Shown: positions 1 through 64,000 of the stretch, in pieces
How positions within the stretch are numbered: position 1 is the stretch's first letter
How the letters are laid out: each line of letters starts with the position of its first letter
NCBI GenBank assembly: GCA_019096065.1
Contig: JAGUCH010000001.1
Span: 4,154,001 to 4,218,000 of the forward strand
Reading direction: 5' to 3'
From: Paracyclopina nana
Taxonomy: Eukaryota > Arthropoda > Copepoda > Cyclopoida > Cyclopettidae
DNA length: 64,000 bases
Notes under the pieces: model-generated
Seen by the model: only the letters and a program-made list of their open reading frames with translations
Databases searched by the model: none
What the model was told of the DNA's origin: nothing
Program-made: the position numbers and the translations under genes

Positions 1-3000
1 CAAAAATGTTATATATTATCAGGATAACGAGGGAGCAACACTTTTTGTTATTCGACGCAAAAATAAAATCCACAAACACTCAACCTTTTTTCGCTTTGAA
101 GTTAAGCCACATTCAACAGATTCATGTTCAATCACGAATCTCGATATATCTTTGCAATCTTTGCTCCAGAAGAAATGCCGTTCTTTTAAAAAAGGCAACA
201 TGGTGAGGAAAGTTTTGCTCCTATATTTGATCAAAATTTGAAACCAAGAAAAAATCGAGAGCTCTTATTCTCATTCTTCTCCTTTCTTAGATGAGACAAA
301 TCAGCACCGTTTTCAGTGGTCTAGCGGCGAAATAAATTCTAACAATCGTCTTGCGCACAAAAAGCCACTTGATATGTGATCGAAATCTTGATGGACAGTT
401 TGTGGAAGCAGGAAATTTTAACCGGTTTCTTAAGGTAAGCACTTTATTTTATGATATATTAATTTACGATAGAGCTTATGTTTCCCTTTTTTTGGCCCCT
501 TCTATTCTAAATGAGTTAAATGCAGTTAGCTTTATAAAGAAGGAAGGACTTTTAACTTGCCATAGAAAATTAGAGGCTGAATTTTTTTTATTTGAACAGG
601 TACAACGGTTGCATAGCGTACGTGCGACTGCAATCATTTAGTAATGGCTATGCAAAAATTGCACCACTCAGACTTTGAAAAGTGCGCATGTGAGTGTGGA
701 ATTTTCTGAAGTTGCAAGGAGCTGCTGCCATTTTGGCCAAATTGACAAAGCTGATAGATAGGCGACTGTTCATCTAGCGACGCCCCCGAAAAGAATAACG
801 ATTGGACCACTGTGCAATCATGCACAATGGGTATGCTCTAAAATCAGTGCCTAGAATTTTTTTCCACATTTTTGCTCAGATCTTTGTCCATGGCATGTAT
901 GAGTGAGTGAGTAGCTTGGCACAACATATGCGGTCAGAATATCCACTATGTGGGCAAAAGACAGTAGCAGCAGCAGTGTCAATGAACTTGACTTCGACAA
1001 GCATGCAAACAACTTCTAGTCTTGGTTCATTTGAGGCAACTGGACATCGCTGGGGTGTGTCTATATCGGTGCCATTGAACTTTTTCATTCAATCTCATGG
1101 CACTTACATCTGAAAAAAAAACTCTTACCAATTATTGGCCATGACTTGCTATCAGGAATAGCCTCAAGTACCCTTGCCTGATTGTTTCCAACTTTCTTCA
1201 AAAGCTGCAAAAAAATTCCTCAATTATAAACAGCCCTAGCTCAAAATGCTTGAATTTCCACTTGATTGTTAATGAGTGTGTGCCATAGACTCCTTCGCAA
1301 AAATATCCACTTTTTTCAGTTTTAGTACAAGTATTTAAGGCTGACTGACAATTGATATTAACGGACAAATATGACTAAGTGAGCTATACATTAGCTTTTA
1401 TCTACCAAGGAAACAAAAGAGTGATGGAAAACAGCGAACTCACTCTAGAAAAACAAAACAATAATAATAGCTTTTTAGAAAATCGATAATGCTCTGCACG
1501 TCATGAGTTGGCCTAAATCGCGCTGCATGGATGACTATAATTTACTGCGGGCAATAAATTAAGCCTCATCTTCATTCCGCACTTTTTTAAGATCTTTCAG
1601 AAAGTATGCATTTGCGATAAAAACGCGATGCCCCATATTTCCTTTTTATGCTACAATTCATTACATTAAAAAGTGGAGTCACTTTCCTTAAATAAGATCA
1701 GTACAGATTGATTTCCTTATGTAAGTGAAGTAGGCATGAAGCGTGGGCCAATGGGAGAGTTACAACTGTCTGGCTATCGGTCTTTTGCCGCGTCGAAGCC
1801 GGTTTCACTATTTTCTCCCCTCAGTGTGCAATACTATCGTAAATGCGGTGGAGCCCTCTCATTGGCCAGGTCGGAGTGAAAACTCGATTGCATCAGGCTC
1901 TTACGGGTGCTGGTGACATTACGCCGATGGGCCTCAACATCATTGGCCAAGAGCTTTAAATGGCCTTACATGTTAGCCCAGCGCCGGAGATTTGAACGCC
2001 TTGCAGGAAAGCTTCAATTACGACGAGTGCATATGCCATCAGTAGTATTGGCTATCGTGAGCGCCTAGGGGTTGACTGTTGCAATTGTCTGGAAGCATAG
2101 AGATAATTTCCACGAATATTGGGCTATTTCCTCGCCCCTTTGCACTTGACCACCACTTCTCTCTTTTTTTGGTGGATGCTGTAACTCAGATTTGCTCTAG
2201 GTCAGTGGACGTTTTATTGAACCACTATGCGAGCCCAATTTCAAGCCTTTAGTTTATGGCTACAGTCGACAAAAAGTACCTTTGTCACTTGGAAATTATG
2301 TCGGTTGATCAAGATTTGTCATTGTTGTCTCTCTCACGTTCAGAGTGCCATTATCTTAGTAGCCAGCGAAGCATACGCATTATTTGCATTTTATTGTGAA
2401 GCCCTCGATTAGGTGGACAAGTGAGACGCTCACCAAGTCGTTTATATGCATTTTTCCAAAGTAGGAGATAATCTGTCAAAACTGTAAATCTTCCGAGATC
2501 GCATATCTTATGTTCATATGCAAAAAGCTTTGACAAGAAATCATCTTTGTGTATGCTAAAAAATTAAGACAAGCAAGAAATCATCACTCCGCATCAAACA
2601 CGATAAGGAGCGTGATAGAATTGAACATGTTTACTAGCATGTCAACGAGCACGTGTGTTGTCACTTTCCATGCAGAGAAAACACCTGCATGCATCAATTT
2701 CTTACCTGATTGAATCTAGTAAAAGAAAAATTACTCAGGATTCTCCTTCCCAATCGACACTTCCTTCTTCGTGCGCAAATTGAAATAATGTAATTGAGAA
2801 AAATTGATATAAAGAAAGAGCCGTAAACACTCTATTCTATGTTCAATAAGAAGTTTGAATTTTTAAACAAGTCCAATTGCGTTAATCGACTCGTGGTTCC
2901 AATGCAAACAGAAAAAAGTCATTACCTGATCAAACACCATGGTAATGCCTTTTCCCATGACTATGTAGTGGCCTTTAGAACAGGTGTAAAGTGCTTATAA

Positions 3001-4659
3001 ATTGGAAGTAGGTGGACCCCTCTTCCGGATGAACATGGTCATCAGCCATCATTTTGACCAAACATTTTCCAATCAAAGTGGCAAAAAAAGTATTTTTGGC
3101 TTAAAGACTCGGTAGTTGACAAGCAAAAATGACATCTCAAAGAAGTGGCTAATTAGGTAATTACAGCTGGGCTCGTGGGATTTATGAGCTCTAACTTTAT
3201 TGCTTTTAAATGGCATGCAGTTTGTGGTTGAAGCTTGAATTATTGCAAGAACGAGAGATAAAACACTCTCTCGTGTGTGGCGCATCCGTTCATTTTTGCT
3301 CAGTGACTTGATTTTAGCTTCTGCGCTCTCGTTTAACGATGCAAACATAATCATTTTACACCTGTTTTCTCTCAGAGTTGCTTCCGAAGTGTTGTATGAC
3401 TTTGGTGGTTTCTCACAAAAAAAGAGGATGCAATAAAGAGCATAGAACCATCTCTCTTTGTCGGTGGTAATTTGGCTTCCGCTGCTGTAATCAGCACTGG
3501 ACTTCCAATTGTAAGCTATGGATTGGCAATTACCAGACAAGTTGTATTTTTTTGTCTTTTGGTACTTATCGTTTTCAGTAGATTGTGTGTCGCTGATATT
3601 TAGTTTTGGAACTTGTTGCTGCCTCTATTCAAGAAGCTTCAGGTAGACGAAGTAGGCAAATAATTAAAATGCACCTTCTAAGCGATTCGCTAAGTACGTT
3701 ATCTGACCTTAGAAAGAAAATATTTGCTCTCCAGACGTTTTGATGGCTTATTCCAGTTTTGGCGCTAATCAATGAATCAGAGCCGGCCGCAGCCCACTTT
3801 GTAGAATTTTTAAGCTGATTTGCAAATTTAGCTACGTTGTGAAATCAACTTTACTCGAGGGGACACTTTTACTTCACCTGACTATTGTTCTTCGCCTCAA
3901 TACATTTGACTAGAGAATGGACTCATGCAATCTAGTTTCGTACAAATGCACTTGTTTTTGTGCAAAATTGGACACTTTTTACTGTCTCAGTGGTGTTAAT
4001 TTCAAAGCTATTTTAGATTGCATTTCAGTGTTATCTCTCGCAAATGCTTTGTTCGCGGTTTCTCGGAAGGATTTTGCACCGTATGCATAAAATGTGCTGG
4101 ATACAGTTCGATCAGTTCCATGGTTTGACGCTGAGAAGCAGGCAATTGTCTGGTAATTTTTTAGCTGAAATATAACTTATAATGAGACAATTAATCCGAT
4201 GCACGTTGGCTAGAAACGTTGGCAACTTCGATTTATTTGATTTTAAATGTGGCTTTTTTCACGATTAATTGTGTCTTGTCTCGTTTTCTCAGGCTAAAAA
4301 GCTGCGTGCCAAAATTCAATCTGCACTCACTTCAATGGCAATTTAAAAACTAAATTGACAGATCAAAGAAATTTCGCTGTGTAAAGACGACTTGCTTTGA
4401 AAGTATCTTACAGAGCATAGCATAAATACCTGTTGTCACACTTGAAACGAAACAATACATGGTTGTACAAATCACGCGTCGCCGGTAAAAGCTAATGTTG
4501 AATGATAAAGAATGCGAAGAAGAAGAGCAGCAACCGCGGCTACTATGTTAGCATGCGACACCCGCAGCGCGGATCATGCTTTGGTGACTTCAACGCGCGA
4601 AGAACTCTCTGCTACTACTGCGGGGAGAAAATTCTCACTTGCCAACAAATCGCCGAATA
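1..4659. other. Intergenic region, no gene recognised
   Basis: This is AT-rich sequence with only short open frames in all six frames. The longest is on the minus strand at 3073-3540. It opens on TTG rather than ATG, has no recognisable domain and no convincing splice context. The last 200 bases before 4660 may hold the 5' leader of the bZIP gene, but I see no clear TATA/initiator pair. Confidence 0.5.
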
Positions 4660-7600
4660 ATGGAGACTTCGGTAAAAATTGTCGAGAAGCCCTTGCCGGA
4701 TTCGACCACCTCTTACCTCTCCGCAAAGGAACTGGAAGAGGCTGCATCTGCGGCCTCGGCGGAGGCCGTCGCGACGCTCCAAGTGAGCACAGACATGGAC
4801 CAATTCAGCGATCTTTTCAACGTCACCTCGTGCAGTGAGCCCTTCACTCTCCTTGCCGACAATTTCAGCCTCGAGACGGCAGCCTCCAAAATGACCTCAC
4901 TTCGGCCAGCCTCGCAGGAATTTTCCCTGCTGCAAACCACCTCCACCAACCCTACCCTCGCCACCGCGGTATTAACAACAAACACCAATTCCGAGGTCAT
5001 GGTGACCTCCACGACCCTGGACCACCCCCACATAGAGTTCAAAGGAGGAGCCTCGTCGAGGAATGCTGTCGTGAGTTCCGTTGTCAACAATGATGTGTAT
5101 ACTCTGACCCTCACGGACGGGTCCGTGGTGCAGCTGAAGGTCACAAGCGAGCAGCAGCCGCAAGGCCAGCCGATTCTCGTGCAGCCGCAAAACCAGGGAC
5201 AAATCGTCACTTTGGAGCCGGTGGAGCCCAGTCAAACATGGCTACCGTCGGAGAACCTGAGGTCGACCTCCGTCTCGCCAGCATCTTTCGCCGAAGAAGT
5301 TACCCTTCCTTTCGGGGGAAGCTCCACTCCTAGGAGTAGTTCCACTGATATTCTCCATTCGCCGGCCTCTCCAGCCTCCGTCGTCTCGCCAGCCGAAATT
5401 TTCTCCAACACGAAAACAACAACGAGGAGGTCAACGCGGAGGGCAGCAACAATGGCCACCCGCTCTTTCTCAGTGTGCTCGGAAGATTCGAACAACTACT
5501 CGGCCTCGGCCTCGGCGGCCTCGGACACCGACAACGAGGGCGACGATTGCGCGAGCCTCTTTAGCATGTTCTCCTGCATGGAGAAGGTGACGATAGAAAG
5601 CCTCAAGGCCAAATTGAGCAGCTTGCCAGATGGCCAGACAGACCTCGGTGCCCTGCTGGTGGCAGCCAAAGTTGACCTCACCGTGGAGGAGATTGTCAAC
5701 CCGCCGTTGACCGCTGTCAAGAAAATCATGGAGGCTAAAGGCCTCTCGGAATGGCAGATGACGTTGTGCTTGAAGATCCGACGGCGAAAGAAGAACACGG
5801 TAAGAGAAATATTGGAGCATGAATTTCTTCTTCACGGTAATTGATCCTACCAGGTTTTTTCGTTCCACTACGATATTCGCTCCACTGAGCATCCCCTTTT
5901 TACGATGCACCTGCCCCCGGCCGCTCCTTCAGCGACAACTTCATTTCCGCGTGTTTACAATTGTGTTTTCTTCTTCTTCGCATCGGTGTAATGCATGAAT
6001 CTCGATCGAAAATGCAACGTTTGCGGCCTAGTCGGACTGCACTTGGCCAAAGCCACGTCAGTTTTGCCCTTCGAAACAAATTAGTTGGGGACCCCAAATA
6101 GAATGCCATTGAACCGGTTACGATTGACGTGCCTGATAATGAGGCTGGTGACCAAAAATGGCCTTATTGAAATCCCAGCAGCAGCAGCAACGTTCATCGA
6201 CCTCATGAAAAAATTAGAAGAGATGTAGAAATTGATAAGTCGCGACTTTCAACCACCACCACGCCAAGCGAGTCCAGTTTCTCATCCTCAGTCACTGTTT
6301 GGTCAAAGATAAAAACTCGTTTTTCCCCCAGTCAATGATCAACTGTCATCATCATTATGGTGACATTGGCCTCTCCTCCTCTTCGCCATGCCATACTCAA
6401 TCTTCACTCCCAATTGGACGACGGCACAGTTCTCATGCACTGTGTGGGCTCACTGATAACAAAAGCTGGCTTTTTTCGAATGATGATGCCACAATTAATT
6501 AGTGGGCGACTCTTGAGTCTATCCAGCTTGGCATGTCATTCATTTCCTCGTTTAATTTCCACTGTGCCCATAGTGGGGCAGATTTACGAGGCTGATGAAA
6601 ACTTGGCCAAGAAATGGAATGTTTCAGAAGATAACAGAGAGTGTCATCTTATTTTCCTACGGTAAAGCTGTTTTGCTGGCCATGAATAATGAAGGATGGA
6701 GGGTCGTCAATGGTGCCGACTCAGATCTAGATTGGGATCCTCTTTTTGGATTTGAGCCTAAAACAAGGCCACCCTGCATCATGAAGCAATGTGAACTAGG
6801 TTTGGTCGAGCACAGAAACAACTGTGAAAAGCCAATAATAATATTTGAACTATGTCACGGCAAAGTAAAAGGTGATTTGGTGCCTATGCTCCACTACCTC
6901 GTTGGAATGGCTTGATTTCGCCACAGCCATCAGCCTGAGAAATTCTGCGTTTCTTTCACGTTTCTCATGGAAGACATTGTTTTCAATGTTGCTGCTGCTG
7001 CCCAAATCATCGCGTCCCTCCTATCTTTTTATCTAAGAACTGTGGTAGATTTGTCCACACTGCCAGAGCCAACAACGGAATGGTTTCACTTGTGCAAACA
7101 TTTGACCACTTCTCGAAAAGAGATGGGAAAAGGTTTTGCAGTCCGTATAGATCTGTGATCATTGGTGCAGCTTTTCCTCGTGGGGAACGCCTTGGTAGCA
7201 TACTTTAAAGAACTCTTTCCCCTCGCCATTTTTTGCGCTCAAAAATGGAGGCCACCAAAGAGGTGGCTTTGTGCTATTTTGCTTCTTCATAAAGCACTGC
7301 ACTTGACTGCTCATAAATACTTATGTTTTTATCAATGCACACTGTCATGCCACGACTTCCATTGTGGCACAAAGCAAAAAGCCTCTCGAGACGACGAATT
7401 TGAGTAAAACAAATAATATGAAGTGTTGCATACCTTTTGGTTTCTGTTTGTTCCCTCCACGAAAACATTTTCACCTCAAGTTATTGTAATGTGGCATCAG
7501 CATATTTTTTGACGTGCTAATTTTTTACTCGCTGTATGTATCACACTTCGAGGTTTTCTTCGACTCGGGCCGGATGTGACACAACTAAATGTGTGTCAAA

Positions 7601-9767
7601 TGTGTTGTCAAAAAGTGAGAGTTTCCATCTTTGGCGGGGGTGAGAGTGAAATAGATTGTCATGCACGATAATCCTTTTGTTAACAATCTCGGATAATAAT
7701 ATGGCACGAAAATATTGCAAGGTGAATTGATTGAGGGAAAACAAGATTGCAGTCGAATCAATCATTCGACATACTCCACTTGGAAAAAAACCGACTGGCA
7801 AAAAGCTACCCACAGCGAGACTTTGAACGCTTGCAGTACATTACGTAGGGTGTAATTTACGTAGGATGATCCACGTGCATTTTTACTGAAAAAAAACACA
7901 GTTCACGGTGGTTCAAAATCCCTTCTTGACGCGCACGGGTAAAAAACTCGCGAAATCGTCGGAGTCAATTTTCTTAGGGCTCTAAGCTAAAAATTGACTT
8001 TCAGAGCTCCTAATTCCGCACATTTCCGCAGCCAATTTTACTGAATAATCATTAAATGGGGTCAAATTGTCACCATAGCCCTAATAGCTAAATGTCATTC
8101 GATGTCAAACAAAAGTTATAGAATCCTGAAAGTAGACAAAATTGGCTGTTCTACTGTTTGCCCTCATGGAAACTGTTTCAGACAAATTTTCATTTTAAAG
8201 ATGAATTTCAACCTTTTTCTACGAATTCTCACTAATTTGAGCTATTTTCATGGCTAAGAAGTTCTCCCAAAAAGAAGCTGAAAGTTGGTGGCAAAATGAG
8301 ATTTTGGCGATTTGGCGGAATTTCTTATGCGCGTGAAAACGGCTTTTTGAACCACCGTGCAGTTGTAGCATATAGTAAGTAGTGATTTTAGATAAAAGTA
8401 GCTCAGGGGCAAATACGTGCAGTTCTTGTGCCATCCTCTCGCCACGAAAAAAAGGTTTGCTTTTCCGAGTACTACTGAATGTGTTCTTGCATTCCATAAT
8501 TCTCCCATAATCTCACAAAAAAATATTGCTCGCAAAAAATGCACCATTGCACGTGAATTCTGTGGGCTAAAGCGGAAGCAGATCCAAGTCTATGCAGAGC
8601 ATATTATTCTCTTATCTTGGTTTCATTTAAATACCAATTTGGCCGCTTCCTCAGATTATTTTTGAAAGCATTTTGATGGTTAAGAAAATTAGATAAGCCT
8701 TGCTAAAGTTAGCAGGTGGCGCATTCATGGAAAAAAGCATATGACATGCATGCCAAGACAATTGGCGAGGCCCTGTGGACAAACAAAACACCTTGAAATC
8801 ATTGTTTCGGAGAAAAAATGGTAAATGTCTTGGTATTTGCTTTCGCATTAGCAGGTAGCCTTGTTTGACCACTGCAGCAGTAACGGGGGGGATTTTGAGT
8901 TCAATGTCCGCACTTTTAAGGTGTACAGCTCTCATCAAGTGCATTTATCAGAGATTGGCCAAAAAAATGCCTTGTTGTTTATGGGGGGTTCTTGTGTATC
9001 ACTTCTATAACTCGTTTTTGAGGCGGCGGTGCTGTTGTAAAACCCAGCTACTTACCCTCGCAAAAAAATCAATCAGATAAACTTGAGAGACGAAAGGTTT
9101 AATTAAATGCCTACTACAGTAGCCTGTACACGTAGTGGTCTAGTGGACAGACCAGAATTTGGCTTGTCTATAGTTTATATACCAGTTCACCTTCAGAGGC
9201 TTCTTCGGAAATCAGGAAAATGGAATTTAATCTACCACAGCCCTATCAACCACCCCCGCCCCTTTTTTCTCCCAATCAACACAGTTGACTAACGTGTGAA
9301 AACTGCCATAACCCTGCACTAGCACTACGATGAGGATCTCTAAGCAACTATTTGCTTTTCCGTTTCAGGCTGCAGTGCGATCCAGTCGACGCAAGCGAAA
9401 CCAGTACGTAGTGGACCTCCGAGACCTCGTGACTGACCTTAAAAAAAGGAAACAAGATGCCATCACTCAGAACGAGCTGCTCAAGCAATTAACCAGTTTG
9501 TGGGAGAGGCTCTGCGTTGAAGTCGAAGCGGAGATCCAGGAAGGCGTCAGGGAGCAGCTAGGCTTCACGTTGCCCTCCCTGGACGAAAGGCTGAAACAAG
9601 ATGAAGAGCAAGAACAGAACAACAACTCGAGTTCTAGACGCTCGTCGCGGAGTCAGCAGCACAGCAAGTCCACCATGGATGACATCATGACGAATCTGTT
9701 TCTGACCACCAACTCTGATGGATACTTACAGTTTGAGTCCAACGATCGCGGAGCCATGGAACTATGA
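4660..9767 (+). CDS. Divergent CNC-like bZIP transcription factor
   Basis: Two exons, 4660-5799 and 9369-9767, join in phase 0 (donor ACG|GTAAGA, acceptor TTTCAG|GCT) to give about 512 aa. I chose the ATG at 4660; the frame is open slightly further upstream but only with a TTG. The N-terminal 300 residues are Ser/Thr-rich and low complexity, as in activation domains. Near the end of exon 1 is a segment resembling the CNC homology region (EEIVN-P-L, then GLSEWQMTL), running straight into RRRKKNT. Exon 2 continues the basic region as AAVRSSRRKR, followed by a leucine-zipper-like helix with hydrophobic residues at heptad spacing. The invariant bZIP Asn and Arg are present eight residues apart. 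In CNC factors (Nrf/Cnc/BACH; nuclear, partner small Maf, bind ARE-type sites) this region normally reads AAQNCRKRK, so this protein is clearly diverged. CNC-type is inferred from the pre-basic segment; bZIP itself is firm. The intron splits the DNA-binding basic region. Confidence 0.8.
5800..9368 (+). other. Intron 1 of the bZIP gene (3.6 kb)
   Basis: Apart from the inverted-repeat element at 7904-8359, I see no exon-like segment with matching phase. Open frames such as 6595-6915 lack recognisable domains. The length is unusual for this window, where most introns are 50-700 bp. Confidence 0.6.
7904..8359. mobile_element. Non-autonomous TIR element (MITE-like) in bZIP intron
   Basis: The ends are inverted copies: CACGGTGGTTCAAAA at 7904-7918 and its reverse complement at 8345-8359. 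A further weakly matching stretch lies inside each arm (ACGCGCA on the left, reverse complement of ATGCGCGT on the right). The pentamer CAGTT sits immediately outside both ends and could be a target-site duplication. The 456 bp interior has no long ORF, so the element cannot encode its own transposase. The superfamily is not assigned. Confidence 0.7.
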
Positions 9768-10142
9768 TTTTTTGGCATGCCTATTTTCAATGCTACTTCA
9801 AATAATTCCAAGGGCCAGATTCTCGACAATTACCCATTCCTGGATGGTGACAACTTTGTATCATAAAAGAAAAGCCTACTGAAAGCACCGAGAATGCAAA
9901 ATCCATTTGCGCGTACGAGTGTGTAAAAATATTAGTAACTAACTATATACCAGAATCCCATTATTGCTTCTGGGCTTTAGCGTTAACTCCTCCTAGTTTT
10001 TTCTCGTAGTACACCCAATGTGCGAAATTAATGACCTGAAATAGTAAATCGAACCAGTATACCGAAACTGTACAAACCATGTGACATATACAACATATTA
10101 AAGCGCTGTGCTTCATTTTACCACCTACATTAGCAATTGAGC

Positions 10143-10148
10143 AATAAA
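10143..10148 (+). terminator. Poly(A) signal AATAAA of the bZIP gene
   Basis: Canonical AATAAA hexamer about 375 bases after the bZIP stop codon at 9767. It is the first canonical hexamer on this strand, so it probably marks the 3' end. Confidence 0.6.
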
Positions 10149-12084
10149 AGCTATCACATTCATATCATGACGTGGCTATTAATCTTTGCGGTCCATACTC
10201 ATGGCTTACAATTGATGCAGCTCGTGTTTGTCACCACTCAAGCGAGAAAAACTGGAGCGACTGCAACTACGGTCGATGCTCTTTGAACTTTTCCATCAAA
10301 AAACAATAATTAGCTGCCGCGTTAAACATGCATTAAGTCCTCTTGTCAACCGTAGAAAAGCCTAGAAAAAAGTCTGATGAGAGCTGCTCATAAAATTTCA
10401 AGTTTTTAGTGAGGGAGGAAATGCAAAATAACCCCGCGCTTCAAATTGGAGAACGAAGCGGAGGCTCGCGTAAAAAACAACACCATTAAAGCTATCCAAG
10501 TGCTGCTGCTGGTCTTGTTCGCAGCTTGGTTGGCCACGCGAAACGGTTGAAACAACAGCACTGTGAAGCCTAAAAAATCAGCATCTTTTGCCAAGAAAAT
10601 GTGTAATAAATTGGACGGCGGTCGGCTTCAGACTTCGGTTAACCATCTGTATTATGGGAAATGGTGTTTTTCGTCCGAGTTGAGAAGAAAACTCTGTTGA
10701 TACTACGAGAGGATATAAATCGAGCTTTCGATAAAAACCACCACGAAATGGCTGCCGTGGTGTACGCGGTAAATCCGCTAATAACATTTTATGAGCTTTC
10801 GTTGCACATTTTAGGCCATAAGTGGTCAGGTCTTTTTGCCAATGAAAGAAGTTTTACGAGCGCTTTTAAGGGTTGTGCAGTTTTGCAGTAGTTAAAAACT
10901 CAGGCAATCTAGCAAAGAAATGCAATTAACACGTAACAAGGGTGGATTTCATTATGTGGATACCTTTTAAAGTACGATTTGTGCATAAAGGAAACACAAG
11001 GGCTGAGCCAGAGGAAATCATTGTCCAAAGCGGCGAATTCAACAAGCAGCAAATTGGTCTGCATAGGCAGTATGCACCTGTACGCGTGTTCTTGCTGCTC
11101 AGTCTCGCATAAAAGTCAATGTCCTACCACTCACAAATCCTGTTATTCCTGTTGCTTACCAATGCACTTTTTGAGGCCGCGGTCGTAATTCACCATGTTA
11201 TTTTTGCCAAATAAACAAGGGAAACTCGTAATCAGTGCGGTGCGCGGAATTAGAAAACCTTATACATTGAATCGAGCGCATGAAATGATTATTGCTACTA
11301 TAAAAGCGCGGTACGCCTTTTTTGTCTCACTCCCTAAGTGGTCATTTTGGAAGGTGCTAAATGACAAAACTGGTTGTTTGGTGGTCGTAGTGTTGCATTA
11401 TTCTCGGCTCAAATATTCTACTGCTATATCAGACAAAAATTAATAAATGCCTTGATTGGAAAACGGCTGTTTCTATGGAGAAATGACGGGAAGAACACTC
11501 GAGGCTATTTTTTTGCTGCATGCTGCAGCCAATTGTCAAAGTCAATTGACGTTTGATTCAATCTGAAGTCTTTTGTTGTAATAAATTCTGAATCAGCAAT
11601 TTTTCGCAGCATGTTCGATTTATTGCCGGTCATCCTTCACCAAAGCATCTAAGATTATGAATGCTCTCTTGTGCTGGAACATTAATTCCTTTGTCGAACA
11701 ACCAACAGATTTTGAGCCAATTAAACCCGTTGCCGAAGTTAAGGTGGTCAAGGCAAAAATTGCCTAATGCTTATATGCTTAGTTACGGACTACGTAAAGT
11801 TGGCTTAAAAAATGTGGGAAGTATTAGCTAAGCCAATGTATAATACATGTTCGCAGTTACTTTAGTCGCCCTCCGTTTGTAAAACCTATATGCCATTTAC
11901 CGGTAATTTACCTGTTCACTTGGATAATGGCAAATTTGTCATCATGCTGACGAGGTGCATCCTTTCATTTGACATGGGAGAACCCCCCTGATTTATGGTC
12001 ATTGCTGAACATTAAGTCCCATAAAATGCCTCCTAAATAGGATAATTGGACAATCGAGATTTTGATTGAGAGTAAAAGTAAGCT
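10149..12084. other. Intergenic region, no gene recognised
   Basis: This spacer separates the 3' end of the bZIP gene (+) from the 3' end of the cPLA2 gene (-), so the two genes converge. Only short open frames without recognisable content are present. Confidence 0.5.
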
Positions 12085-12090
12085 TTTATT
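12085..12090 (-). terminator. Poly(A) signal of the cPLA2 gene
   Basis: TTTATT on the plus strand reads AATAAA on the minus strand, about 120 bases past the cPLA2 stop codon at 12210. Confidence 0.6.
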
Positions 12091-12209
12091 GGAATACTGA
12101 ATTTAAGTGTTCTTTTTTTTTAATTGGATGTTTGATGAGATGAGAGGTATACGGATTTATCCTTCTATGATTTGATGAGGTCACAAGAAGCTCAAAAATG
12201 CTGCATTTC

Positions 12210-15200
12210 TCATGATTTCTTAAGACTGCTCTTCTTCCGTCTGACAATTTCAGCCATTTCCGATTGTATCACATCCAAATTGTTTAAGACGTTGAACTCC
12301 ATCAGCGCAGTCATTCTATCGAAACTGAGGTTAGGATACACGAACCGCCAGATGGCGTAATTGTTTGTGTTGTCAAATATGTCGAAATCGGCAAAGTTTC
12401 TTTCTTCATCCGTTTCGCGGAGCACGCCGGGTGACTTGAACTGCCTAAAGTCCTTGTTAATCAAAGGGAAAAATATTACAACTGGGATCTCGTGATTGTC
12501 CACGTCCTTAAAAACGTAGCATTCCCTGACGGGTTCATCTAGAAATTGTTTTGCCATTTCTCGAATGGGAGGAAAGGGAATGTGGTGCAGATTCGCCCAC
12601 TTTTCAGCCATCAGCAGTTCCTGAAATTACATGAGGTAAACATTGACAAAATATGCATGCAGTACGTTCGTAATAAATATTTGTTACCCTAAAAGGTTTG
12701 GTGCAATCTGAGGCTCTGCTACTAAAATCACAGGTGACGTACAACTCTATTCCCCTCTGGGGCCTCAATGTCAAAGGGAAGGGTAGATTGAAACTTAGAC
12801 CCGAATCCACGAGGTAAATCTTCTTCTCCTCTGTCTTCATCGGCTCTCTATAGTCTTTGAAGTCATTGTCTGGAAAAATTGATTCATGCTGCTTAGTCGC
12901 GTAGTACATATAATGTATGCTGTTGGCTATAATTACCATCCAAGAGGAGCTCTTCCGTAGCGTTCGTGTACATGCAGTTTTCCATGACTGACAGCCCCCG
13001 GAGAGGGCTGAAAATGACACCTGCTCTAAAAGCTCTTGAGTCCAAGGGAGAAGATGTCAAAGCTTTCTCAAGGAATTGATCCCATTTGGAGCGCTCCTCT
13101 TCAATCGCTAAAAGCTTCTCTGATGAGGTCAGAGAGCTATGGAAGATTCTCATGTAGTTTTGTCGAGAAGCTTAATTATCAGGAATTATAGCTTACTTGT
13201 CTTCGCACTCCTCAAGGTTTGGGCTCGTGGCTGAGCTCGGAAGATTTCGAGTCAGTGGTGTTTTTTTGCCAAGACTTAATTTGGGAAGACTGCATTGCCT
13301 GAGAAGAGCGCCAAATGAGCTTTTTTTCTTTTGCATTTGCTCCTGCTGCTCGATTTCTTCTTGGAAAACTTGTACTTGCTCTGGGCTGAAACTTTCACTT
13401 TTGCTTCGGCGTCTTTCTTGTGATATTCCAAAGGTACTATTGTCTTCCTCCACATCTTCATCACAGCTGAACATTACTTCTGGACTGCTATCATCACTGC
13501 TAATCTTATCCTCTTCTTCATCTGGATCAGACATTGAAAACTGGGGGTCGTCTTGCTGGTTCACAATCTTGGAAGCTTCTTGATCCACACATCTTCATAA
13601 CAATTTCTTTTTTATCGCGTTAAATTGCTTTAAAAAGTAGTGTACCTGTTAAAAAAGTCCACGTCCTCCTCAGATTTGGAATTCTGTTGGAAGCCGCTTT
13701 GGTGCATGACCATTTTCAGTATCTCGCTCTGTCCGTTGCGGCCTTTTTCCTGGATTAGCCTCTTAAATAGGATGGTGAATGCACTTCCCCAAATGCCATA
13801 GAGGAAATGGAGGCGTACTTCGGGAAACGACTTCACTTTTTGCCCCATGTAAAATTTGCTGGCAAAATCGCTGGTCTTGAGGAACACGCCGTACTTTGGG
13901 ATGCCCACTTCGAATGGAGTAAATTCATACCATTCCTGGAATATCTTGGCAGACACATTGGACTTGACGTGGAGGCAGGTGTACATCGGCAATGGCGCCT
14001 GTCCCATGCTGATTTTGTCAGCTTGGTCCGACAGCCTTGCTTTCATCCGTCCTTTGAGCAACTGCTGCCCAACTAGGTAACCGTAGAAATCAGTGAAGCT
14101 TACTGGTTGACCGTTCACCGACTTGGAAATTATTTTGCGCAGGTATTTCGAAGACCAGGGAGGAGACAAGTGGACTTGCCAGTGTTTTTCCACGCATGCT
14201 CGGATCTCCGGAATGAGCTTGTGACTCACGTGGGGATCGTGAGTGAAATCCGGATGAGTGTACAAAGTTGCGAGATACCTTAAAATGCCTATTGTACATG
14301 CTGGAGAAATGCCAATTGCATATCAGTTACCAAGATGATCCTGACAGAGCTGAGGTATAGGTAACACAATCAATCAAGCCAGCATCCTCCATGGCTTTGT
14401 AAGCACCACTGTAGGCAATCATGGCTCGAAATCCGCCTCCAGAGGTCATCAGACAAACTGTGGGACACTAGGAACAGCCTCCATTATTTTAGTTCATTAT
14501 TAGTTTTCAGTGGAACGAAATTCGGTTTAAACTCCCCTATGTTGCTACCAAGAGGTGCAGCTCATATCATAAATTGAAGTACAAGCACTTATGGGAGAAA
14601 GTTGTCCTTTCCGGCATCACCGAAAGTTCCTTGGCTTTAGAAAGCTTCTTACCTCTGAAAGAGATTGAGGCCTGTCATCTTGGTCCAAAAATGAGCTAAA
14701 CCCAGCTAATACTTTTGGCCTTCGATTATGGAGGTAATCTTTCTCCTCTGGACACAAATCAAGGCCAAATCGTAGGCTAGACGAGGTGCTGCAAATGAAA
14801 AGTACAAATCAGCGCTGCCAGCTAAAGTGTAATATAGATGGGTTTCTTACTTTTCTTCATGCTTCAGCTTCACTTCAATTTTTGATCCCTAACAATGAAA
14901 TATGCGTCAATTAAATATGCGTCAATTATTCAAACAAGCCTTAATAGAGCGTCTGATTTCTCTTCAAAACTAGTTACACCTAATTGAGCCGATCATTTGA
15001 CAGACCCGCTCTTATTCAATTACTTCAGATTCTATTCAACCGACATTAGTGAGCACAAATTACGGTTCTTAGCTTCGTTGTTAGGCCATAAACTTCTCGC
15101 CTAATAGTTCTTTCTGGGAAAAAGTTGCTTACATTTTTGTAGGATATGACTACCGTGTTGTCAACTCCCTCTGCAAAGCCATAATAGTCGAAGATTTCTC

Positions 15201-15763
15201 GCCCTATTTCTTCGTTAACCGTGCGATTCTGATCATACAGAACAAACTCTATAACAAGAAAGGACAACGATAATTATATGTTGTAGCATACTGCAGTGCG
15301 TACATAAATGTTTGAACTGATACTATTTGTACACACCTATAAGTCTGTCTCGCTTTGGGTCGATATAAAAGTCCAGAGTTTCGCCCCATTCTGGCTCGCA
15401 ATTATTCAGGTCAGCCTTTGTTCGCTTAACTCCATTTGGCGTTCCCAAGACTTGAACGGTCACGTAAGGATCAGGGCTGCAGACTGCAAGAAAAAGTTCT
15501 GAGATGAGGAGAGAAGCCTTATACGCCAAACTTACTCCAGTCTTTAATTTTCCCCCGAGTAATTCCTCGGCCTTTAGCCACTGTCACATGCAAAACTTGG
15601 CATCGCTCCCTGCAAACTTCAAAAACCTGATATCCACAAGAAGCAGAGCTAAAAGAAGAGAGTAGAAATCAGTTGAAATTTGCCGAGTAAACAGCACCCT
15701 TTAAAAATAGTACTTATCGCTTGACATCCCATAATCGGCACCATGCACTGATTTGATGGTCAT
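12210..15763 (-). CDS. Cytosolic phospholipase A2 (group IV-like)
   Basis: Twelve exons join in phase to about 856 aa: 15763-15714, 15648-15536, 15483-15337, 15248-15133, 14888-14851, 14788-14653, 14467-14331, 14278-13646, 13592-13197, 13148-12937, 12869-12688 and 12620-12210. The acceptor at 13150 is weak but is the only one that keeps the frame. Residues about 25-150 form a C2 domain (SPDPYV, ETLDFYIDP, LYDQN), which in this family mediates calcium-dependent membrane binding. The lipase domain shows the oxyanion/Arg motif SGGGFRAM (Arg214), the nucleophile elbow ALSGSSW (Ser242) and the catalytic Asp in LVDSGLSFNLP (Asp681). The enzyme releases sn-2 fatty acids such as arachidonate from phospholipids. 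The nucleophile elbow starts with Ala where vertebrate group IVA has Gly. Exon 9 adds an acidic, Ser-rich insert of about 130 residues (DPDEEED, SDDSSPE), a possible phosphorylation region. It is longer than the vertebrate IVA enzyme (about 750 aa). Confidence 0.93.
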
Positions 15764-17056
15764 GTTGCTGGCCTTTTCAAGGTCGGAAGGCCATTTTCTG
15801 GTGGCAACTCACATCGTAGCGATGCATTAGAGAGCCTTGACAATACTAGTGCTCCAAGACATAACTTTTGGTAGGCCCATGCGCACGCGCGCTTAGCTAT
15901 CTCGCAGAGCAAGCAAGAAGCTCGTAGTGTGCGCTATATACTACTACAGTAGCAGAATATGCTTTCCTTTAGTGTGGTGAGCCCTAGGAAAATACAGTTG
16001 CGGGTTTTCTTCGTCTTGACTTCTCAGTTGCGTCATGTTTCATTACTCTGAGTGCGCTTTTCTTTGCTTTTTCCCCACCGTTTTTGTTCCCATGCGCGCG
16101 AACTTCGATACTCGGCTATTTTTGGGAGATGCATTATCTTCTTTTTGGTATTGAGTTAAAGAGTAGCAAAGTTGCACATTTTTTCATCTGGCTAAGTGTT
16201 GCAAATCTTGATGGCTACTTCGATTTTTATATTTTTATGGACATAGACATGATACATTTAAGAAAAGGTCGGGAGAAAAATGTGGATGCGACCAAGTTAA
16301 TATACGCTAGCATTAGCTTGCTTCCATCCATCTTCAGAAATATAATGGATGGAATAATAGTTTCCCTTCTAGTTCTCGAATGGTAAGAGGCCAACTCATG
16401 CTGTATGCATTCTTTATTCTATTGAAAGTCAAAAGACTACATGGTAAGATGTTCAAGAGCAAAACGAAAAAATCGCTTGCCGCGAGTGTTCAGCAGGGCA
16501 AATAAGAAAGCTTTTTTGCGTGTGCATCCGATTTTCAAGCTCGACATATTTGAGAGCACATTCAGGTTTTGTCGCCATGAGGCATTTCAATTTGAGCTAT
16601 GAAGCAAAAAAACCCAAAAACTAATTGGGTTGCATATTTCAGCCCAATATTGCTTGAATTTGCACCACTCGAATTCTTTCGAAAGCCTTACATAAAAAAT
16701 TCTCCTTGAAAATAGTCGACAAATATTTTTTGTGAATTGCTCAGCATTTCGGGGCCGGGGCTTGATTGGGCAAAAGTCTTTAATATGAAACACTTAGTAC
16801 GTGCCTTCAGATGATTTCTCAAGGTACATTTTGCGTATGTGACAATGAGTTGAAGATTTGTTTTTCAGGTGAAGAGGAAAGCTTGCTTGACACAAGCTTG
16901 TTTTCTCCTACCGATTAGAGAGACCCACTCGTGTTTTCATGCTTTCTGCCCTAATTTGATTGCGTTTGGGAAAAGAAAAACTTACATTTTATTACAATCT
17001 TACTGCACAATTACTGTAAAATACTGGTACGCGATTTGTTCCATTATTTTCGATCT
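15764..17056. other. Intergenic region, no gene recognised
   Basis: This is the promoter side of the cPLA2 gene and the 3' side of the small membrane-protein gene. AT-rich with short open frames only; the 16084-16386 frame on the plus strand has no recognisable feature. Confidence 0.5.
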
Positions 17057-17060
17057 TTTA

Positions 17061-17066
17061 TTTATT
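17061..17066 (-). terminator. Possible poly(A) signal of the PPAY membrane-protein gene
   Basis: AATAAA on the minus strand only ten bases past the stop at 17076. A second overlapping copy ends at 17057, and another AATAAA occurs near 16984. The site actually used cannot be decided from sequence; a longer 3'UTR ending near 16984 would be more typical. Confidence 0.35.
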
Positions 17067-17075
17067 GTGACTCGT

Positions 17076-17576
17076 TTAGGCATATCTTGTGTCTTTATTG
17101 TGACTTATATCAAGTTCAGTGTAAGCAGGTGGTGGCTCAAATTTTTGGATGGGAGGAACCCATCTGTATTCTGGCGTCTGTCCATCATATGGCCCAATGT
17201 CATTTGAAGATTCCATACTTGAACCAAAGTTAGAATTGGGAGAGGCAATCATTGACGGAGGTGCTGACGCATTTGAGCTATTGTTGTTACGAGGGTCGAC
17301 AGGAGCCCCTGGAGGAATCCAAACCTCATCTTCTCTGCTTGTTGTGTATTCCACTCTGAGTGGATTCTGAGCATCGCGTTTCTTCTTATCTGCAGCCAAA
17401 TAAGCTGTGCGAAATGCAAGTGCTCAATACCCTCAAGGCTTACCTTGGTATTTTCTGTAGAAAATGTAGGCGAAGACTATAATGGCAATGGCCAAGATAG
17501 TGCCGATGACAGCTGAGACAATTACAACGATTTCATCATCGTCGAGGGGCTCATTTTCGTCTTCGTCGTCGCCCAT
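17076..17576 (-). CDS. Small single-pass membrane protein with PPAY motif, unrecognised
   Basis: Two exons (17576-17444 and 17389-17076, phase 1 junction) encode about 148 aa. The N-terminus is short and very acidic (MGDDEDENEPLDDDE). One hydrophobic helix (residues about 16-40, IVVIVSAVIGTILAIAIIVF) follows, then a basic stop-transfer stretch (YRKYQ, KKKRD). The cytosolic tail is low-complexity, with Asn/Ser/Pro and a PPAY sequence near the C-terminus. There is no cleavable signal peptide, so a type III/signal-anchor topology with the acidic end outside is expected. PPxY motifs bind WW domains, as in NEDD4-family ligases and YAP, so an adaptor role is possible but is inference. I do not recognise an orthologue. 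It could be the last exons of a longer protein, but only about 540 bases separate it from the 3' end of the next gene, so the short form is favoured. Confidence 0.7.
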
Positions 17577-17917
17577 TATTAACAGTTAAATTCACAGAGT
17601 TTAACTGCTGGCTTGATTTTTTTATCTTTACGTAAAAATTCGAAGCTGAACACACTAGTCGATGTGCAGGGATTATCTGCAGCAGTAAAACTTATCACCA
17701 AGGGTATCGGAAAATATGTTACAACTACAACACATGGAGCCTGTATTTCAAGGCTGGAAAGAGTTTTCTTGCAACTAACAGTTTTACCACAGTTGTGCCA
17801 AGTGTTACTTTGGAAATTGTCAAAACAAAGAACAAGTGTGTTATCACCTCATGTGACTTGTTGCCTGGCTACTTTCATAAGAGGGTGTAATCGAAAAATT
17901 CCTGATTAGTAATAAAC

Positions 17918-17923
17918 TTTATT
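17918..17923 (-). terminator. Poly(A) signal of the PHF3/DIDO-like gene
   Basis: AATAAA on the minus strand about 200 bases beyond the stop codon at 18118. Confidence 0.55.
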
Positions 17924-18117
17924 ACATTTTTTCTTGATTCACTTTTACGAAAAGTGAGCTGTGCCGTTCAGTATTGCAATTATGGGCATAATTTGCGTAG
18001 CTCACATCATATTTAATTATGAGAAGAAAAGGGAAAAGACACACATGTTGAAAATACATGATTAATATTCAATAACGAAAAGCAATGTTTTTTTGTGTGA
18101 TAGAGAAATGCCATAGC

Positions 18118-21100
18118 TTAAAAGGGCACAATATCGTCTTCGCCCGGAGGTTTGGGCTCTCCAGCAGCAATACTAAACAGAGGAAGAAAGTCGGAATTTT
18201 TCTCCTCTGCAGCGGCAGGTGGCTTGGGTGCATCTTCGGGTTTTTTGACTTCTTCTACATCGTGTTTGGCGGAGGCGCCCAGAGAAGGTGATTTTCGCCT
18301 TTCGGGCTCTTCGGAGCGACGACGGCCTTCAGAAGAGTCCCTTCTATCCCTGTTGGACCGGAAATCTCGGTCTCTTTGCCGATCTCGGTCACCATCTCGA
18401 TTCCTATCCCGATCACGTCTATCATAGCTGCGATCGTGATACCGATGACCTCTGCTGTGGCCCCTGTGGTCCCTGTTTTTGTCGTGTGAATCTCTGCGGT
18501 GATAATCACGGTCTCTGTGATCTCGATCCTTGTCGCGCGAATCACGGTCACGAGAGCTACGATCACGCGAATCTCGACGACCATGATGATCTGGAGTTTG
18601 CTTAGCATTGGTCGGCCAGGGCATGGGAGGTTGGTTCTTGGGCTCATACCCCTGAATCCAAGGCCCAGCTGCAGCTGAAGCAGTCGAAGTTGACGTTGAG
18701 GCTAGCGTTGGTTTCGGAGCCGGTTTCTGAGTCGGTGTCGGCAGTTGGGCCTTCATCTCAGCTTCGGCCTTGGCAAGCAAGTCCGCATCTGACAATGTAC
18801 TTAGCAAGGACTTGGGCGGTTCTGGTTTGCTAGCAATAGCAACAGGCTTTTTCCTTGGATCCCTTGATGGCTCTGGAGCATTGCTGCTCACTTTGGGCGA
18901 GGCCTCAGCCCCACCAAAAAGAATGTTTGCAATACCCGAGGGTAGGCCCTTGAAAACGGGAGGAGCGGCCTTTGTGGCATCTTTCATCACCGCAGAAATC
19001 TCTTTTTTCTGCTCCTCAATCTTTTTGGCAAGCTTGCTCAGCGTGTCCTCCTGCTTCACTGAAGGAGCTGTCATGGGCATCTTCGGTGGCGGAGGACTCG
19101 GAGACTCACTCGAGCTGAAGGTGGGCTCGTCGAAACTGCTTGGTTTTTTCCTCTTCTTCTCCGAGCTCTTTTTCTTCGGTTCAAATGCACTCTCCGGGTC
19201 ATAGATTTCGTCTGGATCGTCTTCCGGACTAGCTGATTTAGAGACCGGTTTCACCACTGGAGTAGGAGTGTACTGCTTTTCTGACATGTCAAGCATGTCC
19301 TTGATGTCGTCATCCGTGATAGTCACAGCACTGGACTTCTTGGACTTTTTGCTAGATGACGACGAGCTGACCGGCCTTGAGTGGTGATCTCTCTTCCTCT
19401 TCGATCTGACAATTAAAGCTAGCAACACATCACTTCGATCGGCATCCAGGCCGGGGCCATCCAGAGGCTGAAGGCAAGGGTGGATTTGCTGGTTTTTAGG
19501 CAAGGCCAGAATGTAGCAGTCTTTAACCATCTTGCTGTTGTTGCCAACAACTCCGAACCTGTCGCGAGTCTTGAGGTAATGGAAAAAGGACATGTAGTTC
19601 ATCTTCTCGTCTTTTGACGCTGGCACCAGCGAAATCAGAAGAATCTCTTTTGTGGTCGATTCGGAGACTTGACGAATGTAATCCCACACTGTGGTGGGTG
19701 GGATTCGTCCCACGATCTTGAGGGTTTCCTTGAGGTCCACAGTTAGGTAGTCGGTAGATCCGGATACTTGAAGAGCTTTGACACTGAATCTGGCTACATC
19801 GGGCATGTCAATGTCTCCGTTCCATACGCTCGGATTTGTATTTTTGGTCAACTCTCGCTCCTCCTCGGGTGTCTTAATAGTAACCGTGGAGGTGACCTCG
19901 TTAACATCCTTTTTGTCATCATCATCTTCATTTAAGCCTACATAAAGTTAATAGCATGATATCATAAGATATACGCTTCGTACTGCAAGTAGCAAGTAGT
20001 TACCTGGAATATCAATTTCGACTGGCTCGTTGTCAGGGTCTTCCGGAACCTCCAGCACTTCCTCCTTGGCTTCAGCAGTTGTGACTTCGAGAGCTCCAGA
20101 GGAGGCCAGGATCTCTTCAACTTTCTTCTCAATGTCCTCGGGACGGACAATTGGCTTGTCATCTTTTTCTTCCTTGATTGCCTTCTTCTCAGGTTCTTCC
20201 TTGCTGCGTCGGTCATCCTTATTACCACTGTGGTGCCTCTGGTGATGACGTTTGTTTGAGCTTGAGCTGCTTGAACTGTGCCTAGAGGAGTGGTGGCTTC
20301 GGTGCTTGTCACTCGAGGACGATTTGTGACTGCTACTTTTGTGATGCTTATGCCGATCCCTTTCTCGACGCTTGTCCCTCTCGATCTTGGCAACCAAGAA
20401 AGCATCTTCGGTCATGTTACCGGCACACACATCACAGTCCTTGTCAAACTCGTGCTTGGAGTGGTCCCACGTTTTCGAACTGACCTTGTGACGCTTCTCC
20501 TTTGACGCCTCGGCCACAATCTCATCAGGTAGCTTGATGACACTCTCCGTCTTTTTGATGGCATTTGGAGCTTCGACAATTTGGTCGCCCTTGTGCGTTT
20601 TGATCATCATTTTCGACCCCATTTGCAGCAACTCGAGCTCATGTGACTTAATTTTCTCAATGTCCTGCTTGAGCTCGGCCTGGCGCCATTCCTTGAGCTC
20701 CTTATTGGCCAACTCCTCCGGGGACATTGCCACCAGAGCTTTGGGGGCAATGTGACCGCTGACGATCTTACGGAATAACCCATTGTTTTTTTCATCTTTG
20801 ATATTGAAAACTAAACTCCTATATTTGGCTTTGTACTTTGCACACACATTCCTGTTATGAAGAATGTATAACTCTCGCTCGATGGACTTAACCAGTTCCT
20901 CGAGCTTTTCAGCCTCCAGCTTAACGTCCTCATTTTTCAACAATTTACCCTTCAAGGCCTCCCGCAATCCCTTGGCAGCATTGTCACGGATCGGCTTGGA
21001 CTCTTCTTTGCCAGACTTTTTAGCCGACGGGCTGATAACAGAAGAGGGTGTGGTCGATGAAGACATCGAATCACGTCGTGTCGAGGAGTCGCGTCTATGA

Positions 21101-23540
21101 GACGACGAGGACGATGAAGTCGTCGAGTGAACAACAATTGACGAATAACCTGACGACTTTTTGGACTTTTCATGATCGTGATTGCTCGACTTTTTGACTG
21201 GAGTCTTGTCATCTTTCTTGTCGGATGAAGACACGTGTGGCTTCTTCTCAATGGAGGCAGTAGTCACGGTAATTTTTGAGGTCGTCGATATGCCCGATGG
21301 CGTCGGCTTTTTGGCTTCAATCTTCGGAGTAGCAATAGAATTGAGCAAGTTAGCCTTCACCTTGTCGCTGTTGACTTTAGCAGCACCTTCATGCTTTGTG
21401 GGCGTTTTCTTGATGGCCTTTTTGGACCTGAAAAATTAGGGAGAAATGATGCAGTTTCTGCTTCAGTTCTTTGCATTTGCCTCAATTTATCTGAAAGCAC
21501 AACCTTCCCCGGCTAAACGAATGAATTCCAAACTAGGACAAACCGTCATCACTAAGTGATTAATAGCCGAGTGAAGCGGAGCAATCATTTGATACTCATC
21601 TATTGACTAGGGAGAGAGAATTATGGCTTACCCATAGAACTTTGAGGTGTTTGTACCATAAAACTTGGAGCTAGGATCATTGCTAGGCAAGACCACGTGA
21701 TAGCTAGGATGGGAGAGTAGCCAAGATTGCAGGGTATTCTCAGTGGGAGCGTTAGGACCATTGAGCATGGTGTTTGTCTGAGGCTCCATCACTAAAACGT
21801 GACTTTTCATCATCATGTTTGGAGTGGTCAGGTTCTTGGGCTTGTCCTTCTTGAGCACTTCAATTGCTTTGCTTGCGTGCTTGATGATGCAAGCTTCCGA
21901 GCAGAATATTGATCCTTCTTTTGGCGGCTTCTCACAAACATAGCAAACTCTCTTCTTTTCCTCCTACAAAACGAAAGTAACCTCCTAAAAACGAAAAAAT
22001 AGAAGTGAACTGACCTTTTTGGCTGCAGTGGTGGACTCTTTAGAGGGTGCCCTTTTTAAGAGGGAGGCTTTCTTTTTAGGCGTAGTAGAAGCAGCAGGAG
22101 ACGTTTTGTTAGTCTTAATAACTTCCTCTCTCTCCTTGAGCTTTTCTTTAAGCAGCTGTGCTTCCTCTTTTTCCTCGTTCGTTTTGCATTTGGGACAGGT
22201 CCACTCGTTCCCTGCTTCTTCCATCTCCTTGCCCATCTTTTTGGTGATGCCGACGCATTTGCCGTGAAACCAGTCGACGCAAGAGTCGCAGCAAATCATG
22301 AATCGGTTGTTGTGGGGCTGCTGACAAATGCACCACAATTTGTTGGGATCATCGTCGTCAGCCTCATCATAGTCATCATCATCATCGTCGTCGTCATCTT
22401 CTTCCAAGCCCGCGACATCATCATCAACATCTTTGGATGCCTCAAGAATTGACGTAGGTTGTGGTTGGTCTGGTGCCTCACTTTCGTTCAAGAACTCATC
22501 CTCGACTTCAATGGTGGAGTCATCAGCGCTCGTGTCTGCAACTTTTTTAGCTGCATCAGAGGCTGCTTCCGCTTCTGCTGCAGCCCTTTTCTTAGCCATC
22601 GAGTCATTTGGGCCCTTGTAGGAGTACTCAAAGTCTCCTGCCTTCAAATGAGCAGGCAGCTTCCTCTCTCTCTTTGGCCTAAAGGGTTCACTTAGCAAAA
22701 AATCACAATGGTAAATTGAATGAAGAACTTACCGCCCAGAGGCCACAGTGGGCGTTGGGGTGACTGGCGTTTTCTCAACTTGCAGTCGGTCAGCGGATTC
22801 CGACTCGTTGGTAACGCTTGGGTCTTCGCCCATGGACTGGCGCCTCATGGCTTCCTTCTCCTTTTTAAGGAGCTCCTGATTCTCCTTGCGTATCCTCTCT
22901 GCTTCTTCTTTCAGCTCTCGGTCGATTTGTCGTTGACTTTTGCGACGATTCGAGGCAGCCGGGTCAGGACCTTTTTTGCCGCCCTTCTTGCCTGCCTTGG
23001 CAGTCGATGCTGGTTGTTTCACTTCCGCATTGGGAATGAGAGGGGGTGGAGGTCCGATCGCCTCAGCTTCAGTGCCACTGAGCAAATCTCCCAAGCTTTC
23101 GTTGGGGTTATTGTCAGGATTGGCCAGCACTTCTCCAAGGAAGTCCTTGGCCTCTTCCGACCTGAGGACATTCTCGAGACGATTAATTTGCTCCTGGTCC
23201 AGCATGAGGATAGGATTCGACGAAACTGCCGATTTTGGATCAAGATCGGTAGATGTGTCCAAGCCTGTGGCAGGAGGGTCGAGTGGGACATCGGATTCGT
23301 TGCCCGAAACTCGAACAAAGGTGACCGTGGCTGACGGCTGATTGGAGTCTGAAAATTGCAACGCTCGGATAATTCATGTGGAGCAGCGAGAAACAGGTTT
23401 TTCAACTTACCAATAATGCTTTGAAGCGTCTTTTCGTCATAATTGATTTCGCCGTTATCGTTGATGACGATCGTCACAGACTTGCTGTCCACGTCGAGAG
23501 AGTCGGCGTTGGGGGCGTCGGAGAAGCTAGAGCTCGCCAT
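18118..23540 (-). CDS. PHD-TFIIS-M-SPOC protein (PHF3/DIDO1/PPS family)
   Basis: Six exons join in phase to about 1665 aa: 23540-23411, 23348-22733, 22690-22015, 21963-21632, 21427-20004 and 19937-18118. Domains in order: acidic and charged N-terminus; an Asp-rich run of about ten residues; a PHD finger at roughly 365-420 (CICQQ, CCDSC-DWFHG-C, WTCPKC), the type that reads histone H3 tails; a second Cys-rich patch (VCYVCEKPP, FCSEAC); a TFIIS central domain at roughly 725-860 (RDNAAKGLREAL, ELYILHNR, KYRSLVFNIKD, MSPEELA); and a SPOC domain at roughly 1085-1240 (VWNGDIDMPDVARF, YLTVDL). The C-terminal tail is rich in Arg-Asp dipeptides. This architecture defines the PHF3/DIDO family (Drosophila pps), nuclear proteins that bind phosphorylated RNA polymerase II CTD through SPOC and influence elongation and splicing. 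The ATG at 23540 is the first in this frame and has a good context (ATAATGG). Confidence 0.95.
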
Positions 23541-23574
23541 TATGATGATTTTCCCCTCGGCACACCGGTAGTTC

Positions 23575-23607
23575 TCATGTGCACGCAATATTTTGCTGCT
23601 CCGCCAT
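23575..23607 (-). other. Upstream ORF in the PHF3/DIDO-like leader
   Basis: In the probable 5' leader an ATG in strong context (AAAATGGCGG) opens a ten-codon frame (MAEQQNIACT) that stops 34 bases before the main ATG at 23540. If the transcript starts upstream of 23607, this uORF would reduce initiation at the main start. The transcription start is not visible, so inclusion in the mRNA is inference. Confidence 0.4.
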
Positions 23608-24172
23608 TTTGTTGTTTACATGAAGTTGAGGGATCGAAATGAGTCGGTATCCCTTCAACTATTGTCATTCGACAAGAATTTCATTTTTAGTTCAAGAAAT
23701 TGGTAGCTTTTAAATTAACAATTACATTCTTTTCAATGTATTAGGCATTTCAGGTTCATTCGAAATATTATTATGACTCGAAGTTAGTTGATGTAAACTT
23801 AAGTTGCCTTAGAAAAATTTGTTCACCTGCCACTTCCAGCAACGCACAATGCCAGCAAGATAGCATTTCACGCTTTAAGCAAAGCTCAGTTCAATGAGTT
23901 CATTCACACGGATACGCATTTGGAGAAAAATAGGCCCATCATGTGCGTCGGTAGAAAAAGACTTTATATTTCACTTTTTTATCCAGAAAAAATGAGAAAA
24001 ACACATGGTAGTCTGTCTTAGTAGATTTTAGCTAGCAAGAGTGTAATGGAAAAATGCTGGGAAACGAACGGGGGGAGAAAATCTTCTTTTTGCGGATGAC
24101 GGATGAACGATTATGATTTGAATTTTCACGTTTTTTGAACCGTCATTTGTTCTTTCTCTCTTCAGGGCCTCT
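23608..24172. other. Intergenic region between two minus-strand genes
   Basis: This holds the presumed promoter of the PHF3/DIDO-like gene and the 3'UTR of the ZNF706-like gene. No coding segment or repeat is visible. Confidence 0.4.
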
Positions 24173-24470
24173 TTACTCCACATCTTTCAGCTCATCTGGC
24201 AAAGGCAGCTTCGAGTGCTTGTTTTCAAAGTGTTGCTTGTAGGTTTTAGGGTCGGGCATTTGGGCCTGAAATTTAGCGTCCCCATTAATAGAAATGAAAC
24301 AAGAATTTGGATATTTTCATGTTTACTTTGCAAACGGAGCAACTGCTTTTTAAGGCCACGGCAGCGGCCTTTTTCTGGTCAGTGGCGGAATGGCCTCCTT
24401 GCTTCTTCAGCTTGGCCAGCTTTTCAGCGTTTTTCTGCTGCGACTGGATCTTTTGCTGACCACGTGCCAT
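24173..24470 (-). CDS. ZNF706-like small C2H2 zinc-finger protein
   Basis: Two exons (24470-24327 and 24265-24173, phase 0 junction AAA|GTAAAC to TTCAG|GCC) encode 78 aa. The vertebrate protein is 76 aa. The N-terminus MARGQQKIQSQQKNA is nearly identical to vertebrate ZNF706. A basic linker leads to one C2H2 finger split by the intron: CSVC in exon 1, then PDPKTYKQHFENKH in exon 2. The C-terminus is the conserved short acidic tail (LPLPDELKDVE). ZNF706 is described as a small nuclear protein that represses self-renewal genes such as Klf4 in mouse ES cells; its arthropod role is unknown to me. The match is strong along the full length. Confidence 0.95.
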
Positions 24471-25111
24471 TTTCTTATGTCAAATTGATGAGAGGCAAAA
24501 ATAGAAGAGACGATCACGGACTCCGAGCCAAGAAGGCAAAATCACACGCCAAATCACTCAAATGTGCTACAACTGAAGTTTGCTTTCTAGTTGATCGAAA
24601 TCACCCCGCGACTCATAATTCCGAAATTGTTATCATGTATTTTCAGCATTTTGCGCGAGTTCATAGTTTATAAAGTCAATCACTAGTTGTTGTCAGCTCA
24701 AATTTCTCGCAACATTAGAGTAAAACTCAATTCTTTCTGGATTTTTCTCAGCCACAAAAATTAAGAATTGCCCAAAACTTTGATGCTCGAGCATATCTGA
24801 ACTTTTCCTACAGTTTACGTAATTCGGGAAAATTCAAATGTTGCCCGGGAAAATACTGATTGACGTAAATGCATCCTAAAAAAATTTGTCGTAGCTCCTA
24901 GAATTGCCCTTGAAAAAAGGTACTACATAATTGGTGTGAATGAAGCACGGTTGTTGACGCGAAACGCCATATCGCAATGAGCAGCCAAAAAGTGAAAGCT
25001 AGCTAATCCAGTGAGTAAATCCTTGCGAAGAGTCATCTATTCATTATTCAATGGTGCGTAAAATGGCTCCAATGCCGGATCTGGGCTCTCTCGCGTGGCT
25101 GCTAGCGAATG
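24471..25111. other. Intergenic region between divergent genes
   Basis: This lies between the divergently oriented ZNF706-like and allatostatin-C genes. I see no coding segment. The core promoter of allatostatin-C begins at about 25112. Confidence 0.4.
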
Positions 25112-25150
25112 CATAAAAGCCGCACTACGCCTTCAAAGGTAGCATCAGTT
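25112..25150 (+). promoter_or_regulatory. Core promoter of allatostatin-C (TATA-like + initiator)
   Basis: A TATA-like CATAAAAG at 25112-25119 is followed about 30 bases later by TCAGTT at 25145-25150, which fits the arthropod initiator consensus TCAGTY. The inferred start at about 25147 leaves a 42-base leader before the ATG at 25189. Confidence 0.55.
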
Positions 25151-25188
25151 TTCATTTCTCCTCTCCAGAATCAAGACTGCTTTACGCG

Positions 25189-25671
25189 ATGACTGCTCTA
25201 GTAATTCTCACTCTCGTTCTCGGGTTGACTCTGTCCAATGCTGCCAAGCTGAACGGCGAAATCCCAAGCGACTCTGGAAGCATCATGCCTGAAGACTTCA
25301 GGCAAAATATGGTATGGCAGGTGAAAAAATCATGACATTACTCAACCTCCTTTTACTACACCTCCATTAAAATTTCAAGTTACTATATCACTCTAGCTTA
25401 ACACTCTCTCCTGTTTCAGATCACAAATCTCATCATGAGTAACTTGAAGGAAAACGCTCCTCGCACTCGTTTCAACTCAAAACCTGCCCACCATTCGGAT
25501 ATTACCTACCCAGGACGCTATGATTATGACCTGCCTGAGGACTTCCAGCCTATGGAAGCCTTCAAGAGGGACTACAACCCAAAGGACTTTATCAAGAAAT
25601 CATTCACTGATAACAAACGCATTCGCTTTCATCAGTGCTATTTCAATCCCATTTCTTGCTTCAAACGATAA
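25189..25671 (+). CDS. AstC: Allatostatin-C (PISCF) prohormone
   Basis: Two exons (25189-25320 and 25420-25671, phase 0) encode 127 aa. Residues 1-18 form a signal peptide (hydrophobic LVILTLVLGLTLSNA). The single bioactive peptide is at the C-terminus: K-R at 110-111, then IRFHQCYFNPISCF at 112-125, then K-R and stop. The CYFNPISCF ring with its disulfide between Cys117 and Cys124 is the hallmark of allatostatin-C, a secreted neuropeptide that inhibits juvenile-hormone synthesis and modulates gut and heart muscle through somatostatin-type receptors. The peptide begins with Ile rather than the Gln that becomes pyroglutamate in most arthropod AST-C, and it carries the FHQ/YHQ variant seen in crustaceans. 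Cleavage after KR gives IRFHQCYFNPISCF with a free acid C-terminus, since no Gly donor is present. Confidence 0.97.
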
Positions 25672-25806
25672 TTATGTATTGCACGAATTTGATCATCGTC
25701 ACCATTTAAGTTATTGCTGAGGAGAGAGATGAGAGCCAAGCAAATGTAACCATCAACCAAGAGGCAGATGTGTGTGACTGTTAATTTAAAGGAGCAATTT
25801 TTTCGA

Positions 25807-25812
25807 AATAAA
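25807..25812 (+). terminator. Poly(A) signal of allatostatin-C
   Basis: Canonical AATAAA about 135 bases after the allatostatin-C stop codon. Confidence 0.65.
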
Positions 25813-26509
25813 GTTTTCGAAGCCGAAACTTTTACAAGGATGTGACTAAAAGCTATTTGACGACAGCACAGTGCAAATAAATCAAGTTTACGAGCCCGAA
25901 TTTAATCTACTCAAGAGCAAATTGTCAATTACAGGAGTAAGCTATGGTGAGAATATTGCATACGCATCAAATTAAGATTGGATAAAAAATTTATGTGGGA
26001 ACTCGAACCATTGCAGGCTGCCTCAAAAATAGCATCACGCCATTTAAGAAATAAATACTTTTGGGACAAAGCTTTTGGAATTCTCTCTTTTTTGCTTTTC
26101 CAGTGAGGTGTCGATAACTTTCGTAAGACTACAAGAGGAGAATACGCTGCCAAATCTTGATACCGCTTTTCCTATTTTCAACGTCGACGACTTATTTGGA
26201 TGAAATAGTCAGTGGTAGAAACATTTGTGCACAAATTTTGAAAATGGTCAAAACAGAATGCATAGCAGTAGTTATTTATAAAACAATAACTACTCATAGC
26301 CATTGGAAACTTGCACATTCACTTTCGCATACCAATTAAATTAGCTAGGTCGAGTGGCACGACAAAGAAAACACCTCAAAAAATGACTTGCGAATGGCAC
26401 CACATTTCCATTTTGATGGCTACTTTTCTACTTAATCATTTTGGTCAGCGGGAAATAGCAATAGTCACTGCATGTAACAAGTGCACTGACGAAAAATAAA
26501 GCGAAGACT
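25813..26509. other. Intergenic region between convergent genes
   Basis: This spacer separates the 3' ends of allatostatin-C (+) and the MsrA gene (-). I see only short, unremarkable open frames. Confidence 0.4.
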
Positions 26510-26515
26510 TTTATT
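26510..26515 (-). terminator. Poly(A) signal of the MsrA gene
   Basis: TTTATT on the plus strand reads AATAAA on the minus strand, 127 bases past the MsrA stop codon. The SECIS-like element lies between the stop and this signal, inside the 3'UTR where it is needed. Confidence 0.65.
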
Positions 26516-26530
26516 TCACACAAAGTAAAA

Positions 26531-26605
26531 CTTATTTTTCCCATCAGATCAGTGGCCCGTGCGTATTAGCACGTTTTAAGCCAAAAATCGTCATTCAAAA
26601 AAGTT
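26531..26605 (-). promoter_or_regulatory. SECIS-like element in the MsrA 3'UTR
   Basis: On the minus strand ATGA (26594-26591) and TGAT (26546-26543) form the SBP2-binding quartet of tandem G-A pairs. Between them a helix of about 11 positions (26589-26579 with 26557-26547) has nine Watson-Crick or wobble pairs and two central mismatches. After 13 bases comes the unpaired AAAA (26577-26574), the apical adenosines of a SECIS. A five-pair mini-stem CGTGC/GCACG (26573-26569 with 26562-26558) closes a six-base loop, which is form II geometry. A short U/A helix (U run 26602-26597, A run 26539-26535) lies below the quartet. A SECIS recruits SBP2 and eEFSec so that in-frame UGA is read as selenocysteine. 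Confidence 0.88.
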
Positions 26606-26641
26606 GGGCTAGTTTGTGCAAAATAATAATTAAAAAGCTGT

Positions 26642-27674
26642 TCAATATTTGCTCTTCATTTGTTTTGACACGTATTCAATCATTTTTTCGTTGAGACCTA
26701 GTTTAGTGGCCTCAGTGGCGAAATCCGCAGCCTTGCCATATCCTCCAATGTACCCATTCAAGCGAGCTGCGACGTGGGATTTGATCAGCTCGTCGCCAGG
26801 GTTGATTCCCAGCGACTCAAGGAGCCAAGGATGGTGTTGCAGCATGTATTTTTGATGGTAACTGAAACAGGAAATTGCACTTTCATTAGTTTCTAAACTA
26901 ATTCAGCAGGAAGGACGCAAACGCGTGGAAAATCAAAAGACTTCTGCTATACAGCTTGCGTAACATGAAACATGAAAGTATTTTCATTTACGCAACCATT
27001 TCTACTTAGGAGCTAATGTCAACTCACTCTTCAGCTTCGTAAAATTCCTTTGCCGGCAGAATGTGAGTTTGGATGGGTCGATTCTTCTTCTTGCTCATCT
27101 CAGCTTTGGTGTCTTCCGCCAATTTGCGCTGCTCCTCATCATGATAGAAAATAGCCGACATGTATTGCCTTTTGCAGTTTGACGTTGGGTCATGGTTGTT
27201 CCAGAAAATGTCGAGCAGCTCAGAGTAGGACGTCTCAGCGGGGTCATAGTCGACGTCAATGGTCTCAGTGTGATCCCCTAACGAGTAGTATGTAGGATTG
27301 GCCTTCGTTCCTCCTGCATACCCGACCCTGGTTCGGATGATGCCTTTAGCGCATCCGAACTGGGCCTCGGGAAACCAAAATCAGGACATTCCGAAGGAAG
27401 CCTTCTTCGTCGCAACTTCGGGCTCGTACAATGCCATGCTTGGGCTGCCAAGATCTCTCACCTGAAAATGAGTTGGGGATGTAGTTGACAGTGGCGGAAA
27501 ATTGCTAAATAGGATATCGCACTCGCAAAGTTCTGCAAACTTTTCAGTTAGTGGACACACATTAGTCAAGTTGACCTTGATCCGAAAAGTGAAGCTTTTT
27601 GGATCGTTGAGAGGGTCCAAACTGGAGTAAGGAACATAGCCTTCGCCCCCGTGGATTTCAAGGTCGGTGAACAT
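26642..27674 (-). CDS. MsrA: Selenocysteine-containing methionine sulfoxide reductase A
   Basis: The core exons are 27461-27028 and 26861-26642 (phase 2 junction, EAE-D-YHQKY). A probable first exon, 27674-27576, joins in phase 0 through a weak donor (AAG|GTCAAC); the full model is 250 aa. If that exon is wrong, the ATG at 27437 gives 209 aa. The catalytic motif, GMGCFW in most MsrA and GMGCFWAP in Drosophila Eip71CD, reads GMS-TGA-FW here, with TGA at 27383-27381. MsrA homology continues without a break afterwards: RTRVGYAGGTK, DHTETIDVDYDP, FWNNHDP, RQYMSAIFYHDEEQ, EDYHQKY. The TGA therefore stands exactly at the catalytic Cys, and the 3'UTR carries a SECIS-like hairpin. The enzyme reduces methionine-S-sulfoxide in proteins and free Met. 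Two further Cys, 10 and 69 residues after the Sec, could act as resolving residues. A plain nonsense mutation is unlikely given the SECIS. Confidence 0.9.
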
Positions 27675-28450
27675 GGCTACTGAAAAATGTTGATTTCACT
27701 TACTGCCGAGGAAGAAAATCTAGACGCAGCAGATCCAGCAATGAGACGTAAAATGTTCATTCAGGTATGACTTTTATCAACTTTTCGTTGCAATGATATT
27801 ACTTACATAAGCTAAGAATCCTGAACGTTCCAGTATGCTACTACAGTGCTGGGCTACTTTAGGTAGAGGTTAAATACCGATCACAATCAATTGTAAAGGC
27901 CTTGTTCAAGCAAATGCGTTCGTTATTTTTCAGGCAAAAGGCGCTCATTTTTCGAAAATTGAGGCCATAAAAATTGCATCATAATGCAAAATACACAAAT
28001 TTAAGGATCTTCAACATTTTTACAAGTGCTAATAATATCAAAGTAATATTTCTTGAGTCTTTTATGATGTAAATTGTCTAAAGATCCGCTTAGGTTTGTT
28101 TTGTTTTTTTCCGCATATTGACAGGCTTGTCAAATCACGTTAAAAAGAAAAAGCTACCAGATGTAAGAGTTGATGAAAATAACGACAAATGCTTGAAGTT
28201 TTTGAAACAGCTGTTCAAATTTTTTTTCGTTTACTGCTTATTGCGTTTTTTATTAAACTAAATTGATTGAAAGCTAATCAATTGCGTCAAAATAACAAGT
28301 ACTTAAATTTACATTCTGGCGCTTTCACGAACTAATCGATTCTAAAGAGAGGATCCTTGCTCGTACCACTGTAATTTCTAGACGCCATTCTCTAATTCTC
28401 TTTCATACAGAAAAAGTTGGGAAATCGCATCAAATCGTAAGCAGCCAAAG
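27675..28450. other. Intergenic region between divergent genes
   Basis: This is shared upstream sequence of the MsrA (-) and NonA-like (+) genes. A TTTTTCAG just before 27674 on the minus strand suggests a 5'UTR intron in MsrA. No other coding segment is visible. Confidence 0.4.
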
Positions 28451-31400
28451 ATGAGCGCCGCCGAGACTGCTAAGCCGGATGGCGCAACGCCAAAACCCGC
28501 AGAAAAGCCAACTTCTGAAGGCCCTTCGACCCAGTCACCCTCCGGAACCCCTCGGGGTGGCCGTGGCGGTGGAGGTCCCATGAGAGGCCAAGCAAACAAC
28601 CGAGGTGGAAATCAAGGAGCTCGAGGTCGTGGGTCGCCCTACGCTCGAGGTGGAAGAGGTGCCCAAGGAAACAGAGGTAGAGTCAACAAAAGTGCAAAAA
28701 TATGCTCCCCAACCTACCGTGTTGGGACAGTTGTTTGATCAGCTTTATGCTTCTCTGATTCATCATGAAAACCTTGGCACACATAAATGTCATGAACAAC
28801 TTTGGGGCATTCTTGATCTGGAGATAAGCGCAGCGTTGTGTTCTACACTTCTTCCTCGTAAACCAGCGCAAAGCGATGTGAACTTACGCGCAAACTTGAG
28901 CTAAAAAAGCGCAATGCGATGCGAAAATAGCAATTATCGATTTTTAAGTAGGATAGAGCCCCAAAGTGAAGAGCTTAGCACTTATATCTTGGCGTCAAAC
29001 AATGATGAATCAACTGTCTTGTATCTGTATCATAATCAACTTCATTTCACAGGCTTTTCATGACCCCAATGAGCATTATCATAAGGACTTGACATTTGGG
29101 GTCTTCTTTCAAATTTACCAGCCGAGCTGCTTTAAACATTCAGGAGTTCACTTATGTAGTTTATTTAACAAACACATCTGCTCTAGGTAATAAGTGCCAC
29201 GAATAAGTCATAGCGAAAAAAGTACTGAAACCATAGCGAAAAAAGTACTGAAACTTTTCTTGGCGCACTCAAGTACACTTTCCTGAAAAGTAACGTTCTT
29301 TTTTATAGTATTATTATAACAGTTGATGACGCTCGGCTGGATGCTGCAAACTTGAGTGACTTGTTGTTGACAGCTTAAATTAGCAGAAACGATCGTTATG
29401 TCTTTTTATGATGATGACTGCTTCCTGCTTGCAAGGTCAATAGCCATTTTCATAGCTTCTTAAAATTGGACATCTTTTTTAGCAAAAAATCAGAATCCGG
29501 TCTGGATGACGTTATCAATCTCAAAAGGGGTACTTCAATATCGATTCCATATTGATTGCCAAGCTCAAATTACTTGGTGGATAACGTAGAATTTAAAAAC
29601 ATTTCACGCTCTCTGAAAAAGCTGATCAATGCTCTGGCGGATTTTCCGCTTTTTGAATGTAGATTGAGCTTTTTTGCCACGAAAACACTGCTGATTTTAG
29701 GTGGAGGTCGAGGTGGTTCCAATCAATCTAATGCCAATAATTTTGGCAATAATAGTCGAGGATCCGCTGACCGATCTTTCGGCGGAGGAAGCGAAAGAGG
29801 CCGTTTTGATCGTGTTCTCGACAAGCTTAACTCTATCCAAGGCCCGACTTTGGAGCTGCCACCTTTGGACTCTGCTGAAAAGAAATTCAGTGGCAGGGCT
29901 CGTATCTATATTGGCAACTTTAGTAACGAATTGTCCGAAGAGCAATTGAAGGAAATCGTCTCAACCATTGGGGAGGTTGGCGAGATGTTCTTCAACCGCG
30001 AGAAAAACTTCGCATTCGTGCGAATGGGCTCCCGGTTTGAGGCTGAAAAAGTTAAGCGAGAGTTAGACGGCCAAATGAAAAATGGCCGACCCCTCAAGGT
30101 CAGATTTTCGCCTCATCAGGCAGCTGTCAAGGTCACCAACTTGGGCCCATGGGTGTCCAACGAGCTGTTGCACCGCGCCTTCTCCATCTTCGGCGAAATT
30201 GAGCGCTGCATTGTTTTTGTGGACGAGCGTGGTCGATCCAGAGGCGAAGGCATCGTCGAGTTCGAGAAAAAGCCTTTTGCACTAGAGTGCGTCAAGAGGT
30301 GCTCTGATGGATGCTTCTTCCTGACTTCCAGCCTAAGGCCCGTTATAGCCGAAATCAAGGATGAGGCTGAGGACGATGATGGAATGCAAGAGAAAATGCT
30401 CCACAAACGCAACCACGAATTCCAAGCTGAGCGCGAGGTGTGTAACTATTAGGAATTTAAGCTAGTAGTCAGGATTGGGTCAGAAACATTTTGAATGCGA
30501 GTTTTAAATGCGCCGATGTTCTCCATAAAATAATCCGGAGCTCGCTTTCTTCGTCTCGTTGGGTGCCTAGTGTTAAGATCGAATCAGGGGAGTGTTTTAA
30601 GATCGAAATGAGGGTGTGTGCTGAGACCTTCAAGTTTCCTGTGACATGTTATACCCAGTTCGACTGGTCTTCATTGAGAATGTCACATCAACCTTAAGCA
30701 AAGTTACATTTCAGGCAACTGCAAATTGAACCTAATGCATATTCATCTACATAGTGAGGCTTATTAACATAAAACAATATTGTAAGATATTAAATTTAGA
30801 TCTTATAACTGAGTTGAATCGATCTTAAAACTTCGATCTTAGCAATGTTCCCCGTCTCGTTGTTAGCTTTTTAGATCGCCCGATTAAGGTACAGACAAGA
30901 TACTGACAATGGCATCCCTAGGTACTGCAGTTCCATTGGCTCCGGCCAGATTTTAGCTTTTATATTCGAAAACCTTTTTTTTCTTCTTTATTTGCTTCAT
31001 TGCATATTGTTGACAAGCTTTCCACATCCTTGCAATCAATCTTAACGGCTGTGGTTGTTATGCGTAGGGAAATGCTTCTGATCTGATCTTGGCTACAATT
31101 AATTAGCCTGCCGAAACCCATAGCTTCTATACTCTAATCTTTAGACGGGTCCACGTTTTGCCGCACCTGGCTCTTTCGAATTTGAATACGGGGCTAAATG
31201 GAAGGCTTTGTACGACATGAAAAAGCAAAAGATGGAAGCGCTTGAGCGTGAAATGAAACTTGAAGAGGACAAGCTCATTGCCCAAATGGAGTTTGCTAGA
31301 TATGAACACGAAACCGAAGCTCTCAGAGAGCAGCTGCGGCAAAGGGAGGCTAGCCGAGAGCAGCATAAAAATCAATGGGAAGAGCGGGAACGCCAAATGC

Positions 31401-31837
31401 AGGATATGCTCAAAAATGAGCAAGAGAGACGCAATCGTGACGAACAGGCCATGGTGCAACGCCTTGAGCAGCAAGATCAATCCATGCGAAGAAGACAAGA
31501 AGAAAACAGTCTCTTCATGCAAGCCCAAGAATTGAACCAAATGCTCGACCAGCAGGAGGCTGCAATGGGTGGTCCAGGTCCTCGAGGGGGGCCTATTAAC
31601 GCCCCTTGGGGACCCGGTGGCAACAATTTTGGTGGACCCGGAGGACCTGGAGGACGCAACATGAACAATGGTCCTTTTGGAAACAGCTTTGGTGATGAAG
31701 ACTTTGGAGGATTTGGAGGAGGCAACCAAGGCTTTGGCAATGGATTTGGAGCTGGTGGGCCCAGAGGAGGCCGTGGGGGTGGACACCCCTGGGGAGCTGA
31801 GAGAGGGGGGCATCAAAATAAGAGAAGGCGGTTTTAA
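28451..31837 (+). CDS. nonA: DBHS RNA-binding protein (NonA / SFPQ / NONO family)
   Basis: Three exons (28451-28676, 29701-30437, 31145-31837) join in phases 1 and 0 to 551 aa. The N-terminal 140 residues are rich in Gly, Arg and Asn (RGGRGG-type RGG repeats). RRM1 lies at roughly 142-212 (ARIYIGNFSNEL, NFAFVRM) and RRM2 at roughly 217-290 (AAVKVTNLGPWVSNELL, RGRSRGEGIVEF). A NOPS segment (GPRFAAPGSFEFEYGAKWKAL) and a long charged coiled coil (KKQKMEALEREMKLEEDK and onward) follow. The tail is Gly-rich and ends in KRRRF, a likely nuclear localisation signal. DBHS proteins dimerise through NOPS and coiled coil and act in nuclear RNA retention, splicing and paraspeckle-type bodies; Drosophila NonA affects vision and courtship song. 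Introns of 1.0 and 0.7 kb flank exon 2. Confidence 0.95.
29210..29255. repeat. 23-bp tandem duplication in NonA intron 1
   Basis: Two adjacent exact copies of a 23-base unit beginning CATAGCGAAAAAAGTACTG, at 29210-29232 and 29233-29255. It is intronic with no visible function. Confidence 0.8.
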
Positions 31838-31978
31838 AAATATGAGTCTCGGTATTACGTAGCCCTGAGAAGCTACCATGTATTAATCTTGGCTAAATGC
31901 CGCACTTGGGCCCATAATGCGCCGGGCCAACAATTTTCTGATTTGTTAGTGAATTACGATATTTCATTTTTTCCTGTA

Positions 31979-31984
31979 AATAAA
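31979..31984 (+). terminator. Poly(A) signal of the NonA-like gene
   Basis: AATAAA about 140 bases after the stop codon at 31837. Confidence 0.65.
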
Positions 31985-34900
31985 GCAGTATATTGTATCG
32001 TTTGGTATACTTAAAGGTGACGTAAGAAGTTTCTTGCTCCTGATGGCTAAGGAAATTTACCGTCGCTTCGGAGGACTTAGTTTCCCAATATTTTTTTTGT
32101 AGCTTGTGCGCATGAAGAAGTTGACAATTTCAAATGAGAACGCCAAAATTTCCATTGAAATCTGCCACCTAGATGACAAAGTAACTTTGCCTTCTTCGGT
32201 AACGCAAAAGATCGCTGTTGCAACCTTGCTAAGGAAAGATAACAGCTCAAAGCTGTAATACAGCAATATTTTTGAACTGACAAACGTAGATAGCATTAAC
32301 TCGGTGGAATAAGAAAGGTAATTTGTTTAAGGAAAAGTATTGATATGCTCTGCATTGAATAATTGCCATGCATCTCGAGTTAACTTTATGTTCTGCTTTT
32401 TCTCAAAACTAAATTAAGTCTACGAAAAAATATGGCCTTTGGCAAATAATTCTTTCTGAATTTTCCCCACATTTCTTATGAAAACCGATAATGGTTGTCC
32501 TCTAATTTTGGCGTTGGCCTCGCAACGCTTGATTTTCCAATTCGGAAGCTTGAAGTTTGAAGCTTTCTTACTATATTCTAATTTCTGGGGCTGGATGGCG
32601 AAGCTCCCGTTTTCCTTTTTTAACTCAGAGCTAAGTGTACATTATATGCATTTTATCGAAAGAACGTTATTCACGCTTTTTCAGCCGTAAAACCCAGCCA
32701 AAGATGTTAATAATACACTTCTCTGGTATACAACAATATTTAATGTCCTTTTCCCTAGAGCCATTGTAATTTTTTTGCAAAGCACAATTTATCTTAGAAA
32801 TTTGGATGGCAAATTTGTAATTCTGATAGGTTCTTTAAAAGGCTCGATTTGCTCGTTTAGGCTCAGATTGCCTAGCACAAATCATAGCATTGCTTTTGGA
32901 GTCTGGCTTATTGTGCCTTCACAGAGACTAAAAAAAAAAGGTTTGCAAAATGAGGACATTTGTTTCATGCAATGGAGGCAATGAAGCGATGCCAATCGAT
33001 AACGAGGACTACGTAACTATTCAAGGTGAGTTGCCTGACCCTGCCCATTTGCGAAAAGTGCTTAGCGAACTTATGGTTTTTACATCGGCCCTATGTACCC
33101 GAGGTGATGCTAACGGAAAAAAATCTAGAACGCGAATGAAATGGACTAGTCATGTAAGGTGCTAAATCAAAACTCCGGATTAGTTGGGAATACAAAAGTA
33201 TCTAGTTAAAACAAACTCTGCAGTTTGCTACTGTATGAAATGTGTTGCTTCACACGTTTAAATACGCATAAAGCCTAGGAAAAGCTAACCATTTGTGCTA
33301 ACTTATATTATCTTTTTTCTCATGGGAATGATTCTAATTCCTCCCTCCCAATTTGCTGTTCGTTGCAAGAGGATATTTTACAAAATGTCGCCCAACTAAT
33401 TTAGTTAAATCAATGATACGAGTGGTGATCTGTTACCGAATTACGCGATCTACAAATGATCTGAAACAAGTTTGAGCATTCGATAAAAACTATCTTCAAC
33501 TAAGAGATTAATTGATGAGTGGAGTGCTCATTTGCAAAGGACAAAAGTAGAGAGTTGAGGTTTTTTTGTATCATTATGCCATTCGTTTTAATTTGTTACT
33601 TCATAAAAATATATGAAACATGTTTCTTTTTAGGCGTTTTTGAGGTTGAATGAGCATGGCAGCTCCTCTCGGTAACAAGCTTGTTCGTGGATGCTTCTTT
33701 GTATGAGAGAAAGGTAAAGACAGAAAAGGTTTTTCCTTGCCGAAAAATTTCACATGCTTTCACTTTTCAGCAACTTGCGTAAACGGACGACCAATCAGCC
33801 CGATGTAAAAAGATGGTTGGTTCAAGGAATTGCTGAACTTTAAGATGTGTTCAGATTAATCAATTTGTTTTGACTCAGGTCTAATGAATAAATTTAGCGA
33901 AACAGTGAGACAGAATGTACTGATGAAGATGTAATAGCGGAAACTTAATTGTGCGTGTTGCTTTTATTCAAGCCAGGAAATCAAAGAAAAAGCTTGATTA
34001 AAGTGCATTGGTGCATGCACGCGTTTAAAATATACTGCATACAGCAACGCTTTATTTTATTGCAACTTTTCAAAGTTGCAAACTGTACAACTGTAAAAGT
34101 ATTTGTTTTTTCGATAATCTGGCACTACGCAAAATCTATTTTAATATTGTTTGGCTCGCTTCTTAACCAAGTTCTCAAATACTCTGAAAACAAGCACTGA
34201 TTGTGATGCTCAATCACATAAGTGCTTGGCTGTCCATAGACGTATCAGTCTCTTAGCTAGCCTGTTACGATCAACTCGTTATTGCGTCGCATTAACGTGA
34301 TTCTCTGTGAATGGTAACGTTCGCAGCGTTGGAGCATGTGTAGTAAAGGCTCTCACGGCAGTGAAAGTAATTGCATGAGTCATCGAATGAGAAAACCCTC
34401 GAGGTAGAGCTCAACCGAAAGTGGGCTCGAATATTATAATTCGAGACAGATAATTCTTCCGTTCACACAATTTAGCAAGCAATGTAGATAATTCATGCAC
34501 ATGCTAAATTATTCGATCGAGGACAGTGTTCGAGGCTGCTTAGACTTTTTTTGTGGCTTCTCCAGCTGTCTTCCTAATGATATGCGCAGGCTTCTCCAAA
34601 TTTGGCTTTTCATGCACACACCGCGTGAACAGAAAGGCTTTTGGTTTCATTTTAGTGATTGTCCTAATTCATTAAATGAGTGACTCAGTGGCCTTAAACA
34701 TGCATGGTGGTTCCCTAAAGATTGAGTGCACGTTCGTGTTCTAGTACAGTCACGTATGAGCAGCTTTCTTTGGGAGAAAGCCCTTTAGCAGCCTCTTTTT
34801 AGTCTCTCCTTCTGAGCCTCCGCAGCCGCCTCCTGCATGCTCCGAGGCTGCTGCTAAAGATCAGTTTCAGCTGCTGAGCTGGCCAGGAGGCTGCTTGGTT

Positions 34901-36645
34901 TTCTAGTGATAAAATTGGGCATGCTCTCTCAGTAGAAAGAAAGGCCTTTCTCGCATTGACGACCAACAAAAGTTATATGTAATTTCTGAAGACACTCATC
35001 TCCTGGTGCACCTCGTCACGTAAGTTAGGAAGTAACTCCCATATCTCAGCTTCATGCTTGCTGTTGCTCAAACTGACCCAGTTGTCGGTGGACTGGTTAG
35101 GATGTAAAATGGCAACACTTAAAAAGCTATTTCTTCCACTAAATGGGAGCAATCAATTTGATGCCGGCTGCAAAGTGAAAAGCAGTGCACATGAACTCGC
35201 TGAAGCTGCTGACTCTATCGCGATGAGTCATTTGAAAACCTCTAACATCTGAGAACAATGCTCAGTTTTGATATTCGGCTTGACAGCTATTCTGCTGCTG
35301 CTGCTGTATGTCCGTCGAGGTCCGCAGTATTTTGTGCGTACTGCCCCTATCCGTCGCATTACAATCGCTAGGCAAAAAAGGTGTTGTTCAAGTGAGTTCA
35401 TTAAAAATGTACCACTACCGCCAAAGTTCTTGGGGTTAGCCCTTTTTATTGCTGGGCAAGTTGGAACTGGCCTAGATTCTCGTCCGAAGTTTTCTAATAT
35501 CTTAGATTGCCAGTATATATCTGGTGATTCATGTCTCGTCGTAAACAAGCGGACAAATAGCAAAAGAAAGGGGGTAGATCATTATTGCCACCACAATTGA
35601 TAGCTTTCTTCTCATACCTTACTACCATAATCCACATATGGAGCCGCTGTAGAAGAGTCTTATTGGATTCTCTGCATCGTTTCCTGCGCATTACATGTGA
35701 TATGGAACAACACAACAAAAGATGGACACTGACATGACTGCATCCATGATGCATGATCATCTCGCATAATAAATAAGGCTGTGCCTAATCGCGCCAAAGC
35801 ACAGTAGGGTCACTCCTAATAAAAAAGTCGCATCATTGAAAAGTATGTGAAAATGCGCCATAACTTTAAGAATGCCAAAAATTGGCATTTTCTTGATAAA
35901 TCCCCTTCTAAATCATATGAAAGTCATTCTAAAGCCATAAAAATGTAAATTAATTAGGTTTTTAGGCAGCCAATTGCCTAAATTGATCAAAAACATACCA
36001 ATTTTAATAAAAATAGCCACAAGTTTGGTTTGCAAAAACCCTGTCGAATCTCACAAGAATGTGGATATATGAACACAACATGGGTACAAAATTATTCCAT
36101 GGTGTCCTACTGAAGTTTTTTGGAAAGCATCTTTGAGGAATGCTGAGGTCCAAGGGATCTAGACTCATATGAATTTTTTCTGATTTTCGTGCAGCCTTTT
36201 GAGACAGATTTTCATAGACAAAATCTGAGTTTGATAAAATAAAATCTCCAAAGATAACATTTTAGTAGCCCAAAAACATCATGGAAGTCAATTTTGAAGT
36301 GTTAGCATCAATCTAGAGCCGAATTAGTGATAGCCTTTTTCGCTTAAGTTTCAATGAAAACGATGCGACTTTTTTGTTAGGAGTGACCCTTCTGTGCAAA
36401 GGGTAAACAAGAAAGTCAAGATCCGGTCTAAAGTAGAAAACCTCAATGTTTGCATGTCAGGCTGTCTATTATTGGCAACATAGCTCCAGAAAAAGCTGTA
36501 ATCATAGAAAGGTCAGGCGACAAAAAAGTTTGGCCCTATTGGTAGAGTACTATATACATTATAAGCAAAGAGGTTGTCGTCATCAACATTGACGACGTCA
36601 TTTCTACCAACAATCAGTTCAGTTTCACAAGCGAGCTAGCTAACC
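31985..36645. other. Gene-poor spacer, 4.6 kb
   Basis: The longest spacer without an assigned gene. It contains the inverted-repeat element at 35799-36397 and a hairpin-forming segment at 34783-34859. Around 32992-33031 a short stretch (MPIDNEDYVTIQ) ends at a good donor (CAAG|GTGAGT), but its phase does not fit the next gene. The sequence just before 36646 has TATA-like and TCAGTT elements, though their spacing (about 50 bases) is too wide to call a promoter. Confidence 0.5.
35799..36397. mobile_element. Non-autonomous TIR DNA element (599 bp)
   Basis: The left end (35799-35836) and right end (36360-36397) are inverted copies of about 35 bases with two or three mismatches. They share GCACAG, AGGGTCACTCCTAA and AAAAAAGTCGCATC. 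The interior has no ORF of useful length and is AT-rich, so this looks like a MITE. No clear target-site duplication was found beyond a possible AAA on each side. Confidence 0.75.
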
Positions 36646-39600
36646 ATGGTCGCGTTACAGGATGAAATTTATCGCTGGGTAACTATCAACATGAAGAGGA
36701 TCTTCAGGGGAAGATTGAGCAGGAGCAGCAGCAAAGGTCGCGTCATTGAGACGGCCTTTGTGAGCCAAACCAGGTCATCAACTGAAGACTTGGACGAGGT
36801 TGATCGTCTAGCCAACCATCCGGTTTTGAGGCCGTCCAACACCCACGACAATTGGCCACGTCTCAGGAAATCACGCTCAGAAACTGGGGGCTCGGTGGAG
36901 CAAGGACTGGCACCATGGACGTTCTCAAATCAGAGCTCTCCTTTGACAGCAGATGTGGCCACATCGACCTCAATTTTCGGCAGCCGGATTGTAGGGGTTT
37001 CGATGTTCAAGAAGCGGAACAAGAAGCCCGTGAGCCGAATGAAACGCTCGTATACGGTGGACTTTGCAGCCGCTCAGGCGGATGAGCTAACGACGCCAAA
37101 TAATAGAAGACCCAGTCCAACGCCATCTCCTTCCATAGACGAGGAAGAAGAAGTGGAGGACATAGGAGTGCCTATTAGAAGGCCATCTAATCACCTAGTC
37201 AGAGCTATCATCGAGTCGAGACATCATCCAGTAGCAGATCCTCGGGAGTGCGTCACTCCCCCTCCAAATGTGGCACTACTTAGGCGAGATGACAGCAATC
37301 AAAATATCAACAGGAATGAGGATTCCATTACCACTGTGGAAGAGGATGAGCCAATCAAGGAACCCACCCCACCAAACACAGCTCCACTTCCTACAAAATT
37401 TGGCTGCAAACATCCTCCTCCTCACAACTTGCTGAGGCTGCAGCTTCAAAAGAAGTCGCTGATTGATTGCGACACCTCGTCAGCAGCCTCTACAGAGGCC
37501 ACAGAAGGTGCTAGCACATTAAACCCTCAACCCAAATTCAAGCTGTCGTTGCCTTTGAAGCAGAGGCTGTTACTGGTAGATTCCAGCCAGGATGACTCGA
37601 GTAGTGCTGACAGCACGCCGCAGCGGAGAAAAGCAGTCTCTACGGCCTCTTATCCAGCAGTAGCAGCAACATTGAGCGGTGGAACTCAATTAGCCTTGAC
37701 TAATCGACCTCCATCAAAGAGTCAAGCAACAGTCCTAGCGGCTACAAGCATTCCTTCCTCGTCATCCATGCATCAACAGACGCAACGGCCCAAACCTAGC
37801 GCGCCCCTATTAAGCCGCAAAATGGGGAAGCTCCTGCAACAACACCACAATTTGAGCGGTGAAAGCGAATCATGTTCGTCAGCCATGTCCTCAATGGAGT
37901 CTGTAAGAAGCTCCAACTCGGGAGACAGCTTGGTAAGCTCTTCAGAAAGCGGCGCAGGCTTAAGCGCCAGCTCGCACAGCAACTCCAACTTGTCCATTCC
38001 GAGCCACTTTAACAAGCCCACTTTGGAGCTGCGTACCCACAGGTCAAACATATTATCGTCCTCCAAGTTCCAAGTTCTCTCTCCCATATCAGACAAATCC
38101 CAAGAGCAGAGCTCGGAGCAAGGGGACTCGAACTCGAGAACTCCCAAAGTCAGTCCAACAGATCACATTTTGACTAGCTGTTGCGGTGGCGGCACCGAAA
38201 TGGACGACAATGAAAACAATAATGACAAAAATAACGTACCCGCACCCTTCTCCATGCCAAAATTGCACCGTCGACTGGTTGCTCAGCAGCAGCTGACACA
38301 GCCCTCGAGCTACCAGACTAGCTTGCTCAAAAGAGCCAATCGAGACACTGGCATTCAGGGCTCTGACAGCGGGATTTCCATGTCCTCTCAAGATGTCCAG
38401 GATATGGTCGAGCTCCTCAAATTGCCTTTCGATATGCCAAAGCTTCGGCGGAAAACTCAGCATTTCTTGGCCCGGCCACAAAGTTTGCCTGCATCTGAAA
38501 ACTGTCCCCGAGTCGACGACAACCGGTCTTCCAATTCGTCCTACGTCGGAGATGATTGGCCTGGTCCAAATCCCACCGCCATCGAAACGGGCAGTACGAT
38601 GGATAACTATCAGCACTTGAACACAGAGCTCACAGATTTCGAAAATAACAAGTCATCTGGTAGCACTTTCTTCGGCGGGAAAAAACGTCAGCAACAGCTT
38701 ACAGGGTTTCCGTTTCCGGTAGCTCCAGCGTCGCCTCCCCCGGGATTTGCGGACGAAAACAACCAGTTCTACTTGACGGAGAACTCCTGCGAAGAAATGG
38801 CCGGTGCGACAATGACTGAAGCTTCTGCAGGTAAAACACTAATTTCACACCCTTGCGATTTGATGAGATTTTTAATGGGCTCCTTCTAAAAATATTAAAT
38901 ATTAATTTTAGGCTCGCTTGATGCGCCAATGCAAAAACTCTCAATCCGGAGAAGACGACCACAAATGACTTTATCGTTTGGCGTGGACCCGAAGCAAAAG
39001 TCACTCATGTTTACTACCGAAAGCCCGTTCCTTCTCAATGACTGTCAGGATATTGATCCCGCTTTGCCTCTTGAGAGACAAGAGTGAGTTTTTTATTCGC
39101 AAGATACTTAGATAATGACAAAACTTTCTACCAATTATCTCGAATGATCCGTTGACAATGAGCAAATGTAGGCATCAACTTCTTTCTTTGAAATGATTTT
39201 ATAGCTGCTCATTTATCAACTTTTTTGGTCCAAATGGTCAAAGTTTTACGAGCTGGTAATCTGATTTAAATTGGTGACGAGTCATCAAATGTTCGGCTTA
39301 GGCTGTGTTTTATCGTTAAGCTCCTGGTTCTGTGGATAAGTGTGCTATTTCTTTGTGAGTACAAATAGTTCTTTTTTTGGAGAAGAAAAAGCGATGAGAA
39401 AGCATGCCCCAACAGATCAATGACGTGCTTATTGTTGGTCACAGTGAGGATCTAACTCTTAAATTTTTCAGATGGTATCATGGTGGCATCACCAAAGATC
39501 AGGGCGTGGATCTATTGAGGAGTCAGGAGGAGGGGTCCTATCTTGTCAGAAAAGTCGATCCTCTTCGCCAGGAATTCTCGCTCATTTTGAAGTATGCTCG

Positions 39601-39841
39601 AGGAGCTTTTTAATTAAACCACTCGTATTGAAATTCGTTTCTTTTTTGCAGGAGCCCCAGGGGCTTTATGCACTTGCGAATTAAGAGGGATGCATCATCT
39701 AGGGAATTTCAGCTCAGTGACTTTGCTCGTAAATTCCTCACCATTCCTGAGATGATACATCACTACACCCGAAATCGACTGCCCATCAAAGGAGCCGAGC
39801 ATATGTGTCTCAAGAAGCCAGTCGCCATTCAACTTCTCTAA
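36646..39841 (+). CDS. SH2 adaptor protein of the SHB/SHF/SHD/SHE family
   Basis: Four exons (36646-38830, 38912-39083, 39472-39591, 39652-39841) join in phases 1, 2 and 2 to 888 aa. The first 780 residues are mostly disordered: Ser/Pro/Asn-rich with poly-Ser runs, basic patches near the N-terminus (KKRNKKPVSRMKRSY) and several short tyrosine motifs. The SH2 domain occupies about residues 787-885: WYHGGI at the start, the phosphotyrosine-binding Arg in SYLVRK, then GFMHLRI, IPEMIHHYT and the ending LPIKGAEHMCLKKPVAIQLL. The GAEH-L-PV ending is characteristic of the SHB group, adaptors that link tyrosine-kinase receptors to downstream effectors. The SH2 is split over three exons. The vertebrate proteins are shorter (about 340-510 aa); the extra length is low-complexity N-terminus. 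Confidence 0.92.
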
Positions 39842-40160
39842 GTCATTTTCTTATTAAAAGCTACTATGAAATGTTATTATTGATGAAATTACTATTGATG
39901 CCATTTTCGATGCATTAAGTATTATTGCCATTGACTAAATATATTTTCCCATTGAGTGACCACTAGCCGCCAAGTATATAGTGTGTGATTCTTTGTATTA
40001 TTGCCTCTTTCTCCACAAGGACATAATAATGGCATCTTTTTTCCTTCGCTGCCAGTCAATTATGATCCAATGTTGGCCTTTCAGTCAAGTCAGAGACTTT
40101 CTTCTTCGCGCAGTTTCCTCTGACGGCCTTAAGGAGCTAGCTGGCTCCCCATTGTCCAGG
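39842..40160. other. Short spacer between two plus-strand genes
   Basis: This holds the 3'UTR of the SH2 adaptor gene (a variant ATTAAA occurs shortly after the stop) and the upstream region of the secreted-precursor gene. Confidence 0.4.
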
Positions 40161-40170
40161 CGTATAAATA
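40161..40170 (+). promoter_or_regulatory. TATA box of the secreted-precursor gene
   Basis: CGTATAAATA is a near-consensus TATA box. A start about 30 bases downstream (around 40192, GACAGTC) would give a leader of about 110 bases before the ATG at 40300. Confidence 0.55.
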
Positions 40171-40299
40171 TTGCCGCCCTTTGCCATCCCCTCGACAGTC
40201 TCCTCTGGTTGGCCAAAGAGCCACTTGTTGCTTCACTTCATCGTGTACAGAGAAGAAAAGAGCACGTGATCCTTAACTTGACCACTTAAACGTAGCAGC

Positions 40300-41469
40300 A
40301 TGAAGTGGCACATCATCTTCCCCTTGCTTATCGCCATTCCGGCTGTAATACTGGCAGGCCCATTTAATGAAGACAATGATGAAGGTAAAGAGCTTGAAAC
40401 AACATCACCTAGATTTTAATCATGATTGGATTAGGAGAACTAGTTGAATTCGAGAGGGAGAGAAGAATTCCATACATGCTTCCCCAGAACTTTTTTGGCA
40501 TGAGACGCTACATGAGTCCAAGCTACGCCCAAGAGGATGCAGCGACTCAAGATGGTAAAATTTAATTTTGAACTGACTTTCTAAATAAAAAGCCTCTCTA
40601 ATCCTTCAGAAGACTCGATGAAGAGAAAACGTAGGAACATGTTCATCGATCCAGAATCTGGTGACCTGCAAGCCTTGCGTGATTTCCTATCAGAACTCAG
40701 AGAGGCAGATGAAGGCGATGACGGCAACGACGATGATTTGGGTAAGCGCAAGGATCATCCTACTCAGGCATTTCGTATTTGATTTAATTGCTTTTTCTAA
40801 AATAGACTTTGACCGGAAAAGAAGGAGTCCGTTCCTGTATCCCAGAGGATTTGGCAATCGCATGGGTAATTAAAAAAAGCTTGCTGCATTCAACGACCGG
40901 AGTGACAGCACAATATCAGGGAAATTTTCACTTTTATGAAATTAGATTTAAGGAGGCCTTTCGCAAAACGAGGAATCCCCTACTATTTCCCTATTTTCCA
41001 CTACAAACAGCACTTCCCTCGCCAACTAAGAGGTTTGAACGAAAAGCATGCGTCTTGATCCCTTAGTGCATCATTGCTAGTTCACTCTTCTTACTATCAT
41101 CGTAGCGTATAGTGCCCTTCATTTCAAATATATCACAGTGGGCTACTAATCTTCGTGGTATAGATGCAACTTTGAGGCGCTGCTGCTGTCATAATCGTTA
41201 TCATCGCATATATATTAGCCTTTCATGCTCATGAATCATTTATGCATGCTTTAGATACTGTCAAGCAAGTAGCCGTCACTCCATAAGCTCAGAATGACTT
41301 AAATCTCGTTTTAGGAATGAAGCGATTCTTCGCCAAGAAGCGATCGCTCGTTGACGCGTTCACAAAGGATGACCTCGGCAGCTTTGGCTACGACAAAAGG
41401 GCCGAACGCAAGAGGTCTGAAAATGGCAGCGACGAAGATGATAGCAAACGCAAAAAGAAGTCTCTTTAA
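40300..41469 (+). CDS. Neuropeptide-like secreted precursor, family not recognised
   Basis: Five exons (40300-40384, 40435-40554, 40610-40741, 40806-40865, 41315-41469), all joined in phase 1, encode 183 aa. Residues 1-19 form a signal peptide (WHIIFPLLIAIPAVILA). The rest is strongly charged, has no Cys, and is cut up by dibasic or polybasic sites: RERR, MRR, KRKRR, RKRR, MKR, AKKR, YDKR and a very basic C-terminus. Predicted products include IPYMLPQNFFGM, an acidic linker NMFIDPESGDLQALRDFLSE and beyond, SPFLYPRGFGNRMGM, and SLVDAFTKDDLGSFGYD. None has a Gly followed by a basic site, so none would be amidated. I do not recognise any known arthropod neuropeptide: it is not a tachykinin, allatotropin, pyrokinin or orcokinin by motif. 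Its own TATA box, poly(A) signal and in-phase introns argue for a real, expressed gene. Function is unknown. Confidence 0.8.
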
Positions 41470-41548
41470 GAAGGAAACCTTTTAAAATGTGTACATTGTG
41501 TGTTGCCCATCAAGGAAGGGATGTAAAAAGTCGGTCAGACAAAAGTAA

Positions 41549-41554
41549 AATAAA
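41549..41554 (+). terminator. Poly(A) signal of the secreted-precursor gene
   Basis: AATAAA 80 bases past the stop at 41469. The convergent kinase gene ends at 41755, leaving under 300 bases between the two coding regions. Confidence 0.65.
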
Positions 41555-41754
41555 TCTACATAATTGGCAAGGCCCCATAAAATAGCATACACTACTTATT
41601 CTGTCTACATTTATCACGTTTCAGAACTGATACCAGCGTAATTTTGAAGGTCTCCGCGAATACTATAAATTTACAGCAATTTCGAATATAGTGGGAAAAA
41701 ACCTTATTTAGAAAAATGCCTAACAGTGTCAATCCTCTCGTCAAAATTCTTCAT

Positions 41755-43981
41755 TCACTCATCAGCAGTTGATGATTGTTGAGCCTGAAACATAGACCGC
41801 ACAAATTTGGATACAGGTCCAACGAAATGAGCCAAATGCTGGCTCAAAGTGTAAGAAGGCTCTTCGGCTCGTCGCGATTTTCTGGGGCTTTTGCGAATCA
41901 AGGCCATCGTGGTACTATCTGTGAAAGGAAAAACATCGCATTAATTCAGCAACTTGAAAATAATGGACTCTGTTGCATGTGAGGGCCAAGAAAGGAAGAG
42001 AAATATCAGATCTACAAAAAGAACCGGAACATTACGGTTGAAAGCCTGTTGCTATTGCACAGTGTACTACTACTATCTGTCTACAATATGGAACATCAAA
42101 AGTCCCATCATACTATCTGATGATATAATGGCACTCCATTATTACAGGCTCCATAAGATGGGTTCCCACTCCTAAAGCTTAACTTTTGGAAAGTCCTCTT
42201 ACCGCCATTACCACTAGTTGGAGCCAATGCCAGCAGGAAGCTGCCTGTTACAGCCTTCTGCTCTCCCATATTGCTAGGCACTTGATTGGGACCACGGCGA
42301 CCATTATTGTTGGTCGTCAGCCTCCGCTTGCCAACCATTCTGAAAGGTAGAGAGATGGTCGTTATTGCATGGAGATAACACTATCATTATTATCATTACC
42401 CTTTTCTACGGGTAGTGGAGCTGACGGAAGGACTTCCGCTGCTGCACCGTTCTTGTATGCGAGCCAATTGCTGGCACATGGCAGGAGTCGGGTTTTGGAG
42501 AGACAAGTCGCACAAGTTGCGAATAATTTGCGCCCTTTGCTCTTGGTAGCTTTCCATCTGACTAGGCGTCCACGGTTGCGAGGTTGAATTCTGACGTTTC
42601 AAGTTGAGTGGCATTGTCCTGCGTTTGGACGGCTTTCGCACCAAGAGCTGCCTCTTAATAGTGACCTCTTCGTCATTATCATCATCGTCATTAAGAATCC
42701 TTTGACCATTTTCAAGCTCTAGACTAAGCGAAACTTCTTCGAAACTGTCACTTCTCTTCTTAGCTCCACTTTTAAGGTACGGAAGGAAGAGAGATTTTAG
42801 GTAATTGTAATCAGGAGCTTCTTCAAATCGCATCTTTTTTACGCAACTCATGAGATTCTCCAAGAATGGAGGACACTGCAGGCCACGGAAGGCAGCTGAC
42901 AAGAAGCCTTTGATATCGTGAAAAGCCTCGATTTTCATTTGTTGAATGGCTGGGGGCTTCAGCGAAGGAGCACCATCTTCAACGTCCCAAGGGAGTTTAC
43001 CTCCTAACCAGTCAATTAGAACGTAAACCAGGACCTCTATGTCTCCCCGTCGACTGACACAACCAAGATGAGCATCTCGGCTGGTGTATTCCAAGGTTCC
43101 TTCGTGAGCCGATCTCAAGTCAGGCTCGAAGGGCTTATGAAGGCCGTGCTGAAGGTACCTTGAAGTTAGGCCATAATCGACCAGGAACACTTTCTTCCGG
43201 CTGCTTCTACCGGGTTGACCTCGGGCAAACAGAATATTCGAGCCCTTGAGATCCTTATGCACATATCCCTTGGAATGAAGGTACTGATAGCAATCAATCT
43301 AAAAAAAGGATAATTAGCCAAATTCAAGGTAGAAAGCCTGGAAAATCATTACCACTTGCGTAGCGACAGAGCAAGCAGATTCTAGCGACAGAGCTGATTT
43401 AGAAGCATCAAGCATCGTCTGCAAATCAGTGCCATATCTTGGCATTACGATAAATCGAAGTCTTTTGTTGCGATAAAAGAATGACCCCGACCCTTTCAAG
43501 TCAGGGATGCCCAGGTGGTCAAGTTTATGTAGCTTAGCAAAGTCCTCTATGCCCTCCTTTCTAGTGGCCCTACAGTAGAAGTTAAGCTCGACAAACAGTG
43601 GTCCATTAGTATGTGGCTCAACTTTGACAACATAATCTTCTTTGCTGACTTTGGTCCCTGAAAGGAAGTGTTTGAAATTCATGGTCGAGGCGCAACTGTA
43701 AAATTGGTACCATTTAAACAAGCTGCTGAGTAAATTTCCCCAAATCCACCGAGGCCAACGGACTTGCCAAGCTTCCACTTGTTTTTCCTCAAGTCTGTGA
43801 TAATCAATCCTGCTGGAAGAGGATCTGGCAGAATGTAGCCATTGGGAGATCTTCGCGGTTCGACGGGCTCCTCGAAAGTCTGCTTGGCCTTTTTGGCTTT
43901 AGGTACGTTTATGATAATTTCATCGTCCTCCTCGTTCACAGCGTCACGTTTGCGTTTCTGACCCTTAGGTTTTCGAGGCAT
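41755..43981 (-). CDS. VRK1 / NHK-1 (ballchen)-type Ser/Thr kinase
   Basis: Five exons (43981-43711, 43657-43353, 43298-42400, 42339-42203, 41918-41755) join in phase to 591 aa. The N-terminus is basic with a nuclear-localisation-like cluster (PRKPKGQKRKRD). The kinase domain spans roughly 65-370: glycine loop VGLGGFGEIY, ATP-binding Lys102 (YVVKVEP), family-specific NGPLFVELNFY, catalytic loop VHKDLKGSN (Asp208) and the VRK-type DYG (LVDYGL, Asp233) in place of DFG. EGTLEYTSRDAH and RRGDIEVL follow, also typical of VRKs. VRK1/NHK-1 phosphorylates BAF and histone H2A and is needed for chromatin and nuclear-envelope dynamics in mitosis and meiosis. The catalytic loop has Lys where VRK1 usually has Gly (VHGDIK). 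The 220-residue tail is basic and Ser-rich, longer than in human VRK1 (396 aa). Confidence 0.93.
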
Positions 43982-46763
43982 TTCTAGCTCTAGATCACGA
44001 ACTGGCCGCTGTCAATCCCGGGCCATGGCACAAAGCTCAAATTTGTGTACGTAGTTAGCCATATTTACACAATGAATTAAAGAACAGCCGTTCGGCGCGG
44101 CGTCGGCATTGCCAAATCAGATGTTTTCAAGTTGAAGAGCCTCGCCTGCCCAGACAGCCTTGGCTTTGAGAATTCCAGATAAAAAAGTTACTCATGAACC
44201 TAGACTAGCACAAAAACGCCAGATAGAGCGCAAAATTGTGTCTAGGAAAAGCCACATTAATAGCTAAAGGGAGTGGCTACAGCTTGGCGGAAAAATTCAA
44301 AAATTAAACCTACTCTCATTTGTCCTTCCATTTAAGCGACTTTTAAAATGCGTTAGTAGGTTGGAAAAATTAAATGTAGATGTAGATTTGGACGATAATA
44401 ATTGGACTCGAGAGTTAGTGACAGCCGCAATGAACGAATTAATCATCGAAAATGGCCACTCGGCTGATAAATAATTAGCATCAAAGATCAAGCCGCTAAG
44501 TGCGTGTCAAATATCCCTTCAATCGGTAAAATATTTAATAGAGCAACATTAATTAAAAATTATGGAAAGCGTTAATTAAAAAGTCATGTTAGAATTTAGA
44601 AAGTCTGACGACTTTTTTGCATTAAGCAAAATCTCTTTTTGAAGCATTTGGTGAGTTCCCTAAGGAACTCGGGGATGATGGGAATTTGTGTGGGACATGG
44701 TAAAAAGGTAGAGTGGAATTGGGAAATAGGGGATGAACAGTTTTGGCAACTGAATGGAGTGATTTTATTTTGTTGCCAATTATTGCCAATCAGTCAAGAT
44801 GGTTTGCTTGAGAGGCCTTGGTGAGCTATTCCTTTTCTCATCTGATCACATCTTCTCGCTCATCTTCTTCGTGGGTTTCACTCTTAGTTGCATGTGTTGC
44901 AGACATGAAATTGGTTCAACATTGACTCTTTGGTGCAACATTACAATAGTAATCAAGCATTGATTAAAGTTAGTCTCCAGCTTTCATGACTAGCGTGGGT
45001 GAGAAAAGAAAAGCTACGTTGTCTAAGAGTGTGCATATTACATAGTGATCTGAAATGCAATTGGAGGGCTAAAAGCATAATCATGGAGCGAGTATTCATT
45101 TTTCATAGATTTTGAGGCGGTCTTGAAACAAAGGTTCGAGATCTGGAGAATTGCTTGCAGGGCAATATTTTTTTTTTCGTAATGGCACATTCACGAGGAT
45201 TGTTTTCGTTCATAAACAAAAATCTCCAGGTGATGAGGCTGCATGATAGCAGCATCTTTTGCTCAATTTTTTTCACAGAATTGTTTTTGGCCTTGCAATA
45301 ATTTTACATCACATCAGGATATTCAACAGCATTTGACAGGCTCCAGATCCAACAAAACCCTGCCCGCTCACACTGACGGCAGACACATATAGAAAGGAAA
45401 TACTTTTTTTCGTTTGACATAGAGCTTATAGAAGGAGTAGTTGTTTGTTGTTGCTGTTCTTCTTTAGCACCCCTCATTGTCTTTTTTTTGAGAAATGTGC
45501 GTATACAAGCCAAGTTCCCGAGGAGCATTCATAACTTCGTAATGCAAAAATATCTTCAATCTCATCATTTCAGTATCATACTCAGTTCGGAAGGAGGGAG
45601 ATTTGCGAGTGATTCAGTCCCAGCAAGCTTCTTGTACTTGTGTGGCCCAATCATTTTGACAAAAATTGAGATCAATGATTGGCCTGAGCTCAATACTGAC
45701 AACATTTCGACCAAGTATGTCGAGAGGGTTGGATTAATCAACCCCTCCAGAAGACCGATTGTCAATCTTGGGAGGCGTTTTTCGCCCAAATACCGTCGTC
45801 ACCAGGTTTCATGCTGAGGAGTGATTTTTCATCTTCTTCATTCTTTGCCTTGGAGGGACTTAAAGCTACAAATCTTTCTTCCTTTGTTTTTTCACAACAA
45901 CAACAACAATGGAGCAGCACAACGACAATCACGCTTATTTAAGTAGATAAATTCTTCTCTGGCAACATTCACGCACATTTTGTATGGTGGGGATTCGAGG
46001 CTTGCAGCAACATCATTTCTTTGTTTCGCAGTTGTGCTGAACCAGACTGAATTTGGAAGGTTAGGCGAGCCAAGTCGACTCGCCTCACTAGTACAAAACT
46101 CATTTCAGGATCTTTGCAGCAAATTCAGGGCATCTAATCACAGATTTAAAAAAAGCTTCCTTCAAGCAAATATTTGGGCAATGAACGCGTAATTCATTTG
46201 GTGAACTTTCAAGGGGAGGGTATAGCGGTGGTTGAGTACCTATTGCAGCGTGCCAATTAGAATGAATTTGTGAAATGAAGGGGTGGGTCAATAAAAATAG
46301 TATGACAACTGAACATTTAATAATGTTGAGTGAAAGACAAAATCCTCGACCTCACGTGGCGGAGGATTTGGAATAGGTAACTTTACTAAAGTTCAGCTGC
46401 AGGATTGTTGAATTTAGACGACTCTTCATTGAGGTTTTGGTTTGGCCAAATCGGAAAAATTGTTAGAGAGGGGAGGGTGAAAATTGCTCTGATATGGTCG
46501 AAATCGAAAAAGTCTTTTGGAACCAAAAAAGCTTTTGACAAACGAAATATCACAATTGTGAACGTACAAAGGTTGGTGGGTGAGCAAAAGCAAGTAGGGA
46601 GTTTTGGGGGGAAATGCCGAATGTAAGAGTGTGAGTGAGATTTAGACGGGGAGGGTCATAATAACGGGAGGGAAGATTTTTTGGCTTGTTCGTAAAGAGC
46701 TATAAGCCTCCATGAATATATAGGTAATAATCATGCAAAGACACAGCCATAGACGGAGGTCTT
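43982..46763. other. Intergenic region, no gene recognised
   Basis: Upstream of the VRK gene and downstream of the PNRC-like gene. Several short open frames occur, the largest at 45488-45817 on the plus strand, but none shows a domain, signal peptide or supporting splice sites. Confidence 0.5.
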
Positions 46764-47213
46764 TCAGTTTTGCACTTTGAGCAACATCATGAGTTGTTGG
46801 CTCAGGGGATCAATAGCAGAGGTCGTTTCATGGGAAGTTTGGCCTTGGATCAAGTCCTCAAAGCTGAGGGCCTGTCTGCAGCTGGGCATCTCGCCTCGAG
46901 TCCAGGTGGTGGGTGGGCGTGGCAAGGAGGTCGGAATGGGCGGCTCAAGACACTTGGGTCCAGCAAAGTTGACGGGGCTGGAGGAGAGCAGCAAACTTTT
47001 GGGCGTCACAGACCTTCTCTTGTTGATGGGCTCGGAGACGCACCTCGGGGCCGCGAGAGGCCTGTTGAGGGGCGTCTTGAATTCGTGCGCGTTGGTTGGC
47101 GAGGGCGTATTTTTGCGGCCATTACCTCTGGGGGGAGTTGAGGCCCCCTTGTGGGGTCTGCTATGATAGAACTGTTGCTTTTTGGACGTCGGAGTCACCA
47201 TGTTGTTGCACAT
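46764..47213 (-). CDS. PNRC-like protein (proline-rich nuclear receptor coactivator family)
   Basis: A single exon of 149 codons from the ATG at 47213. The frame is open upstream to 47243 without an ATG, and CTCAG directly before the start could be a splice acceptor, so a 5' exon is possible. The protein is basic, Pro/Ser/Thr-rich and mostly disordered. The diagnostic segment is NFAGPKCLEPPIPTSLPRPP followed by TTW, matching the vertebrate PNRC1/PNRC2 core (YAGAKFSEPPSPSVLPKPP then SHW). This core contains the Pro-rich stretch that binds DCP1A and the SH3/NR-interaction region. PNRC2 links UPF1 to the decapping enzyme in mRNA decay. The C-terminus (LSQQLMMLLKVQN) holds an LxxLL-like run, also seen in PNRC proteins. 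Identification rests mainly on the short core. Confidence 0.75.
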   Translation of the reverse strand: MCNNMVTPTSKKQQFYHSRPHKGASTPPRGNGRKNTPSPTNAHEFKTPLNRPLAAPRCVSEPINKRRSVTPKSLLLSSSPVNFAGPKCLEPPIPTSLPRPPTTWTRGEMPSCRQALSFEDLIQGQTSHETTSAIDPLSQQLMMLLKVQN

Positions 47214-48820
47214 CTGAGTTGCTTTTTTGGAAGTCGTTGGCAAACATCAAAGGTATACTTGAGGACAAAGAGAAAATTCTTCTTCTGCTTTGTTCAAAAA
47301 TTGCGTCAACCTTGAACGTCGCAGTAGTCGAGTTTTCGATTGCAGATTTTCGCGCTCTGATCGCTCTTCTTGGGATTCAGTGACGATGAAAACGTGGCGA
47401 AGGGTCTGACAATCAAAGAAATCAAGGTTCTACACAATCTTCTTGGGTTGCGACTGCGAATATTCGCAAAGTATCACTGGGTGAAATGACAAAGGTGCGA
47501 TCAAGTCAAAAGCTCGCTTTCATCGGGGACGAGTCTACTAACGCGCTTTGACACTTTACAATTTTGCCAAAAGCGCCATCTACAATTTGACGACAAATTG
47601 GCCAAATTTTTTTCGCAATCAGGCTTACTCGTCTTCTTGAGACCATAAGAAAGGTAAACTATTACAACAAAATTATATCTTTAAGCAAATTCAATATAAT
47701 CAGACATGATTTGGAGTAATCCTAGGCCAGGTGGCGACAGTTCACCTCGACAAAGAAGATTGAACTACGCAATGCTGAAATACATCTTGGCAGTAGACTA
47801 TTGGCCCCTAAGAACAATTCTTAAAGACCACGTAAATAAACTTTAAGGCATTTCTTTTTTCAAAGATATGGTCATAGCTTTGCAAGTGTCTAACAAACAT
47901 GATCATACTAGAACAATGTTAATGTAAGAAAATTTAATAACGTGATGAAAGCTGAGTTGAAAGCAACGAAATCACTAAAATGGTCGATTTTAGCATTTTG
48001 ATCATATAACGAAACTGTCAATTGAGTCATTTTTGTTACGTTGAGTGAAATGGTAACCATTAGGAAAAGCCCATCGGTACAAATATTACAAGTCAATTAT
48101 GGAGAGTTTACGAAACCAGGAAGGTTTGACGAATTTTTCAGACTTCCTAGTACGTCAATTACCATGGGGGCGCAGAGTAGAAGAAGAATAGTTGGAAAAC
48201 TTCTAGCTTTGTTCCGTTAGTGCGCCATAGCAAAAAATACACGACATAACAAGACAGGCGCGCATGGATGATCAGGTGGCCTGCAATGTGACTGAAGTTA
48301 GGCAACGATCCCATTTTCACGAGTTCCCGATGTTGCATTATTTTTCTCGCGAAATGACGTGATCGTGAAATTCAGTAGACAACATATTTCTTCTGCCCAC
48401 GGAGCTAGAATATTTGTTTGCAGAGCTACATTCAGTGCAATTGTGGCATTTCCGTCCAAGATCTGGCAGCCCTGCGCAACTATTCGTCGTCCCGTCCGTC
48501 TGTACTAGTTGGTGTGCGTGAGTGCTAGTGTTGAGCTGCGCAAGCAGCCAAGTCGTCGACGACGTCGTCGTTTTCGCCCTCCTCGTCGCCGTCGTCGATC
48601 TGGCTCTTCAGTCTTATTCTGCTGCTCAGCTGAAAGCTCGTCGTTGCCGTCGTCGAGCATTGACAATTGGGGCCTCACCCTGCGTGAAACGGGCCCGCGG
48701 GACCCTCCGTCTCCCCGTGGTGCCTGAAAGGTGTGCCCCCGGCCAAAGCAACCCAATGCGAAGAGGCGGCCTTTGTTTTTTGACGTCCGACTTCTCTGGT
48801 GAATCATAGTTGAGTTACCG
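47214..48820. other. Divergent upstream region of PNRC-like and RNF38/44-like genes
   Basis: The two genes diverge from this 1.6 kb segment. The right part (about 48480-48820) is GC-richer, with a run of GTC/GAC triplets and several short upstream frames, and probably forms the 5'UTR of the RING gene. Confidence 0.4.
48550..48600. repeat. Imperfect GTC/CGT trinucleotide repeat
   Basis: An interrupted series of GTC, CGT and related triplets lies in the probable 5'UTR of the RING-finger gene. It could form stable secondary structure in the leader. Confidence 0.6.
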
Positions 48821-51800
48821 ATGAAGCTGCCCACGAGTGAAAAGGAAGCCCCTGAGGGGGCTCCGAGTCAGAGCCGCAAGAGGCCTCTCTCGGCCGCGAA
48901 CGGCATTGTGCGGCCTCCCTCCAGGGCGGCCTCCGCCCTCGGCTGGGCCCCGTTGTGCGCCCCCCAAATCGCCATACCGGAAACGAGGCTTCAGTATACT
49001 GCAACTCGACCCCGGAGCCGTTTCAACTCGGTAAGAGAGAAGAGCTCCCTCCTGTTTTAATCATTTAAGAGGGGACTTTGTGAATCGCCGCGGCAGTGCG
49101 GGACTTTCCCCGTGATCCCTCAGTGGAAAGGATGTGAGAGTCCCACCCGAACACGTTTTTTTTCCTCTCGCCACTCCTCTTCGAACGAGGAGCCCTGCAT
49201 CGAAAAGTGTTTTCAAGCCCTGCTTCTAGCAAAATAATAATAATGATATGCTGGGTGTCCAGGAATGCTGCTTCTTGGGGGAGGCTGCATCTGCAGTCCA
49301 TGGGGTCATTGCTTCTCCCCAGCAGCAACAGCAGCAGCTCCAGTCCGCCAAATGTTTTTGCCGACGGTAGTATTCGACGTCGGACGGGAGGGGCGTGCGA
49401 CTGCCAAGTTGAAAGTGCAATGAACCCCTTTATCACCATCCATCGTTCGAATCCACGCAAATCATCTATAACGCCTGTGCGGAACGCGTGAATCGCGAAT
49501 ATTTTTTGAGGCTCATAGCAGCAGTCTTCTTTTCCATACAATAGTAGCATAGCAAAGTATAGTATGCAGCACAAGGTTAGCCAGAGTTGAAGGACGGCCA
49601 AGTGTGTGTCGTGCCTGGAGTTTGACGACCACGCGCTTCCTCTTTGCTCTGCTGCAGTGTGTGCTCACACTCACGCAGATCATCCCGGGTTTATGGCCCA
49701 CGATAAGGCCAGCTCAACATGCCCCTAAAGAAGGCTCCTTCCTCCCCATCTATACGTAATATGCGAAACTGTTAAGCGGATGTCGTGTGCTACTACCATT
49801 GCTGCTACCTTTCCACCTCTGTTGTTGTCTTCAGAACAAAGACCGCATAGCTCACTGTAGTAAAACCGACCGTCGTTCTAGCTCTATAGCCCAGGTAGAA
49901 TAACATCTAGCTCGTCTTCCACGGTCGACTCCCACCACTTTTTTGCTCGTTTTTCGCCGCATCACTTACGTTGAAATGATTTTCAAAGCCCCCATAGCAT
50001 TATGTGCAGCAGCCAGCATTCCGGCCATCTGCTCCAGGCAGCTGCAGCTTGAGGCGCATCATGCACTACCCCTTGACTATCTTGGCCAACTTTCTCCCAT
50101 GCGCAACAACCCCCAGAACAACGCACAAAACCGTTATACTACTCTGTTGGCGAGCCGCGGCTGCCAAGGCACAGTCTAGGTCCGACCTGCTATTGACACA
50201 TGCTTTTCATGATTTCAGAGGTGCAGCCCTCCGGCATTGGTGCTAAGCCTGAGTCCGGGGCTGGGTCCTGACGGGCTTCCCTCGCCCGGTGGTTATTTCC
50301 CACACTCGACAAATGGCATGTCTAGCCACACCATGAGCGTGTCCCCGGCTACAGCTGTGAGCTTCGGCCCATCAACCACCAGCTGCATCATCAACCCATC
50401 CCAGGGTGCGCAAAATTCCCACAGAAGTTCGCCCTGCAACGAACTTTTGGCTGCTATGAGATCCTCCGCGACCAACGGTGAGCATAAATTACCACAGTCC
50501 TTTTTAAAAGCTGAATGACGACGGTCGTTGTTGCAGACCTTCCCGGCCTTTTATCGCCACGACTGAGAGCATCCATGACAGATGAGCCTTACATCAAGCG
50601 GGAGCTCGAGAGCCCCACGCCCAAGAGACCGAGGCTGTCCTCGCAGGACATGTACGACCTCATGCACCAGTATAGCCCGCCCTCAGCCCTCAACAATGGG
50701 CCCAACAGCAGCAACGCCAACACCAACTTGAGGCGAAGGCAGCCCAGTGTGTTCAACAACCGTTGGCCCAACGAGAGGTCGCCGAGGTCTCCAGCCTCGA
50801 GGCGCAGTCCCTTCCCCCCTGGCAACCACTTGAGGCGCAGCCCGCACCATCTGCGGAGAAGCAACCGCCATAGAGACAGGCAGTGGCAGAACCAAGACCG
50901 CGCCGAGCTCGAGGTAACAACGAAGCCCCTATAAATTCCCCTAGAGAGAGCGCAGAGAGGGGGGACCCTTAAAGTCTTGGGGAGCAATCAAAAGGAAAGC
51001 TCCCCCCCTACTACAAAGAGTAGTAGTACGTGGCAGCCATCCTCTTTTTTTTCTTTCTTCCCTCGTTTTGGCACCTATCAAATATTGTGGCTCCTTGCTA
51101 TAAAGCAGACAGTCATTATCGTGTCTGGGAAGAAAGTCAATCCTTCCTTTGCCTTTTCGCTGCGGGCAGAAGTAAAAGATGGTGCATAGTAGAGATGCAG
51201 CTAGCCAAGTATTTGTTGAATTTACGCGCGCTTATTTGCATAGGAGACTTCTTCCTCTTGATGGTGCCTGTGGCTAGAATCTCGTGAGTCACCATCATCA
51301 CATCCTCCTCCTCATCTACTTCTTCTGCTTCTTCTTGGAGAGCTTGTCGTCCCAAGCTGCAGACGCGCGTAGTCGCGGCAGCGGCATTTGCTGCTGCTTT
51401 CTCGCTTTCTCGAGGGGAGAGTATGGCTTCACTTGCCATGCAGGTACAGCCTGCTCTCTCCTCCTCGAGCTAAACCCCTCCTCCCAGTTGTAGGCGAGTC
51501 AATACACAGTACTCATGCAAACATTGCCCGAGACGATAATATTCCCCCGAAATTCAATGTGCTGACAATCATAGAAAGTTTGCCGTGGTCATCACAACTG
51601 TCGTGTGCAGCCATGCTCGTTTGCGTGAATTTTTCAGTACCTGTAAGTTACTACTTTCATGCTGGCCTATTTAGCTTTGTTTCTTTCGTGTACTTCTGCC
51701 CTACGTATCTATTAGAGGCAAAAAATGAGCGCCTTTGTTCGTTTTTTGTTCCAGGTGCCTATGCCGTTTCCCTTGGCAATGGCTGCCAATGGCATGGCCG

Positions 51801-53263
51801 CAAACGGAAACGTGGTCATCCTGCCCCCTGGGGCCCCTCCTGGTCCACATCACAACCAGGCCGCCGCCCCTCAGACCCAACCTACTGCTCAATATGTTGC
51901 ACAATTCAGCCAGCATAATCACCAACCCTGTCAACAGTTCCAACCATTCCCCAACAACTCCGGCCATCAGAATCGAAGACCTACTGTTAGCGTCTCCCAG
52001 CAGCAGCCTCAACATCATCAGCAACAGCAGCAACAACAACAACAGTTTTTCGGAGGGCTGCAGGCAGCTTCTCATTTTCCCTGCGGTGGCCTCGGCCTCC
52101 AAGGCTCTGGCGCTTACAGCCCTTTTGGCCCTCACCAGTTACAAAATCTGAATTTCATGGGCTCAAGAGCCCCTCCCGGTTTTACTACCCCTACCTCAAT
52201 GGCTCATCAGGTTCAGCAGCAGCAGCAGCAGCAGGGTCGCAATGCTGTGGCTACGGCGGCCGCAGCCGCTGCAGCAGCAGCAGCAGCCGCGGCCGCTGCT
52301 GCAATGCAGGACACCCCACACCTTTTCCACCTGCAAATGCACCACCACCAACAGCAACAGCAGCAGCAGCACCACCATCTTCACTCTCATCATCACTTGG
52401 CGGCATCAACGGCGGTCACAGCTCCGTTTGCTAACTTGCATCAGTCCCAAATTCCCCTTTTGGGCCTTCCAATGGACGGCTATCAGCAATCCGATCCCAA
52501 CATCAGAAATAGGCTGAGGAATCCTAGCAACAACATGGGTGGCAGGCGGCCGGGGCACCAGGGAATGCCTCACCAGCATCAACACCATCGTCCACATCAT
52601 CACAGCCACCAGCGCAGACCGAGCCCCCCTGCGTCAGCCGGCGTTCCACCTCCTCCTGCTCAGCAGAGCTCTGCATCGGCCTCGCTGCCAGGCCTGCCCC
52701 CAGGCTTGGCCAATGCTTCGTATGCCAGCATGTACCCTCCGGGCTTCTTCCCCGCTTTGCTAGCCCTGTTGTCCAACATGCCGTTGCAGCAAGACGCGAC
52801 CGAGCCTGAGAACTACGAGGCTCTTCTCAATCTAGCTGAAAGGTTGGGCGAGGTAAAGCCCAAGGGGCTGGCCAAGTCGGAAATCGAAATGCTCCCAACT
52901 TACAGGTATCACAAACAAGCCTCTTCTTGTGAGCTCGTGATCTAACTAGATTCGTTCTGCGCAGGTATACTGGTGACTGCTCCGAAAATGACCAGACAAC
53001 GTGCGTGGTCTGTATGTGTGACTTTGAGGTGAGGCAGAGCCTTCGCATTCTCCCTTGCAGCCACGAATTTCACTCAAAGTGCATCGACAAGTGGCTGAAG
53101 GTACGTTTCTTTGCCAGCAGCGAAAAGCTTTCTCCTTCACTTCAGTTTTTCCCCCTTTCAGTCCAACCGAACATGCCCCATATGCCGTGGAGATGCAGCC
53201 TCATACTTCAACGGAATGTCCTCAACGACGGGGGCCTCGTCCGCCATTGCAGCCTCTGAGTAA
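48821..53263 (+). CDS. RING-H2 E3 ubiquitin ligase, RNF38/RNF44 family
   Basis: Six exons (48821-49030, 50219-50477, 50537-50913, 51755-52905, 52965-53100, 53162-53263) join in phases 0, 1, 0, 2 and 0 to 744 aa. The N-terminal half is disordered, with SPTPKRPRL and Arg-rich segments that match the arrangement of vertebrate RNF38. Exon 4 encodes polyQ, polyA (about 17 residues) and His/Gln-rich tracts. The family signature [20 protein letters not shown] precedes the RING. The RING-H2 at about 676-720 has all eight zinc ligands ([26 protein letters not shown]) and is split by an intron after DKWLK. The vertebrate proteins are nuclear or cytosolic E3 ligases (RNF38 ubiquitinates p53). Exon 1 starts at the ATG at 48821; introns of 1.2 and 0.84 kb follow exons 1 and 3. 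Confidence 0.95.
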
Positions 53264-55407
53264 TGTCGAAACTTCTGCTGTCGGTGCCCTAGTCATTATG
53301 ACTAATATTCTACCTTCTCAATTGCCTCCTCATGTACTAGAAACGTTTGATTTTCGCAAGTTAGCAATGCAAAAATCATTGATGATCATCCCTACATAGG
53401 CTGAAAGCGTTGATGCAAATGCAGCAGCTCGATCGAGGGCATTATTTCGACGTCGCATCCTGACTGAAAATATCATCTGATTTTACGTCGCTCGTGTGAT
53501 AATTATTTAATTTCTAGCTTAGTTAATTACGCCTCCCCTGCTTCAGCTACAGATTACCTGAGACTGGTTTGCAGCAACTGCTCGCTTCTAGTAGACATTG
53601 TTATTCAAATTAACCCCCACACAAACAAGATCGGTCAAATACCACTTCTTCATCTGCTGAATTTTAGTGATATTTTGTACAGCAACCTCTCTTGCTTAAT
53701 CTGCCATACGCGTTAAGCCCCAATCACAATTAGCGTTAAATATAATGTGTTGCTACATAACAGTAAGTTTCTGTGCTTCCTCTTCTAATTACGATATAGT
53801 TCGAGCATACGTTGAGTCTTAGAAAAATTTGTTCAGTGTTTATCTTAGGCCTTGATTGAAATACTTTTAGCAACACTTTTTTAATGAGCATTATTGCCCT
53901 CCCCCCATCAAAAAATAGAGCACCGCAGAGCCGTGTATTGAATTCGCATTTAGACTAATCTTATCAGCAACTGATGTGCCCTTATATTTTGAAGAAAAAG
54001 AGAAAGCTGCTTTCAAGTTGTCATCAATTATGGAATCGCCGCCGCAAATTTTTAGCAACAACCACCACATACTGTCTGCATGCAGATCCTGTTTGTCAGG
54101 GCCATTCTCAGTGACTGAAAATGATCTTTTATTAATAATGCTACTACTACTGTTGTGCCTGTTCCTATATATCACCTCCTACCGCTACTACTACTACAGC
54201 AAGATCAAATACACACTTTGTTCAGATCATCCAACAATTTGACCAAAGATTTTCAATGTATTGCAACAACAATTGCTATTATCTTTATTATTGATTGTCA
54301 ATTTTCCCTTCGATAAGTGTGTGCTTTTCCTCGACAACTTATGCTAAAACCATCAATGTTTGCATTACAATGATGCTGAAATATACTGTTAGGATCACTT
54401 TTTTATCTCAAACAAAGCTCCGTTTTTCCAGCCTCGTGACGACAGCCTTGGCATTCCAGCTGCTTTCACCTTTTCAAGATGGAAGCCATTATATGCAAAT
54501 GCTACGTTACCAAATGATGACATTTGGATGCTCGCACACTTTTTTAATGGGAAGAAAAATGCCCACGCATACAATTGTTCGGTGATTGCCTTGCACTATT
54601 CAGTAGAGAACGCTAAAATCAGCCTGTTATTTGATCAACAAACCAGAGCAGACGAAGGTAGGACCTGTCAGCTACCCCCTTAATCCTTAAATGTTCAACG
54701 ATGCGAGCAATATCGCGTCGTTATGACATTAGTCATTCACGGAATCGGCCTTGGAAAGGAAAAATTATTTATCACCATCATCAGTGCATGAGAAAAGGGT
54801 CCCATTTCTGCATTCTTGCACCTTTTTCTCAAATTTGTTAAACCGAACGAATTAATGTGAAATTGGCCAATCTATTTCAAGGCAAATCAGCTAAAGTGAC
54901 TCTATAGATTTTATCTGAGATGTGGATGAAGTAAAAAAAGGTTTCTATGTAGAATTGCAGTCATTTTAATCCTATACATAACAGTTGTTCCATTTATAGC
55001 TGCTGCCAGCAAAGCACAATTGTCCATCCTGTGAATAATTGGAAAAATTGTATTTTAATTGCGCAAGCTATTATGCGCTCTCCTAGATGCTATGTTCAAC
55101 CAGTTAGTTAAACAAATTTCCTCGAGCACTGCGTGCATAAAAATAGTGCAATTCTTCATAGAAGAATCCATTGCCATAGATGCCTCCCACTTTACCGTCG
55201 CACTTGCCTGTCCTGGGAAAACTTGGTATATCTGGCTTTGGCCTGCACTACGGTTCAATTGTGTGCATCTATCCATGAATTGGACAGATTTTTCGCGAGC
55301 AGGGATTAATTTAGTTTGATGGAAGCCTCCGTTCAGGAGGTTAGCCATTAGCCGCGACAAGTATGCTATACAAAGGTGCAACAAATTAATAGATTTACGC
55401 CCAGAAA
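53264..55407. other. 3'UTR and intergenic region, no gene recognised
   Basis: The first part is probably the 3'UTR of the RING-finger gene. One frame at 53976-54242 contains a hydrophobic stretch, but it lacks other support. A TATA-like CTATACAAAG lies near 55365, ahead of the cuticle-type gene. Confidence 0.4.
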
Positions 55408-58400
55408 ATGTTGCTCGTCATTTTTTCGACTCTACTTGCCAATTCTGCCCTCATCCAGTCGAGAGCTCAGAAAACACTGGATAGTCCATATCGGTATTCG
55501 GATTATTACCAGCGACAAAACGACAAATTTCTCTACTCGAATTCTGAGGTATGACATTATTCGTATTATCAATTGGTAAGCATATTTACTTTAAACCGAA
55601 CAAAGATAACTTTTCACATGATGCTCGTCAATTCACACAATTCAAATAAATTCACCTTTCACTTTTCTTATGCTTAGAGCTGATCTCTAAATCTGCATCC
55701 TATTACACGAGAAATGAACAATAGCCACGTTCAAATACAGCACAATCTCACAAAATCTGTATTTGCAGAGCAAAGAAAACCATTAATGCGCGCGTTATAG
55801 TAAGTTGCGCATGTTTAGTGCGACAAACAACACGCAATTATCTGAATAACACCATTCGATATTTCATTTTGCCCGTATCAGGAGGAATTCCGTACTTTAA
55901 AACTGTAATCATTGAAAAGCTTTGGTCAATCTCTGTGCCAAATCCAATCCATCATGCATATCGTGGTTAAAAGGCATCATTACCGATGTTTTGAGGACAG
56001 TCCACATAATAGTAGGATATGGCGCGAGAATTGCAATTTTTAATCGCTTAACCTTAATTTTTGCACGTTTTCCACCAATTACCAGCAATGATACGAGGAT
56101 CGACGGCCAACTGGCTAATTGATGAAGTGTTATTTCGCTTTTTGTTCCATTTGTGATTCAAGGGCAAATTTGCGGATGTATTATTGACACATGCTTTTCC
56201 AGGGTCATTTCTACCATAACCGTCAAGAGGATGGCCGATCTGCTTTCCAGTTGACCGAGGAGACTGCCCCCAATGGCGTGACACATGGGGGATATGGTTA
56301 CGTTGATCCCGAGGGCCAGCTCATCTACGTAGAGTATGAAAAAGACTTTGATGGTCACGTGTAAGTCTCGATGGTTGAGCTTTAGCACCAAAATACACCA
56401 AAATAACTGCTTGTTTCCAAGGTCGAAAACCGACACCAAAGTGGTGCCAGAGTACGAGAAATCTTCCTTCAACGAGGTTCACGTTGAAGAAGCCCCTCAT
56501 CAACACCAGGAGAAACAAAGACCTGGTCGAGGTATCGAAGCAAGAGAAGTGCCAATCATTGAGTACGGCTTTCTGCCCATTCAGGGCGAGCCCAATCTAT
56601 TCTATAAAGAGTACTTTGTGCGAACCCCCTCAGGAAAGGCTAAGCCTTTGAACGAACCACCTCCACCCCATGATGACTTTTTGAACTCGTATGGCCCACC
56701 ATACGATGACGAAGATGTCATTAACAATCACGTTGCTGCTGTTTACGACTACAGCAGCCCTCCGATAAACCATCCTCCTCCACCAAGCAACTACGACGCC
56801 CCCAAACCATCTTTTGAGTACCAGCCACACCATGAGAGTGCAGATGAGTACTCCTATGAAGATTATGACGTTCCAGAATATTCTTATTCTGGATATGAGG
56901 CTCCCAAGATCCCATCAAATGGCCACGCCACAGGAGATGCATATGGTGCTCCTCCACCTCCTAAATCCTCATACGAGGCTCCTTTGCAGCAATATGGTGT
57001 CAATTATGAGCCACCTGAAAGCAACTACCTGAGCCCCGTGGAAGACTACAGCCCCCCGCCACCGCCTCTTCCATCAACTTCCAAGGCTCCCAAATCACAC
57101 CACACGCCATTGAAAGGACACATTGTAGAGGAACACGGCAAATTTGAGCTGCAGAAAATCACACCCACCCCAGGCACAGCTGGCTACCAGCAATTTGTTA
57201 TACACGGCGTAGATACATTTTACGAGATTCCAAACGGCGACGGAAGCAGCAAGAAGCAGCATCACAATGGCGCCGCCGGAAACGGAAACAAGAACAAAGG
57301 AATTGAGGACGACGCTATAGCTGAAGAAATTGATCAGCAAGCCATTTGGAGAGAAAATGTGGAGCCACCGCTTCATTACAATCCTTCACCTGCTGCAATA
57401 AACGATATCAAGCATCACGGTCCAGATCCGCCAAGAGAAAATCCACCCGTGAACACTAATCACTATCACGCCTTGCACAATGATGGCGATAAATTTGCCC
57501 AGCCAATTTACAGAGAAGTCCATACTCATCAAAAATCGACTGCAAAGCCTCCAAGATCAGGCCTTGCCACGCTAACAATTTCGCCTGCAATCGCCCGTGA
57601 AAACTCGGAATTATTTGGCAGGTTCCAGGTCAGCAACTCGGTGGCCTCTGATGAATTTCGTCAGCATCACTTGCATCAACGTCCAACCACAACTCTACCA
57701 CCGTTAGTGATTTCAGCTTTGCCAAAGGTGTTTCAATACAGCACCGCTCTGCGCCCCAAGTACACGCAGAGGCCATTCTTGTCCTCCACGTCCCCCGCTA
57801 CGTTTTTAGTCAACCCTACTACAACTGTGTCAACGTTGAGGCCAGTGATAAGGACCACGGAGCCAACAAAGGTCACAGTAACCACGGTCGAGCCAGATGA
57901 GGTCCACGTGACCATTTCCAGCCACGGCGATGACGACCGACGATTGTACCCCCTCCCACCCATGCCCACCTATGCCGAGGAAGATATTTATCACACCCCT
58001 GTGGCTGCCAGTTCTTCTCCTAGGGGAAATCGATTGCCTGCACGAATCAAGGCACCTTCCTCGGATTTTGCTACAAAGCCTCCATTCCTGCGAGAAAATC
58101 TGTCACAAATTCCTAATCCTTCTTCGACTTTTGCCACTTCAGCACCTCCAACGCCCAGCAACTTGGAAGTTGTGAACAATATTCGAGAGTTGGTCGAGAA
58201 CTCCTTGAGTGGCTCAGACCACTTTGTTCACCCTCAATTAGTGAGGGAACTGCCGAGATGCACCACATGCGTGAGCCAACTCAAAAGCCCCATCAGCCCG
58301 CCCAAGAGCAAGCCCTACACACCCAGTGCACCATACCCAAGGACTGAGGCAGAAGTGTACGACCTGCCGCCGAGGCCAAACATTAATCACTTGCCTCCGC

Positions 58401-58702
58401 GCCTCACGAGGCCTTTCCGATCCACCCCAGGCAGCAGCAAGGGATTTGAGAGTTCTGTGCACAAACGACAGATCGATAGCAGCAAGCCAATCCCCTTTGA
58501 CAAGCCCTATGCAATAACGCTAAAAGTTGAGGACTCGTTCCAGGGTACGAGAAAACTGCACGACTTTGGAGTGTACACGCAGCCTCAAGCGGAGGCTCGG
58601 GCATTTGATAGTCAGGCTTCCGGATCTTCATATTACCACGACTCGGATGAGCAGAGTCTCATAGCCGCCGCCGCTCAATACGCCTTTGAGAGAGTTAAAT
58701 GA
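55408..58702 (+). CDS. Cuticle-type secreted protein with RR-like domain and long Pro-rich tail
   Basis: Three exons (55408-55548, 56203-56360, 56422-58702) join in phases 0 and 2 to 859 aa. Residues 1-19 are a signal peptide (LLVIFSTLLANSALIQS). Exon 2 (residues about 48-100) resembles a Rebers-Riddiford chitin-binding domain: FYHNRQEDGRSAF, THGGYGYVDPEGQ, IYVEYEKDFDG, with aromatic and Gly spacing of CPR proteins. Exon 3 is a single 760-codon exon rich in Pro, Tyr, Ser, Thr and His (YGPPYDDED, SYEAPLQQYG, DYSPPPPPLP), resembling extracellular matrix or cuticle linkers. Only a few Cys occur, including a CTTC pair. The protein is probably secreted by epidermal cells into the cuticle. The RR match is a relaxed version of the consensus, so the exact CPR class is not assigned. 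The C-terminus (YYHDSDEQSLIAAAAQYAFERVK) may form a short helix. Confidence 0.82.
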
Positions 58703-59593
58703 TGTAGTAGTTGTATATTATTATATTTCGCCAATTGCATATATCATGTGTGATGGGTATACTCTACGCGACGTCAACGTAATGATTGGATATATAGTAT
58801 GGATATCAATGGAGGAGGATGCTATATAAAGTAGCCGGTATTGCTGAAAAAACGATGGGCATCGCGGCCAAATGAGAGGGTGCGTGCAGAATTTGCAGTT
58901 TTGAAAAATGGCTGGCAGTTAATGTAATGTAAAAGGAGATTTCGTTAGCTAATAATTGTAAAGTGTTCTTCATCTATGCATCAATTTCACGAATTTGTTG
59001 TTGTAGCAGTAGTATTCTTGTATGAGCAGCTTTTCCATAATTTCTCTCTCTCTCGATCATCATCACATGCACGAGTAAAACTGATTCTCTTCTTGGTCTA
59101 GTTTCACTAGAATAGTTTGTTTTCACCACCAGGATCATCAAAAGAAAAGAAAGGGGGGGTTGCTTGAAGCATGGAAACGTCTCGCGTGGTAGTTATTATG
59201 CGGAGCTAAAAGACTACTTTTAAAATCGGCGTTTGCGAAATTCGGTCGCGGGTTGCAGGGGAGCAAGGAGGGTCTTCAAAAGTCTACACTCGTTTGAGCT
59301 TTTTATCATCATACGATGATGATCTACTGCGACATCGTAATGGTGGTACCCAAATCATCAGTCATTATAGCTGGGTAATTATTTTGACGCGCGGAGGCAA
59401 AAACTTTGAGGCGCCACCCACCTTGCAGAAGTAGTGAATACGTATATGATGAGGAGTCGTGGGCTGTTGGTGAGAAAGGAGGGAAAATCACCAAAGAGTC
59501 GAATCTTGCAAACTGCTCGAGTGCGTTGTAGATTGATAGGAACTTTCTTGAAGTAATCCAGTTTTAGCGCGACTGCATGCTCTTGCGGTCTCT
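58703..59593. other. 3'UTR and intergenic region between convergent genes
   Basis: This lies between the 3' ends of the cuticle-type (+) and epimerase (-) genes. A TATA-like TATATAAA near 58823 has no gene downstream of it on that strand. No coding segment is visible. Confidence 0.4.
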
Positions 59594-60631
59594 CTACATG
59601 ACTTGGAGAATCTGACTAGCCTCAAATGCGGTGCCAGGCATGAGGGCCACCGGCGAGGACACGTGCCCGGACTCGACGCAAATCATGTTCGGGTATTCGT
59701 CGTCTCCAAAATCGGGAATCTCCTTGGCCTTTTCGACCCAGGGGTTCCAAATCACTGTGTCCGGAAAGTTGTACTTCTGCACTCGCATTTTCCGGCCGGA
59801 CACGACGTTGGTAATAATGTGCTCGGGCGGGGTGTTGGTGTAGATGCGATCGGTCCACTCCCCGATCATCACGACATCGCGACATTCCTGAAACACACAT
59901 GCGTTAGCTGCAGGCTCATTTCATGTTCAGCTCTAATTTAGCCCGAGACTTTTTTGCGTGGCCTAATTTTTTTTTTTGAAGCTACGCGCTTCTTTGTCTG
60001 CTAAACATAGTATATTATGCAAGATAAAGAAAGATTACCTGGTAAGAATTTGGCGGTTCTCTGGTTTTGTCGATAAACGTGCACCCGTGCAGCCCTGTGA
60101 CTTGGCATCTTCGAACATCCGGACACTTGAAGTAGGTGTGGAGCAACAGATTGAAGTTAAAGGGGATGTCTTTGCTCGGGTTGTACACGCCGATGTTCAT
60201 GTGCAGCTCTTTCTCGCGGAGGATCAGCCGGTAGCTCACTCGAAACGAGCAGTTCCACATGGATCGGGTGAACTCGGAGTCACTGAGCGAGAAGATGGCC
60301 TCGACGTCGCCAGTGTGCAGTCTGTCGGGGCCCTTTTCCAGCTGCCACCGCGCGATCCGGGCGAACCCGTGCTGAGGCAAAATGGTCGACGACCCGAAAA
60401 TGGGAAAGACGAACGGGATGCCGCCCCGAATGGGCTTTTTGCCGTCGAATACTGACCTTTTGCTCACGAATAGTTGTTCCTGCAAAAATAAGCTAAATCT
60501 GCTCGTATGCCATGATTGTCCCTACTAACTTGGTTGTTGACTCTCCAGGACACGATGGTGCAGCCGTGCAAGTTGATGGTGCACGTGGTATTGTTGCCCC
60601 TGTCGAGCACCACCACCGGGGTCGACGCCAT
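59594..60631 (-). CDS. Glucose-6-phosphate 1-epimerase (aldose-1-epimerase superfamily)
   Basis: Three exons (60631-60530, 60479-60039, 59887-59594), all joined in phase 0, encode 278 aa, close to the usual 280-300. The ATG at 60631 is the first in frame with a plausible context; the open frame upstream lacks an ATG. Family motifs in order: NLHGCTIVSWRVNNQ at the N-terminus, FVSKRSVFDGKKPIRGGIP and FVFPIFG (sugar-phosphate site), LPQHGFARIARW, LLLHTYFK (catalytic His region), VIWNPW, and MICVESG (catalytic Glu region). The enzyme interconverts the alpha and beta anomers of glucose 6-phosphate in the cytosol, feeding glycolysis and the pentose phosphate pathway. These motifs separate it from galactose mutarotase. 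Confidence 0.93.
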
Positions 60632-61685
60632 CCTATCTGAGGCCCTCGAAATCCACAAGAACCAGATGAACAGTCCGAGTTCACAACTGGCGGCGGCGAA
60701 GTTCGTAGGCGTTTTGACAGCGTTGCCAGACACACTGGTGATTTTTGATTGATGCAATCTGAGGCCTTGCCAGTTGTGTAGTCGCTCCAATCGACCTTTT
60801 TTCCGGTGCAGCCTCTCTCAATTAGGTTTCAGTATAGATTGCTGGTCGCCTTAGGCCTGCTGGGAATCGTCAACAAAAGTGCGCGAAGCGATTTGACGAG
60901 TTTTCTTGGTTCGCGGAAAACGCCGCGGTGCGCACTTATTTAGGCGGAAAAGCGCAGTTCTGGCCGCGATGTTTGGGCACTGCTGAGTCAATGTATTATG
61001 AAAATTCCCGGAGTTTTTGTCAACATTGACGGTGGCGCCACACGACGGCCAGACGCGACACTACGGAAAGAGACGGCGCGGACCTTTGTAGTATGCCTTC
61101 TCCATGCCTTGCCCCAGACAATCCATCAACTGCAGACATCGACAACGACATCAACGGTGAGCTGGCTTCAAAAATGCTGAATGCGCGAATCCCCCGCGCG
61201 CATTATCCGTAATTACCGAAGAGTCGGCCATGTTATTTTAAAATTGCGCACCTTGGACGAAACTTTCTCCTTTTTGATGCGCATAAATCATGTGATTTGT
61301 AAGTGTCTGAGCAGGCCCGAGAGTGGAGCGAAGGCTCGCCCGTGACCGTGGGGGAGCAGAGCGACGAACAAAGAACGGCGGAGTCTGAGAAATCGGGAGC
61401 AGTGGAAAATAAATGGGATAAAGGCGAGCTGAATGCCGCGCGGTGAGGTTGCGCGTAGGCCCACGCGAATATTGCTTGATTTGGAACGTTCGGAAAAAAG
61501 AGGGAACGAGCACTCTCCCAGAGATGTTTCACAATGCAGCTCATGATCATGGAAGCGGAAAACTTTCACCGGGCCACGACCGCTAATGGCTTTTATGACC
61601 CCGCAGTCACTTCCCCGTAGGGTTGAAAGTCACGATGATGGTGCGCGAGATGCACTTTCCCTTTTTCATTTTTAAAATAGCTAGG
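60632..61685. other. Intergenic region, no gene recognised
   Basis: Upstream of the epimerase gene. Short overlapping frames of about 100 codons occur at 61233-61569 on the minus strand in several frames at once, which suggests base composition rather than coding. Confidence 0.4.
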
Positions 61686-61691
61686 TTTATT
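61686..61691 (-). terminator. Poly(A) signal of the small secreted-protein gene
   Basis: AATAAA on the minus strand about 70 bases past the stop at 61762. Confidence 0.65.
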
Positions 61692-61761
61692 GGTCGCACT
61701 GTTTACGAGGCGGGTGTAATGAGTGAATATTTCTTTGAAAAAACGCAGACAAATTTCTTGA

Positions 61762-62117
61762 TTACTTTCGGCCGTATTGGGCTCCGGCAACATGGCGGAC
61801 GCCCCACTTGAAGTTGGCGTCGGCGTCCGTCTTTTGAAAGGTGTACACGGGCCCAACGCGGCCCCTGGTGTGAGGTGCGTACGAGTTTGAGGCCGAAGAG
61901 CTCAAGTCATCGTTGTAGGAAGGAGCTACGGGAATGGGGCGCAGAGGGCGCAAAGGGGCGGACGGGGCTCCATCTTGGGGCGATCTGCGGTATCTGAAAG
62001 AGCCAGCCTGGCTCAAGGCGACGAGGCCCAAAAATAGCAGAACCTAGGGAAATAAAAACCACCGTTAAGTAGTAATGATGCATGTTATATTGTTTCACTT
62101 ACGGTTAACGACTTCAT
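61762..62117 (-). CDS. Small secreted protein, unassigned
   Basis: Two exons (62117-62103 and 62043-61762) join in phase 0 to 98 aa. The first exon encodes only five residues. Residues 1-18 form a signal peptide (MKSLTVLLFLGLVALSQA). A basic site (RYRR) precedes a Pro-rich stretch (SAPLRPLRPIPVAP) and a conserved-looking C-terminus (VGPVYTFQKTDADANFKWG and VRHVAGAQYGRK). There is no Cys. The short first exon interrupted inside the signal peptide is common in arthropod cuticle and secreted-protein genes, so a cuticle or matrix role is possible, but I do not recognise the family. The C-terminal half looks more constrained than the Pro-rich middle, which suggests it is the functional part. Confidence 0.78.
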
Positions 62118-62835
62118 TGTGTCGATCTGGGATTGAGAACCGCGTTTGCGAGACTGAACGGCAAAAGAAATTTTGAAATCTATTTGTAGCGGCGGCGAGT
62201 CCTGGTCCCTGATGCAAGGCCCAACGAAGGACTACCGCGAACAACGCGCGCGCAAGCCGCAAGCCGAAAATTGCCCACTTTTGCCCCGCTTGTTCACATT
62301 TCCTTTCTTCGCGTTTGTTTCTCAATTGCCTAAACTTTATAGAATTGAATCAACAAGTGCTTTCAGATATGAGAGCCCTTCCAAGAGTAGTTCCTGCTGC
62401 CTGCATTATGTATGTGGATTGCAACTTGGCTACTTTTAAATCGCGCCCTGCAATAGGCTCTGTTTTAACAGCATAAAGATATCACCGCATCTTGGGCAAT
62501 ACAGTTTCATAAGTTTATGGTCACGCGGCGCAGACCACAAAAACAGGGGATGGATGTAGGACTTTTAGTACTGCTACGTTTCACTTTTATTACGATTGAT
62601 CCCGGCCTAATGTAGAATCATATTTTCTCTACCGGTAACCGAAAATCCCTGGTTAGGTTTCAATTTCCAAATAGTTCTCAGTTTATTTCTCTACGAAGAC
62701 TAGCATATAATAGGGAAAAACGAAATGTAAACAAACACATTGGGAAAAAAATTAACTAGGGGAATTTTTTTCCCGGGAAAAAAAATCACCAGGCGAATTT
62801 TTTTCCCACACAATTCAGTATTGAGCAGCCACAAT
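62118..62835. other. Upstream region of the small secreted-protein gene
   Basis: A TATA-like CTATAAAG on the minus strand at 62342-62335 may be its promoter, giving a leader of about 190 bases. An AT-rich stretch at 62740-62810 holds three related GGGAAAAAAA or GAATTTTTTTCCC segments that can pair with each other. No gene is seen. Confidence 0.4.
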
Positions 62836-63343
62836 ATGCGGGAGACGCTGCCGAGTGCGGGAGACGCTGCCGCTGCCAGGTGGAGAGACGCTGCTGGGTG
62901 CGAGAGAGGCTGCCGCGGGTGTGGAGACGCTGCCGGGTGAATGGAGACGCTGCCGGGTGCGGGAGATCGGGAGATGCTGCCGGGTGTGGAGACGCTGCCC
63001 GTTCCGAGAGACTCTGCGAGGTGGGGGAGATGCTGCCGGGTGGGGGAGACGCTGCCGGGTGGGGGAGACGCTGCTAGGTGCGGGGGACGCTGCCGGGTGG
63101 AGAGACGCTGCCGGGTGCGAGAGAGGCTGCCGCGGGTGTGGAGACGCTGCCGGGTGCGGGAGATCGGGAGATGCTGCCGGGTGTGGAGACGCTGCCCGTT
63201 CCGAGAGACTCTGCGAGGTGGGGGAGACTCTGCGAGGTGGGGGAGATGCTGCCGGGTGGGGGAGACGCTGCTAGGTGCGGGGGACGCTGCTAGGTGCGGG
63301 GGACGCTGCTAGGTGCGGGGGACGCTGCCGGGAGCGGGAGCCT
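62836..63343. repeat. GC-rich minisatellite with higher-order duplication
   Basis: About 25 degenerate copies of a unit near 20 bases, typified by GGGGGAGACGCTGCCGGGTG, fill the segment. Variants include TGCGAGAGAGGCTGCCGCGG and GGAGATCGGGAGATGCTGC. A block of variants starting at 62880 recurs in the same order from 63097, so a unit of about 217 bases has been duplicated. Long open frames across it exist in all three plus-strand frames and are a by-product of composition. Confidence 0.93.
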
Positions 63344-63562
63344 CAAATTACCATCTTGGTCTTGAACAGCCTCAATTTGCAGCTAAAGTTTTGTAAGACT
63401 TGCAGCGTAATCAATAATGGCGTCAATTTGTTGTCAGTGACTCAGCTGAGATTCTCTAGTCGCTACTGGGATCAAAGTATGATGGATCGAAATAGTAGGT
63501 AGAGCTTGTCTTGGAATTTCAACAAACCTGGGATTTTTGGTTACTGTTAGAGAAAAATGAAT
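63344..63562. other. Unique-looking sequence between the two repeats
   Basis: No gene or motif is recognised here. Confidence 0.3.
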
Positions 63563-63748
63563 CCCTACCACCCTCAGCAAAAGTTAGACCCCGCGAAAAA
63601 TCCCTGATCGGCCGGGAAAAATTTGAGAACCTTGCACATTTTTCATTTCCTCGCTGCGCTCGGATGAAAAATAGTTGCTCGGTTCTCAAATTTTTCCCGA
63701 CCTCTCAGGGATTTTTCTTGGGGTCTAACTTTTGCTGAGGGGGTAGGG
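63563..63748. mobile_element. Fold-back palindrome (MITE-like), 186 bp
   Basis: The left arm (63563-63631) and right arm (63681-63748) are inverted copies at roughly 90 percent identity, from CCCTACC and CTCAGCAAAAGTTAGACCCC through GGGAAAAATTTGAGAACC. The central 49 bases continue the symmetry (ATTTTTCAT against ATGAAAAAT), so the whole segment can form one long hairpin. There is no ORF and no clear target-site duplication. Confidence 0.85.
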
Positions 63749-64000
63749 AACTATTATTCTTAAGCGCTTACATTACTAACACGTTCCGTAATGCTATCAA
63801 ATAATAGCAATGCTATGCTGAAGATACATACGAGCTATTTAAAAAAATAAACGTGTCTCTCCGATAATCAGTAAAAGTCGCGTAAGCTTTAAATGGATGA
63901 AATGGTAGAGAGGTTGAAATATTATGGCACAAAATCGAACCTTGAGTGTTTCAAGAGAATAAGGCACATTTCTTCCGAATTTGGAAAGTCGGTCACAAAA
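63749..64000. other. End of window, no feature recognised
   Basis: AT-rich sequence without a recognisable gene or repeat. Confidence 0.3.

Follow-up and report, generated by a model that had tools for sequence, protein, structure and literature searches.

A gene of the copepod Paracyclopina nana that very probably encodes a selenocysteine-containing MsrA, and the signals around its UGA codon

MsrA, a peptide methionine-S-sulfoxide reductase, repairs oxidised methionine, and in bacteria SECIS elements sit in the coding region. A selenocysteine (Sec) form of MsrA was reported in the centipede Strigamia maritima, in Daphnia pulex, in Ixodes scapularis and in Branchiostoma, and for the centipede a SECIS downstream of each selenoprotein gene and the full Sec machinery were described (PMC4244043); Sec-MsrA has also been called widespread in marine invertebrates (PMC3473315). 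Among solved structures, 4LWJ is the MsrA of Clostridium oremlandii, in which Cys16 is catalytic and the reductant is glutaredoxin rather than thioredoxin (PMC4333827).

The gene described here has the same Sec form as those of the non-insect arthropods and Branchiostoma and, as in the centipede, it comes with a SECIS and the machinery genes. Set beside the published descriptions of Strigamia, Daphnia and Ixodes, it belongs to the copepod lineage, and a hairpin after the UGA and a missing C-terminal Cys are described here. With the MsrA of C. oremlandii (PDB 4lwj, 4w8c; Pfam PF20939) it has in common the catalytic Sec, the catalytic and C-terminal helical domains and the active-site residues, but that enzyme is bacterial and is described as being without any Cys (PMC4333827), whereas the copepod protein has Cys56 and Cys115; moreover, unlike bacterial SECIS elements, the copepod SECIS lies in the 3′UTR. 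Insect MsrA is also a member of this family (named rows of our homologue set are 52-59% identical) but has a catalytic Cys and usually a C-terminal Cys. The preliminary description of this DNA, which set a Sec-MsrA in an arthropod against the selenoprotein loss of many insect lineages, was right about the gene, but the surprise is weaker, since Sec-MsrA had already been published for non-insect arthropods and marine invertebrates and the host is not an insect; thus, the copepod gene is another case of a known Sec-MsrA. No earlier report of copepod selenoproteins was found among the listed titles and abstract openings of the open-licence literature. The locus is of value as a well-supported Sec-MsrA in a copepod in which no MsrA other than the Sec form was detected, the sole match listed in the 91.95-Mb genome (91,952,342 bases, 10 contigs) being this gene; in our view, its less expected parts, namely the post-UGA hairpin and the pattern of the resolving Cys, are worth following.

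In the window (the whole 64-kb stretch of DNA that was analysed), the MsrA gene occupies 27760-26642 of the minus strand in three exons with GT/AG introns, and its open frame of 236 residues has TGA as residue 46 (Table 1). The preliminary description placed the start at ATG 27674, opening MFTDLE..., which we had to abandon as it falls within intron 1. From the sequence, translation likely starts in exon 1, where MNILRLIAGSAASRFSSSA would be spliced to VRDLGSPSMALYEP...; the N terminus MNILRLIAGSAASRFSSSA-VRDLGSPSMALYEP resembles that of relatives, e.g. P0002 and P0010, with MNxLRxxA... followed by a xxLGxPxM stretch, and by eye MNILRLIAGSAASRFSSSA looks like a mitochondrial-targeting sequence. 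Past the TGA the frame was said to run on as MsrA for more than 180 codons, and we counted 190 residues, crossing one intron and meeting no further in-frame stop. Neighbouring frames of the window carry SPOC and TFIIS_M domains (18121-21360, minus strand), a two-RRM plus NOPS protein (29556-30449, plus strand) and a PLA2_B lysophospholipase domain (13633-14265, minus strand).

Table 1. Features of the MsrA locus (window coordinates) and other loci named in the text
Feature	Position	Strand	Remark
MsrA exon 1	27704..27760	minus	likely start ATG 27760; MNILRLIAGSAASRFSSSA
MsrA intron 1	27462..27703	minus	GT..AG; contains ATG 27674
MsrA exon 2	27028..27461	minus	catalytic domain; in-frame TGA inside
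Sec TGA codon	27381..27383	minus	residue 46, catalytic Cys position; GMS-TGA-FW
Hairpin after TGA	27321..27371	minus	9 nt 3′ of TGA; Sec-redefinition-element-like, putative function
MsrA intron 2	26862..27027	minus	GT..AG
MsrA exon 3	26642..26861	minus	last part of the catalytic domain, and helical domain; stop TGA 26644-26642
MsrA C terminus	~26645-26690	minus	no Cys
SECIS core	26543..26594	minus	AUGA to UGAU, AAAA apical loop, 5-bp mini-stem
Rfam match of MsrA SECIS	26532-26602	minus	includes lower helix
AATAAA	26510..26515	minus	polyadenylation signal
GPx4-like, GPx1-like, SelT, SelW, SPS2, one Cys-GPx	L031, L032, L034/L037, L036, L038, L029		TGA/GPx loci group
SECIS_1 place after GPx4-like gene	L014
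ArsS-like TGA	C4:2975784-2975782 (L015)	minus	second SECIS_1 place after this gene
Second tRNA-Sec family match	C6:1720756-1720836 (L003)

The spliced protein matches PMSR with 148.9 bits (Pfam cut-off 23.7) and MsrA_helical with 42.5 bits, and its best solved relatives are the MsrA entries 4u66, 7c13 and 4lwj, in which residue 46 aligns with chain position 16. The frame reads GMS-TGA-FWFPE, and this alignment bears out the preliminary description in placing the TGA at the catalytic position. The active-site residues of the solved enzyme, Tyr47, Glu55, Gln89, Tyr90, His137 and Tyr140 (PMC4333827), are identical in six of six, being Y77, E85, Q118, Y119, H166 and Y169 beside U46. With no Cys at its C terminus, the copepod protein would probably work as a 1-Sec enzyme, and by analogy with the C. 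oremlandii MsrA its oxidised Sec is probably reduced by an external thiol such as glutathione or glutaredoxin. Taken with the data below, we are highly confident that the gene encodes a Sec-containing MsrA.

For comparison with homologues, 7997 sequences were scored, 7899 passed the threshold and the best 120 were kept. At the catalytic position these show W in 53 rows and C in 39, 25 rows start after it and three skip it; in the 35 top-scoring rows there are 33 W, two without a residue and no C. In the named rows from insects and mites the residue is C. None of the 53 W rows comes from NCBI, and we suppose that W in these relatives would be TGA translated by table-4 gene callers, not TGG. The 53 W rows could also be read as a reassignment of nuclear TGA to Trp in this lineage, to which we give almost no credence: it is contradicted by the TGA stops of MsrA itself and of the TXNDC9 frame in the same genome, Trp would displace the catalytic residue, and tRNA-Sec and the remaining machinery are present (see below). 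The expectation that standard annotation breaks such genes was borne out in all seven named crustacean and echinoderm rows of the best 120 (Halocaridina, Penaeus, Panulirus, Petrolisthes, Amphibalanus, Acanthaster and Lytechinus), which start after the TGA position or skip it. Annotation can thus hide Sec-MsrA genes by truncating them, splicing around the codon or, probably, writing it as Trp.

The C terminus differs between the two kinds of rows. A Cys in the last 14 residues was found in 37 of the 39 C rows versus 24 of the 50 W rows whose C terminus is complete (the other three of the 53 were dropped as truncated); since the rows are related, this contrast describes a pattern and does not amount to a test.

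Between the stop codon and AATAAA, the 3′UTR carries a SECIS with AUGA at 26594, then 13 nt, AAAA, the mini-stem CGUGC/GCACG and a closing UGAU ending at 26543, so all the parts listed earlier (ATGA/TGAT quartets, apical adenosines and five-pair mini-stem) were recovered. In 5000 dinucleotide shuffles of the 132-nt MsrA 3′UTR under the same strict rule, any strict site arose in 10, and none was as stable as -15.0 kcal/mol. Across both strands of the window the strict pattern has 12 sites, MsrA's included, or ~0.011 expected per 132-nt UTR, and the MsrA SECIS ranks second in stability among the 12. The Rfam model SECIS_1 gives it 20.5 bits (E 1.1), below the gathering score of 35; by plain folding, the region reaches a modest z-score (-1.89). 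A genome-wide SECIS_1 search listed two places, one after a GPx4-like gene (26.3 bits) and one after an ArsS-like gene (23.6 bits); the MsrA SECIS was not among them, and the SECIS candidates of the other four TGA genes were missed as well. As both places lie just past TGA genes, the model is specific here, yet it misses most elements. In a MAFFT alignment of SECIS from five other genes, the structural parts failed to line up.

An assembly or base-calling error would turn the gene into an ordinary Cys MsrA with TGC or TGT as the true codon, and a single base does separate TGA from the Cys codons. In that case, the SECIS in a 3′UTR of this length would be a coincidence of the frequency seen in the shuffles (10/5000), and C is missing from 81 of the 120 best homologues, which show W, a gap or no residue at the position; all of the top 35 are among them. 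Hence we regard such an error as highly improbable and retain a genuine Sec codon.

The genome contains the genes to decode it. A tRNA-Sec with anticodon TCA scores 78.8 bits; SBP2 is the sole PDB match at E <= 1 of an SBP2 exon (E 4.8e-21); an eEFSec exon has a domain match of 100.2 bits and the PDB match eEFSec 5izk (E 2.2e-66); SPS2 is present and itself carries a TGA (LKG-TGA-GCK), and SepSecS exons and PSTK were found. SepSecS, SPS2 and PSTK were matched exon by exon, below whole-protein cut-offs. The preliminary description had made Sec decoding hang on tRNA-Sec and SBP2, and both are in the genome along with eEFSec and SPS2; its proposal that this arthropod decodes UGA as selenocysteine is supported by the SECIS, the machinery genes and the other TGA-bearing genes. 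Another hit to the tRNA-Sec family, scoring 47.7 bits with the cut-off at 47, is perhaps a Ser tRNA.

The hairpin downstream of the Sec codon makes this region the most stable part of the MsrA coding sequence: the stretch from +6 to +66 folds with -27.3 kcal/mol, which is a z of -3.43 relative to 2000 synonymous shuffles, four of them as low. These values were calibrated on 190 control windows from 17 coding pieces of the same genome, including MsrA and selenoprotein pieces away from the UGA. The calibrated z is -3.63 for MsrA, -5.18 for the GPx1-like gene and -3.57 for SPS2, with none of the 190 controls as low; it is weaker for SelW (-2.13, eight controls as low) and SelT (-1.99, 10 controls as low). 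The GPx4-like gene gives -0.22 (97/190), with an apparent intron donor within the tested stretch, and the Cys codon of Cys-GPx gives -0.40 (84/190). After the ArsS-like TGA the fold is -11.9 kcal/mol, a value outside the 190-window calibration.

Sec redefinition elements (SREs), stable stem-loops near the Sec UGA in the coding region, are known from several selenoprotein genes, SPS2 and SEPN1 among them (PMC4561486). The MsrA hairpin is like them in being stable, just 3′ of the UGA and beyond what coding constraint gives; compared with those of SEPN1 and SPS2, it sits in MsrA and also in the GPx1-like gene, and the likeness is one of position and stability only. Among the listed titles and abstract openings of the open-licence literature, no earlier report of a redefinition element in MsrA was found. 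We suggest that the hairpin just 3′ of the MsrA UGA may aid Sec insertion.

A strong hairpin would also suit readthrough of the UGA with another amino acid in place of Sec, and Sec-independent readthrough of a conserved UGA was proposed for insect SPS1-UGA (PMC4561486). However, insect SPS1-UGA is described there as having no SECIS and Hymenoptera as lacking most of the machinery, and both are present here. A dying gene with a truncated protein fits poorly with 190 codons free of other in-frame stops past the UGA and with GT/AG splice sites. We consider readthrough of this kind or decay very unlikely, and Sec remains the preferred reading of the codon.

On this reading of the UGA as Sec, the codon would be decoded by tRNA-Sec delivered by eEFSec, and SBP2 on the SECIS, whose quartet lies 620 nt downstream in the 3′UTR, would recruit the delivery. 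The terminal UGA is only 47 nt from the quartet and would act as the stop. The minimum spacing between UGA and SECIS was given as 51-111 nt for Dio1 (PMC3316567), which may explain why one UGA would serve for Sec and the other for termination; the margin is small, as the ArsS-like UGA lies only 68 nt from its quartet by a count by eye. Both the insertion of Sec and the enzyme activity of the copepod MsrA are what we infer from the gene and its surroundings.

Beyond this locus, we tentatively propose, with somewhat less than even confidence, that two things hold together: that two signals commonly serve Sec insertion in this copepod lineage, namely a 3′UTR SECIS and a strong post-UGA hairpin (MsrA, GPx1-like, SPS2, perhaps SelT and SelW), and that, once MsrA carried Sec, its C-terminal resolving Cys could be lost repeatedly, with a change in the reductant on which the enzyme depends. 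Two testable ideas follow, namely that Sec can reshape an enzyme, as by loss of the C-terminal Cys, and that hairpins help Sec codons.

At least six other genes of the genome have TGA at a known Sec site. The GPx4-like gene reads NVASK-TGA-GKT and the GPx1-like gene NTASL-TGA-GTT, and a third GPx gene carries Cys instead; in SelT and SelW, too, the known Sec position is an in-frame TGA. Downstream of these genes, the strict SECIS pattern occurs for GPx4-like, GPx1-like, SPS2 (-15.3, one site in 3 kb) and SelW (weak, -6.2), and it finds nothing for SelT. A looser pattern yields sites for SelT (57 nt past the stop), SelW (122 nt past the stop) and SPS2, which we treat as candidates only; this pattern is unspecific, matching 129 places when both strands of the window are counted, or roughly one for each kb of strand.

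The ArsS-like radical SAM gene has apparent introns and a C-terminal motif GSS-TGA-LGALTG, with the TGA seven codons ahead of a TAG stop and the SECIS_1 match beginning 38 nt past it. Its three exon pieces match TIGR04167 (rSAM_SeCys) with 64.9, 285.2 and 38.5 bits, none of them reaching the 300 bits set as cut-off for the whole protein. The best protein relatives show 77% identity, the animal Priapulus 66%, and named bacteria and the alga Chloropicon 62-65%. Opposite this gene, on the plus strand, is TXNDC9, whose best named hits fit a copepod host: Tigriopus californicus (67%), Caligus and Lepeophtheirus (62% each); the copepod Eurytemora, at 56%, ranks below some molluscs. The ArsS-like gene probably encodes an animal selenoprotein of the ArsS type.
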